From Nitrospirales bacterium (GTDB lineage Bacteria; Nitrospirota; Nitrospiria; Nitrospirales; UBA8639): DNA of 64,000 bases. The stretch covers positions 62,001-126,000 of the forward strand of contig JAAXIB010000014.1 in the NCBI GenBank assembly GCA_012270585.1, given 5' to 3'. This document shows positions 1-64,000 of this stretch, one piece after another; position 1 is the first letter of the stretch, and each line of letters opens with the position of its first letter. The notes under the pieces are model-generated. The model had not been told where the DNA came from. It saw only the letters and a list, made by a program, of their open reading frames with translations, and did no database searches. The position numbers and the translations under genes are program-made.

Positions 1-465
1 GGGGAAGGGCGACACGCCCTGTACATGGCTTCTCGAGGGTATGAAGTGATCGGTCTTGATCGGGACGAGAACGCACTCGCCACCCTGACGCGTACGGCCC
101 AGGACCATCGTCTCTCAAATCTTTCGACGTGGAACGTAAACCTGGAAAAACACCCGGAGGCACCGCCCTCCCTGGGCAATCAGGAATACGACGGGATTCT
201 GGTGTTCTTCTATCTCTTCCGACCACTTTTTCCTTCGATCCTTCAGGCCCTCAAGCCTGGAGGCGTCCTGATCTATGAAACGTTTTTGATCGATAACCAC
301 GTACGGTTCCAGCATCCCCGGAGGAAGGAATTCTGTTTGGGGCATAACGAACTGCTGCACTTAACGCACCCGCTTCGAGTGCTGCACTATGAGGAAGGCT
401 CCCACCCCACCTCTCCTCATCAAAGGCCTGCCATTACCGCACGACTCGTGGCCCAACAAGCTTGA
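1..465 (+). CDS. Class I SAM-dependent methyltransferase, C-terminal part (cut by window edge)
   Basis: The reading frame is open from base 1, so the N-terminus lies outside the window. The first visible residues, GEGRH, are the tail of methyltransferase motif I. About 20 residues on, VIGLDRD is motif II, with the acidic residue that binds the SAM ribose. LKPGGVLIYETF near the middle is the usual post-motif III strand. The arrangement resembles the TehB/tellurite-resistance type small methyltransferases. The substrate cannot be read from the sequence. The gene ends about 30 bp before the PHP gene on the same strand, so the two may be co-transcribed. Confidence 0.75.
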   Translation, partial: GEGRHALYMASRGYEVIGLDRDENALATLTRTAQDHRLSNLSTWNVNLEKHPEAPPSLGNQEYDGILVFFYLFRPLFPSILQALKPGGVLIYETFLIDNHVRFQHPRRKEFCLGHNELLHLTHPLRVLHYEEGSHPTSPHQRPAITARLVAQQA

Positions 466-495
466 CCCGGGGTCACGACCGGAGGCAATCGTTTT

Positions 496-1341
496 TTGGC
501 ACGAATCGATCTTCATCTTCATACCCGCTACTCCGACGGCAGTCTGACGCCGGCGGACGTCGTGACCTTGGCCCATCAGGCGGGAGTCACGGCCATGGCG
601 ATCACGGATCACGACATCGTGGACGGCATTCCCCACGCCATGGAGGCGGCAACGAAGCTGGGCATCGAAGTCATCCCCGGCGTCGAGTTAAGCTCTCGAT
701 TTGACGGACGGGAACTCCACGTCCTCGGCTATTGCTTCGATTGGCAGGACCCGACCTTCCAGGACCATCTGGCTCGACAACGTCTTTCGCGACACGTCAG
801 AAATCCGCAGACCATCGAACGACTCAATGCTTTAGGGCTTGAACTTTCCGAAGAAGATGTCAGGGAAAAGGCCGGATCCGACTCCATTGGCCGTCCGCAC
901 ATCGCTCAGGTTCTGGTTGACAAGGGGTACGTGCGCCATAGCCGGGAAGCCTTCGACCGCTACCTGGGCGAGGGAGCCGCGGCCTACGTGCCTCGGACGC
1001 TCGCCGACACTCGGGAGGTCATCACATGGATTCGCAACGCGGGAGGAGTTCCGGTCATGGCGCACCCGACGTGGACCCGGTGTGAGGGGGAAACCCTCCA
1101 TCGCTTGTGTGCGTGCTTAAAGGAAGCCGGGCTATTGGGATTGGAAGTGTTTTACAGCACGCATAACCGGAAACAAACTTCGCAGTATCTTGAATTGGCA
1201 AAACGGCTGGATCTGTTAGTCACCGGCGGAAGCGATTTCCACGGTGCGGCAAGCCCGGCCATCCAGGTCGGCCGAGGAAAGGGAAACCTGAAAGTCCCGG
1301 CTACGTTATTGGAGCCCTTACGCCGGGCCGCCCGCCCATAA
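496..1341 (+). CDS. PHP-domain phosphoesterase (RNase AM / nucleoside 3',5'-bisphosphate phosphatase type)
   Basis: A 281-residue protein of the PHP metal-dependent phosphoesterase family. Metal-binding motifs occur in the expected order: HLH at residues 7-9, TDHD at 37-40, PGVE at 61-64, AHPT near 190 and GSDFHG near 240. Stand-alone PHP proteins of this length (YciV/TrpH group) act on short RNA 5' ends or on nucleoside bisphosphates. That activity is known for the family and inferred here. The start is a TTG with GGAGG ten bases upstream; no ATG in this frame precedes the HLH motif. Cytoplasmic; likely co-transcribed with the methyltransferase. Confidence 0.85.
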   Translation: MARIDLHLHTRYSDGSLTPADVVTLAHQAGVTAMAITDHDIVDGIPHAMEAATKLGIEVIPGVELSSRFDGRELHVLGYCFDWQDPTFQDHLARQRLSRHVRNPQTIERLNALGLELSEEDVREKAGSDSIGRPHIAQVLVDKGYVRHSREAFDRYLGEGAAAYVPRTLADTREVITWIRNAGGVPVMAHPTWTRCEGETLHRLCACLKEAGLLGLEVFYSTHNRKQTSQYLELAKRLDLLVTGGSDFHGAASPAIQVGRGKGNLKVPATLLEPLRRAARP

Positions 1342-1504
1342 TCTGTTATGGATTATTGTAGATTGCGGACAGGTTCAGTTCAGATACAATATCTGACAAG
1401 CTGGTATCCTGTCAGAGGTTGTAATTTTTCCCTCAGACCATTCCATTTCCGAAACAATTTTCATATCGAATTCTAACATCTCGCAGTACAACGATTCGGC
1501 CCTC

Positions 1505-1532
1505 TTGAAAAAAGTATCACTAATGATACTAT
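1505..1532 (+). promoter_or_regulatory. hicAB promoter with embedded palindromic operator
   Basis: TTGAAA (1505-1510) and TACTAT (1527-1532), separated by 16 bp, make a good sigma-70 promoter ending 10 bp before hicA. A perfect inverted repeat AGTATCA-CTAA-TGATACT (1513-1530) lies between the boxes and overlaps the -10. A dimeric ribbon-helix-helix protein bound there would block RNA polymerase. HicB proteins with C-terminal DNA-binding domains repress their own operons in this way, so this is the likely HicB operator. The sequence is seen directly; the binding is inferred. Confidence 0.7.
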
Positions 1533-1542
1533 AGAGTGAACA

Positions 1543-1791
1543 ATGGCGAACATTGAAGGCACGCTCGTTCAAATGAGGCGAAACCCGAGGGGTATCCGTT
1601 TCGATGGATTGTGTAAAATCTGCGATTACTTTTTTGGCGAACCGAGACAGACGGGGTCCAATCACAGGGTATACAAAACGCTGTGGCAGGGCGACCCTCG
1701 CGTTAACATCCAAAACGCCAAGGGCATGGCCAAGCCGTACCAAGTTCGCCAGGTTCTGCGGGCGATCGATCGTTTGGAGGCTGAATCATGA
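1543..1791 (+). CDS. hicA: HicA-family mRNA interferase toxin
   Basis: An 82-residue protein of the HicA/YcfA toxin family, which has a double-stranded-RNA-binding fold and cleaves mRNA. The conserved catalytic histidine sits in GSNHRVYK (His41), after the usual strand-forming segment. The C-terminal VRQVLRAIDRLE helix matches the family. Length is normal. The stop overlaps the start of the next gene by four bases (ATGA), as in most hicAB operons. A promoter with a palindromic operator lies immediately upstream. No frame damage is visible, so the pair looks intact. Confidence 0.85.
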   Translation: MANIEGTLVQMRRNPRGIRFDGLCKICDYFFGEPRQTGSNHRVYKTLWQGDPRVNIQNAKGMAKPYQVRQVLRAIDRLEAES

Positions 1792-2114
1792 GCAAAGAAT
1801 ATGATCGGTACACTTACCGAGTCACATGGTCTGAAGAAGACCGGGAGCACGTTGGCTTATGCGCCGAGTTTCCCGGTCTGAGTTGGCTTGACACCTCACC
1901 TGAGAAAGCGCTGGCGGGTATTCGCCGGCTGGTCAGGGAATGCCTCAGAGATATGCGAAGGAACAAGGAGGATGTACCTGAACCTATTGCGCTGAAAAAC
2001 TACAGTGGAAAGTTCATGGTACGTGTTCCGCCGGAAACACACCGGATGCTCTCCATTCAGGCGGCTGAATCCGGGGTCAGCTTAAACCGATTGGTATCCG
2101 GCAAATTACGATGA
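1788..2114 (+). CDS. hicB: HicB-family antitoxin with ribbon-helix-helix domain
   Basis: A 108-residue antitoxin. The N-terminal half (YRVTWSEEDREHVGLCAEFPGLS, about residues 8-30) is the degenerate RNase-H-like fold of HicB that covers the toxin active site. The C-terminal third (from about residue 72) starts with FMVRVPPETH and continues AAESGVSLNRLVS, typical of a ribbon-helix-helix DNA-binding domain. The gene overlaps hicA by four bases, indicating translational coupling. The protein presumably neutralises HicA and binds the palindrome at 1513-1530. Confidence 0.85.
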   Translation: MSKEYDRYTYRVTWSEEDREHVGLCAEFPGLSWLDTSPEKALAGIRRLVRECLRDMRRNKEDVPEPIALKNYSGKFMVRVPPETHRMLSIQAAESGVSLNRLVSGKLR

Positions 2115-2248
2115 TGCGCTGAAAGGGACGTGGAAACACGAAAACCGGGCATGAATTGAAAATCGCCCGGAAGATCTTCACAATGCGGTATCGGCACTGT
2201 CCCATATCCGTTGGCATGAAAATAACCAACGACATCCCGAATCTGTTA

Positions 2249-2266
2249 TTCCTGCGAAAGCAGGAA
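2249..2266. repeat. Short palindromic repeat with GAAA loop
   Basis: TTCCTGC-GAAA-GCAGGAA is a perfect 7-bp stem closed by a GNRA-type tetraloop. It lies in the 190-bp gap between hicB and the next small gene. Its look is that of the dispersed 'ttcc(t/c)gcgaaagc(a/g)ggaa' intergenic repeats found in many GC-rich genomes. There is no T-run after it, so it is not a typical intrinsic terminator. Confidence 0.6.
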
Positions 2267-2302
2267 ACCTGAAAATCATCATCTTGAATGAGGGAAGTCT
2301 GA

Positions 2303-2494
2303 GTGGATCAGATACCTGAAGAACTCTGGGCATTGACCACCTGGGAAGGCAGTCGGCGTGAACAGATCCGGCGCGCGCTGCGTCTGACGATACGCGAGCG
2401 TTTGCAGGCTGCTGAAGAGTTGAGCGACCTGTCGAGGGCTTTTCAGCAGATGAGATCCGCCGGCAAATTCAGGCCGGCTTCCGCAAAAACGTAG
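2303..2494 (+). CDS. Small charged helical protein, unknown function
   Basis: A 63-residue protein starting at GTG, with GAGGGA about nine bases upstream. The sequence is rich in Arg and Glu and looks fully helical (REQIRRALRLTIRERLQAAEEL). It has no signal peptide or membrane segment. Its size and charge recall small antitoxin-like proteins, and it sits just after hicAB, but no partner toxin gene is next to it. The family is not recognised. The coding call rests on codon composition and the plausible start. Confidence 0.5.
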   Translation: MDQIPEELWALTTWEGSRREQIRRALRLTIRERLQAAEELSDLSRAFQQMRSAGKFRPASAKT

Positions 2495-2528
2495 ACGGAT
2501 CGCACATGCCTGCCGGAAGAACGGCCCG

Positions 2529-3542
2529 CTAATTTTCCGGCGCTTCGACGATGTGGTTTTCAAACCGGGTACAGCCTTCGGCCAGCAACCGGTTCGTCAG
2601 CATTTCACCGGGCCATTCAATCGGCAGGTCCGCCGTGAAGACCCAGACGTCCGGGGAGGTCCAGATTGGACCGTGGTCTTCCGGTAAATCAGGGTCGAAC
2701 AGGTCCGTCCAGACGGGCATATAGACCCCGTTCCCGCATTGAGTGTGTAAATGGACGATGGCTCGACTCCTGACCGGAGGATCGAGATCATGCCAGACCG
2801 CTGCCGTTTCATCGGCCAATCGATGAAGTCTCACGGCGTTCTGCGCGTCAAACATGCCGTACGCGGCATACACCGGCACCTCCAACATATTCGGCGCCAG
2901 GGCAATTTCAGGGCATTGAGCCATCAGGTCTTGCAACAAGGTTTCCCGCTCTTTGTCGGGAATGGTCTCGGGGAGAGACGAATCTTTCGCACCAATTAAC
3001 TCAAACAACAAAAAGGCCGTTGACTCGACGGGAGGATGCAGGCGGGCGGCAATGGGTTGCCGACGCTGAGAAGCGGCCATACAGGACAAATGTTCGTGGA
3101 GCTTCTGAAGGGTTAAAAAATCAAGCGTCGTATCAGTCAGCAATCGCGGCTCGACCGTCACCACGGTTCCCGGAGGAACGTGCAAACATTCCCGCAACAA
3201 TTCGGCTGTTTTTTCCGGATGAATCTTCAATCCGAGGGGCGCGGCCAAATTCGCCTGCAAAGGCAACTCAATTGCGCCCAAAATGGCATAAGCCGGATCG
3301 TCATCGTGGTCACTTTCGATCAACACCGAGCACGCGGCTTCCGCCAACAGGTCAAACAACCACTCGGCCATTTCCTCATCCAACGCCGCCAGCACGGTGA
3401 GCACGTCATGCTCGCGGTCCTGTTCGAGCAACGCCTGCAGGACTTCAATGGCGAGTTCGGAATCACCGTGATCGTGCCGGCGGGCATTGATCAGATGAAT
3501 CAGGTCTCGGGTTAACGGGTCCGGGCGATACCAACTGGACAT
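2529..3542 (-). CDS. Hypothetical cytoplasmic protein
   Basis: About 337 residues from the ATG that begins MSSWYRPDP. The open frame extends further upstream, but that extension is basic and low in complexity, so it was not used. The protein is acidic and Leu/Ala-rich, mostly helical at the N-terminus (repeated short helices, as in HEAT-like folds), and has no signal peptide or membrane segment. I do not recognise a family. It is transcribed toward the small gene before it and away from the SH3 gene after it. Confidence 0.6.
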   Translation of the reverse strand: MSSWYRPDPLTRDLIHLINARRHDHGDSELAIEVLQALLEQDREHDVLTVLAALDEEMAEWLFDLLAEAACSVLIESDHDDDPAYAILGAIELPLQANLAAPLGLKIHPEKTAELLRECLHVPPGTVVTVEPRLLTDTTLDFLTLQKLHEHLSCMAASQRRQPIAARLHPPVESTAFLLFELIGAKDSSLPETIPDKERETLLQDLMAQCPEIALAPNMLEVPVYAAYGMFDAQNAVRLHRLADETAAVWHDLDPPVRSRAIVHLHTQCGNGVYMPVWTDLFDPDLPEDHGPIWTSPDVWVFTADLPIEWPGEMLTNRLLAEGCTRFENHIVEAPEN

Positions 3543-3910
3543 GTGCGGAGTTCGAATTCGGCGTCTGCTAAAATTTGGTGCCCACCCCAGCCCGGGAGTA
3601 CGGACAGCATCAACTCGATGGAACATCCTTTTGTTTCGCCGCTTGCAGGATGCATTCTGCATACGGTGAATCCGATATGCAAGCCATTTTCTTCAACAAT
3701 CGCAGACCATGACGTCTCCGTCGTTTTTCAATGAGACGCCGTTTCTCCTTCATGTGTTCGTGCAGGCCCGAGCCGGAGCAGATGGTCACGGTCGTCGGCA
3801 CTTTCATCCAAGCCCCCGGCCGTGGTTTGACATGCCTGAAGGTCGGTGGTATGAAAAGGACTAACAGCGACGCCCGTCTGTTTTCCGAGCACTCTCCTCA
3901 CGGGGCATTC
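3543..3910. other. Intergenic region, no convincing gene
   Basis: A 370-bp gap between divergent genes. Open frames exist on both strands (a basic 65-codon frame on the minus strand at 3610-3807, and the upstream extension of the SH3 gene on the plus strand), but none has a ribosome site or recognisable sequence. Promoters for the two flanking genes should lie here. I could not single one out. Confidence 0.5.
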
Positions 3911-4471
3911 ATGACAGCGACAATCCTCTCCGAAACGTGGCCCTCCTTCTCTCCCCTTCTCTTTGCCCAGTATACTGACCGGGACCTTGAGTTCGACGAC
4001 GGATTGGAAGACTTCGACGCCCCTCGACATAAACCCCCTCGCCGCCGATGGTTTGCGGTCTTGCTGTTCATCCTGTTGGCAGTAGGGACCTGGTACGTCG
4101 TGACGGATCCGGAGCGACGGTCTTCCATAATCCAGATAATGCCCGACACTGTGCGTACCACCCTCGGCATCCATACTGAAGACCCCGCTCCCGAACACGA
4201 GCACAACGTTCCACCTTCGCCGAACGTGCCTCCCGTTCCGGCTTTTCACGAAGGGCAGCGTGTCACCGTCGCACTGAAGGAGGGTCGTCAGGCTCGCTTC
4301 CGGTTACGCAATGAGGCCGAAGGCGAACAACGGGGACCTGTGGTGAAAACCGGCGACGTCCTCACGATCATGGACGGAAGTCTCATCAAGAAGACGTGGA
4401 TGTATTTCGTACAAACGGAGGCCGGAGAGCCGGGATGGATTAAGGAAAGGTATCTTCAACCCCGATCATAA
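3911..4471 (+). CDS. Membrane-anchored protein with C-terminal SH3-like domain
   Basis: 186 residues from the ATG at MTATILSETW; upstream in-frame starts would add 60 residues with no protein-like character. An acidic N-terminus (to about residue 40) is followed by RRR and one membrane segment (about 47-64), which predicts N-in/C-out topology. The periplasmic part holds a proline-rich linker and a bacterial SH3-like domain (about 115-186, ending GEPGWIKERYL). Such domains often bind peptidoglycan stems or partner proteins; the target here is unknown. The next gene, hpnD, follows 23 bp later. Confidence 0.7.
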   Translation: MTATILSETWPSFSPLLFAQYTDRDLEFDDGLEDFDAPRHKPPRRRWFAVLLFILLAVGTWYVVTDPERRSSIIQIMPDTVRTTLGIHTEDPAPEHEHNVPPSPNVPPVPAFHEGQRVTVALKEGRQARFRLRNEAEGEQRGPVVKTGDVLTIMDGSLIKKTWMYFVQTEAGEPGWIKERYLQPRS

Positions 4472-4494
4472 GTTGCAGCCACGTCCCCTCACAG

Positions 4495-5379
4495 ATGCTC
4501 ACCGTCACGGACGCCCACTCCTATTGCACCAGGAAAACCAAAGAGAGCGGGAGTAATTTTTACTATTCATTTCTCTTTTTACCCCGTGCCCACCGGGAAG
4601 CCATGTATACCGTGTACACGTTGTGTCATGAATTGGACACGGCCGTGGATCACCCTCCCGACGGGGTGGATTCACGCGACCAACTTGCGCAATGGCGCCG
4701 GGAAATCGAGGCGGCGTATCGGGGCCTCCCGCAATATCCGGTGACCATCAGTCTCGCGGACCACGCCCGCAAGCTGGACATACCCCAGGATTATTTTCAG
4801 GAGCTGATTGCCGGCATGGAAATGGATCTGACGATCAGGCGGTATGCCACCTTTGAAGAGCTCTACCCCTATTGCTATCGCGTGGCATCGATCGTCGGGT
4901 TGATCTGCTTAAAAGTGTTCGGAACCATGGACCCACGCGCGCGGGACTATGCCGTCAACCTGGGCGTGGCCTTTCAACTGACCAACATCATGCGCGACAT
5001 CGGAGCCGATGCCGAACGCGATCGGATTTACGTGCCGCAAGAAGACCTGGCCCGGTTCGGCTGTTCCGAGGAACAGCTTTTGGCCAAGACCTCTTCGCCC
5101 GAGTTCATTCAACTCATGGAATTTCAGGCTGCTCGGGCTCACGACTACTATCGAAAAGCTCAAACCGTGTATGATGCTCTTTCATCGGCCGATCGCCAAT
5201 CCTTGCTTGTCGCGGAAATCATGCGCGACATCTATTTCCACCTGTTGACCCGTATCGAACACACGCGGTTTGCCGTGTTCGCTTCCCGCATTCGCGTCCC
5301 TCCGCTTCATCGTCTGACCCTGGCCCTGACGGCGTGGATGCGCCGGTCGTTCCAAAACCGTTTGTCCCGTCGTACGTGA
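4495..5379 (+). CDS. hpnD: Presqualene diphosphate synthase-type squalene/phytoene synthase
   Basis: 294 residues of the trans-isoprenyl head-to-head condensing family. The first aspartate motif is D48-TAV-D52 in CHELDTAVD. The second is QLTNIMRDIGAD, with Asp168 and Asp172, followed by RIYVPQEDL. Length and motif spacing fit HpnD, which joins two farnesyl diphosphates to presqualene diphosphate for hopanoid or squalene synthesis. A phytoene-forming role is less likely but cannot be excluded from sequence alone. No other hopanoid genes are in the window, although uppS and dxr (precursor pathway) are nearby. Confidence 0.8.
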   Translation: MLTVTDAHSYCTRKTKESGSNFYYSFLFLPRAHREAMYTVYTLCHELDTAVDHPPDGVDSRDQLAQWRREIEAAYRGLPQYPVTISLADHARKLDIPQDYFQELIAGMEMDLTIRRYATFEELYPYCYRVASIVGLICLKVFGTMDPRARDYAVNLGVAFQLTNIMRDIGADAERDRIYVPQEDLARFGCSEEQLLAKTSSPEFIQLMEFQAARAHDYYRKAQTVYDALSSADRQSLLVAEIMRDIYFHLLTRIEHTRFAVFASRIRVPPLHRLTLALTAWMRRSFQNRLSRRT

Positions 5380-5466
5380 TGCATCACCGATGGCCGGAGA
5401 ATGCTCTACCGGCCCCATCGCCGCCGGATTGACAACGAGGGATCCTCTTCCTATGATGCCTCTCCT

Positions 5467-6078
5467 ATGTCGCTCGACGACCTCTGCGAATCCCTGCGCA
5501 ACTGCCAGCAATGTCGTCTGGCTTCCGGACGGACCCAGGTCGTCTTCGGGAGTGGGAACCCGGACGCCTCGATCATGTTCGTCGGAGAAGCCCCGGGGTT
5601 CCACGAGGATAAGCAAGGGGTGCCGTTTGTCGGCGCGGCGGGAAAACTCTTAACCGAATTATTGGAATCGGTAGGGCTTTCCCGTTCACAGATTTATATT
5701 GCAAACGTCATCAAGTGCCGCCCCCCTCAGAATCGCGACCCCGCACCCGATGAAGTTGAGACCTGCAAGCCCTTCCTGTTTCAGCAAATTCAATTGATCA
5801 AACCACACATGGTCTGTTCCATGGGTAACTTTGCCACACAAACACTGCTGGAGAGAAAAGTCGGGATCACAAAGGTGCACGGACAACCGTTTCAGTTATC
5901 GGAGTTTCGCTTGTTTCCGCTGTTCCATCCTGCCGCGGCTCTGCACAACGACAATCTCCTCCCTCTGCTTCGGGAAGATTTCCAAAAATTAAAACGGCTC
6001 CTGGATGCAATGGTGGCGCCACCACAGAAGCCGGCTGTTCCTGCAAGTGACCAACCCGTCCAAATGGATTTGTTTTAA
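5467..6078 (+). CDS. udg: Family 4 uracil-DNA glycosylase with C-terminal clamp-binding motif
   Basis: 203 residues. Iron-sulfur cluster ligands of family 4 UDGs are present: Cys13 and Cys16 (CQQC), Cys84 (IKCRPP) and Cys100 (ETCKP). The active-site motif GEAPG is at 40-44, followed by QGVPFVGAAGKLL, and the second motif HPAAAL has His154. The enzyme removes uracil from DNA to start base excision repair. The extreme C-terminus reads QMDLF after a flexible Pro/Ala linker, which matches the beta sliding-clamp binding pentapeptide. The chosen start gives the normal N-terminal length; an upstream ATG 66 bp earlier adds residues without family character. Confidence 0.9.
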   Translation: MSLDDLCESLRNCQQCRLASGRTQVVFGSGNPDASIMFVGEAPGFHEDKQGVPFVGAAGKLLTELLESVGLSRSQIYIANVIKCRPPQNRDPAPDEVETCKPFLFQQIQLIKPHMVCSMGNFATQTLLERKVGITKVHGQPFQLSEFRLFPLFHPAAALHNDNLLPLLREDFQKLKRLLDAMVAPPQKPAVPASDQPVQMDLF

Positions 6079-6204
6079 AATGCCCTGACGCTATGCCACC
6101 ATGTTCCATTTAGACTCTTTTTTGTCAACTTTTTGCACTATTTATATGCTATTATGGTGCATTTTGTATTACTTTTGGATATATTTTGCGACAATCACGA
6201 AAGG

Positions 6205-6669
6205 TTACTTCTCCTCCTCCCGGCTTTCTGAATCCTCGGGTTGATCTTCACTCGATGCCTCGGATTCTTCATCGGATTCTTCGAGATCTTCTTCCGGCGC
6301 CTCGAACCACTTCACCAGCATTTCTTCCCACCACATTTCATCTACTTCCGCACCCGGATCGACCCCCAGGAAAGACACGTCGGCCTCGGTCATGTCCGGA
6401 TCAATATCCGTCGGACGAAAACGGGCGCGGTCGATCACTTCCTTGGTCGCATATCCGCCGACGATCCAGGACGGTGGATCGGCGCGCCGGGATTTATAGG
6501 CCTGGAGTCGCAGCCTGAGATAGACAAACATTTTCCGCTGCGTAGCGTCTTCAAATCCGGTGGGCGGGAGGCTCAAGGTTTTTTCAATTTTTTTTCGCCA
6601 TTCCCGTTGATCATAGCGCGAGGTGACCAACTGCAAGGCTTTTGCTCCATCTTCAACGTCAAGTGGCAT
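6205..6669 (-). CDS. Hypothetical protein with acidic C-terminal tail
   Basis: 154 residues, last gene of the tldD-pmbA minus-strand run, starting 34 bp after pmbA. The N-terminal 100 residues look globular (WRKKIEKTLSLPPTGFED, then a Trp-rich DEMWWEEMLVKWF). The last 35 residues are almost only Glu, Asp and Ser. No signal peptide is present. I do not recognise the family. Its position suggests co-expression with the TldD/PmbA peptidase, but no functional link can be read. Confidence 0.65.
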   Translation of the reverse strand: MPLDVEDGAKALQLVTSRYDQREWRKKIEKTLSLPPTGFEDATQRKMFVYLRLRLQAYKSRRADPPSWIVGGYATKEVIDRARFRPTDIDPDMTEADVSFLGVDPGAEVDEMWWEEMLVKWFEAPEEDLEESDEESEASSEDQPEDSESREEEK

Positions 6670-6703
6670 AACGACTCCTTCGGCTTCCGGGACGCTCGCG
6701 CAT

Positions 6704-8062
6704 TCAATTGCCCCCCACCATCATCTCACGTATGCGTATGGTGGGACTCGCCAGTTTTCCTCGAAAGACCAAATCATTCCCAATGGACTCAATATCCTGA
6801 AACATCTGTTTCAAATTGCCGGCGATCGTGACTTCCTGAACCGGATAGGCCAATTCGCCGTTTTCAATCCAAAAGCCGGAGGCACCGCGAGAATAGTCTC
6901 CCGTCACCATGTTCACGCCGAATCCGATCAACTCGGTGACGTACAACCCTTGTGTGACGGAGTGAACGATCTCGTCAGGCGACACGTCCCCGGGATGGAA
7001 AAACAAATTCGTCGGAGAGACGGCAGGATTATCACCGACACTTCGGGAGGCATTGCCGGTGGACGCCATACCCAACTTTCTTCCGGAATATGTATCCAAC
7101 AAATAGCTGGCCAGCACGCCCTGTTCGAGGATCATCGTCTTGCGGGTCGGCACCCCTTCCCCGTCGAAAGGCCGGGACCCGATCCTGCCGGGCATACGAC
7201 CGTTGTCTTCAACGTTCACGTATGTCGGAGCAACGGGCTTCCCCAACTGCCCCAGTAAAAACGAGGCGCCTTTATACAGTGCATACCCGGAGACCGCGCT
7301 GGAGAGGTGTCCCAACAAACTGCAAGCCGTTTCCGGATCAAAAATCACGGGAACCCGCCGGGTTCCGATCTTTCGAGCCCCCAAACGTCGGAGCGTCCGC
7401 TGCGCCGCGATTTGTCCGACCGACTCCGGATCCTCCAATTCATGCCGTTTCCGCGAAACCGTATACCAGAAATCCCGTTGCATGCCCTGGTCATCAGGGC
7501 CTTCGGCCACGGGCGCCACGGTCAGGGAAAACCGGGAACTCCGATGGTACCCCAAAAATCCATTCGTGTTGGCCAGCACCGCTGCGCCATGGGCCGAACC
7601 ACACTCGGCCCCCTCCGAATTGGTCACGCGGGGATCGGCATCCATGGCAGCCCGTTCCGCGCGTTGCGCCACGTGAATGGTTTCTTCCACGGGCATGGCG
7701 GTGGGATCATAGAGATCCAAATCCGGAACATCCGTCGCCAGAGTCGCTTGGTCGGGAAGTCCGGACGTTTCATCCTCAGCCACCGCCTTCGCAAGAGCAC
7801 AGGTATCGGAGACCAACTGCTTGAGCGAGGCTTCGGAAAAATCCGAGGTGGACGCACTGGCGGACCGTTTCCCGAAAAAAGCCCGAATCCCCAGAATCTT
7901 TTCTCGTGCCTTACTCAAACAATCGACGGCCGACAACCGGACCTGAACCGACACGGAATCCCCTTCCGATATCAGGACATCAGCGTCCGTGGCACCATGG
8001 GCCTTGACCCGGTCGACCAACTCGGCGGCAAGCGTCTTCAGAACTTCCGGGGATTCATGCAT
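6704..8062 (-). CDS. pmbA: TldD/PmbA family protein, PmbA (TldE) subunit
   Basis: 452 residues of the non-catalytic partner in the TldD/TldE heterodimeric protease. The three domains of the family are visible: an N-terminal domain (SVQVRLSAVDCLSKAREKILGIRAFFGKR region), a middle domain, and the C-terminal beta domain ending TIRIREMMVGGN. The HExxxH metal motif of TldD is absent, as expected for PmbA. In E. coli the pair processes microcin B17 precursor and degrades CcdA. It follows tldD by 55 bp on the same strand, so both subunits should be made together. Confidence 0.9.
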   Translation of the reverse strand: MHESPEVLKTLAAELVDRVKAHGATDADVLISEGDSVSVQVRLSAVDCLSKAREKILGIRAFFGKRSASASTSDFSEASLKQLVSDTCALAKAVAEDETSGLPDQATLATDVPDLDLYDPTAMPVEETIHVAQRAERAAMDADPRVTNSEGAECGSAHGAAVLANTNGFLGYHRSSRFSLTVAPVAEGPDDQGMQRDFWYTVSRKRHELEDPESVGQIAAQRTLRRLGARKIGTRRVPVIFDPETACSLLGHLSSAVSGYALYKGASFLLGQLGKPVAPTYVNVEDNGRMPGRIGSRPFDGEGVPTRKTMILEQGVLASYLLDTYSGRKLGMASTGNASRSVGDNPAVSPTNLFFHPGDVSPDEIVHSVTQGLYVTELIGFGVNMVTGDYSRGASGFWIENGELAYPVQEVTIAGNLKQMFQDIESIGNDLVFRGKLASPTIRIREMMVGGN

Positions 8063-8117
8063 GATGAAGGATGCTGGAAATTAAACTTGAAGACAGCGAG
8101 GTTTCTGCGCCACGGGG

Positions 8118-9551
8118 CTAGGTGGACGTTCCACCCACCGTAATCTCGTCGATTCGAATCGTCGGCAGCCCGACGCCCACCGGCACGGATTGGCCTTCTT
8201 TTCCGCAGGTCCCGATACCCGAATCCAATTGCAGATCGTGACCCACCATGGACACTTGTTTGAGGACGTCGGGCCCGCTCCCGATGAGAGTCGCCCCCTT
8301 GACCGGTTTCGTCACCTTTCCATCTTCGATGAGATAGGCTTCACTCGCCGAAAAGACAAACTTACCGTTCGTGATATCCACCTGGCCGCCTCCAAACGAA
8401 ACGGCATACAAGCCTTTCTTGACGGACCGGAGAATATCCTCGGGTTCGGACGTACCGGCCAGCATGAAGGTATTGGTCATCCGCGGCAACACCATGCTTC
8501 GAAAATCCTCGCGCCTGCCGTTGCCGGTTAAGGGAATGCCCATCAGCCGGGCATTAAGACGATCCGAGATGTAGCCACACAGGATGCCCTCTTCAATCAG
8601 GACGGTCCTGGTCGTGGGCGTGCCTTCATCGTCGATGTTGAGCGATCCCCGCCTGAAAGGCAGGGTCCCGTCATCTACGATCGTACACGCGTCGGACGCC
8701 ACGCGGCGACCGATCAGGTTGCTGAACGCCGACGTTTTCTTACGGTTAAAATCCGCTTCCAGGCCGTGACCAACGGCCTCGTGTAACAAAATCCCGGGCC
8801 AGCCGCCTGCCAATACCACCGGCAGGATTCCCGCGGGCGCGTCCACGGCACCGAGATTCAGGATGGCCTGCCGGGCGGCTTCCCGGGCATAAGACCGCGC
8901 TCGATCCTGTTCATGGTAAAAGGAAAAGCCCACGCGCCCCCCTCCGCCAAAGGTGCCCACCTGTCGATTGGTCCCCTCTTCGGCAATACACGTCACCTGA
9001 AGCCGGGATAAAGGTTGCACGTCCCCGGCGCGTAATCCTTCGGTGGTTGCAACCAGCATCACTTTATGGTCGGTATTGAAGGAAGCCATCACCTTCGTAA
9101 TACGAGGATCGTAGCGTCGCGCCTCCTGATCGATCAGGTTGAGCAGATCCACACGCTCCTGCGCGGCGACGTCGGTCAGAGGCTGTTCCAGCGGATAGAG
9201 ATTGTGCGTCCCCGCTGGACGATGCGTGACGGGAACCGGGGCTTTGCCTTTCGGGGAGTCGGCGATATACCGGGCGGTATCCGCGGCAATTTCCAGGTCC
9301 CGTTGTGACAATTCGTCGGAATAGGCAAACCCGGTTTTTTCCCCTGAGGTCGCCCGGACCCCGGCACCCTGAGAAATGCTCTTGACCGCCCGTTTGACGA
9401 TCCCTTCCTCCATGGACACGGATTCGGAAATCGTCGATTCAAAGTAGATGTCCGCGTAATCCACGGCACGGACGTTCACTCGAGCCAAAGCCTGCTCGAC
9501 TTCACGTTCCTCAAGGGCAAACTGTTCGAGTTTCACAACCTGCTGAGACAT
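8118..9551 (-). CDS. tldD: TldD metalloprotease subunit
   Basis: 477 residues from the ATG at MSQQVVKLEQ; a GTG 24 bp earlier is possible but has no better ribosome site. The zinc-protease signature HEAVGH is at residues 257-262 (His257, Glu258, His262). The glycine-rich FGGGGRVGF stretch and the C-terminal SGIGTCGK...TIRIDEITVGG are typical of TldD. The protein threads unfolded peptides through a dimer cavity formed with PmbA. It is first in a three-gene minus-strand operon; a promoter should lie in the repeat-bearing gap shared with uppS. Confidence 0.92.
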   Translation of the reverse strand: MSQQVVKLEQFALEEREVEQALARVNVRAVDYADIYFESTISESVSMEEGIVKRAVKSISQGAGVRATSGEKTGFAYSDELSQRDLEIAADTARYIADSPKGKAPVPVTHRPAGTHNLYPLEQPLTDVAAQERVDLLNLIDQEARRYDPRITKVMASFNTDHKVMLVATTEGLRAGDVQPLSRLQVTCIAEEGTNRQVGTFGGGGRVGFSFYHEQDRARSYAREAARQAILNLGAVDAPAGILPVVLAGGWPGILLHEAVGHGLEADFNRKKTSAFSNLIGRRVASDACTIVDDGTLPFRRGSLNIDDEGTPTTRTVLIEEGILCGYISDRLNARLMGIPLTGNGRREDFRSMVLPRMTNTFMLAGTSEPEDILRSVKKGLYAVSFGGGQVDITNGKFVFSASEAYLIEDGKVTKPVKGATLIGSGPDVLKQVSMVGHDLQLDSGIGTCGKEGQSVPVGVGLPTIRIDEITVGGTST

Positions 9552-9620
9552 GGATTCTACACTTAACACGACCACTGAAATTTTCGCAAGAATCTCTCAT
9601 GCAGGCTTATGGCGCCCTCT

Positions 9621-9787
9621 TCCGTCACCCCCGACTTGATCGGGGACCCAGAGTCGTTGCCTTTGCCTTTTTCTGTCATTCTCGACGCCTGTCCTCGACG
9701 TTGGTAATCGAGGATCTAATCGGGAATCCAGAGTCTTCTGGCTTTTTCCCCCTCACCCCAGCCCTCTCCCACGAGGGGGAGAGGGGG
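9621..9787. repeat. Cluster of three dispersed palindromic repeats between tldD and uppS
   Basis: The 370-bp gap between divergent tldD and uppS holds several short palindromes. One is CCCCGA-cttga-TCGGGG (9629-9645). A second, imperfect set runs about 9676-9735 (gtcattctcgac ... aatcgaggat ... gggaatccagag). A third is CCCTCTCCC-acgag-GGGAGAGGG (9762-9785). These resemble common intergenic 'gtcattcc...gggaatccag' and 'ccctctccc' REP-like families. They are structural repeats, not genes. Confidence 0.65.
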
Positions 9788-9947
9788 AATCGGGAACGAC
9801 CGATTCGTGCTCTTTTCGTATCACTGCCAGATTCGGGATGTCGTCGGCTCTTTTCATGAACCTTGGTTTGACAAGGCCGTGTCCCACGATTAGACTGTTT
9901 TTTCAGTAAATCACCTCATTGTGCGACCAACTCCTTCACGCATACCC

Positions 9948-10742
9948 ATGCCTCTCCATTCAACACATTCCTTCGCGGAACTCACGGAGGACGATCTCTT
10001 CTCACAGCTCGATCAGGAAACACTCCCACGTCACGTGGCCGTGATTATGGATGGGAACGGTCGCTGGGCTTCTCATCGTGGGCTGCCTCGTATTGCCGGA
10101 CACAGGGAAGGACTGGTTGCCGTCCGCGAAGTGCTCAATACCTGCTACCGGCTGGGAATCCCGATTTTAACGCTTTACGCGTTCTCAGAGGAAAACTGGA
10201 ACCGGCCCCAAGCCGAGATCGACTTGCTCATGACGCTCCTCGAAAAATTTCTTCTCCAGGAACGGCAAACCTTTCATGAACGAAAAACACGATTTTTCCC
10301 CATTGGCCTGCTCCACAAGCTTCCGGCTTCCACTCAAGAGCTGGTACATACCATTGCCCAGGAAACCGAACACTTCACCGACCGAACCGTGGTGGTCGCC
10401 CTGAGTTATGGAGGACGCTCCGAGATTATCGACGCCGCGAATCGCCTGATCGACGACATGCAATGCGGAAAAGCGTCAGGGCGCGTTCAGGAAGCCCAAT
10501 TCGAGCGGTACCTGTCCACGGCCGGTTTTCCGGACCCGGACCTCCTCATTCGCACGAGCGGGGAAGCGAGAATCAGCAATTTCCTGCTCTGGCAAATCGC
10601 GTATACGGAGATCTACTTTACGAAAACCCTTTGGCCCGACTTCCGACGACGCGACGTATTGCTGGCGCTACTCGATTACCAAAAACGGGATCGTCGTTTC
10701 GGTCGTCTTCCGCATGGCGTCTCTCCTCAAAACAGGCTGTGA
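9948..10742 (+). CDS. uppS: Isoprenyl transferase (undecaprenyl diphosphate synthase)
   Basis: 264 residues of the cis-prenyltransferase family. The catalytic region HVAVIMDGNGRWA (Asp35) begins about residue 29. TLYAFSEENWNRP and the C-terminal DLLIRTSGEARISNFLLWQIAYTEIYF region complete the conserved motifs. The enzyme adds cis-isoprene units to farnesyl diphosphate to make the C55 lipid carrier for peptidoglycan. The ATG at MPLHST is preferred over a GTG 27 bp upstream. The stop overlaps cdsA by four bases (GTGA), which opens the uppS-cdsA-dxr-rseP envelope operon. Confidence 0.93.
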   Translation: MPLHSTHSFAELTEDDLFSQLDQETLPRHVAVIMDGNGRWASHRGLPRIAGHREGLVAVREVLNTCYRLGIPILTLYAFSEENWNRPQAEIDLLMTLLEKFLLQERQTFHERKTRFFPIGLLHKLPASTQELVHTIAQETEHFTDRTVVVALSYGGRSEIIDAANRLIDDMQCGKASGRVQEAQFERYLSTAGFPDPDLLIRTSGEARISNFLLWQIAYTEIYFTKTLWPDFRRRDVLLALLDYQKRDRRFGRLPHGVSPQNRL

Positions 10743-11623
10743 GCACGAAGAATGTAGTTGAGCCCGCCCCCGGAAGTCCGTCGAATCATCCGGATCCTCT
10801 CATAGCCCGCTCATCCACGTTGGGGTTTGACCCGAAGCGCATTGTTTCCGCGCTGGTTTTGCTTCCTCTCCTGTATGTGCTCACCCGGCACCTTCCGCCA
10901 TTCGCGTTTTTTATTCTCATTACCATCACCGTTCTGCTCGCACAATGGGAATTCCTGGGACTCTTCTTTGAGAAGCGGCACCTGCCTCAGCACGTCCTCG
11001 TTGGTTTTCCGGGAGCGTTACTGCTCCTGATTGCCATGCAATGGCCGGCGGCGCTCAACTTTTTTCTGGCCCTTTCGATTACCCTCGCTGGCCTCCTGTG
11101 TTATCAGATCGGCCTCGCTCCTTCGGAACCCCGCCAGCTTTCCATGTTCATAATCCTGTTCGGGATTCTCTATATCGGATATACGCTCGGGCACTTTCTC
11201 TGGCTGAGAAACCAGAACGACGGGGCGTTGTTGGTGTTGTTCGTGCTGTTGGTGACATGGGCAGGTGACACCGCCGCGTACTACGTCGGGAAAACGTGGG
11301 GGGCACGGCCGCTGGCTCCCCGGTTGAGCCCGAATAAGACCATCGAAGGGTTTCTGGGGGGCCTGCTTGTAGCCCCACTCATCGCCTGGATCGGCCATAT
11401 CTGGTTTCTCCCGGGCATCAGGCCGATCGATTGTCTGATCCTGGGCCTGCTGTTCACCGGCCTGGGCCTCCTGGGAGATCTTTCCGAGTCGGCCCTGAAA
11501 CGATACGCCGGCATCAAGGATTCCGGCTCCCTGATTCCCGGGCACGGAGGCATGTTGGACCGCATCGACAGCCTGCTTCTCAACGCACCGGTTTTTTATT
11601 ATTATATGGCGTTTGTGCGATAG
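10739..11623 (+). CDS. cdsA: Phosphatidate cytidylyltransferase
   Basis: 294 residues, polytopic inner-membrane protein. The CdsA signature is complete near the C-terminus: SALKRYAGIKDSGSLIPGHGG followed by DRIDSLL. The hydrophobic segments before it give the usual seven to eight membrane helices. It makes CDP-diacylglycerol from phosphatidate and CTP. The open frame runs far back into uppS, but the GTG at the four-base overlap with the uppS stop is the right start. That start leaves a 30-residue soluble N-terminus before the first helix. Confidence 0.9.
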   Translation: MSTKNVVEPAPGSPSNHPDPLIARSSTLGFDPKRIVSALVLLPLLYVLTRHLPPFAFFILITITVLLAQWEFLGLFFEKRHLPQHVLVGFPGALLLLIAMQWPAALNFFLALSITLAGLLCYQIGLAPSEPRQLSMFIILFGILYIGYTLGHFLWLRNQNDGALLVLFVLLVTWAGDTAAYYVGKTWGARPLAPRLSPNKTIEGFLGGLLVAPLIAWIGHIWFLPGIRPIDCLILGLLFTGLGLLGDLSESALKRYAGIKDSGSLIPGHGGMLDRIDSLLLNAPVFYYYMAFVR

Positions 11624-11628
11624 TGACC

Positions 11629-11654
11629 GTCGGGTTACGCTACGCTAACCCGAC
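11629..11654. repeat. REP-like palindrome between cdsA and dxr
   Basis: GTCGGGTTA (11629-11637) and TAACCCGAC (11646-11654) form a perfect 9-bp stem around the loop CGCTACGC. This matches the widespread 'gtcgggtta...taacccgac' dispersed repeat of bacterial genomes. It lies inside the 58-bp cdsA-dxr gap, so it is transcribed and may protect or attenuate the operon mRNA. No T-run follows. Confidence 0.7.
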
Positions 11655-11681
11655 CTGCAACTTCTCAACCGGAACCGTACG

Positions 11682-12860
11682 ATGAAACAGATCGTTCTAC
11701 TCGGCTCAACGGGCTCGATTGGAGACAGCACCCTCGACATCGTCGCCAAATTTCCGGATCAATTTTCGATCTTGGGGTTGGCGGCGCGACACAGTGACGG
11801 AAAGCTGGAAGAACAGATCCGCTCGTTTCGTCCGAAGTTCGTGGCCCTTGCCAATTCCGCCGCGGCGCAACGACTCCGTTCCCGCGTGAACGATCCGGCC
11901 GTTCAGATTCTCGACGGCCCGGACGGCATAACGGAAGTGGCATCTCTTTCCGAAAGCGACCTGGTCATCTCGGCCATCGTGGGGGGAGCCGGCCTGGTCC
12001 CAACCATGGCCGCCATTCGCGCGGGTCGCCGGGTGGCCCTGGCCAATAAAGAGCCCATGGTGATGGCCGGGCAACTGATGCAAGAGGAAGCTCGCCGCCA
12101 AGGCATCCCGGTTTTCCCCGTTGACAGTGAACACAGTGCGATTTTTCAATCGCTGGTCGGCCATCGACGCGAAGACGTCCGCCGCATCATCCTGACGGCC
12201 TCCGGCGGCCCGTTTTGGGAATGCACGAAGGAATATATGGAGACCGTCTCACCCGAGCAGGCGCTCCAACATCCGAATTGGCAAATGGGCGCGAAAATTA
12301 CCGTGGATTCCGCGACGCTGATGAATAAAGGACTGGAGGTCATCGAAGCCCGGTGGCTGTTTGATTGCCCGCCCGATCAACTCGACGTGGTCATTCACCG
12401 GGAAAGTATCATCCATTCTCTGGTAGAATATCGGGATGGGTCAGTCATCGCTCAACTGGGATTGCCCGATATGCGAACCCCGATCAGTTACGCCATGGAT
12501 TTCCCTCGACGCGTGCCCCTGGATCCGCCTTCTCTGGATTTGTGGAAGTTCGGCAAATTGACGTTTTATGAACCCGATCCGGTCCGGTTTCCCTGTCTGC
12601 GGTTGGCCTATGAGGCGTTGGCCCATGGAGAAACCTGTCCGGCGATTCTCAATGCCGCGAATGAGGTCGCCGTCGATGCGTTCCTGCATCACGGGCTCCC
12701 CTTCGGGCACATTGCCAACGTCATTGAGCGAACCGTACAATGTGCCGACGTTCGACCTCTCAATTCATTGGAGGATGCCTTGGAGGCCGATCGTTGGGCC
12801 AGAGAAAAGGCCTCGGAATTCGTCCTCAATGGATCTGACGTCAACACCGCTTCCCCGTGA
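11682..12860 (+). CDS. dxr: 1-deoxy-D-xylulose 5-phosphate reductoisomerase
   Basis: 392 residues, the usual length. NADPH-binding GSTGSIGDSTLDI is at about residues 8-20. NKEPMVMAG, the metal-site segment PVDSEHSA, the ILTASGGPFW loop and MNKGLEVIEA are all in family order. It converts DXP to MEP, the first committed step of the non-mevalonate isoprenoid pathway, and so supplies precursors for the neighbouring uppS product and for HpnD. The TGA is overlapped by the rseP start (GTGA). Confidence 0.95.
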   Translation: MKQIVLLGSTGSIGDSTLDIVAKFPDQFSILGLAARHSDGKLEEQIRSFRPKFVALANSAAAQRLRSRVNDPAVQILDGPDGITEVASLSESDLVISAIVGGAGLVPTMAAIRAGRRVALANKEPMVMAGQLMQEEARRQGIPVFPVDSEHSAIFQSLVGHRREDVRRIILTASGGPFWECTKEYMETVSPEQALQHPNWQMGAKITVDSATLMNKGLEVIEARWLFDCPPDQLDVVIHRESIIHSLVEYRDGSVIAQLGLPDMRTPISYAMDFPRRVPLDPPSLDLWKFGKLTFYEPDPVRFPCLRLAYEALAHGETCPAILNAANEVAVDAFLHHGLPFGHIANVIERTVQCADVRPLNSLEDALEADRWAREKASEFVLNGSDVNTASP

Positions 12861-14254
12861 CGAGTGACGCGATGTCTCCCGATATCATTTACATGGTCGT
12901 GCAAAAGATCTGGTGGTTTTCGGTAGTGTTGGGCGTCCTCGTGACCTTTCACGAGTTCGGACACTTTATCGTGGCTCGTTGGGCAGGGGTCAGAGTCCTG
13001 AAATTTTCCCTGGGCTTCGGGCCGAAAGTGCTGAGTCGTCAAATCGGGGACACCGAATATCTCCTGTCGGCCATTCCGCTCGGCGGATACGTCAAAATGT
13101 TCGGGGAAGACGCTGGTGAAACCGTCGCGCCAGAGGAGCGGGAACGATCGTTTTCCCACAAACCCTTATGGAAACGAACCCTCATCGTGGCGGCCGGGCC
13201 GGGATTCAATTTTTTCCTGAGCTACCTGATTTTTTCAGCTTGGCTGGCCGTGGGCGCTCCCCTGCCTATCCCGACGTTTGCCGAATTCTCACCCACGATC
13301 GACGCCATCAGGGCGGACTCGCCGGCCGGCCAGACCGGACTGCAGGTCGGCGACCGGATCACGCGAATCGATGAACGGGAAATCACCACGAAGAATGAGA
13401 TCCATGCCGCCGTTGCCGAAAGCGGCGGACGTTCGCTCACCGTAGAGGTTCGCCGGGGCAACACCCTGAAAACCTTCCTCATCACGCCCGAACTCTACGA
13501 TCCGGAGAACGTCGAACAGGCGGACACGCAGGTCCGCCCCTACTACGTCATCGGCATCGAGGAGGCGGCTCCCATCGTGACGGCCGTCATGCCGGATATG
13601 CCGGCCGCCGAAGCCGGGCTGCAGGAGAGGGACCGCATCCTTGAGATTCAAGGGGAGACGATTCAGACCTGGTCACAGATGACCCGCATAATCAAGGCTC
13701 ACCCGAATGACCCTCTCACCGTGCAGGTCGATCGAGAAGGTGCGATTCTCACGTTAACGATCGTTCCCGACTCCCATGAAGTCACGGACAACGGCACGCG
13801 CATCACGATCGGGAAAATAGGCATCATGGGGTCGGGACGATCGGTGATCCGCGCGTCCTCGCCGCTCATGGCCGTGATCCAGGGAGTGAAAGCCACGTGG
13901 GGCTGGTGCGAACTCACCGTCGTCGGCATCTACAAAATGTTGACCGGAGAAATCTCCTCGAAAAACATCGGGGGACCCATCATGATTGCCAGTGCCTCGG
14001 GCACGGCTGCCGAACGAGGCCTCCCTGACGTCATGTTCTTCGTGGCCGTCCTGAGCATCAACTTGGGCATTCTGAATTTGTTGCCCATTCCCGTCCTGGA
14101 CGGCGGCCATCTTTTCTTCTTTGCCTGCGAAGCGATCCTGGGCCGTCCGCTCGCCGAACGGCAGCGGGAATTCACCCAACAAGTGGGGATCGTGCTGCTT
14201 TTCGGGATTATGATTTTCGCGTTTTTCAATGACATCCAACGCTTGCTTCAATAA
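12857..14254 (+). CDS. rseP: RIP metalloprotease RseP (site-2 protease)
   Basis: 465 residues with a GTG start overlapping the dxr stop by four bases. The zinc motif HEFGH is at residues 32-36 in the first membrane helix. Two PDZ domains follow in the periplasmic part (roughly 140-210 and 225-300). The distal active-site motif LPIPVLDGGH lies in the last membrane region. RseP cuts membrane-embedded anti-sigma factors and signal-peptide remnants. The dxr-rseP linkage is common. Two PDZ domains match the proteobacterial RseP layout. Confidence 0.93.
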   Translation: MTSDAMSPDIIYMVVQKIWWFSVVLGVLVTFHEFGHFIVARWAGVRVLKFSLGFGPKVLSRQIGDTEYLLSAIPLGGYVKMFGEDAGETVAPEERERSFSHKPLWKRTLIVAAGPGFNFFLSYLIFSAWLAVGAPLPIPTFAEFSPTIDAIRADSPAGQTGLQVGDRITRIDEREITTKNEIHAAVAESGGRSLTVEVRRGNTLKTFLITPELYDPENVEQADTQVRPYYVIGIEEAAPIVTAVMPDMPAAEAGLQERDRILEIQGETIQTWSQMTRIIKAHPNDPLTVQVDREGAILTLTIVPDSHEVTDNGTRITIGKIGIMGSGRSVIRASSPLMAVIQGVKATWGWCELTVVGIYKMLTGEISSKNIGGPIMIASASGTAAERGLPDVMFFVAVLSINLGILNLLPIPVLDGGHLFFFACEAILGRPLAERQREFTQQVGIVLLFGIMIFAFFNDIQRLLQ

Positions 14255-14315
14255 TCCCGGCTCCTCGACGTAGCCCCCTTGTCGTGCCGCCCGAGCACAC
14301 GTTGGCTTCCAATTC

Positions 14316-15653
14316 ATGAAACCATCCTGGAGCATCGAAGAGAGTCTCGTCGACCGTCTTACGCGGCCCTTCCAAATTTTTGCCGCTCACAAACTATCGG
14401 GCGCCATCCTGCTCCTGGCGGCCACGGTGGTTGCCGTCGCCTGGGCCAACTCGCCCTGGGCCGGATTCTATCACCACTCGCTGCAGACGGAACTCGCCCT
14501 CTCCATCGGACCGTTCGGCCTGAACAAATCCATCAGCCACTGGATCAACGACGGCCTGATGGGCCTCTTCTTTTTCGTGGTCGGTCTGGAGATCAAACGG
14601 GAATTGCTGGCCGGCGAATTGGCAAATCCCCGGAAGGCGGCCCTGCCCGTCCTGGCCGCCGTCGGCGGCATGGTCGTGCCGGCCCTCGTGTATTTCGCCT
14701 TCAACGGCGACGGGGCGTTCGCCCGCGGGTGGGGTATTCCGATGGCCACGGACGTCGCGTTCGCCCTGGGCATTCTGGCTGTTTTTCCGGTGCCGGTTTC
14801 ACTCAAGGTCTTCCTCACCGCTCTGGCCATCGTGGATGATATCGGGGCCATTGTCGTGGTCGCGGTTTTCTATACGGATACCATCGCGCCGGGAAGCCTG
14901 TTCATCGGCAGCCTGTTACTGGGTGTATCCATCGGCGCCAACGTCATCGGCGTACGCAACCCGATCATCTACTTTCTCATCGGCTTCGCCGTCTGGGTGG
15001 CGTTCTATAAGTCCGGCGTGCACGCGACCCTCGCCGGCGTCCTGATGGCGTTCACCATTCCCGCGCGCACCATCATCAACTCCCGGCAACTGCATGACTG
15101 GACCCGGGACTTGCTGGAGCAACTGCGGGCCACCGGACTACCCGCGGATTCGAGCCTGCTGACCAACCGGCAGCACCATATCGTGCATTCGATGGAGCAG
15201 TTGACGGAACACGCCACGGCCCCCCTGCAGAAACTCGAACATGCGCTCATGCCGTTCGTGACGTTCGCCATCCTTCCTCTGTTCGCCCTGGCAAACGCCG
15301 GCGTGAGCCTGGAAAGCGAGACGCTCGACCGGCTGGCCGAGCCGATGAGCCTGGGGATCATCCTGGGTCTCGTCGTTGGCAAGCCGCTGGGCATCTGGGC
15401 GTTCGCTTGGGCGGGTGTGGTGCTTCGCATTGCGGAACTTCCGAAGGGTATCAGTCTCTGGCACGTCGCGTCGGTGGGTTGCCTGGCCGGGATCGGGTTC
15501 ACCATGTCCCTGTTTATTGCCACCCTCGCCTTCGACGAGGTGGTGCTGATCGAAACCGCCAAGACCGCGGTCCTCGCCGGATCTTTGCTGGCAACCCTGA
15601 CGGGATCGATCATCCTGTTGCTGGCGGCACGCCCTGGACCGGAAGACGCTTGA
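14316..15653 (+). CDS. nhaA: Na+/H+ antiporter NhaA
   Basis: 445 residues with about twelve membrane helices. Hallmarks of NhaA are visible: FFFVVGLEIKRELL near residue 90, the ion-binding AIVDDIGAIVVVAVFYT (paired aspartates) near 170-185, and GIGFTMSLFI near the C-terminus. It exports Na+ in exchange for protons. The gene sits between rseP and proS, and its coding sequence looks more GC-biased than its neighbours, which hints at separate acquisition. There is a 61-bp gap after rseP, so it may have its own promoter. Confidence 0.93.
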   Translation: MKPSWSIEESLVDRLTRPFQIFAAHKLSGAILLLAATVVAVAWANSPWAGFYHHSLQTELALSIGPFGLNKSISHWINDGLMGLFFFVVGLEIKRELLAGELANPRKAALPVLAAVGGMVVPALVYFAFNGDGAFARGWGIPMATDVAFALGILAVFPVPVSLKVFLTALAIVDDIGAIVVVAVFYTDTIAPGSLFIGSLLLGVSIGANVIGVRNPIIYFLIGFAVWVAFYKSGVHATLAGVLMAFTIPARTIINSRQLHDWTRDLLEQLRATGLPADSSLLTNRQHHIVHSMEQLTEHATAPLQKLEHALMPFVTFAILPLFALANAGVSLESETLDRLAEPMSLGIILGLVVGKPLGIWAFAWAGVVLRIAELPKGISLWHVASVGCLAGIGFTMSLFIATLAFDEVVLIETAKTAVLAGSLLATLTGSIILLLAARPGPEDA

Positions 15654-15714
15654 ATCCTGGAGCAGTACCATTTATATATAGCCACCTTTTACTGAGTACG
15701 AGGATCACGTCTGA

Positions 15715-17436
15715 ATGCGGACGAGCCGACTGTTCATTCCAACCCTCCGTCAAACCCCCGGTGAGGCTGAAGTCATCAGTCACCGGCTCATGCTGCGCGC
15801 CGGCATGATTCGAAAAGTTGCGGCCGGGATCTATACCTATCTCCCGCTGGGCCTGCGCGTCCTCAAGAAAATCGAACGTATTATTCGTCAGGAAATGAAT
15901 CGCGCCGGGGCGCAGGAACTGTTGATGCCGATTCTTTCTCCGGCCGAATTGTGGCGTGAAACCGGACGGTGGGATTTTTACGGAAAGGAATTACTTCGAT
16001 GCCAGGACCGGCATGACCGCGATTTTTGCTTCGGCCCCACGCACGAAGAAGTCATGACCGATCTTTTTCGCCGTGAGATACGTTCCTACCGGCAACTCCC
16101 CATGAACTGTTACCAGATCCAAACCAAATTTCGCGATGAAATCCGTCCTCGTTTCGGCTTGATGCGCGGACGCGAATTCGTCATGAAGGACGCCTATAGT
16201 TTCGATGCCGATGAAGAGCGCGCGCGTCTCAGCTATCAGAAAATGTATGACGCCTACGAGCGAATCTTTGCACGGTGCGGGCTCGAGTTCCGTGCGGTCG
16301 AAGCGGACACCGGGCTGATCGGCGGCAGCATGTCGCATGAATTCATGGTCCTGGCCGAGACCGGAGAAGAAACGATCGTGTACGACGAACACGGGTCCTA
16401 TGCCGCCAACGTCGAGCTGGCGGAAGTGCCGCCTCCCCCGGAAGAGGACACCGCCACGCCCCTCGCTCTGGAAGCCGTGCAGACCCCCGGGACAAAAACC
16501 GTCGAGGAGGTCTGTGCCTTTTTAAAGGTTTCACCCGATCGACTCGTCAAAACCCTGTTCTACCAAACACCGGCTGGTGACATCATTGTGGTCCTGATTC
16601 GTGGAGATCACGAGGCGAATGAGATCAAAATCAATCGTTTCCTGGGAACGACGGGGATCACGCTGGCAAAGGCGGAAACTGTAAGCAACGTGTCGTCCGC
16701 GCCGGTAGGCTTTGCCGGTCCGGTTGGGCTCAAGGGTATCCGAATCATCGCGGACCACGGGGTCAAAGCGATGCGGAACTTCGTCGTCGGCGGGAACATG
16801 AACGACACCCACCTGATCAATGTCAACTGGGATCGGGACTTTGCGGTCGAGGCGTTCCTTGACCTGCGCCAAGCCCAAGCCGGCGACCAGTCACCCAGAA
16901 GCACCGACCGTTTACGGGAGGCGAGAGGCATTGAAGTCGGCCACGTCTTCTTATTGGGGACAAAATACAGCGAAGCCATGAATGCGACGTTTCTCGATGC
17001 GGACGGACGGGAAACGTTAGCCATTATGGGGTGTTACGGCATCGGCGTCAGCCGGACCGCCGCCGCGGCCATTGAACAAAACCATGATGACAAAGGCATG
17101 GTGTGGCCCGTGCCCATTGCGCCCTTTCACGTCCACGTGTTGCCGGTCACGGTTTCGGAGCAGGTCGTCAAAACCGCCGGCATGCTGTACGAGGCGTGTG
17201 CCGAAGCAGGATTGGAAGTCTTGTGGGATGATCGCGATGAACGTGCCGGCGTGAAATTCAACGACGCCGATTTGATCGGGGCCCCGTTTCATCTCACCAT
17301 TGGTGACAGGGGCCTGGCCCGGGGGATGGTCGAATTGAAACGGCGCAATACCGGAGAAGTGGTGCAACTACGCCCGGCTGACGTGATTCCCCACGTACGA
17401 GATTTGCTTTCTTCCCACGATCTGCCGGTGAGGTAA
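15715..17436 (+). CDS. proS: Prolyl-tRNA synthetase, bacterial type with editing domain
   Basis: 573 residues, the normal length of the long bacterial form. Class II motifs are clear: motif 1 around GLRVLKKIERIIRQEMNRAGAQE, motif 2 FRDEIRPRFGLMRGREFVMKDAYSF, and motif 3 GCYGIGVSRTAAA. Between motifs 2 and 3 (about residues 230-400) lies the YbaK-like insertion domain that hydrolyses misacylated Ala-tRNA(Pro), seen in DRLVKTLFYQT and IRGDHEANEIK. The anticodon-binding domain is C-terminal. Cytoplasmic and essential. Confidence 0.96.
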   Translation: MRTSRLFIPTLRQTPGEAEVISHRLMLRAGMIRKVAAGIYTYLPLGLRVLKKIERIIRQEMNRAGAQELLMPILSPAELWRETGRWDFYGKELLRCQDRHDRDFCFGPTHEEVMTDLFRREIRSYRQLPMNCYQIQTKFRDEIRPRFGLMRGREFVMKDAYSFDADEERARLSYQKMYDAYERIFARCGLEFRAVEADTGLIGGSMSHEFMVLAETGEETIVYDEHGSYAANVELAEVPPPPEEDTATPLALEAVQTPGTKTVEEVCAFLKVSPDRLVKTLFYQTPAGDIIVVLIRGDHEANEIKINRFLGTTGITLAKAETVSNVSSAPVGFAGPVGLKGIRIIADHGVKAMRNFVVGGNMNDTHLINVNWDRDFAVEAFLDLRQAQAGDQSPRSTDRLREARGIEVGHVFLLGTKYSEAMNATFLDADGRETLAIMGCYGIGVSRTAAAAIEQNHDDKGMVWPVPIAPFHVHVLPVTVSEQVVKTAGMLYEACAEAGLEVLWDDRDERAGVKFNDADLIGAPFHLTIGDRGLARGMVELKRRNTGEVVQLRPADVIPHVRDLLSSHDLPVR

Positions 17437-17570
17437 TCATCCTCAAAAGAGAGCACTCGTTTCGTCCGGCTAAAATCGCTTGTTCCGCCTTAGATTGACA
17501 ATAGAAAGAACTGAATGATAGTTTTAGTCGGATTGCACAAATCATTGCACGGGGAAAATGGATTGTAGGT

Positions 17571-18026
17571 ATGATTACGCAAATGAACGTGCGGGGGCTT
17601 TTGTTTGACCCCTACAATAATGCCTATATCGTCATCCTTCGGGACGAACAAAACTCCGATATGCTTCCGATTTGGGTCGGGAAATCCGAAGCGAGTGCCA
17701 TCAGTTTTGCTTTGGAGAATATTGCCCCGCCCCGTCCCATGACACACGATCTCATGAAATCGATTTTGGACAATGTTGACGCCAAAGTCCTTAGCGCCGT
17801 GGTCACTGACTTAAAAGATAATACGTATTATGCCAAAATCCATCTCTGGTACGGTGATTCGGAATACTCGATTGATTCAAGACCCAGCGATGCGATTGCC
17901 CTGGCTTTGCGCGCCGAAGCCCCGATTTTTACCAGAGAGGAAGTCCTTCAAAAACAGAGTTCCGAGGAATTGGAGCGGTGGCTCGAGAATTTAAAACCTG
18001 AAGATTTCGGCAAATCCGAGACCTAG
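17571..18026 (+). CDS. Bifunctional nuclease family protein (DUF151), first copy
   Basis: 151 residues. The DUF151 core is clear: the VILRDEQNSDMLPIWVGKSEA strand-loop, PRPMTHDLM, then DLKDNTYYAKI and SRPSDAIALALR. Family members are reported to have nuclease activity and occur in archaea, thermophiles and some environmental bacteria. The C-terminal 30 residues are acidic. A paralogue follows 50 bp downstream, so this is a tandem duplication. Cytoplasmic; no signal peptide. Confidence 0.85.
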   Translation: MITQMNVRGLLFDPYNNAYIVILRDEQNSDMLPIWVGKSEASAISFALENIAPPRPMTHDLMKSILDNVDAKVLSAVVTDLKDNTYYAKIHLWYGDSEYSIDSRPSDAIALALRAEAPIFTREEVLQKQSSEELERWLENLKPEDFGKSET

Positions 18027-18075
18027 CGTTCGGTCCCGTTTTCTCGTTGAACCGGACCCGTTTTTCGCAACATCC

Positions 18076-18552
18076 ATGAGCGTGGAACAGAATACCAACC
18101 TCGTCCCGTTAAAAGTTCACGGGGTACTGGTTGACCCTAATACGGATACTCAGATCGTGATCCTTCGAGATGAAAACAATGCCGACGTCCTTCCCATTTG
18201 GGTGGGCACGGCCGAGGGCACCTCTATCCGCCTGGCGTTGGAGGACGTGGTTCCCCCCAGACCGATGAGTCACGATTTGATTACGAGTTTCTCGACGCAT
18301 CTTGGCATGAAAATTTCTCAAGTCGTGGTGACTGACGTCCAAAACAACACGTACTATGCCACGGTCCAAGTGTCTGTGAACGGACTCGAACGAACGGTGG
18401 ATGCCCGGCCAAGCGATGCCATCGCCGTAGCCCTGAGGGCCAAATGTCCGATTTACGTCACACAGGACGTCCTCAAAAGAAGGGCCGGAGACAACCTGGA
18501 AGCTTGGCTGGCTAAACTCGATCCCAAAGAATCAGGCACATCCGAAACATGA
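18076..18552 (+). CDS. Bifunctional nuclease family protein (DUF151), second copy
   Basis: 158 residues, paralogous to the gene just upstream. It has the same blocks: [38 protein letters not shown] and [19 protein letters not shown], and a similar C-terminal [10 protein letters not shown] tail. The two copies share the frame of the fold but differ at many positions, so the duplication is old. They may form a heteromer. It is followed after 28 bp by rplM, and may share that transcript. Confidence 0.85.
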
Positions 18553-18580
18553 TTGCAGACTGAAATACGGAGAATTTCTG

Positions 18581-19006
18581 ATGCGTACCTTTCAAGCAAA
18601 ACCCCATGAGATCGATCGAAAATGGTATATTCTCGATGCCAAAGGGATTCCGCTCGGTCGATTGGCCGCTCAAGCCGCCACGCTTCTCCGCGGCAAGCAT
18701 AAACCGTCGTTCACGCCCAACGTGGATACGGGCGACCACGTGATTGTGATCAATGCCGAAGCAATTCGACTGACCGGGAAAAAGTTAAAGGAGAAAACGT
18801 ATTATCACCACACCGGATATCCCGGGGGGATCAAATCCATTACCGCCGAACAGCTCTTGAAAAAAGCCCCTACGGAAATCGTATCCAAAGCCATTCGGGG
18901 CATGCTTCCACACAGTCCATTGGGAAAGAAAATGGCTAAAAAATTACGCGTCTACGTCGGGACGGATCACCCACATGTCGCGCAACGTCCGGAGCCTTGG
19001 TCATAA
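18581..19006 (+). CDS. rplM: 50S ribosomal protein L13
   Basis: 141 residues. Typical L13 sequence: [20 protein letters not shown] near the N-terminus, then [10 protein letters not shown] (about 70-80) and [22 protein letters not shown]. It is one of the first proteins to assemble on 23S rRNA. GGAG lies about 9 bp before the ATG. The rplM-rpsI pair is conserved across bacteria and closes with an intrinsic terminator. Confidence 0.97.
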
Positions 19007-19043
19007 CCGTATCTTGCTAAACGTCTAGAGGAAAGGCTTACAG

Positions 19044-19436
19044 ATGGTCAGTCAACGTCATTATGCTACGGGAAAACGCAAATATGCGATCGCACGCGCC
19101 TGGATCGAACCGGGTCCTCCGGAAATCACGGTCAACGGCCGAACGCTTGACCATTATTTCACCCTTCTTTCACATCGCATTCAGGTGGAAGCACCGCTTG
19201 ACGTGACGAATACCCGTGGACAGTTTCGCATTAAAGCTTCGGTCTGCGGTGGAGGCGGGGCCGGGCAGGCCGGAGCCCTCCGCCACGCGATTGCCAAAGC
19301 CCTCGTGCAAGTGAACCCGGATTTTCGCGGGGTCCTCAAAAAAGACGGCTTGCTGACACGCGACCCCCGTGTGAAAGAAAGAAAAAAATACGGGCAAAAA
19401 GGCGCTCGAAGCCGGTTCCAATATTCCAAGCGTTAA
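19044..19436 (+). CDS. rpsI: 30S ribosomal protein S9
   Basis: 130 residues. The GKRKYAIARAWIEPG start, GGGGAGQAGALRHAIAKAL centre and the basic C-terminal tail ending RSRFQYSKR are diagnostic. The final KR contacts the P-site tRNA anticodon in the ribosome. A GAGGAAAGG ribosome site precedes the ATG. It is co-transcribed with rplM; a strong hairpin with a T-run follows 33 bp after the stop. Confidence 0.97.
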   Translation: MVSQRHYATGKRKYAIARAWIEPGPPEITVNGRTLDHYFTLLSHRIQVEAPLDVTNTRGQFRIKASVCGGGGAGQAGALRHAIAKALVQVNPDFRGVLKKDGLLTRDPRVKERKKYGQKGARSRFQYSKR

Positions 19437-19469
19437 CCGCGCGGACACCCCAAGATGGTGACGAAAGAA

Positions 19470-19497
19470 GGGAAGGCTTCGATGCCTTCCCTTTTTT
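19470..19497 (+). terminator. Rho-independent terminator of rplM-rpsI
   Basis: GGGAAGGC (19470-19477), loop TTCGAT, GCCTTCCC (19484-19491), then six T residues. This is a perfect 8-bp stem with a canonical U-tract, 33 bp after the rpsI stop. Confidence 0.93.
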
Positions 19498-19535
19498 CGT
19501 CTTATTCATACATGGCAAATCGACAATTATAGCCA

Positions 19536-20612
19536 ATGCGTCGAACCCGATTAAGAGTGGCCGTACTGGGAGCCAGTGGGTATACGGGCGGGGAACTCCT
19601 TCGTTTATTGGGCTGTCACCCTTACGTCACGGTCACCAACGTGACGGCGGACAAATCCGTCGGGCTTCCGGTGACTTCCCTGTTCCCAAACCTCGAAACG
19701 TTTCACGGGTTTCGTTTTGCGCCACTGCACGTCGAACCCATCCTGAAAAAGGTCGATCTGGTGTTTTCAGCACTTCCACATACGAAATCCATGGAGCCGG
19801 TGACCGAATGCGTCCAAGCCGGCAAGCCCGTGATTGACCTGAGCGCCGACTTTCGTCTTACGCAAGCCGAAACCTATGAACGATGGTATGGCATACCGCA
19901 TGCGTCGCCCACGCTGCTGAAAAAGGCGGTATACGGACTTCCGGAACTTCACCGTGCACGAATCCGGTGGGCTCGACTGGTTGCCGCACCTGGCTGTTAC
20001 CCGACGGCGGCTATTCTGCAGTTGGCTCCCTTGCTGGCCCATCGGATGATCCAAACGGATACCATTGTCGTTGATTCGAAATCCGGTATTTCAGGGGCGG
20101 GGCGAAGCCCGGCCCTGCCCTACCATTTTGCGGAAGCTCATGACTCCATGACGGCCTACAACGTGACCCGGCACCGTCACACCCCTGAAATCGAACAGGA
20201 ACTGAACCGTCTCCTTGACGGAAAGAACCCGAAAGGGAAAGAGGCGAGTGTAAAGATTGTCTTTACTCCTCATTTAATCCCGATGAATCGAGGGCTCCTC
20301 AGTACGGCTTATGCCAAACTCCGAACACCGCTCACGAACGATACGGCAACGACGTTGTACAAGGATTTTTATGCAAACGAACGGTTTGTCAGAATTCTGG
20401 AAGAATCAACGTCAATCAGTCCCACCCACGTTCGAGGATCGAACTTTTGCGATATCGGAGTTTTCGTGAATCAACGGACAAACCACGTCGTCGCCGTATC
20501 GGCACTGGACAACCTGGTCAAAGGTGCGGCCGGGCAAGCCATTCAATCCATGAATCTGATGATGGGATTTTCCGAAGAGACGGCACTGACGTCACCGGGG
20601 ATTTTTCCTTAG
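19536..20612 (+). CDS. argC: N-acetyl-gamma-glutamyl-phosphate reductase
   Basis: 358 residues. The NADP-binding GASGYTGGELLRLL begins at residue 12. The catalytic cysteine is Cys154 in APGCYPTA. SGAGRSPA, the HRHTPEIEQEL block and HVRGSNFCDIG near the C-terminus are family-typical. It reduces N-acetylglutamyl-5-phosphate to the semialdehyde in arginine synthesis. argJ follows 43 bp later, so the two form an arginine operon fragment. The gene directly follows the rpsI terminator. Confidence 0.95.
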   Translation: MRRTRLRVAVLGASGYTGGELLRLLGCHPYVTVTNVTADKSVGLPVTSLFPNLETFHGFRFAPLHVEPILKKVDLVFSALPHTKSMEPVTECVQAGKPVIDLSADFRLTQAETYERWYGIPHASPTLLKKAVYGLPELHRARIRWARLVAAPGCYPTAAILQLAPLLAHRMIQTDTIVVDSKSGISGAGRSPALPYHFAEAHDSMTAYNVTRHRHTPEIEQELNRLLDGKNPKGKEASVKIVFTPHLIPMNRGLLSTAYAKLRTPLTNDTATTLYKDFYANERFVRILEESTSISPTHVRGSNFCDIGVFVNQRTNHVVAVSALDNLVKGAAGQAIQSMNLMMGFSEETALTSPGIFP

Positions 20613-20655
20613 GCTCAACCATCCCGATGGCCCTCACTCACAATCCGTATTCCTT

Positions 20656-21867
20656 GTGAACGTGAAAATGATCAAAGGCGGAGTCACTGCCCCGACCGGC
20701 TTTCTCGCCGCCGGGGTTCATGCCGGCATCAAACCGGTGCCCCTGTTGGATCTCGCCCTTTTGGCTTCCACCCACCCCGGGGTCATGGCGGGAGTCTTCA
20801 CCCAAAATCGAATCATGGCGGCTCCGGTCCTCCTGGGCCGGCGTCAACTCAAGAAGTACACGGGACAAGCCATTATTGTGAACAGTGGAAACGCCAATGC
20901 GTTTACCGGATCACAGGGGATGACGGATGCCTTGGAAATGCGTAAACTCGTGGCGACGGCCTTACGTCTTCCCGTCTCTACGGTGTTTGTGGGTTCGACG
21001 GGTGTCATAGGTCGCCCTTTACCGATGCCCGCGATCCGTCAAGCCATCCCGTCCCTCACGCGACTCCTGAGCCGGTCCGGTCACAAGCCGGCCGCACAAG
21101 CCATTATGACGACGGATGCCACCCATAAAGAGATCGCCTTGCAGGCAAAGATGGGACAGCGGATTCTGACGATAGGGGGTATGGCCAAAGGCTCCGGAAT
21201 GATTCATCCCGATATGGCCACCATGTTAGCCTATCTGACCACCGACGCTTCGATTGCTCCACGGGCACTGCAAGTCGCATTGACTCGAGCCGTCAACGAA
21301 ACCTTCAATTGCATTTCCGTCGATGGGGACACGAGCACGAATGATACGGTCTTATGCCTCGCCAACGGACGCGCTGGTAATCCGGCTATTCAGACGGGCA
21401 CCCCCCAATGGGAAAAATTCTATACCCTTTTGCACGAAGCCTGCCTGTCGCTTTCACTTCAAATCTGCCGGGATGGAGAAGGATGTACCAAAATCGTCGA
21501 GATCGTCGTGCGCGGGACCAGGACCAATCGCGAGGCGAAGAAGATTGCTCAAACCATTGCGACTTCGTTGTTGGTGAAAACCGCCGTCTTTGGAGAAGAT
21601 CCCAACTGGGGTCGAATCGTGGCTGCCGCCGGCCGGGCCGGAGTGAACTTCAATCCTTCCAGGCTTTGGTTGGCCTTCAACGAGACTCGAGTGGTGGAGA
21701 ACGGCCAAGCAATTGGCGGCCAAACAGCCAACCGGGCGCAACGGATCATGCGAAAAAAACGATACGTCATGACGCTTTCAGTGGGGAATAAACCAGGGTA
21801 CGCCAGACTCTGGACCACGGATCTTTCCTACGATTACGTGAAAATCAATGCCTCCTATACCACCTAG
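20656..21867 (+). CDS. argJ: Bifunctional glutamate N-acetyltransferase / amino-acid acetyltransferase
   Basis: 403 residues from GTG; an ATG four codons later is an alternative start. ArgJ is made as a precursor that cuts itself between Ala and Thr in KGSGMIHPDMATML, and that motif is intact here, so the new N-terminal Thr is the nucleophile. NSGNANAFTG near residue 75 and EDPNWGRIVAAAGRAG near 315 are further signatures. It recycles acetyl groups in arginine synthesis and can use acetyl-CoA in bifunctional forms; which type this is cannot be told from sequence. Confidence 0.94.
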   Translation: MNVKMIKGGVTAPTGFLAAGVHAGIKPVPLLDLALLASTHPGVMAGVFTQNRIMAAPVLLGRRQLKKYTGQAIIVNSGNANAFTGSQGMTDALEMRKLVATALRLPVSTVFVGSTGVIGRPLPMPAIRQAIPSLTRLLSRSGHKPAAQAIMTTDATHKEIALQAKMGQRILTIGGMAKGSGMIHPDMATMLAYLTTDASIAPRALQVALTRAVNETFNCISVDGDTSTNDTVLCLANGRAGNPAIQTGTPQWEKFYTLLHEACLSLSLQICRDGEGCTKIVEIVVRGTRTNREAKKIAQTIATSLLVKTAVFGEDPNWGRIVAAAGRAGVNFNPSRLWLAFNETRVVENGQAIGGQTANRAQRIMRKKRYVMTLSVGNKPGYARLWTTDLSYDYVKINASYTT

Positions 21868-21924
21868 CTCATCTTTTTCCGGTGCCGCGCTTGGGGTTGG
21901 CTTGTAAGACGAGAGACACTGCGC

Positions 21925-22686
21925 ATGAAAAACTTTGACCGTAACCGGATTCTCATCCCCATGCCCAAAACAAAGACGTTGATTCCCTCGCGAACGCGAC
22001 TGATCCATCACGGTCTGGGTGCGTTTCTCATCCTTGCCATGCTCCCCGGCTGTGCGGTTGTGAAACTGACCTATGAGATTGTCGCCGGTACCGTCAAAGG
22101 CGCATATTACGTCGTCAAAGGCGCATATCAACTGACGGCTGGAACCACCAAAGTCGTCTACAAGATCGGGAAATTCACGTTCGAGGTCGTTCGTGCTCCC
22201 TTGGATTGGCCTCTAACGCATGATGAAATCGAAACGATCGACGGGTTGCCGGTTAAAGAAGCCATTCGCCAAGGTCGAGTCAAATGGGCCCCTTACGTGG
22301 TCAAAGGCAGACGCTACGTGCCTATGAACGTCAGTCGAGCACAACGATATCAGGAGACGGGTATCGCGTCATGGTATGGGGAAGAAACCCGGCGACAAAA
22401 AGGAGGGCACATGACCGCGAATGGCGAAGCGTTTGATCCGATGGGCCTGACGGCCGCACACAAATACCTGCCCCTCCCGACCAACGTGAAAGTCACGAAT
22501 TTGGAAAACGGGCGAACGATTGTCGTCCGGGTCAATGATCGTGGTCCATTCCCCAGCGTCAACAACCCGAATTCAGGGAAACGGATTATTGATTTGAGCT
22601 ACGGAGCGGCAAAAAGACTCGGATACCACAGAAAGGGATTAGCCCGGGTTCGCGTTGAAGTCATCCCCGTCAAAATCGGGACCTAG
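21925..22686 (+). CDS. RlpA-like septal-ring lipoprotein (double-psi beta-barrel)
   Basis: 253 residues. A lipoprotein signal ends in LAMLPGC (Cys43 from this start, Cys31 if translation begins at the internal ATG at 21961). A hydrophobic Val/Tyr-rich segment with an internal repeat (GTVKGAYYVVKGAYQLTAGT) follows. The C-terminal 120 residues are the RlpA domain: GIASWYGEE, TANGEAFDP, VRVNDRGPF and RIIDLSYGAAKRLG. RlpA proteins bind or cleave denuded peptidoglycan strands at the septum. No SPOR domain is present. It converges with the phosphoribosyltransferase gene. Confidence 0.85.
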   Translation: MKNFDRNRILIPMPKTKTLIPSRTRLIHHGLGAFLILAMLPGCAVVKLTYEIVAGTVKGAYYVVKGAYQLTAGTTKVVYKIGKFTFEVVRAPLDWPLTHDEIETIDGLPVKEAIRQGRVKWAPYVVKGRRYVPMNVSRAQRYQETGIASWYGEETRRQKGGHMTANGEAFDPMGLTAAHKYLPLPTNVKVTNLENGRTIVVRVNDRGPFPSVNNPNSGKRIIDLSYGAAKRLGYHRKGLARVRVEVIPVKIGT

Positions 22687-22729
22687 AGACGTTTCACGGC
22701 CCGTCTCCACGGCAGGGAGCATCCGTTCT

Positions 22730-24079
22730 TTACGCCGACCCGACTTCATCCCGGGCATCCACGACGCGGGCAAGATTCCGTAAGGCAGAAGATATCTGAA
22801 CGGGGATGGTGACCGCCTGCAAGCACCGGCGCATGGCGCCGGGCAAGGTGGCGAGTTCGGCCGTTGCATGTTCACGGATTTGCTTGAGTGCGGGGGCCGT
22901 CTCACAACGCCGACCCGATTCCATGACCGGACGGATAAGCGGTTGCCCTTCTTGAATATCGGCGGCCGTCGTCACCACGTCATGAGCGATCCGTCCCCGT
23001 CGATCGTAGTGGCGGTAGACTTGTTTGGCGCCCGGCCACGTCTCCTTGCCCTCTGATTTTTTTCGCGACGGTCTGCCGGAATATTCCTGTAGCTTATAGA
23101 CGCAGTCCAAATAGGGCATGTCTGCCGAAGTCGCAAGCCTGGTCCCAACCGCAAACATATCAACGGGAGCCTGCGCTGCGATGATGTTCTGAATGGCGTC
23201 TTCATCCAGATTGCCGCTTGCCGTAATCTGCACGTCTCCCAACCCACCGTCGTCCAAAATACGTCGTACCTGACGTGCCTGATCCACCAAGTCTCCGCTG
23301 TCGAGACGAACCCCTTTTATCGTAATGCCTTTCTCCCGCAGACGCAGGGCCAGCCTCACCACTGTTTGGGCCCCTTTTTGAGTATCATAGGTATCAAGCA
23401 GGAGAACCACGTTATCAGGTTGTGCATCGGCAAAATGCTCAAAGGCGTGGCGTTCGGCTTGATGGGCCTGTACGAAACTATGCCCCATCGTTCCAAATAC
23501 CGGCACCTCAAAAAAAGGCTCGGCCACGACCGTGGCAGAACCGGCAAATCCGGCCAGGTAACTGGCCCGGGCAGCAAGCAACCCGGCCTCGGCCCCGTGT
23601 GATCGTCGCAAGCCGAAATCGATAACGGGTCTGCCGGCAGCGGCGAGAACGCATCGTGCGGCTTTGGATGCGATCAGCGTCTGATAGTGGAGAAGGTTGA
23701 CCAACCGGGTCTCGATCAACTGCGCTTGAGGCAAGGAAGCCGTGACCCGGACGATCGGTTCATTCGCAAAAAAGACCGTACCCTCAGGCACGGCGTGAAG
23801 ATCTCCCGAAAACCGAAACCGTTCCAGATATTCGACAAAGGACCGGCTGAACCGGCCACTGTTCGCCACCCACTCCAACTCATCAGGAGCAAAACGAACG
23901 TTCTCCAAAAATTCCAGAAGCTGTGCCAACCCCGCGGCCATGAAAAACCCCCGTTGCGGGGGCATCGTCCTCACGAAACATTCAAATACCGCGGTGTCTT
24001 CCATGCCCCGTTCGAGATAGCCTTGAAGCATGGTGAGCTGATAAAAATCCGTCAGTAAAACACTGGAACGAATATCCAT
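22730..24079 (-). CDS. pncB: Nicotinate phosphoribosyltransferase
   Basis: 449 residues of the nicotinate phosphoribosyltransferase family. The N-terminus LLTDFYQLTMLQGYLERG is diagnostic. VIDFGLRRSHG, the GTMGHSFVQA segment with its conserved histidine, LLDTYDTQKG and KGVRLDSGDL follow in order. It makes nicotinate mononucleotide from nicotinate and PRPP in NAD salvage. It is the last gene of a minus-strand run after floA and a small membrane protein, 24 bp behind the latter. Confidence 0.92.
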   Translation of the reverse strand: MDIRSSVLLTDFYQLTMLQGYLERGMEDTAVFECFVRTMPPQRGFFMAAGLAQLLEFLENVRFAPDELEWVANSGRFSRSFVEYLERFRFSGDLHAVPEGTVFFANEPIVRVTASLPQAQLIETRLVNLLHYQTLIASKAARCVLAAAGRPVIDFGLRRSHGAEAGLLAARASYLAGFAGSATVVAEPFFEVPVFGTMGHSFVQAHQAERHAFEHFADAQPDNVVLLLDTYDTQKGAQTVVRLALRLREKGITIKGVRLDSGDLVDQARQVRRILDDGGLGDVQITASGNLDEDAIQNIIAAQAPVDMFAVGTRLATSADMPYLDCVYKLQEYSGRPSRKKSEGKETWPGAKQVYRHYDRRGRIAHDVVTTAADIQEGQPLIRPVMESGRRCETAPALKQIREHATAELATLPGAMRRCLQAVTIPVQISSALRNLARVVDARDEVGSA

Positions 24080-24103
24080 GCCAAACGATCGACTCGACGT
24101 CCG

Positions 24104-24445
24104 TCAGGATTTGTCCCGGAGTTCGAGCGCTTTACACGCCCCGAACACCGTCATCAGGATGACGCCCTGACGCGCGGCTTTTCGGCTGCGATACCGTAAA
24201 CGGGCGGGACGTTGCGGTTTCTCCCGGGCAACGACGCGTGGGGGGATGATCTCCGGCGGCTCAGCCGTCACCTCTTCGACCTGGACGCTCCCGGAAGCCG
24301 GAGAAGGAGGAAACGACTCACGGGCTTCAAGTTCCTCCTGATATTGGGCATGTCGCTCGATTTGCTCACGCAACCAGCTCCCGACGGAGGCAATCATCCA
24401 CACCGCCAACACGATTCCAAGAAAGATCAATGACTCGATGCTCAT
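24104..24445 (-). CDS. Small single-pass membrane protein next to FloA, unknown function
   Basis: 113 residues. One membrane segment at the N-terminus (LIFLGIVLAVWMIASVG, about 6-22), then a short charged helix, a Pro/Glu-rich linker and a very basic region (KPQRPARLRYRSRKAARQG) before a moderately hydrophobic end (VILMTVFGACKAL). I do not recognise a family. It starts 9 bp after floA on the same strand, so it is probably co-translated, and it may act at the same membrane domain. That role is inference from position only. Confidence 0.65.
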   Translation of the reverse strand: MSIESLIFLGIVLAVWMIASVGSWLREQIERHAQYQEELEARESFPPSPASGSVQVEEVTAEPPEIIPPRVVAREKPQRPARLRYRSRKAARQGVILMTVFGACKALELRDKS

Positions 24446-24454
24446 CCTATCGCC

Positions 24455-25432
24455 TCACGTGGATTTGCCGGGATCAGATTCCTCTTCATCACGGCCAATG
24501 GCCTCTCTCATGGCGGTATCCGCCTGCACGTTCTTCATTCGGTAATAATCCATGAGCCCGATGTTGCCTTTCCGAAACGCCTCGGCCATGGCACGCGGCA
24601 CTTCCGCTTCAGCCTCGATCACCCGGGCCCGCATTTCCTGTTCCAAGGCCACGGCCATGGCCCGCCGCTCTTCGGCCTTGGCCTGCGCAATTTGCTTATC
24701 GGCATTGGCTTGGTCAATTTGCAACTTCGCACCGATATTTTCACCCACGTCCACGTCTGCGATATCAATGGATAAAATTTCAAATGCGGTCCCGGCATCC
24801 AATCCTTTTTGGAGAATGTGTTTCGAAATTTCATCGGGGTTTTCCAACACGTCCTTATGCCGGTCCGACGAACCTATGGTGCTCACCATACCTTCTCCCA
24901 CTCTGGCAATAACCGTCTCTTCCCCGGCCCCGCCGACCAGCCGATCGATGTTCGCTCGAACGGTGACGCGTGATACGGCAATCAGTTGAATGCCGTCTTT
25001 CGCCACCGCTGTAATCCTCGGGGTTTCAATCACCTTCGGCAAAACGGACATTTGCACGGCTTCCAGCACGTCACGCCCGGCAAGATCAATAGCCGCGGCG
25101 CGTTTGAAGGGCATGGGAATATTCGCCTTGTCGGCAGAAATCATGGCATTCACCACTTTCACGACATCGCCGCCGGCAAGGAAATGAGCTTCGAGATCAT
25201 TGATGGGAATCGCCAGGCCGGCCTTTACCGCACTGATCCGCGCCGTGACCACGGTGCCGGGCGGCACCCGGCGAAACCGCATGCCGACCAGCGTCAGGAG
25301 CCCCACGTACGCGTTCGAGGCCCACGCTGCAATCCATAATGGAATGGGAATCAGGTATAAAAACCCCGTCAAACCAACAGCGACGATCAACAAAAGAGCG
25401 AGGGTGCCAAAGACCTGCATTTCTGCGCCCAT
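24455..25432 (-). CDS. floA: Flotillin-like protein FloA
   Basis: 325 residues of the FloA (UPF0365/YqfA) family. An N-terminal hydrophobic hairpin (about residues 8-45) anchors it. The PHB/SPFH-like middle part ([27 protein letters not shown] and [22 protein letters not shown]) is followed by a Glu/Ala-rich coiled coil ([33 protein letters not shown]). FloA organises lipid-raft-like membrane regions. The start has AGGAGGGG six bases upstream. Usually it is linked to an NfeD gene; here the partner is the small membrane protein instead. Confidence 0.9.
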
Positions 25433-25639
25433 GAGAATCCCCTCCTTTCGGCCTGTGTGAACGAGGGCAAGGAATACCGGAACTCTAACACAAACAGGAA
25501 GGGAATGGCTCGAAATTCAGAGCTTCTTCATTCAGATTGACGAGCGAAGAAAGAAGACGAGCCGGAGAGTCGTCGCCGGACCGTCAAAACGCAGGTTGTC
25601 TTTGAACCACGGCGCGCAGCCGTCATTGAAGAAGAACGG

Positions 25640-27286
25640 TTAATTCATTTCCGCGAGATCTTGCAACAATTCCAGACATTGCGGTTGACGCAATTTCCTG
25701 AGAGCCGACACTTCAATTTGACGGATGCGTTCCCGCGTCACACCAAAGTCTTCGCTGATTTCTTCGAGGGTATGCCCTTTGGCAAATCCGATCCCGAATC
25801 GTTTTTTGATAATGTACTCCTCCTTCGGCGTCAACACACCCAAGATCTTGTTCACCTGGCGTCGCGTGTCATACCGTAAGGCAGCCGCAGAAGGAGGAGA
25901 GACGGTCCGATCCTCAAGAAGGTCACCCAACCGGGTGTCTTCAGAATCGCCCACCGGGGTTTCCAGCGACACGGGCTCCTTAAGATATTCCATCATTTCC
26001 CGGGTCTTCCCCTCGGACAACTCCACGTGTTCGGCCAATTCCTGAACGGTGGGTCGACGCCCGTAGCGTTGCACCAAGCGTGTCGACGCCTTGTTCAATT
26101 TTTGAATCGATTCATGCATATGAACCGGAACCCGGATTGTATTGGCCTGATCGGCTATGGCCCGCGTCATTCGTTGCCGGATCCACCACGTCGCATAGGT
26201 ACTGAACTTGTACCCGCGTTGATATTCAAATTTGTCAACGGCCTTCATCAATCCGATGTTTCCTTCTTGAACGAGGTCCAAAAATTGAAGGCCCCGTCCC
26301 ATGTACTGTTTGGCAATACTCACCACCAATCGCAAATTGGCCTGAATGAGCCTGTTTTTTCCGTCTTCGATGTGTCGCTCAGCCCGTTCAATCCTGGCCA
26401 CACGTTCCAGGAAGAGGTCGACGGGCATAGACAGGACGTTTTGCTCAATGGTCTTCAAACGGCCTGAAATTTCACTGATCGAATTCGCCAACCGTTGGCT
26501 CTCTTCCGGAGACAACCCGGTTTTGTCTTCAAAAGCCCTTTGGGTCCACCGAGCCTTCTCTCCTTGCCGGACGAGGTCCGGAATCTCATCCGGCCCCATG
26601 CCCAGCCGGTGCCCGCATGCGACAATCTCTTGCCGATATGAACGAAGATCGTTCGCCAGGGTCTTTACCCGGGACAGCAGTTGGCCCTGATATTCCTCTG
26701 TGAAATGCAAGGCCAGGACCCGGGCAACAATGCGTCGTTGAGCAGACTCTATTTGTTTCAACGTCCGGGAGGAACCCTTTGCTGCCGGCTTGGCACATTT
26801 TTCGCGGTAATAGTTTTGCAGAGGTTTTGAGGCCAGCCGGATGGCCGACAGGCCACTCACGGTTCGATTGCGTACATCCTCCTGTTCCGCATCCGCAGAT
26901 TCAACGCTCTGCTCACCGGACCCACGTTCAAGGAGCACGACTCTGGATACGGGAATCTCACGTCGCTGCAAAGAAACACGGAGTGACTCCAAACGATCGA
27001 GAATCAAAGGGAGTCCGTAGACGGCTCGTGCCAATGCTGCACTTCCTGCTTCGATCTGTCTGGCAAGCTGCACTTCCTCTTCACGCGTCAATAATGCGAC
27101 CTTACCCATCTCCTTCAAAAACACCTGGGTAGGGCCACGTGTCCCCTCTTCCTTTTCAGGAAGGATCCCGCTCGCCGGCCGTGAAGAAGCTTGCGGAAGA
27201 CGAACCAGGAAATCTTCGTCCTCCATAACCGACGATGGTTGCTCAATTTCCGGTTCTGCGAAACCGGGTAAGTGGGTCCGACGCAT
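25640..27286 (-). CDS. rpoD: RNA polymerase sigma-70 factor, primary/group 2 type
   Basis: 548 residues from the ATG at MRRTHLPGF, with AGAGGTG five bases upstream. Region 1.2 is seen in VFLKEMGKVALLTREEEVQLARQIE. Region 2 contains NLRLVVSIAKQYMGRGLQFLDLVQEGNIGLMKAVDKF and STYATWWIRQ. Region 3 contains YGRRPTVQELA. Region 4 ends TLEEISEDFGVTRERIRQIEVSALRKLRQ. The N-terminal region 1.1 is very short, and a long non-conserved insert lies between 1.2 and 2, as in primary sigmas. It could be the housekeeping sigma or a close group 2 relative; this window cannot decide. Confidence 0.85.
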   Translation of the reverse strand: MRRTHLPGFAEPEIEQPSSVMEDEDFLVRLPQASSRPASGILPEKEEGTRGPTQVFLKEMGKVALLTREEEVQLARQIEAGSAALARAVYGLPLILDRLESLRVSLQRREIPVSRVVLLERGSGEQSVESADAEQEDVRNRTVSGLSAIRLASKPLQNYYREKCAKPAAKGSSRTLKQIESAQRRIVARVLALHFTEEYQGQLLSRVKTLANDLRSYRQEIVACGHRLGMGPDEIPDLVRQGEKARWTQRAFEDKTGLSPEESQRLANSISEISGRLKTIEQNVLSMPVDLFLERVARIERAERHIEDGKNRLIQANLRLVVSIAKQYMGRGLQFLDLVQEGNIGLMKAVDKFEYQRGYKFSTYATWWIRQRMTRAIADQANTIRVPVHMHESIQKLNKASTRLVQRYGRRPTVQELAEHVELSEGKTREMMEYLKEPVSLETPVGDSEDTRLGDLLEDRTVSPPSAAALRYDTRRQVNKILGVLTPKEEYIIKKRFGIGFAKGHTLEEISEDFGVTRERIRQIEVSALRKLRQPQCLELLQDLAEMN

Positions 27287-27328
27287 GATGCACCTCTGTG
27301 GGCTCAAAATTATCGATTCCACCGACGA

Positions 27329-27514
27329 TTACGCAGCTTGAGAGGCAGGGTTCCGAGTGCCTCGGCCCGGCATCTCAGCCGATGGTTTTGCCGTTTTCGG
27401 ATAGACCGTTTCCCCGCAATTCAGACACCGTAAGGTCTCAATACGAAGAAAAGGGCCATCCGGATCATAAAAATGATCCCTGACCATAAAACCCTCACAA
27501 CGTGGACATTTCAT
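27329..27514 (-). CDS. Small zinc-ribbon protein
   Basis: 61 residues from MKCPRCEGF, with a GGGGGAAA ribosome site eight bases upstream. Four cysteines in two pairs (CPRC at 3-6 and CLNC about 30 residues later) form a zinc ribbon. The spacer MVRDHFYDPDGPFLRIETLRC is typical of small uncharacterised zinc-ribbon proteins. The C-terminus is basic and flexible. It lies 42 bp upstream of the sigma factor gene on the same strand, so it may lead that transcript. The longer open frame upstream of this start looks non-coding. Confidence 0.7.
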   Translation of the reverse strand: MKCPRCEGFMVRDHFYDPDGPFLRIETLRCLNCGETVYPKTAKPSAEMPGRGTRNPASQAA

Positions 27515-27826
27515 ATGGTTTCCCCCTGTTCTCGACCGTTCCGGAGTATCCGGGAATGGTCCCAAATAAATTTTTCCGCAATGCGCCGTGCGTGTTTTTT
27601 ACTAATAGCTCTATTCATAACCAGTTTGTGCAGCAAATCAAGGGCTCGGATCGATAAACGATCGAAAAGTTTTCAGGGAGGCGCCCTCGTTTGCCACCTC
27701 TCTTCCTGCTTATCATAACTATTTGATTATAAATGGAAAATAGGCCAGAAAAAATCAGACGCCAACTGCAATGAATGAAGTCTTGAGCCAATTCGCCTTA
27801 TTGCATTTCATGACCTCGTTATCGGA
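27515..27826. other. Intergenic region to the left of the duplicated ychF start
   Basis: About 310 bp, moderately AT-rich, with no open frame that looks like a gene. It separates the divergent zinc-ribbon gene from the left ychF fragment, so it probably holds the original ychF promoter. The AT-rich stretch near 27710-27750 (ATAACTATTTGATTATAAAT) is the best place for it, but I cannot define boxes. Because of the insertion, this region now drives only a truncated ychF and the island. Confidence 0.5.
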
Positions 27827-28062
27827 CTAGCCGTAGCCGAAACCGGTTTGCTAGGATGCGTCTCCCATGGAAATCGGCATTGTCGGGCTTCCCAACGTCG
27901 GCAAATCGACGATCTTTAACGCGCTGACGGCAGGAGACGCGGCCGCGTCGAACTATCCCTTTACCACGATCGAACCGAACCTCGGCGTGGTTCCCGTTCC
28001 CGACTCACGGCTGGCCCGTCTCACGGACCTGTTCAAACCGCAAAAAACGATTCCCGCCTTCT
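27827..28062 (+). repeat. Left copy of 236-bp direct repeat (5' end of ychF)
   Basis: Identical to 34454-34689 except for one base (A at 28007, G at 34634). It covers 40 bp of leader and the first 65 codons of ychF. The match stops abruptly on both sides: the base before it is A here and C in the other copy, and the base after it is A here and G there. The spacing between copies is 6627 bp. The two copies flank the AT-rich defence island. Confidence 0.97.
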
Positions 28063-28064
28063 AA
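27867..28064 (+). pseudogene. ychF: Truncated ychF, first 65 codons
   Basis: Encodes the YchF N-terminus, including the G1 loop GLPNVGKST, and breaks off after PQKTIPAF. The T that ends the repeat plus the first two bases of the island create a TAA stop at the junction. The fragment lacks the G3 and G4 motifs, the coiled-coil and the TGS domain, so it cannot be a working ATPase. It keeps its own leader and presumably the original promoter, so a 65-residue peptide may still be made. The complete gene is 6.6 kb to the right. Confidence 0.93.
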
Positions 28065-28093
28065 ACTTTCCTTTTCAACAATGGTTAGGTAGC

Positions 28094-28240
28094 ATGGAAA
28101 AGAATTTAAGAAGAAACGAAGAAATTAGTATCGATGCACTATTCAGCTCTAATGCTCAGCGAATGAGACGAGAGATATGTCTTCCAAAGAAAAAGCTAAT
28201 CCCGCAACATTGTCACGGTTTAGCAAACTGCGACACTTGA
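28094..28240 (+). CDS. Possible 48-residue ORF overlapping the NACHT gene start
   Basis: An ATG with AGGT five bases upstream opens a 48-codon frame ending inside the NACHT gene (62-bp overlap, different frame). The first 34 residues (MEKNLRRNEEISIDAL ... AQRMRREICLPKKK) look protein-like and basic. The rest runs in the NACHT gene's alternate frame. It could be a leader peptide coupling translation of the NACHT gene, the remnant of a small gene, or chance. Confidence 0.25.
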   Translation: MEKNLRRNEEISIDALFSSNAQRMRREICLPKKKLIPQHCHGLANCDT

Positions 28241-30609
28241 TGACATTTTCCGAAGATAAGTTCAGAGATTTGGTTGTAAGGCCTCTGTTCTTGCTTCAGG
28301 GCTTTAAAGATGGACGGGATTTGTGTGGACCTCACGAGCAAGGGAAAGATGCTGTTTTTGTTAAGGCAGACCCCCTGGGCAATGAAGACATTTATGTATT
28401 ACAAACAAAAAAGGGGCCTCTAAACCTTACAAAGAAAGCAAATTCTAACGTAATCGAGGCTGTGACCCAATTGAAGACTGCATTAAACACGAAAGTATTT
28501 CTAACTAAAACCAAAGAGAAGAAATTCCCGATTAAAGCCATCTTGTGTGCTAGTGGAAAAATCAATGATCATGCGCGTCAACATATTGTAGGAGAAGTCG
28601 ACGATCCAAGGATTGAATTCTTAGATGGAGATGATCTGATACCACTTATTGACAAACATCTACAGGAATTTTGGTTAGGGTTGGACGCAGAAGCGCTGCC
28701 ATACCTCAAGCACATCTCTCACAGTATTGAGTCTCTAGATGAGCATCTTACAATTTCTGACCTATTACCGGAAGACCTGACAAGAGGTGCAGCCACGGAC
28801 AAGTTATTTGTTCCTCTTTATTTATATCGAATCGCTACTGAAATTAAGAAGCATAGAGGCAAGGTGAGTCGAACCCCGGAATTCGAAACGATTCCTGTAT
28901 CCGGATTATTAAAAAAACGTGGTGGGAAATTTCTAATACTTGGAGACGCAGGATCGGGAAAGTCCACGTGCGTTAGACGTCTGGCTTACATTCTCGCTCA
29001 AGAGGGACTAAAGAGTTCAGCAGATTATAAATTGCCGATAATGCTTAGAGCATCTCAAGTAGCTGAAGAGATTTCTCAAAAGAAAAAAGAGGGAATAGCT
29101 GGAATTTGCTTGGAGGAGACCAAAAGGTTACTCAACTCATCTACTCCATGTTTTTCCATCAAGGATCTTCATGATGGCAAATTAATGATTTTCGTTGATG
29201 GCCTTGATGAAATTAGCAGTGACGTGTCAAGAAAAAATGTTCTTGATTCTATAGAACACTTTTCGAACCTTTATCCAAATTGCAAAGTACTGATTACCTC
29301 TCGTGACCATCCATCCCTTTTGATCACCATTGGAGAATCCGACTCTTTAAGAGAATATGCCACTTATTTCATTAGTCCGATTGACCTTAAACAGGCTTCT
29401 CAATTAGTTGATAAACTCAGAAAACAGAGAAACTTATCTTCTGAGAATTCAAAAGAAATAATTCGCCGGCTTCAACAAATTCATGGCATGGATTTGAACC
29501 CTCTGCTAGTTACTGTATTTGTTGCCACAAGCGATTATTCAAAGCAAGACATCCCTGCAAACATAACAGAGCTTTTTAAGAAATATGCAGAAATGATGCT
29601 GGGTCGTTGGGACGCAAGTAAAGGTTTAGCTCAACAGTACCATGCCCCGCTCAAGGATTTTATAATTACGAAAATTGCTTATGAAATGCACCGCCGCGAA
29701 GTTACCAATATTGAGCTAGAAGAATTCAAAAAAATAGCTGAAAAGGAATTAGAAAAGCGTGGGCATAGGGGCGATTTCAAACAGGTCACGGAAGAAATAT
29801 TCAGATCTGGTCTATTTCGAGTTTTTGAAAGGAGAATTGAATTTAGACATCTCTTGTTACAAGAATTTTTTGCAGGGAGAGGGATTCCAGCCAAAGAATC
29901 CCTAGAAACATTAGTTTCAAAACATTGGTGGCAAAGGGCCATCGTTTTCTACTTTGGGAATAACCCAAGTGAAATTGGTGGAATTGAGCATATTGTCAAG
30001 ACTACAGACTCAAGGCCATTACCTGAACTTTACACGGCGTCCTTAACTGTAGGATTGGCCTTGCAGGCTTGTTACTTAACTGAAGTTACAGAACGAACCG
30101 CTATATTTAAGTGGGTAATTGAAAACATTTCCAACGCAAAGGAGCCACTACAAGAATATTTAATCCATAAAGGAAGAAAATCACTCTCTGCTTTTCTAGA
30201 TTACTACCTCTTTGGTCGAGACTCTGTTGCTTTGAATTTGCTCAATGATAATTTCAATGAAATTGAAAAGGCTTTGTTAACGCCGACGATGAGTATCGAC
30301 GATAGAGATACAAGAAAATTCTGGCTAATTATTGGTCTAATTGAAAATGGGGATATGGTCAGGGCAGAGGAATTGGTCCAAGAGTTTCGCCCTAATGATC
30401 CTAAATTATTACTAGGTGTCTATCTGGGATGCTCTCTTGTAGAAAATTTACGGATAACTAGCAGATTGAATAAGCAAAAAAGTGAACGTATATGTAAGAG
30501 TCTTAAGGATGAAATTAGAGGCTTGCGTTTGCAACTTATGGACGAATTTAAGTCCGAACTCTTGGAAGTTCAGGAGGGTCAGATTCAAGCAATTCCAAAA
30601 GAAAATTAG
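28177..30609 (+). CDS. Nuclease-NACHT STAND NTPase, putative anti-phage defence protein
   Basis: 810 residues in three parts. Residues about 20-140 look like an Mrr-like PD-(D/E)XK nuclease: an acidic helix near 26, Asp58 in GKDAVF, and Q76-T-K78 in YVLQTKKG. Residues about 235-520 are a NACHT module, with Walker A GDAGSGKS at 255-262 and Walker B FVDGLDEIS (Asp341, Asp344, Glu345). The remainder is helical, with EFRHLLLQEFFAG in the NACHT-associated region and no obvious WD40 or TPR repeats. Bacterial NACHT and Avs proteins sense phage components and then switch on an N-terminal effector. Here the effector would cut DNA. Sensor specificity is unknown. Confidence 0.85.
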   Translation: MSSKEKANPATLSRFSKLRHLMTFSEDKFRDLVVRPLFLLQGFKDGRDLCGPHEQGKDAVFVKADPLGNEDIYVLQTKKGPLNLTKKANSNVIEAVTQLKTALNTKVFLTKTKEKKFPIKAILCASGKINDHARQHIVGEVDDPRIEFLDGDDLIPLIDKHLQEFWLGLDAEALPYLKHISHSIESLDEHLTISDLLPEDLTRGAATDKLFVPLYLYRIATEIKKHRGKVSRTPEFETIPVSGLLKKRGGKFLILGDAGSGKSTCVRRLAYILAQEGLKSSADYKLPIMLRASQVAEEISQKKKEGIAGICLEETKRLLNSSTPCFSIKDLHDGKLMIFVDGLDEISSDVSRKNVLDSIEHFSNLYPNCKVLITSRDHPSLLITIGESDSLREYATYFISPIDLKQASQLVDKLRKQRNLSSENSKEIIRRLQQIHGMDLNPLLVTVFVATSDYSKQDIPANITELFKKYAEMMLGRWDASKGLAQQYHAPLKDFIITKIAYEMHRREVTNIELEEFKKIAEKELEKRGHRGDFKQVTEEIFRSGLFRVFERRIEFRHLLLQEFFAGRGIPAKESLETLVSKHWWQRAIVFYFGNNPSEIGGIEHIVKTTDSRPLPELYTASLTVGLALQACYLTEVTERTAIFKWVIENISNAKEPLQEYLIHKGRKSLSAFLDYYLFGRDSVALNLLNDNFNEIEKALLTPTMSIDDRDTRKFWLIIGLIENGDMVRAEELVQEFRPNDPKLLLGVYLGCSLVENLRITSRLNKQKSERICKSLKDEIRGLRLQLMDEFKSELLEVQEGQIQAIPKEN

Positions 30610-30823
30610 CTCTCCCCTTGTCGATACTAAATTTCGCTTTCATTTACTCGTGAGTTGGAAAAACGATCCGTTGCTTGGACCGGAGTTGTAGGCGAAGCAG
30701 ACATAGCATGCCTCTCCAGAAAAATGCATGCTCGCGTTATGGTTTCAAAGTGAAATATCGTCAAATAAACCTTGACATTTGTGGTAACTCGAACGGCAGA
30801 CCTTGCCAGCCCGTATGGGACGC

Positions 30824-31762
30824 ATGATGATGTCCGATAATCCTGACAAACTGCTTGCTGACCAGTTTCGAGAATTAATGCGGCGCTACACCGGTGCCAC
30901 ACCAGATGCATTCATCGATGTTCTTTGCCCCATGTTGATTCCAATTCATAGCATAGACAAGGAGATCAAAAAGATTAGCGGCCAAAACCACTATCGGGCA
31001 TCATTTTCTGCTCAAATTACGGAGGAGAACAAGGGCATACTTTGCAGGGGACGTACAGGCAAGTTTGTACCTAGTCTATTTGCCAGTGGAGGAACTTGGA
31101 GAGAAATCGCAAAAGGCCGAATAATCGAAGTCGATGCTCTGACAAGTTTCGCATTTGGAGAAATATACACCGGAGGGCGGAAGAAGGACCTAGAAAAGGC
31201 ACTTTCAGAACTTTCCTTGGAAGATCTCCTTGAAGTTGATCAATATGGTGCCGCGGCAAAGGTGCTTAGTGGCTTGGCTGAGCATTCACTGGTAAAAAGT
31301 TTAACTGACAGGGGTTATATGGTTCGAAGGATGCCCGAAGATATGGCGAGACATCTTGGAAGTTATCCGAATTATGATTTCGAGGTATCGAAAGGTGATC
31401 AAAGCCGGAGAATAGAGGTGAAATCTCTGTGGGGTACAAACACACGATTTGCCCGGTTAATCCATAGCACGACTTCAAGGCCAAAAGGAGACCCCAGTCG
31501 TTGGACAGAAGAACAGCATCGTTGTTACTATCCGACGAGCAGTTGTAAATTTGCCACGCAAGATATTTTTGCTGTAAGTCTTTTCCTTCGAACCGGTAAT
31601 ATCCGAGATTTTGCATTCGCGCGTTCCGTCCCAAGAGACATTCAGCCACACGGGTTACCAAGGGCTTCAAATTATCCTGAGCACGTCAATCAAAATCCAC
31701 CATGTGCTGTTGGTGATGGATCATGGTTCGATACAATTGATGAGGTATGGGATCTTGCTTAG
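30824..31762 (+). CDS. PD-(D/E)XK restriction endonuclease-like protein
   Basis: About 312 residues; the frame is open from a TTG at 30803, and the ATG run at 30824-30830 with GGGA before it is a better start. Numbered from the TTG, the catalytic set is Glu160 (LAEHSLV helix), Asp192 (NYDFEV) and E205-V-K207 (RIEVKSLWG), a standard PD-(D/E)XK core in the second half. The N-terminal 140 residues are not recognised and may bind DNA or the partner. Its 3' end overlaps the opposing methylase gene by 77 bp. Together they resemble a restriction-modification pair of unusual design. Confidence 0.75.
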   Translation: MMMSDNPDKLLADQFRELMRRYTGATPDAFIDVLCPMLIPIHSIDKEIKKISGQNHYRASFSAQITEENKGILCRGRTGKFVPSLFASGGTWREIAKGRIIEVDALTSFAFGEIYTGGRKKDLEKALSELSLEDLLEVDQYGAAAKVLSGLAEHSLVKSLTDRGYMVRRMPEDMARHLGSYPNYDFEVSKGDQSRRIEVKSLWGTNTRFARLIHSTTSRPKGDPSRWTEEQHRCYYPTSSCKFATQDIFAVSLFLRTGNIRDFAFARSVPRDIQPHGLPRASNYPEHVNQNPPCAVGDGSWFDTIDEVWDLA

Positions 31763-34013
31763 ACGATTTCGCTGTGTGCCAGGACGAGATTAATTGATCA
31801 ACGGACTTTGAGAACATACGTTCTTCCTGGATCAACTTTGATCTCAAATCTCGTATTCTATTTGCCTCTTCTTGAAGCGCATGTATATCTTTTCGCGATA
31901 GAGGGAGAAGAATGTCTAGTAGACATTCTTCGTTAACTGCCGGATAAGCAATTCCTATATTGTTACGAAGAATTTGTTCATTTGCGAAGTCCGATTGAAG
32001 CAACCGTGCGAGCAGGGTTGATTCAATCCTTTTACACTGCAAGACGGCAAAGCCCGTTGAACAAACGGCTTTATCAAGTTCTCGCGGAACGACTCCAATA
32101 GTCCTGCGTTCCGGACGGACAGTGGACACTATTACGTCACCTGTTCTCACCAGCTTCCGCGCACGACTTGGCGCTTGCTCGCATTGAATGGCTTTAGCCG
32201 TAACGCCAAGGGTTCCTGAATCAACATCGGATATTTCAATATAAAAGAAGACAGATGACGCGTTGAACCGCCGGGGGTCTATGCGGGTGGTCGAAAGAGT
32301 TGCAACCTCTCGAACAAATATATCTGTCTCCTTTGGGTTCTCTATCAGGTCTGCAATTTCGTTTGATAAACCGACATGATAAGTAGCATCCCACCTAGGA
32401 ACAGTTGGTGAAATGTTCACTAATCGGCCTATCCATGTTTCACGATCTCGACTGGCCTCTGGCAGAATCTCTACCAGATCGTTTCGGCCCTTCGACACCT
32501 TTTTCCGCAGTGAAGCGCGCGTCGTTATTTCATATCCAACATCGTGGCAAATAGAAAAATAAACTTTGTCCCTGCGCACCATCTTGGTCTTTTTTGTAAG
32601 GTGCAAGACAGATGTTTTCGTCGTCGTTCCCGCTGCTCCAAAGGTCACAGGTGGAAGGGAGATGACTGAGCGAAGTTCTACTCGCGGTGAGAGTCCTGCC
32701 CTCAAATCTTGATAGATGCCGCGGTTCGTTAGAATACTGTCAGGGACGATGGCTATCAGCGTCCCCTCTGGAGTCAACCAGTCGATATATCGCTCCAAAA
32801 AGATTATTTCGGAATCAAGTGTTTTGGGTGTACGACGCAGCCATTCAGACGCTACTTTGTACTCCATAAGGGAAGCCCGCGGAAACTCAGCCCCAAACGG
32901 CGGATTCGTGAGTATCAGTTTTACCTTTCCTTCCAAGCCTGTCGTTATTTCGGCATCAAGCCCTTTCCTAGCTAAAGAATTCGCAAAATGAAGGTTCGCC
33001 GCCGGCGAACCAAAAAGCGCAAGATTAGTCAGGGAAAGACGGATCATCCGTTCACTCTTATCGATTCCTACCAGGACGGAACGGACCATCTTATTAACCC
33101 AATCATCGACACCATCCCTTCCATGCCGTTTAAGCACTTCTATGTGTAATGACTTTAGAACCTCCGTTAAAAAAGAACCAACCCCGCATGATGGGTCAAG
33201 GATTATTCCAAAATTAGAACAATTTGTGGGGTGACAAAGAGTCTCGAAATCTTGCCGTGAGAGCGAGTTGATGCCAAGCCGACTCATAAACCTGACAATT
33301 TCTGTTGGAGTCAGGTATTGCCCCAATTCCTTTTCATCAACAAAGGAATCTGTAAGGAACTGCCCAAAAACGTCATTCAAGATGTCAGCACCATCAGGTC
33401 CAGAGAAACACGCTGGGAATTGGGAATTGGAGATGCCGTCAAAACAAGAAATGATTTCATCCGCGAAAAAGTTTTCTGAATCTTTCAATCGGAGATGAAA
33501 ATCACTTGGTTTCAGTTCATGTGCAAGTGAAATGGGCAGGTGACGGCTATAGATTTTTGATATAAAATCTTTTAGTGCTTTTGCTGGCGATTTCGTATCC
33601 TTGCCTAAAGCAGTTGAAATACCGGGACCGCCGTTTTGTAACGAAATAATATGTGCAAATAACAGCTTAGATATTTCATCTAGTGCTTCATGACGTGAGG
33701 ACAGGCATCCACTTCGATGAAGCGTTTCACGGACTTCTCCTAGAGTAGTAGCAACAACGGAACGAAGATATTCATCGCGTTCGGGTTCGTGCCGGCCATA
33801 AAGAGGTAATGACTCGCAGACCGAAGAAGTAGACATATTTCCTGCTAGTTTTCGTATTTGTCCTTCAATCGAAGGTCGAGGGTGGGTTGTTCCAGAGAGC
33901 CAACGACCTACAGTGGAAGCAGAAACTCCAAGCTTTGCTGCAACGCCTGTTTGTCCAATGGGGTCAGCGGATACAAGTTCTCGTATAAGGATAGGAATAT
34001 CCGGTGTTTGCAT
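31686..34013 (-). CDS. HTH / N6-adenine methylase / type I-like specificity fusion protein
   Basis: 775 residues. Residues 10-60 form a Cro-type helix-turn-helix (GVAAKLGVSASTVGRWLSG). The HsdM-like methylase follows: GQYLTPTEIVRF at 231-242 (motif X), DPSCGVGSF at 273-281 (motif I) and NPPF at 370-373 (motif IV). From about 560 a type I S-like target-recognition half follows, ending in the coiled-coil IRDLRSKLIQEERMFSKSVDQLI. So one chain holds a possible autoregulator, the methylase and the specificity unit. No HsdR helicase gene is nearby. The only nuclease partner is the convergent PD-(D/E)XK gene. Confidence 0.85.
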   Translation of the reverse strand: MQTPDIPILIRELVSADPIGQTGVAAKLGVSASTVGRWLSGTTHPRPSIEGQIRKLAGNMSTSSVCESLPLYGRHEPERDEYLRSVVATTLGEVRETLHRSGCLSSRHEALDEISKLLFAHIISLQNGGPGISTALGKDTKSPAKALKDFISKIYSRHLPISLAHELKPSDFHLRLKDSENFFADEIISCFDGISNSQFPACFSGPDGADILNDVFGQFLTDSFVDEKELGQYLTPTEIVRFMSRLGINSLSRQDFETLCHPTNCSNFGIILDPSCGVGSFLTEVLKSLHIEVLKRHGRDGVDDWVNKMVRSVLVGIDKSERMIRLSLTNLALFGSPAANLHFANSLARKGLDAEITTGLEGKVKLILTNPPFGAEFPRASLMEYKVASEWLRRTPKTLDSEIIFLERYIDWLTPEGTLIAIVPDSILTNRGIYQDLRAGLSPRVELRSVISLPPVTFGAAGTTTKTSVLHLTKKTKMVRRDKVYFSICHDVGYEITTRASLRKKVSKGRNDLVEILPEASRDRETWIGRLVNISPTVPRWDATYHVGLSNEIADLIENPKETDIFVREVATLSTTRIDPRRFNASSVFFYIEISDVDSGTLGVTAKAIQCEQAPSRARKLVRTGDVIVSTVRPERRTIGVVPRELDKAVCSTGFAVLQCKRIESTLLARLLQSDFANEQILRNNIGIAYPAVNEECLLDILLPLSRKDIHALQEEANRIRDLRSKLIQEERMFSKSVDQLISSWHTAKSSKQDPIPHQLYRTMIHHQQHMVDFD

Positions 34014-34048
34014 AAAAATATATTACACGCCGTGAATAGAAAATGCAA

Positions 34049-34243
34049 TCATTTCAAATTCATGCCGTGGAACAATGTACGGTCAAAAGAGACCAAATCG
34101 ATAAAAGATAGCTCCTTCCGGCCCTTCATCACGATTCTACCGCCATGACCCATTCGATCGTTCACAATGAGCACTCCATCAGTCGGAGACAGCCCTTCTA
34201 TTTTCGCACTTTTTGGAAACTCTTCAGCCTTCTTGATGAGGCT
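34049..34243 (-). pseudogene. Remnant C-terminal coding fragment upstream of the methylase
   Basis: A 64-codon open frame with no good start. The translation is protein-like: GLSPTDGVLIVNDRMGHGG, then a basic turn and FIDLVSFDRTLFHGMNLK. It is cut off upstream by a stop at 34244-34246. It would end 35 bp before the methylase start on the same strand, as expected for the previous gene of an operon. I do not recognise the family. It may be the tail of a gene lost when the island edge formed. Confidence 0.35.
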
Positions 34244-34453
34244 TCAGATTCAATACGATTTGGAAATGGAACAGAATTCACCTAACCGGCAAGCTCGACC
34301 AAGTACAGGTGAGCAGCGCAGAAACCTAATGCCTTCATTCACTAGAAGCGTACATGGCAAAACGGTTAGAAACCCTTATGAACACCACATATAGTCACAA
34401 TTAGTCATATATTGCAACAATATGTAGTATGGAAATTTTGTACGGCGCAGGCC

Positions 34454-34689
34454 CTAGCCGTAGCCGAAACCGGTTTGCTAGGATGCGTCTCCCATGGAAA
34501 TCGGCATTGTCGGGCTTCCCAACGTCGGCAAATCGACGATCTTTAACGCGCTGACGGCAGGAGACGCGGCCGCGTCGAACTATCCCTTTACCACGATCGA
34601 ACCGAACCTCGGCGTGGTTCCCGTTCCCGACTCGCGGCTGGCCCGTCTCACGGACCTGTTCAAACCGCAAAAAACGATTCCCGCCTTCT
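34454..34689 (+). repeat. Right copy of 236-bp direct repeat (5' end of intact ychF)
   Basis: Same sequence as 27827-28062 with one substitution (G at 34634). Here it continues without a break into the rest of ychF. The upstream neighbour is island DNA, so the intact gene has lost its original upstream region beyond 40 bp. Confidence 0.97.
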
Positions 34690-35564
34690 GCCGTTTTGTT
34701 GACATCGCCGGCCTGGTCAAAGGTGCCGCACAAGGCGAAGGGCTCGGTAACACATTCCTGGCCAACATCCGGAAAGTGGACGCGATTCTGCACATGGTCC
34801 GTCTCTTTCAGGATGACAACGTCGGGCACACGTTAGGCAACATCGACCCGAAGAGGGACGTCGAGGTGATCGAGACCGAATTAATGCTGGCCGATCTCGA
34901 AAGCCTCACGAAACAATTCGACAAAGTCTCGGGCAAGGCAAGATCCGGGGACGCGGGATCAAAAGCTGCACTGGAATTACTCAAGATCCTGAAAAAAGGT
35001 CTCGAAGAAGGCAAACCTGCACGGAGACTTGGTCTTGAAACCGACAGCCTCAAACCTTTCTTCCTGTTGACCGCAAAACCCGTCCTGTACGTCGGCAATA
35101 CCGACGAGAACCCGGACCCGGCCGTTGTGGATGATTTTCAAACGTTGGTCCAAAAACGTGAGGCGGAATCGGTCGTGCTCTGCGGCAAACTGGAAAGTGA
35201 ACTGGCCGAGTTGTCAGGCGAGGACCGCTACCTGTTCATGGCTGACCTGGGCATGAAACACAGCGGCCTGGAACGGGTCATCGTGGCTGCGTACAAAACG
35301 CTGGGGCTCTGCTCGTATTTCACCGGAGGCCCTAAAGAAGTCCGGGCGTGGACGATTCCCGTGGGGACGAAAGCACCTCAAGCCGCCGGCGTGATCCACT
35401 CCGACTTCGAGAAAGGATTTATCAAAGCCGACGTCTACGGCTTTACGGACCTGGATCAATACGAGTCAGAGCAAACGCTCCGAGAGAAAGGCCTGATCCG
35501 CTCGGAGGGCAGAGACTACGTGGTGCAAGACGGCGACGTGTGTCATTTCAAGTTTAATGTTTAA
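34494..35564 (+). CDS. ychF: Redox-regulated ATPase YchF (complete copy)
   Basis: 356 residues, the usual length of this Obg-family protein. G1 is GLPNVGKST near the N-terminus; [17 protein letters not shown] is G3 with switch II. The [10 protein letters not shown] segment near residue 200 replaces the G4 NKxD motif, which is why YchF prefers ATP. The coiled-coil arm follows, and the TGS domain is C-terminal ([37 protein letters not shown]). It binds ribosomes and is linked to stress responses. The first 65 codons lie in the repeat that flanks the island; transcription must now start in island DNA or read through. Confidence 0.95.
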
Positions 35565-35608
35565 GGACTCTTGGGGGGTACGTCTTTCGAATCGATCGTT
35601 TCTCCTGC

Positions 35609-36214
35609 CTACAATACAGTCTCAGGGCCTTTTGGTCTCCAGGCCATGGCTAAGGCTCGGGCTTCTTCAATCTGAGCGGGCGTCATCTCCTGTTCCAGCA
35701 TGGACAAGGCTTCTATCGCCGGGTCCATCCCCTGTTCCGCCGCAAGGAAGGCCCATTGATAGGCCTGAATGTAATCCTGCTCGACGCCTTCGCCCTTGTA
35801 GAACATCAGCCCCACGTGATTCTGTCCTGCCGCGTTGCCCTGTTCAGCCGCCCTCAGAAACCACCGAAACGCCGTGGCATAATCTTTCGGAACACCCAGG
35901 CCATAACGGTAGAGTAATCCCAGGTTACTTTGCGCGCTCGGATGACCCTGGTCGGCCGCCAACCGGTACCAGTATCGGGCCGTCTCAAAATCCTGTGCGA
36001 CGCCCTGCCCCCATCGATACATAAATCCCACCATGTTTTGGGCCTCGGCATCACCCCGGGAAGCAAGCGGGGTCCATTCCCGCATGGCGGTTTCGTAATC
36101 CTGCGCCAGATACGCATCTTCGCCCAGACGGAAATCCGCCCAGGACAGAGAACCACCGATCAGCACCCACCCAATGGAGAGAGCTATGGTTTTCCAACTG
36201 AGCATGTTTTTCAT
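35609..36214 (-). CDS. Secreted Sel1-like repeat protein
   Basis: 201 residues with a signal peptide (MKNMLSWKTIALSIGWVLIG, cut after SLSWA). Four Sel1-type repeats of about 36 residues follow, with signatures such as AEAQNMVGFMYRWGQGV, AQSNLGLLYRYGLGV and AGQNHVGLMFYKGEGV. Sel1 repeats are alpha-solenoids that bind other proteins. The location is probably periplasmic. GAGGAG lies just upstream of the ATG. It converges with ychF, with 44 bp between stops. Confidence 0.85.
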   Translation of the reverse strand: MKNMLSWKTIALSIGWVLIGGSLSWADFRLGEDAYLAQDYETAMREWTPLASRGDAEAQNMVGFMYRWGQGVAQDFETARYWYRLAADQGHPSAQSNLGLLYRYGLGVPKDYATAFRWFLRAAEQGNAAGQNHVGLMFYKGEGVEQDYIQAYQWAFLAAEQGMDPAIEALSMLEQEMTPAQIEEARALAMAWRPKGPETVL

Positions 36215-36390
36215 CGTGGTTGGCTCCTCGCGGCTGCTATCCGCCGGCCCATGTCGGCAATCCCTTGTTTATCACAGCTTACCCTTTCCGTTCTCTATAG
36301 TATACTTCAAATTTTTTGCTTGAGATTTTTTGCTTTTACTCTTTACTCATCGTGACGGGAATGGCATAAAAAGGCAGTTGAGGCAATCTT

Positions 36391-36705
36391 ATGTCCTTAC
36401 GTATCCACGCCGAAGCCCTGTACGATTCGCTGAAACCGTTATTGGGCAATCATGATCCCAGCCGGATACGGATGAAGCTGGAGCGGGAACTCCGCCATAT
36501 GATCCCGAACTGGACGGACAAAACTCCTGATTGTCCGGGATGGTACTGGTTTAAGCCACAAGGGATCGCTGAACCTCAGCTCCTCCTCGTGGAACATGGC
36601 CGTATCGATACCAAACTCATGGCCGATTTGGGCCCTCCGAACAATTTAGTGGACGTTCAACGCATGAAAGGGCTTTGGGCAGGCCCCCTGCTTCCTCCCA
36701 CGTAA
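36391..36705 (+). CDS. Hypothetical protein, 104 residues
   Basis: Soluble, no signal peptide. The N-terminal 40 residues are a charged helix (DPSRIRMKLERELRHMI). The rest has a Trp/Pro-rich part (CPGWYWFKPQG) and ends QRMKGLWAGPLLPPT. No family recognised. It lies directly before the DUF2891 gene with one base between stop and start, so the two are likely translated together. A short direct repeat (ATTTTTTGCT twice, 36311 and 36325) lies in its upstream region. Confidence 0.6.
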   Translation: MSLRIHAEALYDSLKPLLGNHDPSRIRMKLERELRHMIPNWTDKTPDCPGWYWFKPQGIAEPQLLLVEHGRIDTKLMADLGPPNNLVDVQRMKGLWAGPLLPPT

Positions 36706-36706
36706 G

Positions 36707-37672
36707 ATGACGTTCTGCCACACAGACCACTTACCCACCTCTTGGGAATCGTTCTGCGCATCCCGACTCGACTACCTTTCCGCCCTGGCCGTCCCTATTG
36801 CCCAGGGCATCACGCGCCAGGATACCACTCATCCCGCGTTTCGTGGTTGCATTGACTGGCATTCCTGTATCCACGGACTCTATGCCTTGGGAACCATATC
36901 CCGGTTGACGGAAGAACCCCGGTGGAGCGACCTCGCCGAATCCTTGCTCATTCCTGAAAAATTGAACCAGGAATTGTCCTGTATCCGGAACGGCGAGTTG
37001 GACCGGGAACTCCCCTATGGATACGCGTGGTTTCTGAAACTTGCGCAAGATCGCGAGCGATTTTTTCAGAAAGACGATTTGCGGGCAATCGCCGCGGAAC
37101 TGGCCGGACGACTTGAAGCGTGGATCTTTTCCTTAACCAAAAGTGAAATTTTGACTTATGCCCAACACCGCGCCTATGGCAACGTCTCCTGGGCCGTGTT
37201 GAACGTATGGGAGTGGGCCCAATGGAACAATGAGATGGAATTGGCTGAAGCATTGTCTGCGTTTACACGCGAGCAATTACTTCCCCTCGATCAGGCCCTC
37301 TCACCCTCCTTCGACCACCTGACCGATGAATTCTTCCCGGCCGCACTGCAACGCATGCGAGCGATTCTCACCATCCTTCCTCGCAACGAGACCGCCACCT
37401 GGATAAGCGCGTACCTTGCACAAGACTTGCAGTTGGAACCCGTCCACCGCCCGGCCTTCCCGCATTCCGCCGGACTCAATTTCAGTCGTTGCTGGGGGTT
37501 ATGGGATCTCTTTCGATACACGCGTAATCCCCGATATCGCGACCAATACGTTCGGCACTTTGTCACGCAGATAAACCATCCTGAATATTGGCGTGACGAT
37601 TATAAACACTACGGTCATTGGGTAGCTCAGTTCGGGGTCTATGCGCTCGCACTCAGTCTGGACAACACCTAG
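36707..37672 (+). CDS. DUF2891 family protein
   Basis: 321 residues. HPAFRGCIDWHSCIHGLYAL near residue 40-60 and the later YGYAWFLKLAQ and HAYGNVSWAV-like segments match DUF2891, an uncharacterised family with an (alpha/alpha)-barrel look and several conserved His, Asp and Trp residues. Substrate and reaction are not known. No signal peptide, so cytoplasmic. It follows the 104-residue gene by one base. Confidence 0.8.
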   Translation: MTFCHTDHLPTSWESFCASRLDYLSALAVPIAQGITRQDTTHPAFRGCIDWHSCIHGLYALGTISRLTEEPRWSDLAESLLIPEKLNQELSCIRNGELDRELPYGYAWFLKLAQDRERFFQKDDLRAIAAELAGRLEAWIFSLTKSEILTYAQHRAYGNVSWAVLNVWEWAQWNNEMELAEALSAFTREQLLPLDQALSPSFDHLTDEFFPAALQRMRAILTILPRNETATWISAYLAQDLQLEPVHRPAFPHSAGLNFSRCWGLWDLFRYTRNPRYRDQYVRHFVTQINHPEYWRDDYKHYGHWVAQFGVYALALSLDNT

Positions 37673-37841
37673 CGTTCCCTGCGCCATGTGCCGGTTGACA
37701 ATTGGTTTTGCCGGTCGGTAGAAATTCAGCTTTGCAAAAGGAAGACCTTTTCTTCTTCCCGCACGTTCAATGCGGATCAGGCGACTTGAAACTTCCTTGA
37801 TCTGAGATCATCTTCTTTTCGCTCTTCACGGAGTCTTTTTC

Positions 37842-38405
37842 ATGCCAATCAACGCACTACGGAAACCGGGAGCCAGGATGAGCCTCAAGGAAGCGCTCGA
37901 ACGGGTGGAAAAACTCAAACGAATGGCTGCGAGCAGCAACCCTCACGAAGCGGCCGTGGCCACCGCGCGACTCAAAGCCTTTGACGTCAATACCGCACGG
38001 ACCCCTCAACCGAAAGACTCTGAAACCGTGCCTATCACGGAAACCGGCGAGAGCGGATCTTCCAATCAGAAGGTCGAGGTTCTCGATGAGTTACCCGTGA
38101 TTCCCTACAAGGAATTGGGGGAATTGGAAGTGGAGCAGCCACCCGAAACATCGTCGGTGAATTGGGACGTGCTTCATGCAGAATTGCTCGAACGGGCTCA
38201 ACAGATCGGCGCCAACGCCATTGTCAATATTCAAATCAAGGGAACGATCCAGCAAAAAATCCTGACGGGGACGGCACTCAAATATCTTTCGCCACAAGAA
38301 ATCCTGGACATCCAGGCGGCCAACAAATTGGACGAAGACGAGAAAGCTTACCGGGAAGCGCAAAAGGAACGACGTGACGAAGATTGGGCTCCTCCCGTTG
38401 GGTAA
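37842..38405 (+). CDS. Hypothetical protein with DUF2786-like N-terminus
   Basis: 187 residues. The N-terminal 45 residues (RVEKLKRMAASSNPHEAAVATARLKAF) resemble the short helical DUF2786 motif. A disordered acidic linker follows. The C-terminal part contains LLERAQQIGANAIVNIQIKG, which recalls the YbjQ/heavy-metal-binding fold, then a charged helix. No signal peptide. The function is unknown. GGAG lies 13 bp before the ATG. A GC-rich hairpin (38420-38441) follows the stop. Confidence 0.6.
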   Translation: MPINALRKPGARMSLKEALERVEKLKRMAASSNPHEAAVATARLKAFDVNTARTPQPKDSETVPITETGESGSSNQKVEVLDELPVIPYKELGELEVEQPPETSSVNWDVLHAELLERAQQIGANAIVNIQIKGTIQQKILTGTALKYLSPQEILDIQAANKLDEDEKAYREAQKERRDEDWAPPVG

Positions 38406-38419
38406 ACGTCCGTTCGTTC

Positions 38420-38441
38420 GGGACGGCAGAGGGGCCGTCCC
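38420..38441. repeat. GC-rich hairpin after the DUF2786-like gene
   Basis: GGGACGGC (38420-38427), loop AGAGGG, GCCGTCCC (38434-38441): an 8-bp perfect stem 15 bp after the stop. No T-run follows, so it is a REP-like element or a processing barrier more than a classical terminator. Confidence 0.55.
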
Positions 38442-38563
38442 CTACCATCCAGGTGCATTCGTCCGGTAAAGTGTGGCAAGATTGAAGCCTCGGGGAAACG
38501 AGACGTTCTCCGGTGCTGAATTCACCGGAAGGAACGATGTGACGAGAACCGGAGCGACACCTG

Positions 38564-40216
38564 GTGGACTTTCAATATCAGGAAATCTTCGAGCACGGTG
38601 TGGATGCAACGACGTATCGCAAGTTGACGTCGGACCACGTCGCCACCACTATTTTCGAGGGGCAGGAAATCCTCACCGTTCAGCCCGAAGCCCTCACGCT
38701 CCTGGCTCGTGAAGCAATGGATGACGTCGCGCATTTACTGCGAGCGAGTCACCTCAAACAATTGAGCGATATTCTGGACGACCCCGAAGCCTCAAATAAC
38801 GATCGCTTCGTCGCCTTGGAACTGCTTAAAAATGCCAACATCGCCGCCGGGCGAGTGCTGCCGGGTTGCCAGGACACCGGCACGGCGATCGCCGTCGGGT
38901 ACAAGGGACAACAGGTGTTCACCACCAGCAATGACGCCGAGGCGCTGTCGCGCGGCATTTATGAAGCCTACGCGCAACGCCACCTGCGCTATTCGCAGAT
39001 GGCGCCCCTCGATATGTATACCGAGAAAAATACCGGCACGAACCTCCCGGCTCAGATCGAGCTCTATGCCGAATCCGGCGCGGAATACCGTTTCCTGTTT
39101 ATCGCCAAAGGCGGAGGGTCGGCGAATAAAACCTTTTTATATCAGGAGACCAAAGCCCTGCTGAATCCGAAATCCCTGCTCTCCTTTGTCGCGGAGAAAA
39201 TCCGCACGATCGGGACCTCGGCCTGCCCGCCTTATCACCTGGCCATCGTCATCGGAGGCCTGTCCGCGGAGTTCACCTTGAAGACGGTCAAACTCGCGAG
39301 TTGTCATTATTTCGATGATCTCCCCACGTCCGGAAACCATTTGGGACGCGCGTTTCGTGACCTCGACACCGAACGAGAGATTTTGCGACTCTGCTCTGAA
39401 ACCGGCATCGGCGCCCAATTCGGCGGCAAATATTTCGCACACGACGTACGGGTCATTCGCCTCCCCCGACATGGTGCGTCCTGCCCCGTTGGCCTGGGTG
39501 TCTCCTGCTCGGCCGACCGGCAAGTCCTGGGGAAAATTACCAAAGACGGGGTCTTCCTCGAACAACTTGAAACGAATCCCGCGCAATATCTCCCTGACGT
39601 CGGCGAAAAGGACCTGGACGAGAAAGTCGTCAAGATCGACCTGAACCGGCCGATGTCGGCAATCCTTTCAGAATTACGTGAACATCCGATAGCCACACGT
39701 TTGTCGCTGACCGGACCCATTGTCGTCGCGCGAGACATCGCTCACGCCAAGCTGAAAGAACAACTGGATGCCGGAAAGGGGCTTCCCGAGTATTTTAAAA
39801 ATCACGTTGTCTACTACGCCGGTCCCGCTAAAAAACCCGAAGGCTATGCCTCGGGGTCTTTTGGCCCCACGACCGCCGGGCGCATGGATTCTTACGTGGA
39901 TCTATTTCAGGCCGAAGGGGCCAGCATGGTCATGCTGGCAAAAGGCAACCGTTCCCAACAGGTGCGCGAGGCCTGCCGGAAGCATGGAGGATTCTATCTG
40001 GGATCCATCGGTGGACCTGCTGCACGGCTGGCCGAACACAGCATCAAAAAAGTTGAAGTCCTGGAGTTCGAAGATCTTGGTATGGAAGCGGTGTGGAAAA
40101 TCCAGGTCGAGGACTTCCCGGCCTTCATCGTCATCAATCACAAAGGCCAGGATTTTTACGCCGACCTCGACGCCCAACACCCGCTGGTTCAACTCGGCAA
40201 CCAAGCAAAACCATAG
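38564..40216 (+). CDS. fumA: Fumarate hydratase, class I (iron-sulfur)
   Basis: 550 residues from GTG with GGAG ten bases upstream. The N-terminal alpha half has [14 protein letters not shown], which carries one cluster cysteine; others lie in [30 protein letters not shown]. The C-terminal beta half has [14 protein letters not shown] and [28 protein letters not shown]. Single-chain length fits the FumA/FumB type with a 4Fe-4S cluster. It hydrates fumarate to malate in the TCA cycle, oxidative or reductive. Cytoplasmic and oxygen-sensitive. Confidence 0.92.
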
Positions 40217-40464
40217 AGACAACCCCGGCGGCTCGCTCATTCGACGAGGGCTCTGTTGTCTTCCCGGAAAAAATATGTTACTGTGTATACTTCCAAAGAT
40301 GGTGGCCTGCGTTGGACTACAACAACATGGCCATTTATTAATCGAGGTTGCAATCGGAAATCTGATCGAAAGCTGACCCAAGCCGCCTTTCTCCAGTCGC
40401 GTCTTCGGCCCTCCTTTCCTGTTTTTCGAGTGTCAAGCCCCAATACTTTCAAAGGAGTAGTTTT

Positions 40465-40782
40465 ATGACGTTTAAAATTTACGTGGGCGGATTGCCATAT
40501 CCGACGACCGAAACGGAGTTGACGGATCTGTTTGTCCAACATGGCAACGTGGATTCGGCAAAAATCATCACCGACAAATACACCGGCCGATCCCGGGGTT
40601 TCGGTTTTGTCGAAATGCCCTCGGAAGAAGAAGGCAAAGCAGCCATTGCGGCGCTGAACGGCACCCAATTGGACGGCCGTACTTTAACCGTGAATCAAGC
40701 CCGGCCTCAAGAAGCAAGGTCAGGGGGACGCGGTGGCGTCGGTGGGTTTGGCGGCCGTGGCGGACGACACGATCGCTCATAA
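40465..40782 (+). CDS. RNA-recognition-motif (RRM) glycine-rich RNA-binding protein
   Basis: 105 residues. One RRM: RNP2 is KIYVGGL at residues 4-10, and RNP1 is RGFGFVEM at about 44-51, with the aromatic residues that stack on RNA bases. The tail is Gly/Arg-rich (SGGRGGVGGFGGRGGRHDRS). Similar small RRM proteins of cyanobacteria and other environmental bacteria are often cold-induced. AAAGGAG lies ten bases before the ATG. About 250 bp separate it from fumA, leaving room for a long 5' leader. Confidence 0.92.
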   Translation: MTFKIYVGGLPYPTTETELTDLFVQHGNVDSAKIITDKYTGRSRGFGFVEMPSEEEGKAAIAALNGTQLDGRTLTVNQARPQEARSGGRGGVGGFGGRGGRHDRS

Positions 40783-40949
40783 CGCTATCAGAGAGAGAGG
40801 GGGCGGGCTTCAGCCTTCTCCCTTTCGCCTCTCATCGTAGTAGGCCTGCAAGGCTGTTTCTAACACCCAGCCCCCAAATTTTTCGTGCCTCGTGAATCTT
40901 GACACCCGGCGGGGTCTTGCCCTATGCTTGCGCCAAGGTGACTGATGTC

Positions 40950-41249
40950 ATGACTCGTCTATCACGCACCGTACTCATTCTCGGGGTTCTTGCCTGTTTC
41001 CTGGTCATGAGTGGGGTGGTCTCCAGCCAGGCTGCAGCTCATTCCCTTCACCATGTTCACCATAATGCGGCCACCCATTCGACTATTCTCTGCTCCCTTA
41101 TGTGTGCGACGGGCCAGGTGGTCAGCATTGCCGAACCCGTTTTTGATGCCCCGCTCACCGTTTTACACGCTATAGAAGTTTCCATTGTTCATCCTGTCAC
41201 GCTTACCGTTCCAACGCTTCGCTTTTCTCGCGGCCCTCCCCGTTTCTAG
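40950..41249 (+). CDS. Small exported His-rich protein
   Basis: 99 residues from the ATG at MTRLSRTVL; upstream in-frame starts are unlikely. A signal peptide or membrane segment (LILGVLACFLVMSGVV, cut near SSQAAA) is followed by a His-rich stretch (HSLHHVHHNAATHST) and two cysteines in ILCSLMCATG. That mix suggests binding of copper or another soft metal in the periplasm. It precedes a Met/His-rich outer-membrane protein and a cupredoxin-like protein on the same strand. The role is inferred from composition and context. Confidence 0.6.
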   Translation: MTRLSRTVLILGVLACFLVMSGVVSSQAAAHSLHHVHHNAATHSTILCSLMCATGQVVSIAEPVFDAPLTVLHAIEVSIVHPVTLTVPTLRFSRGPPRF

Positions 41250-41272
41250 GCCTTTCCTTTAACAAGTTGCAA

Positions 41273-41311
41273 CGTTTTTCCGTCGAGGGATAAGCCCTCC
41301 ACGGAAACGTC
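41273..41311 (+). other. Strong RNA hairpin between the two putative metal-protein genes
   Basis: ACGTTTTTCCGTCGAGGG (41273-41290), loop ATAAG, and CCCTCCACGGAAACGT (41296-41311). The inner GAGGG/CCCTC stem and outer CCGT/ACGG plus ACG/CGT pairs give a long stem with one mismatch and one bulge. It sits 93 bp before the outer-membrane protein gene. There is no T-run, so it may be a processing or regulatory structure. Confidence 0.5.
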
Positions 41312-41403
41312 GTTTGCTACAATTTCAAACGGAAGGCTTGATGACGCGCCTTGTAAGATTATGAAAGTCAGTTTCATTTATATTTGCGAAAAAAGGTTTG
41401 CAA

Positions 41404-42576
41404 ATGAACGGAGTACGGAACCCGGTGAAACCGGGAAGCATATTTTTGTTTTTTTTACTTTGCATGGCGTGGGCCGGCGCTCAAGGGGTTCACGCGGCTT
41501 TATTGGACGGCCTGCTTGATGGCGTCGAAGAGTCCCTGGCTGAGGGGTTGTCGAAAAAAGGAGAAAAACTGACTACGGGGAATTTTTACACTGATGACAA
41601 GCCGAATGCGCATGCTCAGATCGGGATGATGGGAGATCACACGCATGAAGCGGGGGAAGTCATGTTCTCCTACCGCTTGATGCACATGTTCATGGAAGGG
41701 ACTCGTTACGGAACCGACAGGCTGACCAAGGATGAAGTAACAAGACCGATGCGGCCCGTTCCATCAGGATATATCGTGGCGCCGGAATCCATGCACATGT
41801 GGATGCACATGTTCGGGTTCATGTATGGATGGAATGATACCGTGACCCTGATGCTCATGGTACCGTACCTGAACAACAGTATGAATCATGTTACGCGCAT
41901 GGGAGGGAAATTTACGACCCGTTCCGAAGGGTTTGGAGATATCCGATTCGGATCGCTCTGGCGGCTCTGGGCAGTCGAAGCCCCAAGCATCGGGGCCCAC
42001 CGGTTCCACTTCAACCTGTCGGTGAGTGTTCCGACGGGAGATATTGAACCAACGGACCGGACGCCACTGGAACCAAATGCTCGATTGCCTTATCCCATGC
42101 ATCTTGGTTCAGGAACCTTCGATTTTTACCCTGGAATGACGTACGGAGGGGAAATGGGACCAGTCTCCTGGGGCATCCAAGCCATCGGCACCCTGCGGGC
42201 AGGCAAAAACTCCAATGAGTTTTCCAGGGGTGATGTCTATGTCGTCAATACCCATGGTGCCTATGAAGTCATCAAAAATACGCTGAGCAGTTCGGTCCGT
42301 CTGAGTTGGAATCACTGGGAGGCCTATGATGGAATGGACCCCGACATTCGTACCAACCACCCGATGAATCAAATGAGGATCGTTCAAACGGCGTTTCCTG
42401 CCCTGCTTGGCGGGCAACGCCTGGATCTCCTGTTCGGCCTCAACGTCCTGTTCCCGGATTTTATGGGTCTGGAAAATCGACTCGCAGTGGAGGGTGGATT
42501 CCCGATCTACCAGTACCTAGACGGGCAGCTTGAGACCGATTCGATTGTGACGTTCGGATGGCAGGCGGTCTATTAA
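41404..42576 (+). CDS. Met/His-rich outer-membrane beta-barrel protein, putative metal-related
   Basis: 390 residues from the ATG that follows AAAAAAGG by seven bases. Signal peptide to about residue 31. The mature chain alternates short hydrophobic strands with loops and ends in VTFGWQAVY, a terminal aromatic beta-strand typical of outer-membrane barrels. It is unusually rich in Met and His: GMMGDHTHEAG near 74-84 and ESMHMWMHMFGFMYGW near 128-143. Met/His clusters usually bind copper. It resembles the MetA-like 'transporter' outer-membrane family. The transported substrate is not known. Confidence 0.7.
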   Translation: MNGVRNPVKPGSIFLFFLLCMAWAGAQGVHAALLDGLLDGVEESLAEGLSKKGEKLTTGNFYTDDKPNAHAQIGMMGDHTHEAGEVMFSYRLMHMFMEGTRYGTDRLTKDEVTRPMRPVPSGYIVAPESMHMWMHMFGFMYGWNDTVTLMLMVPYLNNSMNHVTRMGGKFTTRSEGFGDIRFGSLWRLWAVEAPSIGAHRFHFNLSVSVPTGDIEPTDRTPLEPNARLPYPMHLGSGTFDFYPGMTYGGEMGPVSWGIQAIGTLRAGKNSNEFSRGDVYVVNTHGAYEVIKNTLSSSVRLSWNHWEAYDGMDPDIRTNHPMNQMRIVQTAFPALLGGQRLDLLFGLNVLFPDFMGLENRLAVEGGFPIYQYLDGQLETDSIVTFGWQAVY

Positions 42577-42635
42577 TTCGGGCCGCTTGTCGCAGAAAAA
42601 AGATGAGTGAAATATCCTCGAAAAGGAGACAGCAC

Positions 42636-43445
42636 ATGTGGCGCCGCATCCGTACAATAACCTGGTTCTCTCTTGTTGTGTTGTCGGGATTTGCAGGTGT
42701 GGGATTCGCCTATGACGTGGTCGAGGTCAAAAACGGGGCAACCATCACGGGGAGGGTGACCTTCACGGGCACCCCCTCCCAGGCCCCAAGACGGTTTGAG
42801 GTCCGGAACGGGCCTGAGGTGTGTGGACCGGAGCGCGTGCTGACCAAACTCGAAGTGTATAACGGCATGGTGAAAGGCGTCGTCATCGCACTGGAAGGCG
42901 TGGAAAGAGGCAAGCCTTTTTCTTCGCATCACGACACAGCCACCGGACAGGGGCGCGGAGAATTTCAGTATGCCGGTGGAAACGCGTTGAACCTGGGCGT
43001 TCGACTCGAAAAATGCAGCTTTGGCCCATTCACCGGCGTAATTGTGGCGGATGAGGCCGTCCAATTCGTCAATCACGATTCCATCAAACACACGCTTCAT
43101 ACGTATGCGTTAAAAGGTCGGAAAGCAAAAATCCTGAGAACTCTGCACACGCAGAGTCTTCGAGCCCGGAGGCAGACGGAAAAAGTCTTTCCTGCCAAAA
43201 AACTGCGTCGCGCCGTTGCCGTGGGCTTGACCTGTGATCGTCACGACTTTATGGAAAATTGGCTGTACGTGGTCAAGAATCCCTATCACGCGATCTCAGA
43301 TGAATCAGGGAACTTCCATATCGGCCAAGTTCCGCCTGGCGACTATAATCTGGTGGCATGGCACCCCGTGCTCGGCATGAAAGAACAACGCGTGACGGTT
43401 TCTCCAAATGGTCGTCTCCCGGTCGATTTTGAATTTGTGAAATAA
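42636..43445 (+). CDS. Periplasmic cupredoxin-like / carboxypeptidase-regulatory-like protein
   Basis: 269 residues from the ATG with GGAG upstream; signal peptide to about residue 26 (GVGFAYD). The middle is a cupredoxin-like fold with likely type 1 copper ligands His152 (NHDSIKHTLH), Cys200, His203 and Met206 (CDRHDFM). The C-terminal GNFHIGQVPPGDYNLVAWHPVLG is a small carboxypeptidase-regulatory-like beta domain. This architecture is common in metal- and nitrogen-oxidising bacteria. It probably carries electrons or copper in the periplasm. It follows the Met/His-rich barrel gene by 59 bp. Confidence 0.75.
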   Translation: MWRRIRTITWFSLVVLSGFAGVGFAYDVVEVKNGATITGRVTFTGTPSQAPRRFEVRNGPEVCGPERVLTKLEVYNGMVKGVVIALEGVERGKPFSSHHDTATGQGRGEFQYAGGNALNLGVRLEKCSFGPFTGVIVADEAVQFVNHDSIKHTLHTYALKGRKAKILRTLHTQSLRARRQTEKVFPAKKLRRAVAVGLTCDRHDFMENWLYVVKNPYHAISDESGNFHIGQVPPGDYNLVAWHPVLGMKEQRVTVSPNGRLPVDFEFVK

Positions 43446-43613
43446 CGTGTCGCGGCGTACCCACCGTCGGCCTGCCTGAACGCCGAACGTTCTTGTTTCC
43501 CCGCCCCGGCTCAATTCCCAAAACGGCTTCCCCCGTGAACTTGCTTGGGTGTTTCAACCGGCAGGAATGTGCTAAGTTCCATCGTTTGAAAATAAACGCA
43601 GAAAGGAGAACCC

Positions 43614-44867
43614 GTGGCAACCATCATGCCTTTTCGTGCCGTAAGACCCAAACCGGAATACGCCGGCCAAGTGGCTGCGCCCCCTTATGACGTCGTCTCT
43701 TTGGATGAGGCACGAAACATCGCCGATGGCAATCCTTACTGTTTTCTCCGGGTTGGGCGAGCCGAATTAGAGTTGGCCGACGGGATTGATCCCTATTCAA
43801 CGGAAGTCTACGAAAGAGGAGCCGCCAACCTTCGGCAATTTCTCGAAGCCGGCATCCTAGTACGGGAAGGCCACCCCATGTTTGGGGTGTACCGCCAACG
43901 CTGGGAGGCTCACGAACAGACCGGCCTCGTCGCGCTCGCCTCGATCGACGAGTACGACCGTGGGATCATCAAGAAGCACGAACTCACCAAACCGGTCAAG
44001 GAGATGGACCGCGTACGAGTGATCGAAACGCACGAATCGCAGTCCGGGCCCGTCCTCCTGTTTTTCCGCCGCACGCTTCAATTCGAGAATTGGCTCACGG
44101 ACGTCACGGCCACCAAGCCGGACGTTCAGTTCACCGCCGACGATGGCGTGGAGCACACGGTCTGGAGCCTGCGGGATTACGCGGCCATTGGAAAAATAGT
44201 CGAAGATTTCAAGAACGTTGACGCGTTGTATATTGCCGACGGGCACCATCGCTCTGCTGCCGCCAGTCGCGTACGAGCTTCATGGACCCAAAGTGACGCA
44301 CGGTCCTCACGGCATCACGAAGAAGGTTTCTTGTGCGTCATCTTTCCGCACGACGAATTGCAAATCCTACCCTATAACCGCGTGGTGCGCGATCTGAATG
44401 GATACACCTCACGCAAATTTCTTGATGCCCTGGCCGTCGACTATGAAGTACAACCCACCACACAACCCGGGCAGGCTCCGGAAGCCGGGTTTGACATGTA
44501 CCTGGAAGGCCACTGGCATCGCGCGTTTCCCAAATTGACGCCGGAACAACGGCCAATGATGGAGCAAAATCCGGTGAACGCATTGGCCGTTTCGGTGCTG
44601 ACCGACCGCGTGTTAATGCCACTGCTGGGGATTACGGATCAACGCTCCGATCCGAGGATCGATTTCGTCGGAGGCATTCACCCGCCGAAAATCCTGGCCT
44701 CGAAGGTTGATGGAGGAGACTGGACCGTCGCGTTCTGGTTGTATCCCACGACCGTTGACGAACTCATGGCGGTTTCCGATGCCCAAGGACTTATGCCGCC
44801 CAAGAGCACGTGGTTTGAACCCAAGCTCCGTGACGGCTTATTCGTGCATCTCTTCAGGGAGGAGTAA
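43614..44867 (+). CDS. DUF1015 family protein
   Basis: 417 residues from a GTG with AAAGGAG upstream. The start AAPPYDVVSLDEAR and ADGHHRSAAASRVRA (about residue 205-220) are the hallmarks of DUF1015. RGIIKKHELTKPVKEMDRVRVIETHESQSGPVLLFF is also typical. The family is uncharacterised but widespread, and in some genomes lies near serine or cofactor genes; nothing of that kind is here. Cytoplasmic. Confidence 0.88.
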   Translation: MATIMPFRAVRPKPEYAGQVAAPPYDVVSLDEARNIADGNPYCFLRVGRAELELADGIDPYSTEVYERGAANLRQFLEAGILVREGHPMFGVYRQRWEAHEQTGLVALASIDEYDRGIIKKHELTKPVKEMDRVRVIETHESQSGPVLLFFRRTLQFENWLTDVTATKPDVQFTADDGVEHTVWSLRDYAAIGKIVEDFKNVDALYIADGHHRSAAASRVRASWTQSDARSSRHHEEGFLCVIFPHDELQILPYNRVVRDLNGYTSRKFLDALAVDYEVQPTTQPGQAPEAGFDMYLEGHWHRAFPKLTPEQRPMMEQNPVNALAVSVLTDRVLMPLLGITDQRSDPRIDFVGGIHPPKILASKVDGGDWTVAFWLYPTTVDELMAVSDAQGLMPPKSTWFEPKLRDGLFVHLFREE

Positions 44868-44879
44868 GCTGATCCCGGC

Positions 44880-45467
44880 TTACATATCGCCACAATCCGG
44901 ATACCGTGTGGAACCTGCCCGGAAATATGATTCCCTCACGATCCACCCAAGCTCACTGACGGGGTCCAAAACGGGGATGGCAACGTTCTCCTCTGCTGGA
45001 TCCTCCTCTGTGCCGTCACGCTGGCGGGAGTCGCTTGTCTGCCGGTCGCCCCACGTCCCTTCTCTATTGCAAAAAAGAAAGTCCGTATCCCAAAAATAAA
45101 TGTTAACCAGTGCCTCTCCATCCACTTCCCCGATATGGTAATCTCCAATGGGTCTGGTGTGCTGGTCGAAATCATCGAGCAAATCATTATGGGTCGCGCA
45201 AAAATTTTTTAACGTTTCGTACAGCACGAGCCAATGCAGATCGGTCAAGCGATAAACTTGCGAATCATTCAAGGCAGCCAACAGTTGGACCAGCACCCGC
45301 ACCGCCTCATAGGGACAAAGCCGTTGTGAGGTTTCCGGATAGAGCCCTTCCCATGAGTCGATGGCCCCGTCGTCAGACAGCAATTGGATTTCGGATGCTT
45401 CACTGGTGAAGGCTTCTTTCAGAATAGCTTCAAATACAGGGTCGGGTTTGGTTTGAGAATAAATCAT
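44880..45467 (-). CDS. Hypothetical protein, 195 residues
   Basis: Acidic soluble protein without a signal peptide. The first two thirds look globular (LCPYEAVRVLVQLLAALNDSQVYRLTDLHWLVLYETL; then GDYHIGEVDGEALVNIYFWDTDFLF). The last third is flexible and acidic. No family recognised. It points toward the DUF1015 gene, with only 12 bp between the two stops. Confidence 0.6.
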   Translation of the reverse strand: MIYSQTKPDPVFEAILKEAFTSEASEIQLLSDDGAIDSWEGLYPETSQRLCPYEAVRVLVQLLAALNDSQVYRLTDLHWLVLYETLKNFCATHNDLLDDFDQHTRPIGDYHIGEVDGEALVNIYFWDTDFLFCNREGTWGDRQTSDSRQRDGTEEDPAEENVAIPVLDPVSELGWIVRESYFRAGSTRYPDCGDM

Positions 45468-45551
45468 CGCGATGACCTTGACGGTATCATGCAGAAAATC
45501 CGTCCAACAAGAACTTGTAATTTCAGACGCATGAGATCGGAAATCAAGCTC

Positions 45552-46037
45552 TCAGAAAATCCAGGGAATCAGTCTCCATGTCCGCAACCGGTAGGCTTCA
45601 TAGTCGTCGAAGACTTCTCCTAACAACTTCTCTTCATACCAAAGTTTCGCCACCAGGTCCGCGGCCAGGAGTACCCACCAAAACCCTCGCCAGTATGAAA
45701 AGGACTCGCACACCAATGCCAGCATGATCATCAGTAACGCCGTGTACATGGGATGTCGGATCCATTGATACGGGCCATTGGTCACCAGCCGGCTTCCCGC
45801 CTTGACATCGGGGAACACATTGACCTTCGTGACCCTCATGGCGAGGATCGCCCACAGCACCAACAGACTTCCCGACAGTTCCAACGTAAAATAAACGACG
45901 TGCCTGGCGAACCAGGGACCGGAAAAAAGGATCGCTCCCATGCAGACAAACTGAACTCCCACGAGCACGTAGGATGCGGCGGCTTGGTGTTTCATGAGCA
46001 AGGCGCACCGGTGTGCACACTCCCGGGAAGATGGCAT
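45552..46037 (-). CDS. Isoprenylcysteine carboxyl methyltransferase-like membrane protein
   Basis: 161 residues, with three to four membrane helices. GPYQWIRHPMYTALL in the second half and WYEEKLLGEVFDDYEAYRLRTWRLIPWIF at the end are typical of the ICMT/phospholipid methyltransferase family. The real substrate in bacteria is usually unknown. The start used follows the upstream lipoprotein stop by one base (TGAGATG), suggesting coupling. A second ATG 14 codons later (MKHQAAASYV) is possible. Confidence 0.8.
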   Translation of the reverse strand: MPSSRECAHRCALLMKHQAAASYVLVGVQFVCMGAILFSGPWFARHVVYFTLELSGSLLVLWAILAMRVTKVNVFPDVKAGSRLVTNGPYQWIRHPMYTALLMIMLALVCESFSYWRGFWWVLLAADLVAKLWYEEKLLGEVFDDYEAYRLRTWRLIPWIF

Positions 46038-46038
46038 C

Positions 46039-46437
46039 TCAATATCGATAGCCTCCGCTCAGGTGCCTCTCCAGAGTCGAAGACAGACCGAGGTGGTTGC
46101 GATAGGTTGGAGAGTTCAAAATTTCCTTATTGTTTGGAGCCAGTTCACTGGCTTTTTTGAAATGGATGGTGGCCTCCCGATGATTGCCCAGCTTGTGAAG
46201 CGTCAGGGCCAGATTGAAATGGGCTTCCGGCAAATCGGGATCGGCTCGAATCGCCGATTCGAAACGGCTCTTGGCTTCTTGCCACTTCCCGTCATGATAC
46301 TGCTGAATCCCTTCAAGATTATCCTGAGCCGCAGCCGGACTCGTCATGGGCAGGACGGCAAGAGGACCTGACGGCGTGGCACACCCCGTCACCATCACGA
46401 CGCATCCCAAGATGACCGCTTTTATTCCACGGTGCAT
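46039..46437 (-). CDS. TPR-containing lipoprotein
   Basis: 132 residues. The signal peptide ends in the lipobox VMVTGC (Cys19). Two to three tetratricopeptide repeats follow: YHDGKWQEAKSRFESAIRADPDLPEAHFNLALTLHKLGNHREATIHFKKASELAPNN. It probably scaffolds protein contacts at the inner face of the outer membrane. It is transcribed with the ICMT-like gene. Confidence 0.8.
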   Translation of the reverse strand: MHRGIKAVILGCVVMVTGCATPSGPLAVLPMTSPAAAQDNLEGIQQYHDGKWQEAKSRFESAIRADPDLPEAHFNLALTLHKLGNHREATIHFKKASELAPNNKEILNSPTYRNHLGLSSTLERHLSGGYRY

Positions 46438-46652
46438 ACGTTTCCCGCCTATGCTTTTCTCACCCTTACCATTTTTTCCTGAATTGTGGCCTCAGATACG
46501 GCCAGATTGCAACGCGATGGAGGGATGCCAATTTCGACTAGACTATAGAATTCTTGGAACTAAAAGCCTATACTTTTGAGTTGTCCTAATAAGTAGAATA
46601 TTTGTTCCATTACTCAACGACGCTCTTTTACCCTCATAGGAGGAGTCACCAG

Positions 46653-47027
46653 ATGAAACAAACGCTTGGTTTTCTCACGTTGATGATCATCGCCGGCGGC
46701 CTCTTGCAGGCATCGGCATATGCATCCGGTTCCCTTTCGACCGGCCAGGGCATCAGCGCCAGGAGCGCCTACGCCATGGGCAAGGCCCTCACGTTCCAAA
46801 AGCTCGTGTGCCCGTCCTGTCCCCTTAAGGCGGCCGATTTGACCAAGGAACGCGCCATGAGCCTGAAAAACAGCCTCGAAGCCCGTGGCGCGGCGAACAA
46901 GCCGGGCACTCCAGACGACCAGCACATTGCCGTACTCTGTCCGGGCAGCCGTGCCTCCGGTTGCGACGAGAAGCCGGACGAACAGGAACTCGTCCACTAT
47001 TACCTGAAGCGCCGCTTCAAGATGTAA
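46653..47027 (+). CDS. Small exported protein with CPSC motif, unknown function
   Basis: 124 residues from the ATG with AGGAGGAG upstream. Signal peptide with likely cleavage after ASAYA. The mature part has CPSC (about residue 55), LCPGS and GCDEKP, so four cysteines in all, which could form two disulfides or bind a metal. The end is helical and basic (ELVHYYLKRRFKM). No family recognised. It lies 37 bp before the frameshifted barrel gene on the same strand and probably shares its operon. Confidence 0.65.
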   Translation: MKQTLGFLTLMIIAGGLLQASAYASGSLSTGQGISARSAYAMGKALTFQKLVCPSCPLKAADLTKERAMSLKNSLEARGAANKPGTPDDQHIAVLCPGSRASGCDEKPDEQELVHYYLKRRFKM

Positions 47028-47064
47028 CCCCATCATGGATTTGAACAAACGGAGGAACGTCACC

Positions 47065-47978
47065 ATGTATAGAGCATCATTGATTGCCCTCGTGGTTACG
47101 GTCACGACGGCCATGGGATCATCCGCCTTCGCCGACGGGGTCTCGCCTTGGCTCCCCGCGCCCGGCGCCGGATTCGTCAACCTTTCCTATGTCTCCCAGA
47201 ACGCCACCCAGTTCTACGTCCAAGAGGACTTGAGAGGAACTCCTCCTCAGAATGCGGTACCCGATGGCAAAGGCCCGAATCTCGGCCAGCACACCGTGTG
47301 GCTCACCGGCATGTATGGCTGGTCTGATTCAATCGCGATAGACTTCCGCGTGGGCGCCGCCAGGAGCTATTTTGGTGCCACAACGCCTATGGGAGCCCCA
47401 ATCCCGCCCACGGGAGGACGCGATAATTACTCTGGCGTGACGGACACCAATATCGGCGCACCTGGCGCATCGCCGACGAACTCGTGAATCCATCAATGCC
47501 GAGCGTTGCCCTGTGCGCTGGGGCGATCATCGAGGGATCCTATACACCCGGCTGGATCAATTCCATCGGCGACGGAGCAAGCGGCCTGGAAGTGTCGGCC
47601 CTGGCCGGCAAGTATTTCGCGGACATGTTCGCCGTATCCGGGGAAGTCGGGTACCGCGTCCGCGACGAGGGCGTCCCGTCGGACCTCTTCCTGAACCTGT
47701 CGGGCGGTTTGCTGTTCGAGAACATCGGATTGAGTGTCAACTACAAGCTGGTGGACGCTCAGTCCGGCCTCCAAATCGGCGGTCCCGGATTCAGTCCCGT
47801 CACGGGCGTTTTTCCCAGGTTGGAAGAAGACATCCAGTTTCTCAGCGGGACGGTAAGCCTCAATGTGACGGACCAAACGAACATTGGCGTGTCTTACGGC
47901 GAGGTCATCGACGGTCGCAATACGTCGAAGTCCAAAGTGTTCAGCGTGTCGATGGAATACCTGTTCGACACCTTCTGA
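47065..47978 (+). pseudogene. Outer-membrane beta-barrel protein gene split by a frameshift
   Basis: The first frame starts at an ATG with GGAGG upstream, has a signal peptide (cut near SSAFA) and barrel-like strands, and stops at 47487. In the +2 frame the protein continues without loss: WRIADELVNPSMPSVALCAG follows from 47463, then ALAGKYFADMFAVSGEVGYRVRDE and the terminal VFSVSMEYLFDTF, ending in Phe as outer-membrane barrels do. Joined, it would be about 304 residues. One base is missing (or two are extra) around 47458-47463. It is either a true pseudogene or a sequencing error. Confidence 0.8.
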
Positions 47979-47988
47979 TTCCCCCGCG

Positions 47989-48010
47989 CCTGTCCTGAGC
48001 CTGTCGAAGG
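47989..48010. repeat. Dispersed repeat of the 'ttcgacaggctcaggacagg' type
   Basis: CCTGTCCTGAGCCTGTCGA and the following AGG match, in reverse, a short repeat found between genes in many bacterial genomes. It fills the 45 bp between two converging genes. No hairpin with a T-run is formed. Confidence 0.5.
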
Positions 48011-48023
48011 ATGCCGACGCGCC

Positions 48024-48935
48024 TCAGGGCCGGTTCAGGCTCCAGTCGTACTCGTAGTCCACTGACCCGGTGAATTTCCTCAGGCGTGTCGCGAGCGCCT
48101 TGTCCGCGTACTTGACGAGGTGTTCGATCACCGACTTCTCGGCACCCCCGAAGTCCGCCACATACCATTTGTAAATGCTCGAAATGATGATGAAGTCGTC
48201 ATCCATGAAATCCACGCCCCGCGGATGGTTCACGTAGGCGCGCGCGCCGGCCTGAAGCAAATCTTCGGTATTCTCCGCGGTGAAAACCGTGGGACTCAGG
48301 TTCGGACAGCCGTAGCTGGCGCAGTTGACCGCGTAGTGGATCCGGTTGTCCCGCCAGATGGGTCGCAGGATGCCGTGTTCGATGTTGTTCAACGTTAAAT
48401 CCCGGCCGGCGACCTTGGCATGCACGTCGTCCCAGGGCCCGCCGAAGATACCTCCCGACTTACCCAACAGGCTCTCGCTGATGTCCTTAATCGAATCCAC
48501 GGGATACGCGTCCGCCACGACCTGCACGGTCAGGGCGTTGTAGAAATTGATCCAGTACGCTTTCTGTTCCGCGCGGGAATAGTCCCTCGGATCCAACGAC
48601 TGCAAAGACGTGAGATACGCCGCCAGCTTGGCGGTATCGCCTGCATTGGCCTTGAACGCCCCGTAATCGAAGCGATTCACGCCCGAGTCGTGCACACGCA
48701 GATAGTCGTTCAGGATCTCCTGCCAAGCGACGTGCTCGACGTGCCCGACGTTCTTTTCGTCGCTCGCGTCCCACGCCGGAATCAGTTTGGCGGTCTGAGC
48801 ATGTACGACACCGGCAAGCAGCAGCGCCACAAACAGGCATACGGCAATTCGTCGTAGGGGGGGACCTATGCGTCCCCCTTTGCGGTAGGGATGAACCTGT
48901 ATGTCCGCCCTGTATTTAATCCGGAATAGCTTCAT
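48024..48935 (-). CDS. Exported DUF547 protein
   Basis: 303 residues from the ATG with AAGGAGGAAG upstream; the much longer open frame upstream is the wrong frame of the GT2 gene. A 30-residue basic N-terminus precedes the signal-peptide core (RRIAVCLFVALLLAGVVHA). DUF547 follows: QKAYWINFYNALTVQVV, HYAVNCASYGCPNL with two conserved cysteines, and FIISSIYKWYVADFGG. The family is related to cysteine-dependent enzymes and is uncharacterised in bacteria. The start overlaps the GT2 stop by four bases. The N-terminal extension is encoded by a palindromic repeat. Confidence 0.85.
   Translation of the reverse strand: MKLFRIKYRADIQVHPYRKGGRIGPPLRRIAVCLFVALLLAGVVHAQTAKLIPAWDASDEKNVGHVEHVAWQEILNDYLRVHDSGVNRFDYGAFKANAGDTAKLAAYLTSLQSLDPRDYSRAEQKAYWINFYNALTVQVVADAYPVDSIKDISESLLGKSGGIFGGPWDDVHAKVAGRDLTLNNIEHGILRPIWRDNRIHYAVNCASYGCPNLSPTVFTAENTEDLLQAGARAYVNHPRGVDFMDDDFIIISSIYKWYVADFGGAEKSVIEHLVKYADKALATRLRKFTGSVDYEYDWSLNRP
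48854..48911. repeat. Palindromic repeat embedded in the DUF547 coding sequence
   Basis: Two linked hairpins of the 'gtagggg(g/c)...cccctac' dispersed type. The first has arms GGGGGAC (48858-48864 region) and GTCCCCC around a CTATGC loop. The second is imperfect: GGTAGGGATGAACC paired with GTATGTCCGCCCT. The whole unit lies in frame near the 5' end of the DUF547 gene, encoding most of the residues between the start and the signal-peptide core. Confidence 0.65.
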
Positions 48936-49690
48936 GGTCGTTCTTCCTCCTTGTTGCAGTCTGTTCTGCCGGACTCGACGCGCCGGCATCGCAACCGGGC
49001 GATCATCCCGAGAATGCCGATGCCGGCGCCGACAACGCCCTTCAGGGTTCCCCCAACTTTCGATATCCCGAAACGCCGCCGCAGGGTATTCACCGGCGTC
49101 TCGACGAGTCGCATGTTCAATCGGATGGCCTTGACCTGCATTTCCACCGTCCAGCCGTAGGCAATATCGCGCATGTCGAGCCGTCGCAGGACATCCGCGC
49201 GGATGGCCCGAAAGGGACCCAGGTCGGTGACCACCCGCCCCCACAGCAGCCGGATCAGCAGGCTTGCCACGCGGTTGCCGGCGATTTGCGGCATCGACAG
49301 GGCGCCCGGTTCCATGCGTCCCAGCGCGCGAGACCCGATGGCCAGATCGGCGCCGCACGCGATGGCCCCCAGCAGGTCGAGTGCCTGCGGGACCTCGAAC
49401 GACTGGTCGCCGTCCACGAACAGGACGACGTCCACCCGGTGGAGAGCCGCGATGGCCGTCAAGCACGCCCTCCCGTAGCCGGGCGTCTCCTCGACGACCA
49501 CGCGGGCGCCTGCATCGCGCGCGCGCGATGCCGTGGCGTCCGTCGATCCGTTGTCGCACACCACGATGTCGTCGATGACCCGGGATTCGTCGTCCGTACG
49601 AAGATCCAGCAGCGCGCCGACCACCGCGCCGATGTTGTCTTCTTCGTTACATGCCGGAATCACCGCCCCGATGCTCAACCCTTTATACAT
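48932..49690 (-). CDS. Family 2 glycosyltransferase (polyprenyl-phosphate sugar transferase-like)
   Basis: 252 residues of the GT-A fold. VIPACNEEDNIG near residue 10, DDIVVCDNGSTDAT with the UDP-sugar-binding Asp near 45, and FVDGDQSF with the metal-binding DGD near 95 are clear. LGPFRAIRADVLRRL and YGWTVEMQVKA complete the DPM1-like pattern. It likely moves a sugar to a lipid carrier or polymer. The C-terminus is basic, with no membrane segment. It overlaps the DUF547 gene by four bases and follows a polytopic glycosyltransferase by 17 bp. Confidence 0.88.
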   Translation of the reverse strand: MYKGLSIGAVIPACNEEDNIGAVVGALLDLRTDDESRVIDDIVVCDNGSTDATASRARDAGARVVVEETPGYGRACLTAIAALHRVDVVLFVDGDQSFEVPQALDLLGAIACGADLAIGSRALGRMEPGALSMPQIAGNRVASLLIRLLWGRVVTDLGPFRAIRADVLRRLDMRDIAYGWTVEMQVKAIRLNMRLVETPVNTLRRRFGISKVGGTLKGVVGAGIGILGMIARLRCRRVESGRTDCNKEEERP

Positions 49691-49707
49691 CGCATCCCGT
49701 CGCTACC

Positions 49708-51024
49708 TCAATTGTCTGTCCTGTCGCCGAGGTCTGGCGACCGCCGCCGGAACAGGTCATAGGCCAGCGCCAAGAGGATCAGGCCGAACTCCAGGGGCCG
49801 AACCCATACCGGCTGCTGGTACGGTTGCAGATCACCATCAATCAGGTTGAGTCCGGTCACGTAGCCGAGCAAGACCACAACGGAAGCCGTCCACGCGGAG
49901 ACACTCGGCGCCATCGCCGCAAACGGGAGTAGCCAGAGCAGGTACCACGGGTTGATGACCGGCGAGGCCGCGAGTAATACGCCATAGAGCCAGTCGCCTC
50001 GCGGGACCTCGCGCGCGCCGGTCCGGGCATATCGGAAATAGTAGCGTCCCCAGAAAACGCCGCACAACAGGCCCAGCACGAGCTTGGACTCGAACGGTTG
50101 CAAGACGGTGGCAATCACCCCGTAGGCCGCCGAGTTGAACTCCCATTCCCGCGCAAAGACCAGCAGCGATTCGAAGTCCGTCCCGCCTTGCAGGGCGAAC
50201 GGCATATACAAAGCCCCCAGCGTGACGATAAACAGGATCCAGTGCCCGAAGCCCGCGCCGACCAACACCAACGGTACCAGCACCAGCGCGAATATCTTGG
50301 CCCCTACGGCCATTCCCAGGCAGACGGCTGTACTCCGCCAGCGATGATTTCTGGACAGCACGATCGCCGCCAGCAGCAGGCAGACGCCAAGGCCGTCCGG
50401 GTGCGCGGTAAAGGCGATTTCCTTGACGACCAGCGGACACCACGCGTAGAGCATGGCGTTTCCAGCTGGGGCCAGGCGCAGCAGCAGCGCTATGGTCGCG
50501 AGATCGACGACGATCAGGATCGCCTGCAAGGCTGCAACGCTGCCCGGTTTCAACCAGTAGCCGAGCAGGAAGACGACCTGCGTGACCGGGGCGTAGATGG
50601 TCGGCAATTCGGGAGAATTGATCCTATCCAGGATGCCGTGAAATATCGCGGGAACGCCGGGGGCGCTGAAGAACGCTTCAGGGACGGCACCGTAAGGTGT
50701 ACCGGTCGTAGCAAAGCAGTAGCCGTCCCACAGGTAACGGTAGAAGTCGTCTTCGTAAAACGGCCCGCCCAGCAGCCCGCAGAGCCTGAAAACCACCGCC
50801 CAGAGGATCAGGCTGCCGAGCGGGAAGGATTGGTCACGCCGGTTGAAATACAGGTAAAGACCGAAGACCGGCAGGCTGGTCCACGCGACGAAGAGGAAGA
50901 ATGCCGGCAGGTCGGGGTCGCCGGGGCGTTGCGCCAGAAAGGCGAGGGCGGCGTACCCCAACGCGCACCACAGACCAACCAGGTCCACATACCGGCACGT
51001 ACGCCCGTTTGCGATCGGTGTCAT
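49708..51024 (-). CDS. Polytopic membrane glycosyltransferase (GT-C, polyprenyl-phosphate mannosyltransferase-like)
   Basis: 438 residues with about eleven membrane helices. GPFYEDDFYRYLWDG in the first periplasmic loop (about residue 87-101) carries the acidic pair typical of GT-C enzymes that use polyprenyl-phosphate sugars. NPWYLLWLLPFAAM near residue 360 is also family-typical. With the GT2 downstream, it forms a natural pair: GT2 loads the carrier, GT-C transfers the sugar outside. The product is unknown. First gene of the three-gene minus-strand operon. Confidence 0.8.
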   Translation of the reverse strand: MTPIANGRTCRYVDLVGLWCALGYAALAFLAQRPGDPDLPAFFLFVAWTSLPVFGLYLYFNRRDQSFPLGSLILWAVVFRLCGLLGGPFYEDDFYRYLWDGYCFATTGTPYGAVPEAFFSAPGVPAIFHGILDRINSPELPTIYAPVTQVVFLLGYWLKPGSVAALQAILIVVDLATIALLLRLAPAGNAMLYAWCPLVVKEIAFTAHPDGLGVCLLLAAIVLSRNHRWRSTAVCLGMAVGAKIFALVLVPLVLVGAGFGHWILFIVTLGALYMPFALQGGTDFESLLVFAREWEFNSAAYGVIATVLQPFESKLVLGLLCGVFWGRYYFRYARTGAREVPRGDWLYGVLLAASPVINPWYLLWLLPFAAMAPSVSAWTASVVVLLGYVTGLNLIDGDLQPYQQPVWVRPLEFGLILLALAYDLFRRRSPDLGDRTDN

Positions 51025-51102
51025 GGATCATCAACCAATCTCTGAATACGGCATTGTACACGGAAGGTGCTTCCGCTACCATGCCCCATTATTGGGACAA
51101 GG

Positions 51103-51129
51103 CTGGGAATAACGGTCGTTGTTCCCTAC
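51103..51129. repeat. Degenerate copy of the GTAGGGAACAAC palindrome
   Basis: Left arm GCTGGGAATAAC, centre GGTC, right arm GTTGTTCCCTAC. The right arm matches the perfect palindrome at 55047-55074 exactly, and the left arm differs at a few positions. It lies 11 bp before the first flavin disulfide reductase. The two copies bracket three genes. Confidence 0.7.
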
Positions 51130-51139
51130 GTCTAACGCC

Positions 51140-52576
51140 ATGACACATGACGTCGTCATCATCGGAGGAGGGTCCGCAGGGTATGCCGCGGCACGTACGG
51201 CGAGCGATGAAGGCGCCGACGTGGGCATTATCGATCATGGACCGTTAGGGGGGCTCTGCATTTTACGCGGATGCATGCCGACCAAGACGATCCTGCGCTC
51301 CTCCGACGTCATGTCGCTCATGAATCGTGCGGAAGAATTCGGATTAAAGCCGGTTCCTGCAAAAGCCGATCTCTCCGCCATCATCAGTCGCAAGGCCCAC
51401 CTCATCGGTGAGTTTGCCAATGACCGCATTCAGGCACTGAAAGATTCCCTTTTCACCTTATACGAGGAACGAGCCGCGTTCCTCTCTCCCCACGAAATCC
51501 AGGTCGGTTCCCACAAGCTGACGGCCAAGGCGTTTATTATCTCCACGGGCTCCGTGGTCTCCCGCGTCCCGATCTCCGGACTCGAAGAAGTCGGATATCT
51601 CACCAGCGATGAGGCTCTGGAACTACGCGACGTTCCCCAATCCATGATTGTGCTCGGCGGCGGACCCGTGGCCCTGGAGTTGGCTCAATTTTTCCAGCGT
51701 ATCGGGACCCTCGTGACGCTGATCCAGCGAAGCGCCCACGTCATGTCGCAAGGCGATGAAGACCTGGCCCATCCGGTGGAAGCACGGTTCAGGGAAGAGG
51801 GCATGACGGTGTTGACCAATACCCGTCTGCATCGATTTACTCAGGACGGTACGCACAAAGTGGCTCATCTGACCCATGAAGGGAAGGAGAAAACCGTATC
51901 CGCAGAGGTGATTCTCCAAGCCCTCGGTCGCCGGCCTAATATCGAGAGTCTGAACGTGGAGGCTGCACGGATCGAGGTTCGTCAAGGCAAAATCGCGGTT
52001 GACGACACGATGCGGACCAGCCAACCCCACATTTACGCGGTGGGTGACGTGAACGGACTCCATGAAATCGTCCATATTGCGATCCAACAAGGAGAAATTG
52101 CAGGGTGGAACGCTATCCATCCCAGGACGTCACCCCGTCGATATGACGACCGACTTAAGACCCAGGTCGTCTTTACCGACCCTCAAATCGCCGGCGTCGG
52201 GTTAAGCGAAAAAGAATGCAGGAGCCGGAAGATACCCTATCGTGTCGCCACATATCCGTTTGCCGACCATGGGAAATCGTTGACGTTGGGTGAGACTCAT
52301 GGTCACGTCAAACTTCTGGCTTCGCCGGAGAACGGCAAAATTTTGGGAGCGCATATTGTCGGACCGGAAGCTGCGGAACTGATTCATGAGCTCATTGCCG
52401 TCATGTATTATCAGGGGACGGTTCATGATGTTGCTCGGATGCCCCATTATCACCCGACCCTTGCCGAGATCGTCACGTATCCGGCGGAGGAATTAGCCGG
52501 TCTGATCAACTCAGGGTCTGCCGTCCAACGCGGAAAAGATTCGACCGCTCTTTTCACCGGTGACGTGCACCCGTAA
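51140..52576 (+). CDS. FAD-dependent pyridine nucleotide-disulfide oxidoreductase
   Basis: 478 residues. FAD-binding VVIIGGGSAGYAAA begins at residue 5. The redox pair is Cys40/Cys45 in GGLCILRGCMPTKT. The NAD(P)-binding MIVLGGGPVALELAQFF is near 172, and the second FAD site YAVGDVNG near 305. The C-terminal dimer domain ends with a His-containing MPHYHPTLAEIV motif. It resembles dihydrolipoamide dehydrogenase and mercuric-reductase-like proteins. No lipoyl complex genes are near, and the substrate is unknown. It starts the reductase-TVP38-reductase cluster. Confidence 0.88.
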   Translation: MTHDVVIIGGGSAGYAAARTASDEGADVGIIDHGPLGGLCILRGCMPTKTILRSSDVMSLMNRAEEFGLKPVPAKADLSAIISRKAHLIGEFANDRIQALKDSLFTLYEERAAFLSPHEIQVGSHKLTAKAFIISTGSVVSRVPISGLEEVGYLTSDEALELRDVPQSMIVLGGGPVALELAQFFQRIGTLVTLIQRSAHVMSQGDEDLAHPVEARFREEGMTVLTNTRLHRFTQDGTHKVAHLTHEGKEKTVSAEVILQALGRRPNIESLNVEAARIEVRQGKIAVDDTMRTSQPHIYAVGDVNGLHEIVHIAIQQGEIAGWNAIHPRTSPRRYDDRLKTQVVFTDPQIAGVGLSEKECRSRKIPYRVATYPFADHGKSLTLGETHGHVKLLASPENGKILGAHIVGPEAAELIHELIAVMYYQGTVHDVARMPHYHPTLAEIVTYPAEELAGLINSGSAVQRGKDSTALFTGDVHP

Positions 52577-52674
52577 CGGCGAACGTGCTCAATGGGCTGA
52601 GACTCATAATGTTGAAGACGGCACACGACGTGCCAACATGACCCAAATCCACTCCGGCAACAATGGAGCCCACA

Positions 52675-53382
52675 ATGACTGACTCTGCTGAATCCTCATC
52701 ACGATCTCTCGGAAAAATTGTCATTCTTGGAATCCTGGGACTGGGGCTTGGAGCATTCTTCTATTTCGACGTTGGACAGTATTTTTCCCTTGAAGCTCTA
52801 AAAGCCAACCGTGACGATTTACTGGCCTATACCAACGCCAACTTCACCACCGCGGTCACCCTTTACGTGGCAGTGTATATCCTGCAAACTGCGTTTTCGT
52901 TACCCGGCGGGGCTCTCATGACCCTAACAGGGGGCTTTTTATTCGGAAGCATCTTCGGCATGATCTTTGTCAACATCGGAGCCACCACGGGCGCGACCTT
53001 GGTCTTTCTGGCTGCGCGATACGTCTTACGCGATTGGGTCGAATACAAATTCGGGGAGCGTATTGAACCGATTCAAGCCGGATTCGCCCAAAACGCCTTC
53101 AGCTACCTGTTGACCCTGCGGCTAATCCCGGCTTTTCCGTTTTTTCTCGTCAATCTCGTATCCGGTCTGACCCGGATACCCCTCCGCACCTACGTCATAG
53201 GAACCTCCATCGGCATTATCCCGGGCAGTTTTGTCTACGCGTTTGCGGGGAGACAACTTGGATCCATCAACTCGTTGACGGAAATTGCCTCACCGCCCGT
53301 GTTGCTGGCGTTTACCTTTCTGGGTTTGCTGGCTCTTGTTCCCATTCTTCATCGTAAATTCGTGGAAAGGAAACAATCGTGA
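52675..53382 (+). CDS. TVP38/TMEM64 family membrane protein
   Basis: 235 residues; the ATG at MTDSAESSS has GGAG six bases upstream and is better than an ATG four codons earlier. Six or so membrane helices. The VTT/SNARE-associated signature is FSLPGGALMTLTGGFLFGSIFG, followed by RLIPAFPFFLVNLVSGLTRIPLRTYVIGTSIGIIPGSFVY. Bacterial members are related to DedA flippases and scramblases. The gene sits between two MerA-like reductases, a common linkage in several phyla. The partnership is inferred from context. Confidence 0.88.
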   Translation: MTDSAESSSRSLGKIVILGILGLGLGAFFYFDVGQYFSLEALKANRDDLLAYTNANFTTAVTLYVAVYILQTAFSLPGGALMTLTGGFLFGSIFGMIFVNIGATTGATLVFLAARYVLRDWVEYKFGERIEPIQAGFAQNAFSYLLTLRLIPAFPFFLVNLVSGLTRIPLRTYVIGTSIGIIPGSFVYAFAGRQLGSINSLTEIASPPVLLAFTFLGLLALVPILHRKFVERKQS

Positions 53383-53457
53383 TTCATGCTCCGGTTTTCG
53401 TCTGCCCGCGGTTCAGGGAGAGACCCGGGAAAACCGTACCGTAAGGAAGGACGCATC

Positions 53458-55011
53458 ATGCCGACTGAACATCATCGAGATGAATCCGTGACCATAGCCC
53501 CGATGGATGAGTTTAATCAGCAACTCATTCACAACGTCCATCCTCCATCCTGGATCAATCCCACACCAACCGGTCGCTATAATATCGTCGTCATCGGGGC
53601 CGGCACCGCCGGGTTGGTCACCGCGGCGGTGGCTGCCGGGCTTGGCGCGAAGGTGGCCCTGGTCGAACGACACTTGATGGGCGGGGATTGCCTGAACGTC
53701 GGATGCGTGCCGTCCAAAGGGGTCATTCGCGCGTCCCGTGCGTGGAGTGCGGTACAACGCGCCCGGGAATTCGGCGTCGCCATTCCGGATGGAGTCAAAA
53801 CCGATTTCGGGACCGCCATGGCGAGAATGCGAAAACTTCGAGCACGCCTCAGCCGGGTGGATTCGGCGCATCGCTTTACAAGCCTGGGGGTTGATGTGTT
53901 CATGGGTGCGGGCCGTTTTACCGGAACTAACGCGGTCGACGTGGACGGCACCACGCTGCAATTTTCGAAGGCCGCCGTCTGTACCGGCGCACGCGCGGCA
54001 GCCCCACCCATTCAAGGGCTGGAAGCGGCCGGCTATTTGACGAATGAAACCGTCTTCTCCTTAACCCGACTCCCCCCGCGCCTGGCCGTTATCGGTGCCG
54101 GTCCGATCGGCTGTGAGATGGCCCAAGCGTTCGCCCGATTCGGCAGCCGCGTGTGGCTGTTCGAACAAACCGGGCACATTCTGGCTCGTGAAGATGCGGA
54201 TGCCGCGCAAATCGTCCAAACGCAAATGACTGAAGACGGCGTCGTTTTCATCTTTAATTCACAGATCACAACCGTCGAATTGCGCGGGCAAGAGAAAGTC
54301 CTGCACTACAACAGCCATGGTGATCAGCGTGAACTCATGGTCGATGAGATACTCGTCGGGGTCGGACGCGTGCCCAACGTGGAAGGGCTCGGACTCGAAA
54401 CGGCCGGAGTGGAGTACGATACACGGACCGGCGTGAAAGTGAACAATCGATTACAGACGACCAATCCCAACGTCTATGCTGCGGGCGACGTATGTTTCCC
54501 GCTCAAATTTACCCATGCCGCGGACGCCATGGCCCAAATCGTTATTCAAAACGCCTTATTCCCACATCCTTTGGGCTTGGGTTACGCCAAAACGGATTCG
54601 CTCATTATCCCCTGGGCTACCTATACGGATCCGGAAATCGCACACGTCGGGCTGTATGAAGCCGAGGCGAAGAACAAGGGAATCGAGGTCGATACCTATA
54701 CGTTTACGCTCGACGAAGTCGATCGAGCGGTTTTAGACGGGGAGGATCAAGGGTTTGCGCGCGTGCACGTCAAAAAAGGAACCGATACCATTGTGGGTGC
54801 GACCATCGTCGCAGCCCATGCCGGCGACATGATCAGCGAATTCACCTTGGCCATGAAAGGAGGACTTGGTTTACGGGCGATAACCGGTACGATTCACCCT
54901 TACCCCACCCAGGCCGAAGTCATCAAAAAAGTGGCCAATGCCTGGAGAAAAACCACCCTCACCGAGAGCAAGAAACGATTACTGGGAAAATTGTTTGCCT
55001 GGATGCGATAA
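53458..55011 (+). CDS. MerA-like FAD disulfide reductase without mercury-specific ends
   Basis: 517 residues from an ATG with GGAAGG upstream. A 40-residue N-terminal extension precedes VVIGAGTAGLVTAAVAAGLG. The redox pair is Cys78/Cys83 in GGDCLNVGCVPSKG. VIGAGPIGCEMAQAF and YAAGDVCFPLKFTHAAD are the NAD(P) and FAD sites. The chain ends KLFAWMR, with no C-terminal cysteine pair and no N-terminal HMA domain, both of which true mercuric reductases have or need. So it is probably a general disulfide reductase working with the TVP38 protein just upstream. Confidence 0.9.
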   Translation: MPTEHHRDESVTIAPMDEFNQQLIHNVHPPSWINPTPTGRYNIVVIGAGTAGLVTAAVAAGLGAKVALVERHLMGGDCLNVGCVPSKGVIRASRAWSAVQRAREFGVAIPDGVKTDFGTAMARMRKLRARLSRVDSAHRFTSLGVDVFMGAGRFTGTNAVDVDGTTLQFSKAAVCTGARAAAPPIQGLEAAGYLTNETVFSLTRLPPRLAVIGAGPIGCEMAQAFARFGSRVWLFEQTGHILAREDADAAQIVQTQMTEDGVVFIFNSQITTVELRGQEKVLHYNSHGDQRELMVDEILVGVGRVPNVEGLGLETAGVEYDTRTGVKVNNRLQTTNPNVYAAGDVCFPLKFTHAADAMAQIVIQNALFPHPLGLGYAKTDSLIIPWATYTDPEIAHVGLYEAEAKNKGIEVDTYTFTLDEVDRAVLDGEDQGFARVHVKKGTDTIVGATIVAAHAGDMISEFTLAMKGGLGLRAITGTIHPYPTQAEVIKKVANAWRKTTLTESKKRLLGKLFAWMR

Positions 55012-55046
55012 AGATCTCTTATCAGGACAACCACGGGGGGCCTGCC

Positions 55047-55074
55047 GTAGGGAACAACGATCGTTGTTCCCTAC
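55047..55074. repeat. Perfect 28-bp palindrome
   Basis: Left arm GTAGGGAACAACGA is followed directly by its exact reverse complement TCGTTGTTCCCTAC. It lies between two converging genes and overlaps the stop codon of the thioredoxin-like gene (CTA on the plus strand). No T-run follows on either side. A degenerate copy is at 51103-51129. Such perfect dyads can be REP elements, protein-binding sites or cruciform signals. Confidence 0.8.
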
Positions 55075-55625
55075 TTCCACTTGATGTTGCACCCGGCGCT
55101 GGGACGTTGATCCTGACTTACGGGTTGATCCGCCAGGACGGCATCGATCGCCGCCCGCAAATCTTTTCCCGTCACCGGCCTCCCGTTCCCGGGACGGCTT
55201 TCATCGAGTTGACCCCGGTAGACCAATACCCGCGTCTTGTCGAACAAAAAGAAATCCGGGGTACAGGCTGCCGTGAAGGCCTTGGCCACGGCCTGGTTTT
55301 CGTCGTAACAGTAAGGGAACGTGAACTTCAGTTCCCGGGCCATGGCTCGCAATCGATCGGGATGATCCTCCGGATAGTTGTCCACGTCGTTACTGCTGAT
55401 CGCAATCACGCCAAGCGATTTCCCGGCATAATCCCGCCCCAAGCGACCCAACTCCTGTTGCACGTGAATCACGTAGGGACAATGCCGGCAAATGAACATC
55501 ACCAGCAACCCTTGTTGCCCGGCAAATTGGTCGGGACCGATCATTTCGCCTGACACGACGTCAGGTAATTGAAAATCGGGAACGGTGGTTCCCAACGCCA
55601 ACATGGTCGAATGGGTCAATGCCAT
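55071..55625 (-). CDS. Thioredoxin-like peroxiredoxin-family protein
   Basis: 184 residues from the ATG with AAAGGAG upstream. The AhpC/TlpA-like fold is seen in VPDFQLPDVVSGEMIGPDQFAG and LLVMFICRHCPYVIHVQQELGRL, with the redox pair Cys46/Cys49 (CRHC). SNDVDNYPEDHPDRLRAMA is typical of the bacterial 'thioredoxin family protein' group linked to peroxide defence. Cytoplasmic. Its stop codon lies in the 28-bp palindrome. Confidence 0.85.
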   Translation of the reverse strand: MALTHSTMLALGTTVPDFQLPDVVSGEMIGPDQFAGQQGLLVMFICRHCPYVIHVQQELGRLGRDYAGKSLGVIAISSNDVDNYPEDHPDRLRAMARELKFTFPYCYDENQAVAKAFTAACTPDFFLFDKTRVLVYRGQLDESRPGNGRPVTGKDLRAAIDAVLADQPVSQDQRPSAGCNIKWK

Positions 55626-55679
55626 ACGCGGCTCCTTTACGGAAAAAACGTTCCTCTCAAGACACATTTACCACATAAC

Positions 55680-55732
55680 AAAAAGCCTTGAAAAGGAAAA
55701 GCCGAAATCCGGCTTTTCCCTCTCAAGGCTTT
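55680..55732 (-). terminator. Rho-independent terminator of bacterioferritin
   Basis: On the minus strand: AAGCCTTGAGAGGGAAAAGCCG, loop GATTT, then CGGCTTTTCCTTTTCAAGGCTT and a T-run. The stem is about 20 bp with a few mismatches. It begins 18 bp after the bfr stop. It also reads as a hairpin on the plus strand but with fewer following T residues. Confidence 0.88.
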
Positions 55733-55750
55733 GACGAAGCAAGCGATCGC

Positions 55751-56230
55751 TTAACTGCCTTCTTCGTGGATCTGTTCGCTCAGGTAGTTTTCCAGCCCGA
55801 CTTGCTTGATGGTTTCCAATTGCGTTTCGATCCAGTCAATGTGCTCTTCTTCATCTTTCGACATATCTTCCAGTATATGGCGCGTCGTAAAGTCACCGAC
55901 CTTTGTACAATGCTGGATGCCTTCGCCGAGCATTTTGACCATGGATTTTTCCTTGTCCAAGTCCGCTTTCAATTGTTCCGGAACGGTTTCTCCGATTTTG
56001 ACCGTTCCGAGCCGCTGCATGTTGGGCAAGCCTTCCAGATACAAAATGTGATCGATCACCTGCTTCGCATCTTTCATTTCTCCGTAGCTTCGATCCAACA
56101 CGTGATGGTGCAATCGCTCATAGCCCCAGTTTTTACACATTTTGGCGTGCAAAAAATACTGATTGATGACCGTCAATTCTTCGGTCAACAGCTTGTTGAG
56201 AAATTCGACAACTCCTTGTTTGGCTTTCAT
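55751..56230 (-). CDS. bfr: Bacterioferritin with an altered ferroxidase residue
   Basis: 159 residues, aligning with E. coli Bfr without gaps. Haem-ligand Met52 is present. Ferroxidase residues Glu18, Glu51, Glu94, Glu127 and His130 are present, but position 54 (His in E. coli) is Asp (EMKDA). The protein forms a 24-mer cage that stores iron and guards against peroxide chemistry. The substitution may weaken or change di-iron binding, or it may be one subunit type of a mixed cage. A strong terminator follows. Confidence 0.93.
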   Translation of the reverse strand: MKAKQGVVEFLNKLLTEELTVINQYFLHAKMCKNWGYERLHHHVLDRSYGEMKDAKQVIDHILYLEGLPNMQRLGTVKIGETVPEQLKADLDKEKSMVKMLGEGIQHCTKVGDFTTRHILEDMSKDEEEHIDWIETQLETIKQVGLENYLSEQIHEEGS

Positions 56231-56504
56231 TTTGCGGTCTCCTTTCTTTGAATCCGGTCTGTAGTAATGCTGTCTGAGTCACGAAACACTTTGAATTTCA
56301 ATGATCATCCTGCCTTCAGAGTACCCCCCTTTTTTATCGGTGTCAATAGAAAATACTAGGTTTAAATACTTAATATTGATTCTCTTTTTCAAATTCGCCG
56401 ATTCGGATTCTCAACGTCTCTCCGCGTCAGCGAAAAGGGTTTTAAGAACAAGGATCAAGAGACTCAAGTTGACCCCTATTTTTTCCGGTGCTACTGTCGG
56501 CTTG

Positions 56505-59500
56505 ATGGCTGATCCTCACCCGACCCGCTCTCCGAACCGTCTCATTCACGAGACGAGCCCCTACTTGCTTCAACACGCCTACAACCCGGTGGAATGGTAT
56601 CCCTGGGGCCAGGAAGCGCTCCACCTGGCCAAGGAACAGGATAAACCTCTTCTCTTGTCTATCGGGTATTCCGCCTGTCATTGGTGCCACGTCATGGAGC
56701 GGGAATCGTTTGAGAACGACGAGATTGCCTCCTTAATGAATCGCTATTACGTCTGCGTCAAGGTCGACCGTGAAGAACGCCCGGACCTCGATGAGATCTA
56801 CATGCAAGCCACCATCGCCATGAATCAGGGAAACGGCGGCTGGCCCATGACGGTTTTTCTGACGCCGGACCAACAACCGATCTTTGCCGGCACGTACTTT
56901 CCCCCCACCGACAAATGGGGCCGGCCCGGCTTCGGGACGGTCCTCAAAAAAATCGCCGAAGGCTGGGAACGCGATCGCGAGGCCATTGCTGAAAGCGCAA
57001 CGCGTTTCACCGGCCGGCTTCAAACGGCCATGCGCGTCCCCACTCCCACGACGGTGGGCTACCAGGATATTGACTCCGCCGTCGAGCAATTTTCAGCGGA
57101 CTTCGATCCGATCTATGGCGGGTTCGGTCAAGCCCCCAAATTCCCACCCGCCACCGGACTCGCGTTTCTCCTCCGGCAATACCAACGAACCAGGACTGAA
57201 CACGTCCTTCACATGGTTTGTAAAACGTTGGATGCCATGGCCGTCGGCGGCATGTACGACCACGTCGGGGGAGGATTTGCCCGATATTCGACGGATGAAC
57301 GCTGGCTGGTTCCCCACTTTGAAAAAATGCTCTACGACAATGCGTTGCTCGCCAAAACGTATCTCGAAGCGTTCCAAGTAACCGGCAACCTCGATTACAA
57401 GCGCGTGACCTGCGAAATTCTGGATTACATCATTCGAGAAATGACGTCATCCGAAGGCGGCTATTATTCCGCCACGGATGCCGACTCGGAAGGCATCGAA
57501 GGGAAATTTTTCGTGTGGGATCCCGAGCAAATCCGGGAGATCGTTCCCTCGGAGCAGGACGCAGTTCGATTCTGCACGTATTACGATATTACCGCTGACG
57601 GGAATTGGGAACACCACAGTATTCCCAATACCCCCTCCACTCTCGAACAGGCGGCCGAGAAACTTTCCTGTTCCCCGGAAGAACTTCGACGAACGATCGA
57701 CCGGGTCAAACCACTCGTTTATGACGCCCGGCTGAAACGCGTGCCCCCTGGGTTGGACGACAAAATCATCACGGCCTGGAACGGGATGATGATCAGCGCA
57801 ATGGCCGAAGCGGCACGGGTCTTGAGACACGGCCCCTATTTGAACTCGGCTTGTCGTGCCGCGGACTTTCTGCTCAACACGCTCTCCCGTTCCGATGGAG
57901 GCCTGTACCGCACCTACCGCTCCGACAAAGCCCATCTCAACGCGTATCTGGAGGATTACGCCTCTCTCACAGAAGCGCTTATCGACGTCTACGAGGCCGG
58001 CGGAGAGGAGCGATATCTCACGGAGGCCGTTCGATTGGGTGAACGACTGTTGCGCGATTTTCTCGACAAGAATCACGGTGGATTTTTTACAACGGCCAAC
58101 GATCACGAAGTCCTCATTCTGCGAGGGCGTGAAGGACCTGACGGCGCCACTCCGAGCGGTAACGCCGTGGCGGCCATGGCCTTGGCCCGCCTCTCTTTTC
58201 ATCAGGATCGTGAAGATTTTCGAGAGGCCGCCACCCAGGCCGTTCGGGCGTATGGCCAACAAATCAGTCGCATACCCAGAGGATTTGCCAAGACGATCAT
58301 GACGGCGGACTTCCTGTTGCACGGCCCGGTAGAATTGGCATTCATCGGATCGCCTACCGACCCGGGGCATGACCCGTTGCTCGATGAGGTGGCCCGCCAT
58401 TTTATTCCCCATCGTATCATTGCACACGGCAACCACGATGCCCACAAGGCACGGCATCCACTTCTGAAAGGCAAACATCTCGTCAAAGGACAAGCAGCCT
58501 TATACGTGTGTCGGAATTATACCTGTCGCGTTCCCCTCACGAATCCGAAAGACGTGACACAGGCCTTAACCGAGGACCCTCAAGGAAGTTCGACGTCGCG
58601 CACGCTGTCCTCTCGGGGCATACCGGGATTTGCAACCGCCCATGGCACCGCCACCTACGTATCACGGATCCTGTCGCGTTCTTCAGGCTCCGGTCCCAAG
58701 ACCCACGGTTATGCAACCTTGGGGTCCACGGGCCTTACCAACTCCAGGATCGGTTTCGGTGGCTATAGGACGGGAGTCGACCAGGAAGATCACCGGGCCG
58801 CACTCATGAAAGCCATCCGCGAAGGCTGCAACCTCATCGACACCTCCACGAACTATGCGGACGGCGACAGCGAACGCCTGGTGGGGAGCGTCATCCGGGA
58901 ATTGCTTTCACAAAACGAGGTGACTCGCGACAACGTGATCGTCGTTTCAAAAATCGGCTACGTCCAAGGGAAAAATCTTCAAGCCGTCAAGAGCAGGGAA
59001 CAGGCCGGGCGTGCCTATCCCGAAATGGTCAAATACGGGGAAGACATCTGGCACTGTCTCCACCCCGAGTTTCTCGATGACCAACTGACGGGCTCCCTCG
59101 ATCGACTTGGACTCGCCACGCTGGACGTCTGCCTCTTGCACAATCCGGAATATTTCCTCTCCGACGCCAAGCAACGCAAACTCATCGTTGACGCCCCCAC
59201 CCTGGATGGACTGCGCACCGAATTCTACCGGCGCCTTGAGCAGGCTTTCGTCTATTTTGAGCAACAGATCGATGCAGGTCGTATCCAATTTTACGGGGTG
59301 TCTTCGAACACGTGTACGGCCCGACCAGGCGATTCAGAAACGACCTCACTGTCGCGCATGTTTGAAGCCGCCCAACAGGCGGCACAACGGACGGGCAAAC
59401 CCCACCACGGTTTTCGAGTGCTTCAATTGCCCATGAATCTCTTCGAATCAGGAGCCTTACTGACCCCTAATACCGGACAACAGGACACCGCTCTGGAGTT

Positions 59501-60182
59501 TGCTCAACAACATCACGTGGCCATACTCGTGAACAGGCCACTCAACGCAATACCGGCGCAACGCCGAGGAATGATGCGACTGGCCGACCCCAAATACGAA
59601 CCCGTGGAAACGCCCTTTGAAACGCAACACCAGGCCGTCGTGACGTTGGAAGAAGCGTTCCGGAAGGAATTTGCTCCGCTTATCCCCTATTCGGGGAAAG
59701 GGCTGGAACCCAAAGACTTCTTTTCCTTGGCGGACGAACTTCGTCACCTTCGATTCCAAATCCACAATCTGGAGCATTGGGATCAGATCGAATCGCAGAT
59801 GATTGCGCCACATATCAACCAGGCCTTTCAGGTGGCCACCAGACACCTGAGCCAGGAAAAAGCGGCAGATTGGGAAAATTGGCGAACCCGTTACGTCTCC
59901 AAACTGCTTCTCTTACTCAAAATCGTGCGGCAGGAAGCTGCTCAAAAAAGTGAACAACACCTTCAAACGATCACCGCGACGCTCGATCGGTTCCTTCCGG
60001 AAGAGAGACGCGGAGAACCATTGCCCCGAAAGGCCCTGTGGTGTTTGACCAGTACTCCCGGCGTCACCTGTGTTCTGAACGGTATGCGCACGTCGAATTA
60101 CGTTGCGGATTCTTTGACGATCCTCGGATGGGAACCCTTGCAAAACCCTCGATCAATTTTTGAGAGCATGCGATCTCATTGA
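56505..60182 (+). CDS. Fusion of DUF255 (YyaL/thioredoxin-like) and aldo-keto reductase
   Basis: 1225 residues. Residues 1-160 are the DUF255 thioredoxin-like domain ([21 protein letters not shown], then CHWC at 58-61). Residues about 170-680 form the six-hairpin-type domain typical of YyaL/SPATA20. From about 735 an aldo-keto reductase begins: [22 protein letters not shown] (Asp and Tyr of the tetrad), VIVVSKIG (Lys) and [12 protein letters not shown] (His). After about 1000 the chain is helical. The two domains are joined by a Ser/Gly-rich linker with no internal start. Alone, YyaL is about 680 residues, so this is a true fusion. The start is the last ATG before the DUF255 domain. Confidence 0.88.
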
Positions 60183-60212
60183 TGTCGACCACGCCCTAAT
60201 CGATTCAAATCA

Positions 60213-62771
60213 TTACGTGTTTCGCACCCAGATGTTCCAAAAACGGAACACATTTTCCCATTCGCGTCCCGGCGAATAGTTGCTCAACTCGAGAGGAATG
60301 GGTTGACGATCCCTCGTACGCCGGATCCGGCTGTCCCCGGCATCCGGATTCGCGGAAAGCACAATTGCCCCGTCGGAATCCGTCCGGTAAACGTTCATGT
60401 GATCGTAAGCCTGCAAAACGTCTTGGGCCGGATGTCCGTAACGATTTCTCCGACCGGCGGACACCACCGCGGTCTTCGCATTGAGCCGTTGAATCCATCG
60501 TCGATTCAACGAACTTTTGGCTCCATGATGTGGAATTTTGACGACGGTCGCCGACCGCACCAACGGATGGGAGATCAATCTCGTCAAGGTTTCGACTTCC
60601 GCATCGGCCGTCAGCAAAATCGAGTGTTGCCCGCACGTTAAACTGAGAACCACGGAAAGATTGTTCAGGTCCGGTCCCCGAAACTCGTGCAACGTGGAAC
60701 CGTTTTCCGTCAACGGCGGGTTCAGCGATATGAGCCGGCACGGCCCTTCCTTGATCATTTCTTCCCCTTCCCGGGCAATACGTTCAACGAGTCCATTTTT
60801 CTCGAGCGCATCACGGAGTTGCCGGTAAAAGCGGTTCGTTCGTCGAATTCCGTTACTCCAATAATGATCGATCTCGAAGTTTTCGATGATCCAGGAAAGC
60901 CCGCCCACGTGATCCAATTGCGGGTGAGTGGCAATCACGTGAGTCAGGCGACGGATGCCTCGATCCCACAAATACGGTCCCACCGCCATGCGGCCCATGT
61001 CCCAACGTTCATAGGCGGCCCCACCGTCCACCAGAATCGTGTCGCCGCCGGGAAGCTCGATCACCGTGGCGTCGCCTTGACCAACGTCCAGGAACGTCAC
61101 GCGCAACGCATCATCCTCAAACACGTGTCGCGGCGACCACACCCACCACAACAGGCAGAAGAGCAGCACACTCACGCTCATGACCTGGAGCACCCTTTTC
61201 CGACTGAGCAATGCGACCATGAAACAAAGATAAAATCCTGCCATGGTCAGGATTGACGGTGACGCCACGTGCCATTCGGCGCCGGGAATCGCAGCCAGCA
61301 TGCCGACAACGGACGTCAGGCCGTTCATGATTTCCTGATGAACCCAGCCGAAGGGCAGGTGATCCAGCCCGCCAAGCAAGACGATCATCGACGCGCCGAG
61401 TCCCAACGGGACGACCAGCAAGCCGACCAGGGGCACGACGACCGCATTGGCAAAAAGTCCCAACCAGGCCACCTGGTTGAAATAGTACGCGACCAACGGA
61501 ACGGTCCCCACGGTGGCTGCCAGGGTCATCAACGCATACTGTTTTCCCCAATGCTTCAGTTTGACCATGACGGCTTGAGGGATCTCATCCTGCCCGTTGT
61601 CACTTTTACTCCATCGAAACACCAGGGCAATGGCCAGGACGGACACGTACGAGAGTTGAAAAGAAAGATCGTACAGCGCCTTGGGATCAGCCAGGGTCGT
61701 GCCTAACGCGGCTATGCCCAACGCTATGACAATCTGTCGCTCGTGACCGATCCAGACCGCGAACAGATATAACAGGATCATCAGCAATGATCGAACAGTC
61801 GCCACGTGGGCTCCGGACAACAGCGTATAAAAGACGACCATGGGGATGGTGACCAGCACGGCCAGTTGCTTGGGCGTCAGGACGCATGAGAGTTTTTCCA
61901 GCCACCGGGCCGGCATGCGACGGGTTATCCCCCTCACTCCCAGGAACGAGACAAAAGCCAGCAATCCCAAATGTGAGCCCGATATGGAAATGATATGGAC
62001 CGTTCCCGTTGTCATAAAGTCGTCGCGGACGTCCGGGGAAATATCATTCTGCTCGCCGACGATCATTCCCAGGAACAATCCCCGGGCCGGCTGTTGAAGC
62101 GTTGAAATGGCAGCCTGGCGCACCTGATTTCTCCAGCGGTCGATCTGCCACCATGCCCGTTCACTGAAGGCGAAGACGGGAGGATGTTGAACCTGTAGCC
62201 GACCAGGGCCCCTTACAGTCGCTACCGCGTGAATCCCGTGGTCCCTGAGGTAAGCGCCATAGTCAAATCCACCCGGGTTACGCGTGCCGAAGGGCTGGCG
62301 CATGCGGGCACGCACACTGATCCTGTCTCCCCGAAACACGTTCGTATCCGGTTCACACTCGTTACCGACCTTGCATGGACGCCAGGTCAAGCGCAGATTT
62401 CCACGGACCTGACGACTCGCCGTGTCCTGTACGACGGATTCCACGGCCACGATCATTGTCATGCGACCCGGACTGTGTTCGACCGGTGCCGTCACAACGC
62501 CGGAGATCGTCATTTCCCGCCGACCGTCATGGAAAGGCAGATCAACGCCGTGATTTGTTCCTGCGTCAAGCAACCAATATCCCACGCCGAACAGGACACA
62601 GGCATAGAGAATGAATCCCTGCTTCCCGGAAACAGGAGCCTTTCTCTCATACCAGGACAACGCTCCGGCGACGGAGATCAGCAGAACCATGACGGTGAGA
62701 GGAAGAAAGAAAAAATAGGACCCGAGCAGGAGTCCCACGAGAAAGGCAACAATGCCGGAAAGAAATATCAA
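60213..62771 (-). CDS. comEC: ComEC/Rec2 DNA-uptake channel
   Basis: 852 residues. An N-terminal membrane pair and an OB-like DUF4131 domain (to about 200) come first. The competence domain (about 220-500) contains GLFLGMIVGEQNDISPDVRDDFMTTGTVHIISISGSHLGLL. The C-terminal metallo-beta-lactamase domain has VTFLDVGQGDATVIELPGG, VIATHPQLDHVGG and VVKIPHHGAKSS. The Pro in place of the second residue of the usual H-x-H-x-D-H gives HPQLDH. ComEC moves single-stranded DNA across the inner membrane during transformation and may degrade the other strand. glmM lies 26 bp upstream on the same strand. Confidence 0.92.
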   Translation of the reverse strand: MIFLSGIVAFLVGLLLGSYFFFLPLTVMVLLISVAGALSWYERKAPVSGKQGFILYACVLFGVGYWLLDAGTNHGVDLPFHDGRREMTISGVVTAPVEHSPGRMTMIVAVESVVQDTASRQVRGNLRLTWRPCKVGNECEPDTNVFRGDRISVRARMRQPFGTRNPGGFDYGAYLRDHGIHAVATVRGPGRLQVQHPPVFAFSERAWWQIDRWRNQVRQAAISTLQQPARGLFLGMIVGEQNDISPDVRDDFMTTGTVHIISISGSHLGLLAFVSFLGVRGITRRMPARWLEKLSCVLTPKQLAVLVTIPMVVFYTLLSGAHVATVRSLLMILLYLFAVWIGHERQIVIALGIAALGTTLADPKALYDLSFQLSYVSVLAIALVFRWSKSDNGQDEIPQAVMVKLKHWGKQYALMTLAATVGTVPLVAYYFNQVAWLGLFANAVVVPLVGLLVVPLGLGASMIVLLGGLDHLPFGWVHQEIMNGLTSVVGMLAAIPGAEWHVASPSILTMAGFYLCFMVALLSRKRVLQVMSVSVLLFCLLWWVWSPRHVFEDDALRVTFLDVGQGDATVIELPGGDTILVDGGAAYERWDMGRMAVGPYLWDRGIRRLTHVIATHPQLDHVGGLSWIIENFEIDHYWSNGIRRTNRFYRQLRDALEKNGLVERIAREGEEMIKEGPCRLISLNPPLTENGSTLHEFRGPDLNNLSVVLSLTCGQHSILLTADAEVETLTRLISHPLVRSATVVKIPHHGAKSSLNRRWIQRLNAKTAVVSAGRRNRYGHPAQDVLQAYDHMNVYRTDSDGAIVLSANPDAGDSRIRRTRDRQPIPLELSNYSPGREWENVFRFWNIWVRNT

Positions 62772-62797
62772 GGAGAAGTAATCAGTCGTCCTTCAAA

Positions 62798-64000
62798 TCA
62801 TCCGATTGCGTTCTTGACCACTCCGGCCAACTCATCCGCGACTTCTTTGATTTGCGAATGATCCCGTCCCTCGACCATGACCCGTACCAGCGGCTCGGTT
62901 CCGGAATACCGAACCAGGATCCGTCCCGTCCCATTCAGCCGTTCTTCACCAGAACGAATCGCCTGCCGTAATTCGGGAAGAGAGTCCAAGTCGGGTTTCC
63001 GATTCACCCTGACGCCCAACAGGACTTGAGGAACGGCCTCCATGCATTTGGTCAGTTCCGAGACGGGAGACCCGGATCGCTTGACCAGCTTGAGCATTTG
63101 CAGGCCGGAAATCAGCCCGTCACCGGTTGTATTATAGTCGAGAAAAATGACGTGACCCGATTGTTCTCCCCCAAGGTTATAGCCGTCGGCCAACATTCGC
63201 TCGAGGATCGACCGATCTCCAACGGGCGTGCGGACCAGTTTGATCCCGTTTTTTTGCATAGCCAATTCAAACCCGAAATTACTCATGACGGTGCCGACGA
63301 CGGTATTGCGGTTGAGCCTGCCACGTCGCTGAAAATCCAAGGCAAACGCGGCCAAGACCTGGTCTCCATGCACCACTTCACCTTCTTCCGTCACGAACAC
63401 GGCCCTGTCCGCATCTCCATCCAACGCAATCCCAACGTCACCACGACGCGCGCGAACAACTTCCTGCAGTCGTTCCGGGCAAAGTGCTCCATACCCCGCA
63501 TTGATGTTCGTGCCATCCGGTTTATCCCCGATGACGGACACTTCGGCACCCAATTCCCGCACCACTTTTGGAAAGACCGAATACGCGGCACCATGCGCAC
63601 AGTCGATGACCACCTTCAGCCCCTGGTAATCCATTTCGCGCGGCAAGGACCGTTTCACGAATTCGATATAACGTCCTTCGGCATCGGCGATGCGAAACGC
63701 CTTTCCGATCTCATCAGCCGTGGGACGAAGATGTTCGATCTCGTTCGACAGGATCAATTCTTCAATGCGCAATTCAAGTTCATCGGGAAGTTTGAAGCCG
63801 TCGTGTGAAAAAAACTTGATCCCGTTATCCTGGTACGGATTGTGGGAAGCCGAAATCATCACCCCGGCATCGGCTCGGAGGCTGCGAGTCAAAAACGCCA
63901 CGCCCGGCGAGGGCATCGGCCCGACCAGCAGGACATCGACCCCCATGGAACAAATGCCGGAGATCAACGCCGATTCCAACATGTAGCCGGAAAGACGGGT
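62798..64000 (-). CDS. glmM: Phosphoglucosamine mutase, lacking its N-terminus (window edge)
   Basis: The frame is open through the last base; before the ATG at 63982 it reads TRLSGY, the end of the GlmM DTRLSG motif, so the start is outside the window. The active-site serine is in MISASHNPYQDNGIK. The metal-binding loop is GIALDGDADRAVF. GEQSGHVI and RYSGTEPLVRVMVEG complete the sugar and phosphate sites. It converts glucosamine-6-phosphate to glucosamine-1-phosphate for cell-wall and LPS synthesis. Confidence 0.94.
   Translation of the reverse strand, partial: TRLSGYMLESALISGICSMGVDVLLVGPMPSPGVAFLTRSLRADAGVMISASHNPYQDNGIKFFSHDGFKLPDELELRIEELILSNEIEHLRPTADEIGKAFRIADAEGRYIEFVKRSLPREMDYQGLKVVIDCAHGAAYSVFPKVVRELGAEVSVIGDKPDGTNINAGYGALCPERLQEVVRARRGDVGIALDGDADRAVFVTEEGEVVHGDQVLAAFALDFQRRGRLNRNTVVGTVMSNFGFELAMQKNGIKLVRTPVGDRSILERMLADGYNLGGEQSGHVIFLDYNTTGDGLISGLQMLKLVKRSGSPVSELTKCMEAVPQVLLGVRVNRKPDLDSLPELRQAIRSGEERLNGTGRILVRYSGTEPLVRVMVEGRDHSQIKEVADELAGVVKNAIG

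Follow-up and report, generated by a model that had tools for sequence, protein, structure and literature searches.

We show how, in a Nitrospirales bacterium, an insert with likely defence genes is located between two nearly identical copies of the start of ychF, and how two other species of the genus (genomes G008 and G013) carry this insert at the same site and with identical ends. The stretch of DNA analysed here, hereafter the window, comprises 64,000 nucleotides of a 2.5-Mb draft genome in 89 contigs, whose YchF has its three best named matches in Nitrospirota or Nitrospirales MAGs (76-78%), followed by MAGs that either lack a phylum name or are labelled Elusimicrobia. With moderate confidence, we regard the insert as an integrase-free defence island, consisting of a NACHT-Mrr gene and a putative restriction-modification (RM) pair, in which homologous recombination at the ychF repeats brings about homogenisation, loss and probably also exchange.

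The initial annotation had described a 236-bp direct repeat with 235 identical bases, a right copy that continues into a full ychF, a left copy closed by a TAA made at the junction, and an AT-rich insert, all of which our analysis bears out (Table 1). The two copies lie 6627 bp apart and their sole mismatch is at +140 from the ATG, and a search with 14-base seeds found no other direct repeat of at least 45 bp in the window. The T of the TAA that ends the left frame is the last base of the repeat, and the GC content of 0.430 within the insert compares with 0.558 on each side. Over the length of the repeat, full ychF copies of the genus (n=10, with the more distant G002, G007 and G009 excluded) are 8-27 bases apart, with a median of 22, and therefore the near-identity of the two copies in the window is not a matter of chance. 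The arrangement is not that of a composite transposon either, as the ends of the repeat are ychF sequence and the insert gave no transposase match.

Table 1. Features at the ychF locus, in positions of the window.
Feature	Position	Strand	Basis
orf78, upstream neighbour of ychF in 7/11 non-carriers	27329..27565	-	
Left flank, homologous to ychF-upstream DNA in 5/9 non-carriers tested	27566..27826	.	
Left repeat copy, ychF leader (40 bp) + codons 1-65	27827..28062	+	repeat comparison
Truncated ychF frame, 65 aa, junction stop; also in G008 and G013	27867..28064	+	
Insert, 6391 bp, GC 0.430	28063..34453	.	
810-aa protein, NACHT ATPase + Mrr_cat nuclease domain	28177..30609	+	domain matches
Putative PD-(D/E)XK nuclease, 319 aa, D192 + E205-x-K207 invariant	30803..31762	+	no family above cut-off
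Fusion of HTH (below cut-off), N6_Mtase and type I S-like recognition domain, 775 aa	31686..34013	-	domain matches
Right repeat copy, continues into full ychF	34454..34689	+	
ychF, 356 aa, intact; above TIGR00092 cut-off	34494..35564	+	profile match

The left edge of the repeat coincides with the onset of conservation in the ychF leader. Over 10 genomes of the genus, again excluding G002, G007 and G009 as more distant, the mean majority frequency is 0.62 at positions -50 to -41, and 0.88-0.97 at -40 to -1. As such, the right copy brings the whole conserved leader, presumably with the promoter, and the left copy, whose frame stops 112 bp before the start of the NACHT gene, may provide that gene with a ychF promoter. 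A scan for the sigma-70 consensus gave no site within the leader and no excess overall, with 13 sites compared with a mean of 11.3.

Within the insert, the gene for the 319-aa protein is convergent with that of the 775-aa fusion protein, with an overlap of 77 bp. The residues D192 and E205-x-K207, kept throughout a four-member alignment of the 319-aa protein, form a D + ExK pattern that we take to be the PD-(D/E)XK nuclease motif, and a below-cut-off NOV_C match (E 0.034) covers residues 165-216. From these sequence features, the 319-aa protein and the HTH-methyltransferase-specificity fusion can be read as a putative RM pair, in which the methyltransferase with its recognition domain is clear, and the nuclease is putative, being proposed from the D/ExK residues and the weak NOV_C match. 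Structural models of the 319-aa protein reached a mean pLDDT of 53.5 and 54.5, too low for a fold search, and neither this nuclease nor the NACHT protein found a match in the PDB. In plasmid and phage collections the nuclease had no homologue, and the methyltransferase matched two plasmid records at 28% and 24% identity. None of the three main proteins, nor any of the ten shorter ORFs of the insert, matched a recombinase, transposase or integrase in Pfam, and the shorter ORFs had no match above cut-off at all. Scanned for integrases and resolvases, the assembly as a whole gave two matches to Phage_integrase and one to Resolvase, none of them on the contig of the window, and no recombinase gene was found beside the repeat as would be expected for an integrase-borne island.

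Relatives of the RM pair do exist in viral contigs. The nuclease recurs in three of these (L135, L136 and L137) at 53-61% identity, each time with a methyltransferase on the opposite strand, as in the insert. In L135, where the neighbouring methyltransferase is 42% identical over residues 3-774, the two genes lie between those for terminase and portal; in L136 the nuclease comes after tail genes, and the methyltransferase, 54% identical over residues 613-745, is cut by the contig end; in L137 the adjoining 716-aa methyltransferase-like ORF was recognised by eye. Searches of the viral contigs with the methyltransferase and NACHT queries gave no confirmed match, although L135 carries the methyltransferase relative. 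In contrast to the pair in the insert, those of L135 and L136 adjoin phage structural genes, and no long repeats flanking the pair were found in the viral contigs, L136 being cut inside it. It follows that the RM pair can also move without such repeats.

Insert DNA is present at ychF in three of the 14 genomes that make up the genus comparison set, the window's own counted, and the only other match is one of 57 bp in G008. Both G008 and G013 carry an N-terminal YchF fragment upstream of the full gene, with a start-to-start spacing of 4.9 and 6.6 kb, respectively, and with the same three genes in between, of which the NACHT gene of G008 is broken and has lost its middle. In all three carriers the start of the repeat (-40, CTAGC) is identical to the base, and its end comes after CCTTCT of codon 65, with a stop immediately next. 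Thus, all three genomes have 236 bp of duplicated target DNA at the borders of the insert, as looked for in an RM insertion with long target duplication. Of 48 genomes of the family, three have the NACHT protein (E up to 1e-20) and three the 319-aa nuclease; of 395 genomes of the phylum, three have the nuclease and three the methyltransferase (E up to 1e-40). Among the matches listed in a search of 59 genomes, the window's included, three had an upstream N-terminal YchF fragment.

An empty site in close relatives, which had been put forward as a check on the insertion, was indeed found. A single-copy ychF adjoins orf78 in 7 of the 11 non-carriers, a count that takes in G004, whose ychF is split over contig ends; of the remaining four, two have ychF without orf78, one has a contig beginning just upstream of ychF, and one gave no full ychF match. 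Furthermore, DNA that aligns with the left flank of the window lies upstream of ychF in five of nine non-carriers tested, with the best alignment in G004 (score 172, compared with 25-32 as the maximum of shuffles), and to the left of the left copy in G008 and G013, showing that left flank and ychF were formerly contiguous. No similarity above shuffles was found for the left flank in G005, G007, G009 and G002, and the right flank had no match in any of 11 genomes (nine non-carriers and the two other carriers).

The halves of the insert differ in their history. Between the window and either G008 or G013, the RM pair has a dS of 0.11-0.16, below the 0.38-0.85 of the flanks (orf78, sigma, SPFH, Sel1, and ychF beyond codon 65), from which it follows that the RM half has passed between species. 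The NACHT genes, on the other hand, reach a dS of 1.2-1.3, and by this divergence those of the window and of the other carriers are old relatives; with a dS of 1.2 set against about 0.14 for the RM pair, the island has not always moved whole. The shift in identity within the insert coincides with the start of the 319-aa gene. For G008 versus G013, dS is 0.16-0.19 for the RM pair, 0.22-0.27 for orf78, ychF and Sel1, and 0.45 for NACHT. A tree of five flank genes places the window with G004, G006 and G010, all of them non-carriers, and G008 with G013 (support 0.86); a tree of ychF only recovers neither grouping.

The repeat copies themselves are mosaic. Left and right copy differ at one position in the window, at 11 in G008 and at 12 in G013. 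In G008, all but one of the 11 fall within the leader and a single one in the coding part, a pattern as a conversion tract would leave. In G013, 10 of the 12 fall at +125 to +188, and the left-copy bases at these ten positions are found in other species in nine cases, and in G001 or G011 in eight. Codons 42-65 of this left copy encode exactly the protein of G001 and G011, with five silent differences from each, and the chance that five random changes are all silent is 0.0009. Either the source of this stretch was a functional ychF in a different lineage, or the stretch is ancestral and has been kept under constraint. Taken together, these patterns indicate that recombination acts on the repeats, and in one case foreign-looking ychF sequence is joined to the island.

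We also considered that the right copy travels along with the RM pair, which found no support: the right copy of the window shares 214 and 210 of 236 bases with those of G008 and G013, no closer than the 211-216 shared with empty-site relatives, and the right copies of G013 and G008 resemble their own clade. Of the mosaic expected from a Campbell-type integration, a donor-like end is seen in the left copy of G013, and a donor-like start in no right copy.

How, then, would such an island come and go? Homologous recombination between the left and right copies could convert one copy by the other, or delete the island and restore an intact ychF, and an incoming island with a donor ychF piece could recombine into the ychF of a new host. 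In each carrier the right copy would supply the leader and 5' end through which ychF survives the insertion. The transfer of the RM half, the mosaic copies, the constant ends, the empty sites and the lack of a recombinase together favour such an integrase-free island. The initial annotation had pictured a genomic island that enters the 5' end of a gene and carries a replacement segment, and the part of this that stands is an insertion that keeps ychF whole, as seen from the empty sites and the two further carriers; an island of the conventional integrase type does not agree with an insert in which no recombinase match was found. Its second suggestion, homologous integration of a circle with a ychF piece, fits the mosaic copies better, yet a crossover in one step does not explain everything. 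A single crossover with a foreign circle should leave a right copy with a donor-like 5' part, and as none of the right copies begins in this way, homologous entry also requires that conversion followed. Natural transformation is a possible entry route: ComEC is present in 13 of the 14 genus genomes, and was not found in the search of G013. More tentatively, and with less confidence than in the island as such, we propose a recombinase-free mobile defence element that uses a captured ychF start, minimal but working (conserved leader and 65 codons), as its attachment site, and is moved between species by the homologous recombination of the host, leaving the gene intact at each step.

A possible but rather improbable alternative is that a single insertion with long target duplication took place in the ancestor of the genus and was inherited vertically, with many losses by deletion between the repeats, and only the RM half exchanged later inside the island. 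This would agree with the ends shared by all three carriers, with a NACHT dS of 1.2 that is not below flank divergence, and with several bases of the G013 left copy that are widely shared and maybe ancestral. However, many independent losses would be needed for an insert absent from 11 of 14 genomes, and an old, neutral left copy should have gathered many private or replacement changes, of which the left copies have almost none, unless conversion has been frequent.

That the island arrived by site-specific integration or transposition, through a recombinase since lost or acting in trans, we consider unlikely. While a site and ends that are constant in three species would suit such an enzyme, none is encoded in the insert, the integrase and resolvase matches of the assembly lie elsewhere, and 236 bp is long for an att core. 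A short repeat near both inner ends was tried as a hidden att core and rejected: its score was reached by 36 of 2000 shuffles for the window, but by 1000 of 1000 for G008 and 484 of 1000 for G013. Slightly less probable still is that selection keeps the left 65-codon frame intact, either for a small peptide derived from YchF or because its translation serves the NACHT gene as a leader. None of the three frames is interrupted, and each departs from the nearest functional ychF by silent coding changes only (one in the window, one in G008, and in G013 five in codons 42-65 plus one in codons 1-41), but the same pattern would result from conversion by the right copy, and the frame is kept in G008 despite its broken NACHT gene. 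An assembly artefact, a concern raised by the initial annotation and by the many contigs of the draft, has next to no probability, given that G008 and G013 have the same insert, site and ends with their own ychF sequence.

The integrase-free island that we prefer touches upon the wider question of how defence genes move, as these spread widely while many of their islands show no recombinase. Since a single genus offers three carriers and several empty sites, and the repeat copies preserve traces of conversion and exchange, the use of borrowed host homology as an attachment site becomes testable. If true, it would also account for the persistence and travel of long target duplications at RM systems.

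Among known systems, elements of the SXT/R391 type integrate at the 5' end of prfC and replace that end. The likeness lies in a host gene kept whole by a copy of its 5' part at the far end of the element, whereas the ychF island has no integrase and a 236-bp repeat. For ychF itself, the relevant section of PMC10383233 describes a satellite prophage of Streptococcus pneumoniae, PhiBM6001.4, that integrates upstream of the gene with 26-bp att sites. Like the island it adjoins ychF; unlike the island it is a phage satellite, with its att sites in intergenic DNA. The earlier remark had been that ychF is not a classic integration site; in the literature search this prophage was the one relevant case, and ychF thus has at least one such neighbour on record. 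A survey for islands at ychF beyond the genus, as had been suggested, gave no sign of a wide hotspot: none of 80 ychF loci of other taxa, many of them cut by contig ends, had a near-identical 5' fragment. Second matches to the YchF N-terminus, present in five of these loci, look like other GTPases by identity, length or strand or, in L106, like a full tandem paralogue.

With RM insertions that carry a long target duplication, the ychF island has in common that genes without a recombinase, here a putative RM pair, lie within a long direct duplication of target DNA. Nobusato in 2000 and Furuta in 2010 reportedly described RM systems inserted in this manner. In the portion of PMC3874152 concerned with them, the target DNA at such insertions is duplicated directly over a length "in the order of 100 bp", and parts of PMC3031569, PMC1643837, PMC4978471 and PMC3154945 also treat them; in the excerpts of PMC2614495 and PMC11708052 this work is cited only, and PMC3046158 does not use the term. 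For a Helicobacter pylori cluster with a flanking direct repeat, a passage of PMC4978471 suspects site-specific insertion. Our literature search found no report on long-repeat islands with gene conversion. What sets the ychF island apart is that its duplicate is taken from a housekeeping gene, of which it comprises the leader and 5' end, that the ends agree between three species, and that it shows conversion of the copies, a foreign or ancestral segment, and an extra NACHT-Mrr gene. By this comparison, it resembles a variant of the RM insertion with long target duplication, in which a single site is used, ychF is kept whole, and conversion is visible.

The 319-aa nuclease-like protein is partnered by the HTH-methyltransferase-specificity fusion, and other members of its family occur in three viral contigs (L135, L136 and L137), in two of which, L135 and L136, the pair lies amid phage structural genes. 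Searches of Pfam, NCBIfam and PADLOC returned nothing above cut-off for this family. In G008, another carrier of the insert, an internal deletion breaks the NACHT gene, while the adjoining RM pair is retained.

The ychF leader contains the palindrome AACCGGTT, found in nine of the ten ychF leaders compared, and outside such leaders the window holds one more copy. Elsewhere in the window lies a 45-nt inverted repeat (80% complementary, arms 7.5 kb apart). In the non-carrier G009, the 4.4 kb separating the SPFH gene from ychF, where relatives have the sigma and orf78 genes, includes an 821-aa ORF that by eye appears outer-membrane receptor-like.

Coordinates of the features discussed
Feature	Sequence	Positions
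Nuclease-methyltransferase pair	window	30803-34013
Broken NACHT gene	G008, L114	8926-9814
Palindrome, ychF leader	window	27841-27848; 34468-34475
Palindrome, additional copy	window	2587-2594
Inverted repeat	window	2215-2259 / 9814-9858
SPFH-ychF interval	G009, L124	2827-7216

What the first reader, a model, noticed from the sequence alone, without database searches (positions are those of the whole stretch)
31686..34013. One chain carrying HTH, N6-adenine methylase and a type I-like specificity half
Type I systems keep methylase (HsdM) and specificity (HsdS) separate and use an HsdR helicase-nuclease. Here a Cro-type HTH is fused before the methylase and an S-like half after it, and no HsdR exists. 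The HTH may make the methylase its own repressor, replacing a separate control protein. A single target-recognition half suggests dimerisation to read a bipartite or palindromic site.
Basis: partly seen in the sequence, partly recalled or inferred. Interest (0 to 1): 0.72.

Follow-up and report, generated by a model that had tools for sequence, protein, structure and literature searches.

The report
Self-regulating methylase of a two-gene restriction system
A bacterial gene fuses a DNA-binding switch, a DNA-adenine methylase and one DNA-reading half into one protein; with a neighbouring gene that looks like a DNA-cutting enzyme it forms a small, portable anti-virus system that probably controls its own dose, a new combination of parts already known separately.

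Summary
Window 31686-34013 (minus strand) encodes one 775-aa chain: HTH (~6-58), gamma-class N6-adenine methylase (209-487) and a single HsdS-like half (~563-727) ending in one long helix.

The methylase plus single S-half is not new. It is the published homodimeric gamma-methylase design (M.DrdI, M.XmnI, M.XcmI), which reads interrupted palindromes; the chain aligns over most of its length with the probable M.DrdI. A convergent 310-aa gene (30830-31762, +) has a PD-(D/E)XK-like motif, co-occurs with the methylase in exactly the same 3 of 296 Nitrospirota genomes, and is convergent with it again in three diverged viral or prophage contigs. A distant relative sits next to a fused M-S gene on a Thermus plasmid.

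Self-repression by the HTH is supported. CAYGNCRTG palindromes sit in the promoter region: a pair 35 bp apart in all three Nitrospira, and one overlapping a near-perfect promoter in a 41%-identical relative. Methylase-repressor fusions are known for m5C enzymes (M.SsoII, Ecl18kI, EcoRII); I found none described for this m6A class.

The island (43% GC against 56%) is bounded by a 236-bp direct repeat, with empty sites in congeners. New variant of a known kind.

The parts
31686..34013 (-). HTH-gammaM~S methylase, 775 aa
   Evidence: full-length relatives L023/L024 (94%), L041 (43%), L042 (41%) with the same architecture
33840..33998 (-). HTH domain (aa 6-58)
   Evidence: HTH_3 E=8e-4 here, over cut-off in L041; four helices in the AlphaFold2 model; STxxRW conserved in all five sequences
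32553..33389 (-). gamma-class N6-adenine methylase domain (aa 209-487), motif I DPSCGVGSF (273-281), motif IV NPPF (370-373)
   Evidence: PF02384 E=4e-24; Foldseek best hits BsaXI, StySJI M and EcoKI M
31833..32327 (-). single HsdS-like target-recognition half (aa 563-727)
   Evidence: 3okg/5ybb HsdS E=1e-24 over 572-727; PADLOC Specificity_I 1e-18
31761..31895 (-). C-terminal long helix (aa 707-751), candidate dimerisation helix
   Evidence: AlphaFold2 helix 707-751, moderate confidence, pLDDT about 55-65 over most of it; position as in M.DrdI-type enzymes (PMC3874165)
30830..31762 (+). convergent partner, 310 aa, candidate restriction endonuclease; motif E151 ... D183-x12-E196-V-K198
   Evidence: same 3 of 296 genomes as the methylase; convergent in L041, L042 and L094; E151, D183, E196 and K198 invariant in 5 sequences; Thermus relative beside an M~S gene
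34020..34048 (-). possible weak promoter TTGCAT-17-TAATAT, read by eye
   Evidence: sequence; not reported by the consensus scan, so weak
34023..34037 (.). operator-like quasi-palindrome O2, TTACACGCCGTGAAT (core 34026-34034)
   Evidence: one of 4 sites with 2 or fewer mismatches to TTACACGNCGTGTAA in the 2.5-Mb genome
34061..34069 (.). operator-like core O1, CATGCCGTG, 35 bp from O2
   Evidence: the 35-bp pair is conserved in L023 and L024 and is the only close pair found in 884 kb of held sequence
28177..30609 (+). NACHT ATPase with N-terminal Mrr-type nuclease domain, island passenger, probably a separate defence gene
   Evidence: PF05729 1.7e-11, PF04471 2e-6; internally deleted in L024 while the methylase is kept
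27827..28062 (.). left copy of the 236-bp direct repeat (original 5' end of ychF)
34454..34689 (.). right copy of the 236-bp direct repeat (5' end of intact ychF, ATG at 34494)
   Evidence: 99.6% identical to the left copy; single copy in congeners without the island

Best explanation
A two-gene Type II restriction-modification system. The 775-aa chain is a homodimeric gamma-class m6A methylase: each subunit carries one methylase and one target-recognition half, and two subunits pair through the C-terminal helices in opposite orientation to methylate both strands of an interrupted palindrome. The convergent 310-aa protein is the Type II endonuclease that cuts the same site when it is unmethylated. 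The N-terminal HTH makes the methylase its own repressor: as methylase accumulates, the HTHs of a dimer bind palindromes (core CAYGNCRTG) over the methylase promoter and stop further synthesis, doing the job of a separate control protein. Shown here: domain architecture, conserved gene pairing and convergence, conserved promoter palindromes, purifying selection. Inferred: endonuclease activity, dimerisation, site type, repression.
For: Domains. Full-length alignment to the probable M.DrdI (hhalign E=9e-35 over 576 columns; identified as M.DrdI by elimination), and M.DrdI is listed as 2 gammaM~[GAC] reading GAC N6 GTC (PMC3874165). Partner: exact co-occurrence in 3 of 296 genomes, convergent pairs in L041, L042 and L094 at 53-62% identity, Thermus plasmid pair. 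Operator: pair of CAYGNCRTG 35 bp apart before the gene in all three Nitrospira and nowhere else in 884 kb; the only such site in 9.1 kb of L042 lies just after TTGAAA-17-TATAAT upstream of its methylase; in L024 changes in both arms keep the symmetry. Precedent: M.SsoII binds a 15-bp quasi-palindrome and represses its own gene (PMC3978073; PMC12707154).
Against: No known nuclease family matches the partner (only a sub-threshold NOV_C hit), and its AlphaFold2 model failed (pLDDT 35). HTH_3 is below Pfam's cut-off in this protein. The S half is modelled with low confidence. The palindrome is not found before the L041 methylase, and shuffle tests for L042 against the Nitrospira upstream regions reach the observed similarity in about 1-3 of 150 shuffles for 15-mers. 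The candidate promoter in the window is weak. In L024 the partner gene carries an early stop codon.
Confidence: 0.75

Rival explanations
1. A Type I-like 'IMS' enzyme: the M~S fusion works with an HsdR supplied in trans from another locus, and the neighbour is unrelated to restriction.
For: HsdM-HsdS fusions are functional with HsdR (PMC3510504); two HsdR genes are present in this genome.
Against: Both HsdR loci have their own HsdS; the 310-aa gene, not HsdR, accompanies the methylase in every locus where it can be seen; only one TRD here, while the natural M~S fusion beside an hsdR gene in L006 has two.
Confidence: 0.07
2. The system is as described but the HTH is not an autorepressor: it helps target recognition, dimerisation or DNA loading, or regulates other genes.
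For: HTH is weak by profile here; L041 lacks the palindrome.
Against: Palindromes lie at the methylase promoter in two diverged lineages; N-terminal HTH repressors on methylases are an established arrangement; relatives without the HTH (P0004, P0007) have the same M~S core, so it is not needed for methylation.
Confidence: 0.2
3. The 310-aa partner is not a site-specific endonuclease but another effector or accessory protein; the methylase acts as an epigenetic regulator or antidote to it.
For: No recognised family; AlphaFold2 model unusable.
Against: Invariant E...D-x12-E-x-K pattern fits PD-(D/E)XK, sub-threshold NOV_C hit, distant relative encoded directly upstream of another M~S methylase in Thermus.
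Confidence: 0.12

Closest known systems
Homodimeric gamma-class Type II methylases: M.DrdI (GAC N6 GTC), M.XmnI, M.XcmI (Loenen et al., PMC3874165 Table 3)
   Same: Single M~S chain, one Type I-like target-recognition half, C-terminal helix, partner endonuclease separate; aligns over 576 columns with the probable M.DrdI
   Different: N-terminal HTH fused on; partner family shows no relation to a candidate nuclease gene near the probable M.DrdI gene; specificity unknown
Type IIH / 'Type 1 1/2' systems: AhdI, PshAI, BsaBI (PMC4081073, PMC3874165)
   Same: gamma-methylase with half-S recognition and a Type II endonuclease; AhdI also has an HTH control protein, C.AhdI (PMC3978073)
   Different: In AhdI M, S and C are separate proteins; here all three functions are in one chain
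Dual-function methylase repressors M.SsoII, M.Ecl18kI, M.EcoRII, ScrFI (PMC3978073, PMC3874152, PMC12707154)
   Same: HTH at the methylase N-terminus; 15-bp quasi-palindrome at the promoter
   Different: SsoII and its relatives are C5-cytosine enzymes (PMC3978073; for EcoRII and ScrFI from own knowledge); Ecl18kI genes are divergent, with overlapping promoters, here the genes are convergent
REase + M~S pair on Thermus thermophilus plasmid pTthSNM1-1c (L028)
   Same: Distant relative of the partner gene directly upstream of an M~S methylase (28% identity to P0001)
   Different: No HTH, genes in tandem

Membership tests
Homodimeric gamma-class Type II methylase (M.DrdI type) | gamma order of motifs: SAM motif I then NPP[FYW], then TRD | tested here: met
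   DPSCGVGSF 273-281, NPPF 370-373, TRD 572-727
Homodimeric gamma-class Type II methylase (M.DrdI type) | one TRD per chain, fused C-terminally, followed by one dimerisation helix | tested here: met
   single half matched; helix 707-751 of moderate confidence
Homodimeric gamma-class Type II methylase (M.DrdI type) | acts as a dimer on an interrupted palindrome, m6A on both strands | not testable with these tools
   needs methylome and purified protein
Homodimeric gamma-class Type II methylase (M.DrdI type) | paired with a separate Type II endonuclease | tested here: inconclusive
   partner gene conserved; nuclease activity inferred from motif only
Type I R-M | HsdR helicase-nuclease encoded with M and S | tested here: not met
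   none in the locus or relatives; HsdR elsewhere has own HsdS
Type I R-M | HsdS with two TRDs | tested here: not met
   only the first half of HsdS is matched
Type IIG/IIB (BcgI, BsaXI, AloI) | nuclease domain in the same chain as the methylase | tested here: not met
   N-terminus is HTH plus an unassigned helical stretch; no HSDR_N-type hit, unlike P0005 and P0011
Dual-function methylase repressor (SsoII type) | N-terminal HTH on the methylase | tested here: met
Dual-function methylase repressor (SsoII type) | quasi-palindromic regulatory site at the methylase promoter | tested here: met
   sequence feature present; absent in L041; binding not shown
Dual-function methylase repressor (SsoII type) | repression of own gene shown | not testable with these tools
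   needs reporter and binding assays
Dual-function methylase repressor (SsoII type) | m5C methylase domain of the SsoII family | tested here: not met
   N6-adenine gamma class; so it works like this group but is not a member of that enzyme family
MADS (methylation-associated defence) MAD2/MAD5 | score over NCBIfam equivalog cut-off | tested here: not met
   77.8 against 720 bits and 13.9 against 400 bits

The most novel reading that the evidence does not exclude
A portable restriction-modification lineage in which control protein, methylase and specificity subunit are one chain: the first self-repressing methylase of the m6A gamma M~S class, paired with an undescribed endonuclease family, spread between Nitrospira chromosomes and phages by insertion with long target duplication and as phage cargo.
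Probability: 0.5. Interest if true: 0.55.

Novelty: new variant of a known kind. Interest (0 to 1): 0.45.

Why it matters
A restriction system entering a new cell must make methylase before nuclease. Known solutions are a separate C protein, promoter methylation, or a repressor domain fused to an m5C methylase. This cassette would show that the last solution also arose in the large m6A class related to Type I enzymes, and would place control, modification and specificity in a single chain. It also points to an undescribed endonuclease family whose recognition site could be read from a methylome. None of this changes the general picture of restriction-modification.

Tried and rejected
Type I without HsdR: rejected, because the partner gene and the M.DrdI precedent explain it better. 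Type IIG: no nuclease domain in the chain. MADS: scores far below cut-off. NACHT/Mrr gene as a third component: it is internally deleted in L024 and not beside the pair in L041, L042 and L094, so treated as a separate passenger. Partner identification by profiles, PDB, PHROGs, plasmid and phage searches gave nothing beyond the Thermus relative. AlphaFold2 of the partner on two sequences failed (pLDDT 35). A candidate nuclease gene near the probable M.DrdI gene is not related to the partner. A third CAYGNCRTG inside the methylase gene (33689) reads as coding sequence and was not counted. Predicting the half-site from the TRD was not attempted: the similar HsdS structures were found, but no specificity was looked up for them.

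Full report
WHAT IS THERE. The window lies in a 2.5-Mb genome of a Nitrospira relative (own-genome search; the close relatives are deposited as Nitrospira/Nitrospirales MAGs). The minus-strand ORF 31686-34013 encodes 775 aa. It carries HTH_3 at 21-48 (E=8e-4, below Pfam's cut-off), N6_Mtase at 209-487 (E=4e-24), and a stretch at 572-727 that matches the first half of the HsdS structures 3okg and 5ybb at E=1e-24 and the second half not significantly. AlphaFold2 shows four HTH helices and a C-terminal helix at 707-751; the S half itself is modelled poorly. The methylase fold is closest to BsaXI and to HsdM proteins. Relatives give the HTH more weight: L041 (43% identity) passes Pfam's cut-off for HTH_3, and STxxRW in the HTH is conserved in five sequences.

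THE PARTNER. Convergent with it, sharing 77 nt at the 3' ends, is a 310-aa gene (30830-31762, +). In 296 Nitrospirota genomes it occurs in exactly the three that have the HTH-methylase. Scanning viral contigs found the same convergent pair on IMGVR_3300036668_000513 (L041/L093, between genes that read as phage portal and terminase), on IMGVR_2524614699_000005 (L042) and, cut by the contig end, on IMGVR_3300017987_001930 (L094, beside genes that read as phage tail genes) (the phage gene names are my reading of the translations). Five sequences share an invariant E151, D183 and E196-x-K198 pattern, as expected of PD-(D/E)XK nucleases, with a sub-threshold NOV_C hit. A Thermus thermophilus plasmid carries a distant relative (E=5e-5 pairwise) directly upstream of an M~S methylase without HTH. 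I therefore read the partner as the endonuclease; this is inference from motif and context.

THE METHYLASE CLASS. Loenen et al. [quoted passage not shown] Our chain aligns over 576 columns with the N-6 methylase of plasmid pDrdI. That plasmid encodes M.DrdI and an inactive Type I m6A methylase (PMC6430315); the Type I one is the separate M gene next to a short S gene, which leaves this protein as M.DrdI.

THE SWITCH. In the 80 bp before the gene, the window, L023 and L024 each have two copies of the palindromic core CAYGNCRTG, 35 bp apart. In 884 kb of held sequence, partly redundant, this core occurs about once per 12 kb, and this pair is the only one within 60 bp. In L042, only about 41% identical in protein, the single copy in 9.1 kb lies in TTACATGACGTGTAA, just downstream of TTGAAA-17-TATAAT and upstream of the methylase start. 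In L024 both arms have changed so that symmetry is kept (TGCACG-A-CGTGCA). Against this, L041 shows no such site, the window promoter is weak, and a shuffle test for L042 reaches the observed 15-mer similarity in about 1-3 of 150 shuffles. The motif was read from these same sequences, so the counts support it but are not an independent test. M.SsoII is the precedent: it binds a 15-bp quasi-palindrome through its N-terminal region and represses its own gene (PMC3978073). Methylase-repressor fusions are reviewed in PMC12707154 and PMC3874152. I found no m6A gamma M~S example in the papers searched, which is not proof that none exists.

MOBILITY. The island holding the NACHT/Mrr gene and the restriction pair has 43% GC against 56% for the rest of the window, and is bounded by a 236-bp direct repeat, 27827-28062 and 34454-34689, with one mismatch. 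The repeat is the 5' end of ychF. Of 14 genomes of the genus, the three with the island have two long copies; of the others ten have a full or near-full copy and one has none, with a few further partial or short matches. In four congeners checked, the sequences left and right of the island lie together around a single copy. No integrase is seen inside. This resembles insertion with long target duplication reported for R-M units (PMC3874152, PMC3031569), there of the order of 100 bp. Within-genome copies are more alike (95-99.6%) than between-genome copies (about 89-91%), which suggests gene conversion.

STATE OF THE GENES. dN/dS is 0.18-0.25 for the methylase and 0.16-0.24 for the partner. In L024 the partner has an early stop codon and the NACHT gene is internally deleted, while the methylase stays intact; losing the nuclease before the methylase is the order expected of a decaying R-M system.

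VERDICT. Observation confirmed; interpretation partly supported; the thing is a new variant of a known kind: a DrdI-type M~S methylase with its control protein fused on, plus a probable, undescribed endonuclease.

Noticed in passing
27827-28062 and 34454-34689: 236-bp direct repeat (5' end of ychF) bounding the 43% GC defence island; empty site with a single copy in congeners. Looks like insertion with long target duplication and no integrase.
   Followed up: yes
28177-30609: NACHT ATPase with N-terminal Mrr-type nuclease domain, a likely separate defence gene; intact in L023, internally deleted in L024.
   Followed up: partly
L024 7774-8706: Candidate endonuclease gene has an in-frame early stop at codon 20 while the methylase remains intact.
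   Followed up: partly
31686-31762: The window methylase has lost the TGA stop kept by two relatives (arginine codon instead), adding 13-14 aa and lengthening the overlap with the convergent gene from 35 to 77 nt.
   Followed up: yes
L041 622-7012: The same restriction pair sits between genes that read as phage portal and terminase, apparently as phage cargo.
   Followed up: partly
L033 5052-7781: Acinetobacter plasmid pANC7919.3 has an M~S-like methylase (663 aa) with a convergent 253-aa gene of no known family overlapping its 3' end; possibly another Type II pair.
   Followed up: no
L031 1171-2361: 396-aa hypothetical gene on pDrdI near the probable M.DrdI gene, separated by an IS4 element, with a PD-(D/E)XK-like LEVKAI motif; may be the DrdI endonuclease.
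   Followed up: partly
L102 278-8512: Own genome, contig C48: HsdS, an ATPase gene and HsdR together, a separate Type I locus.
   Followed up: no
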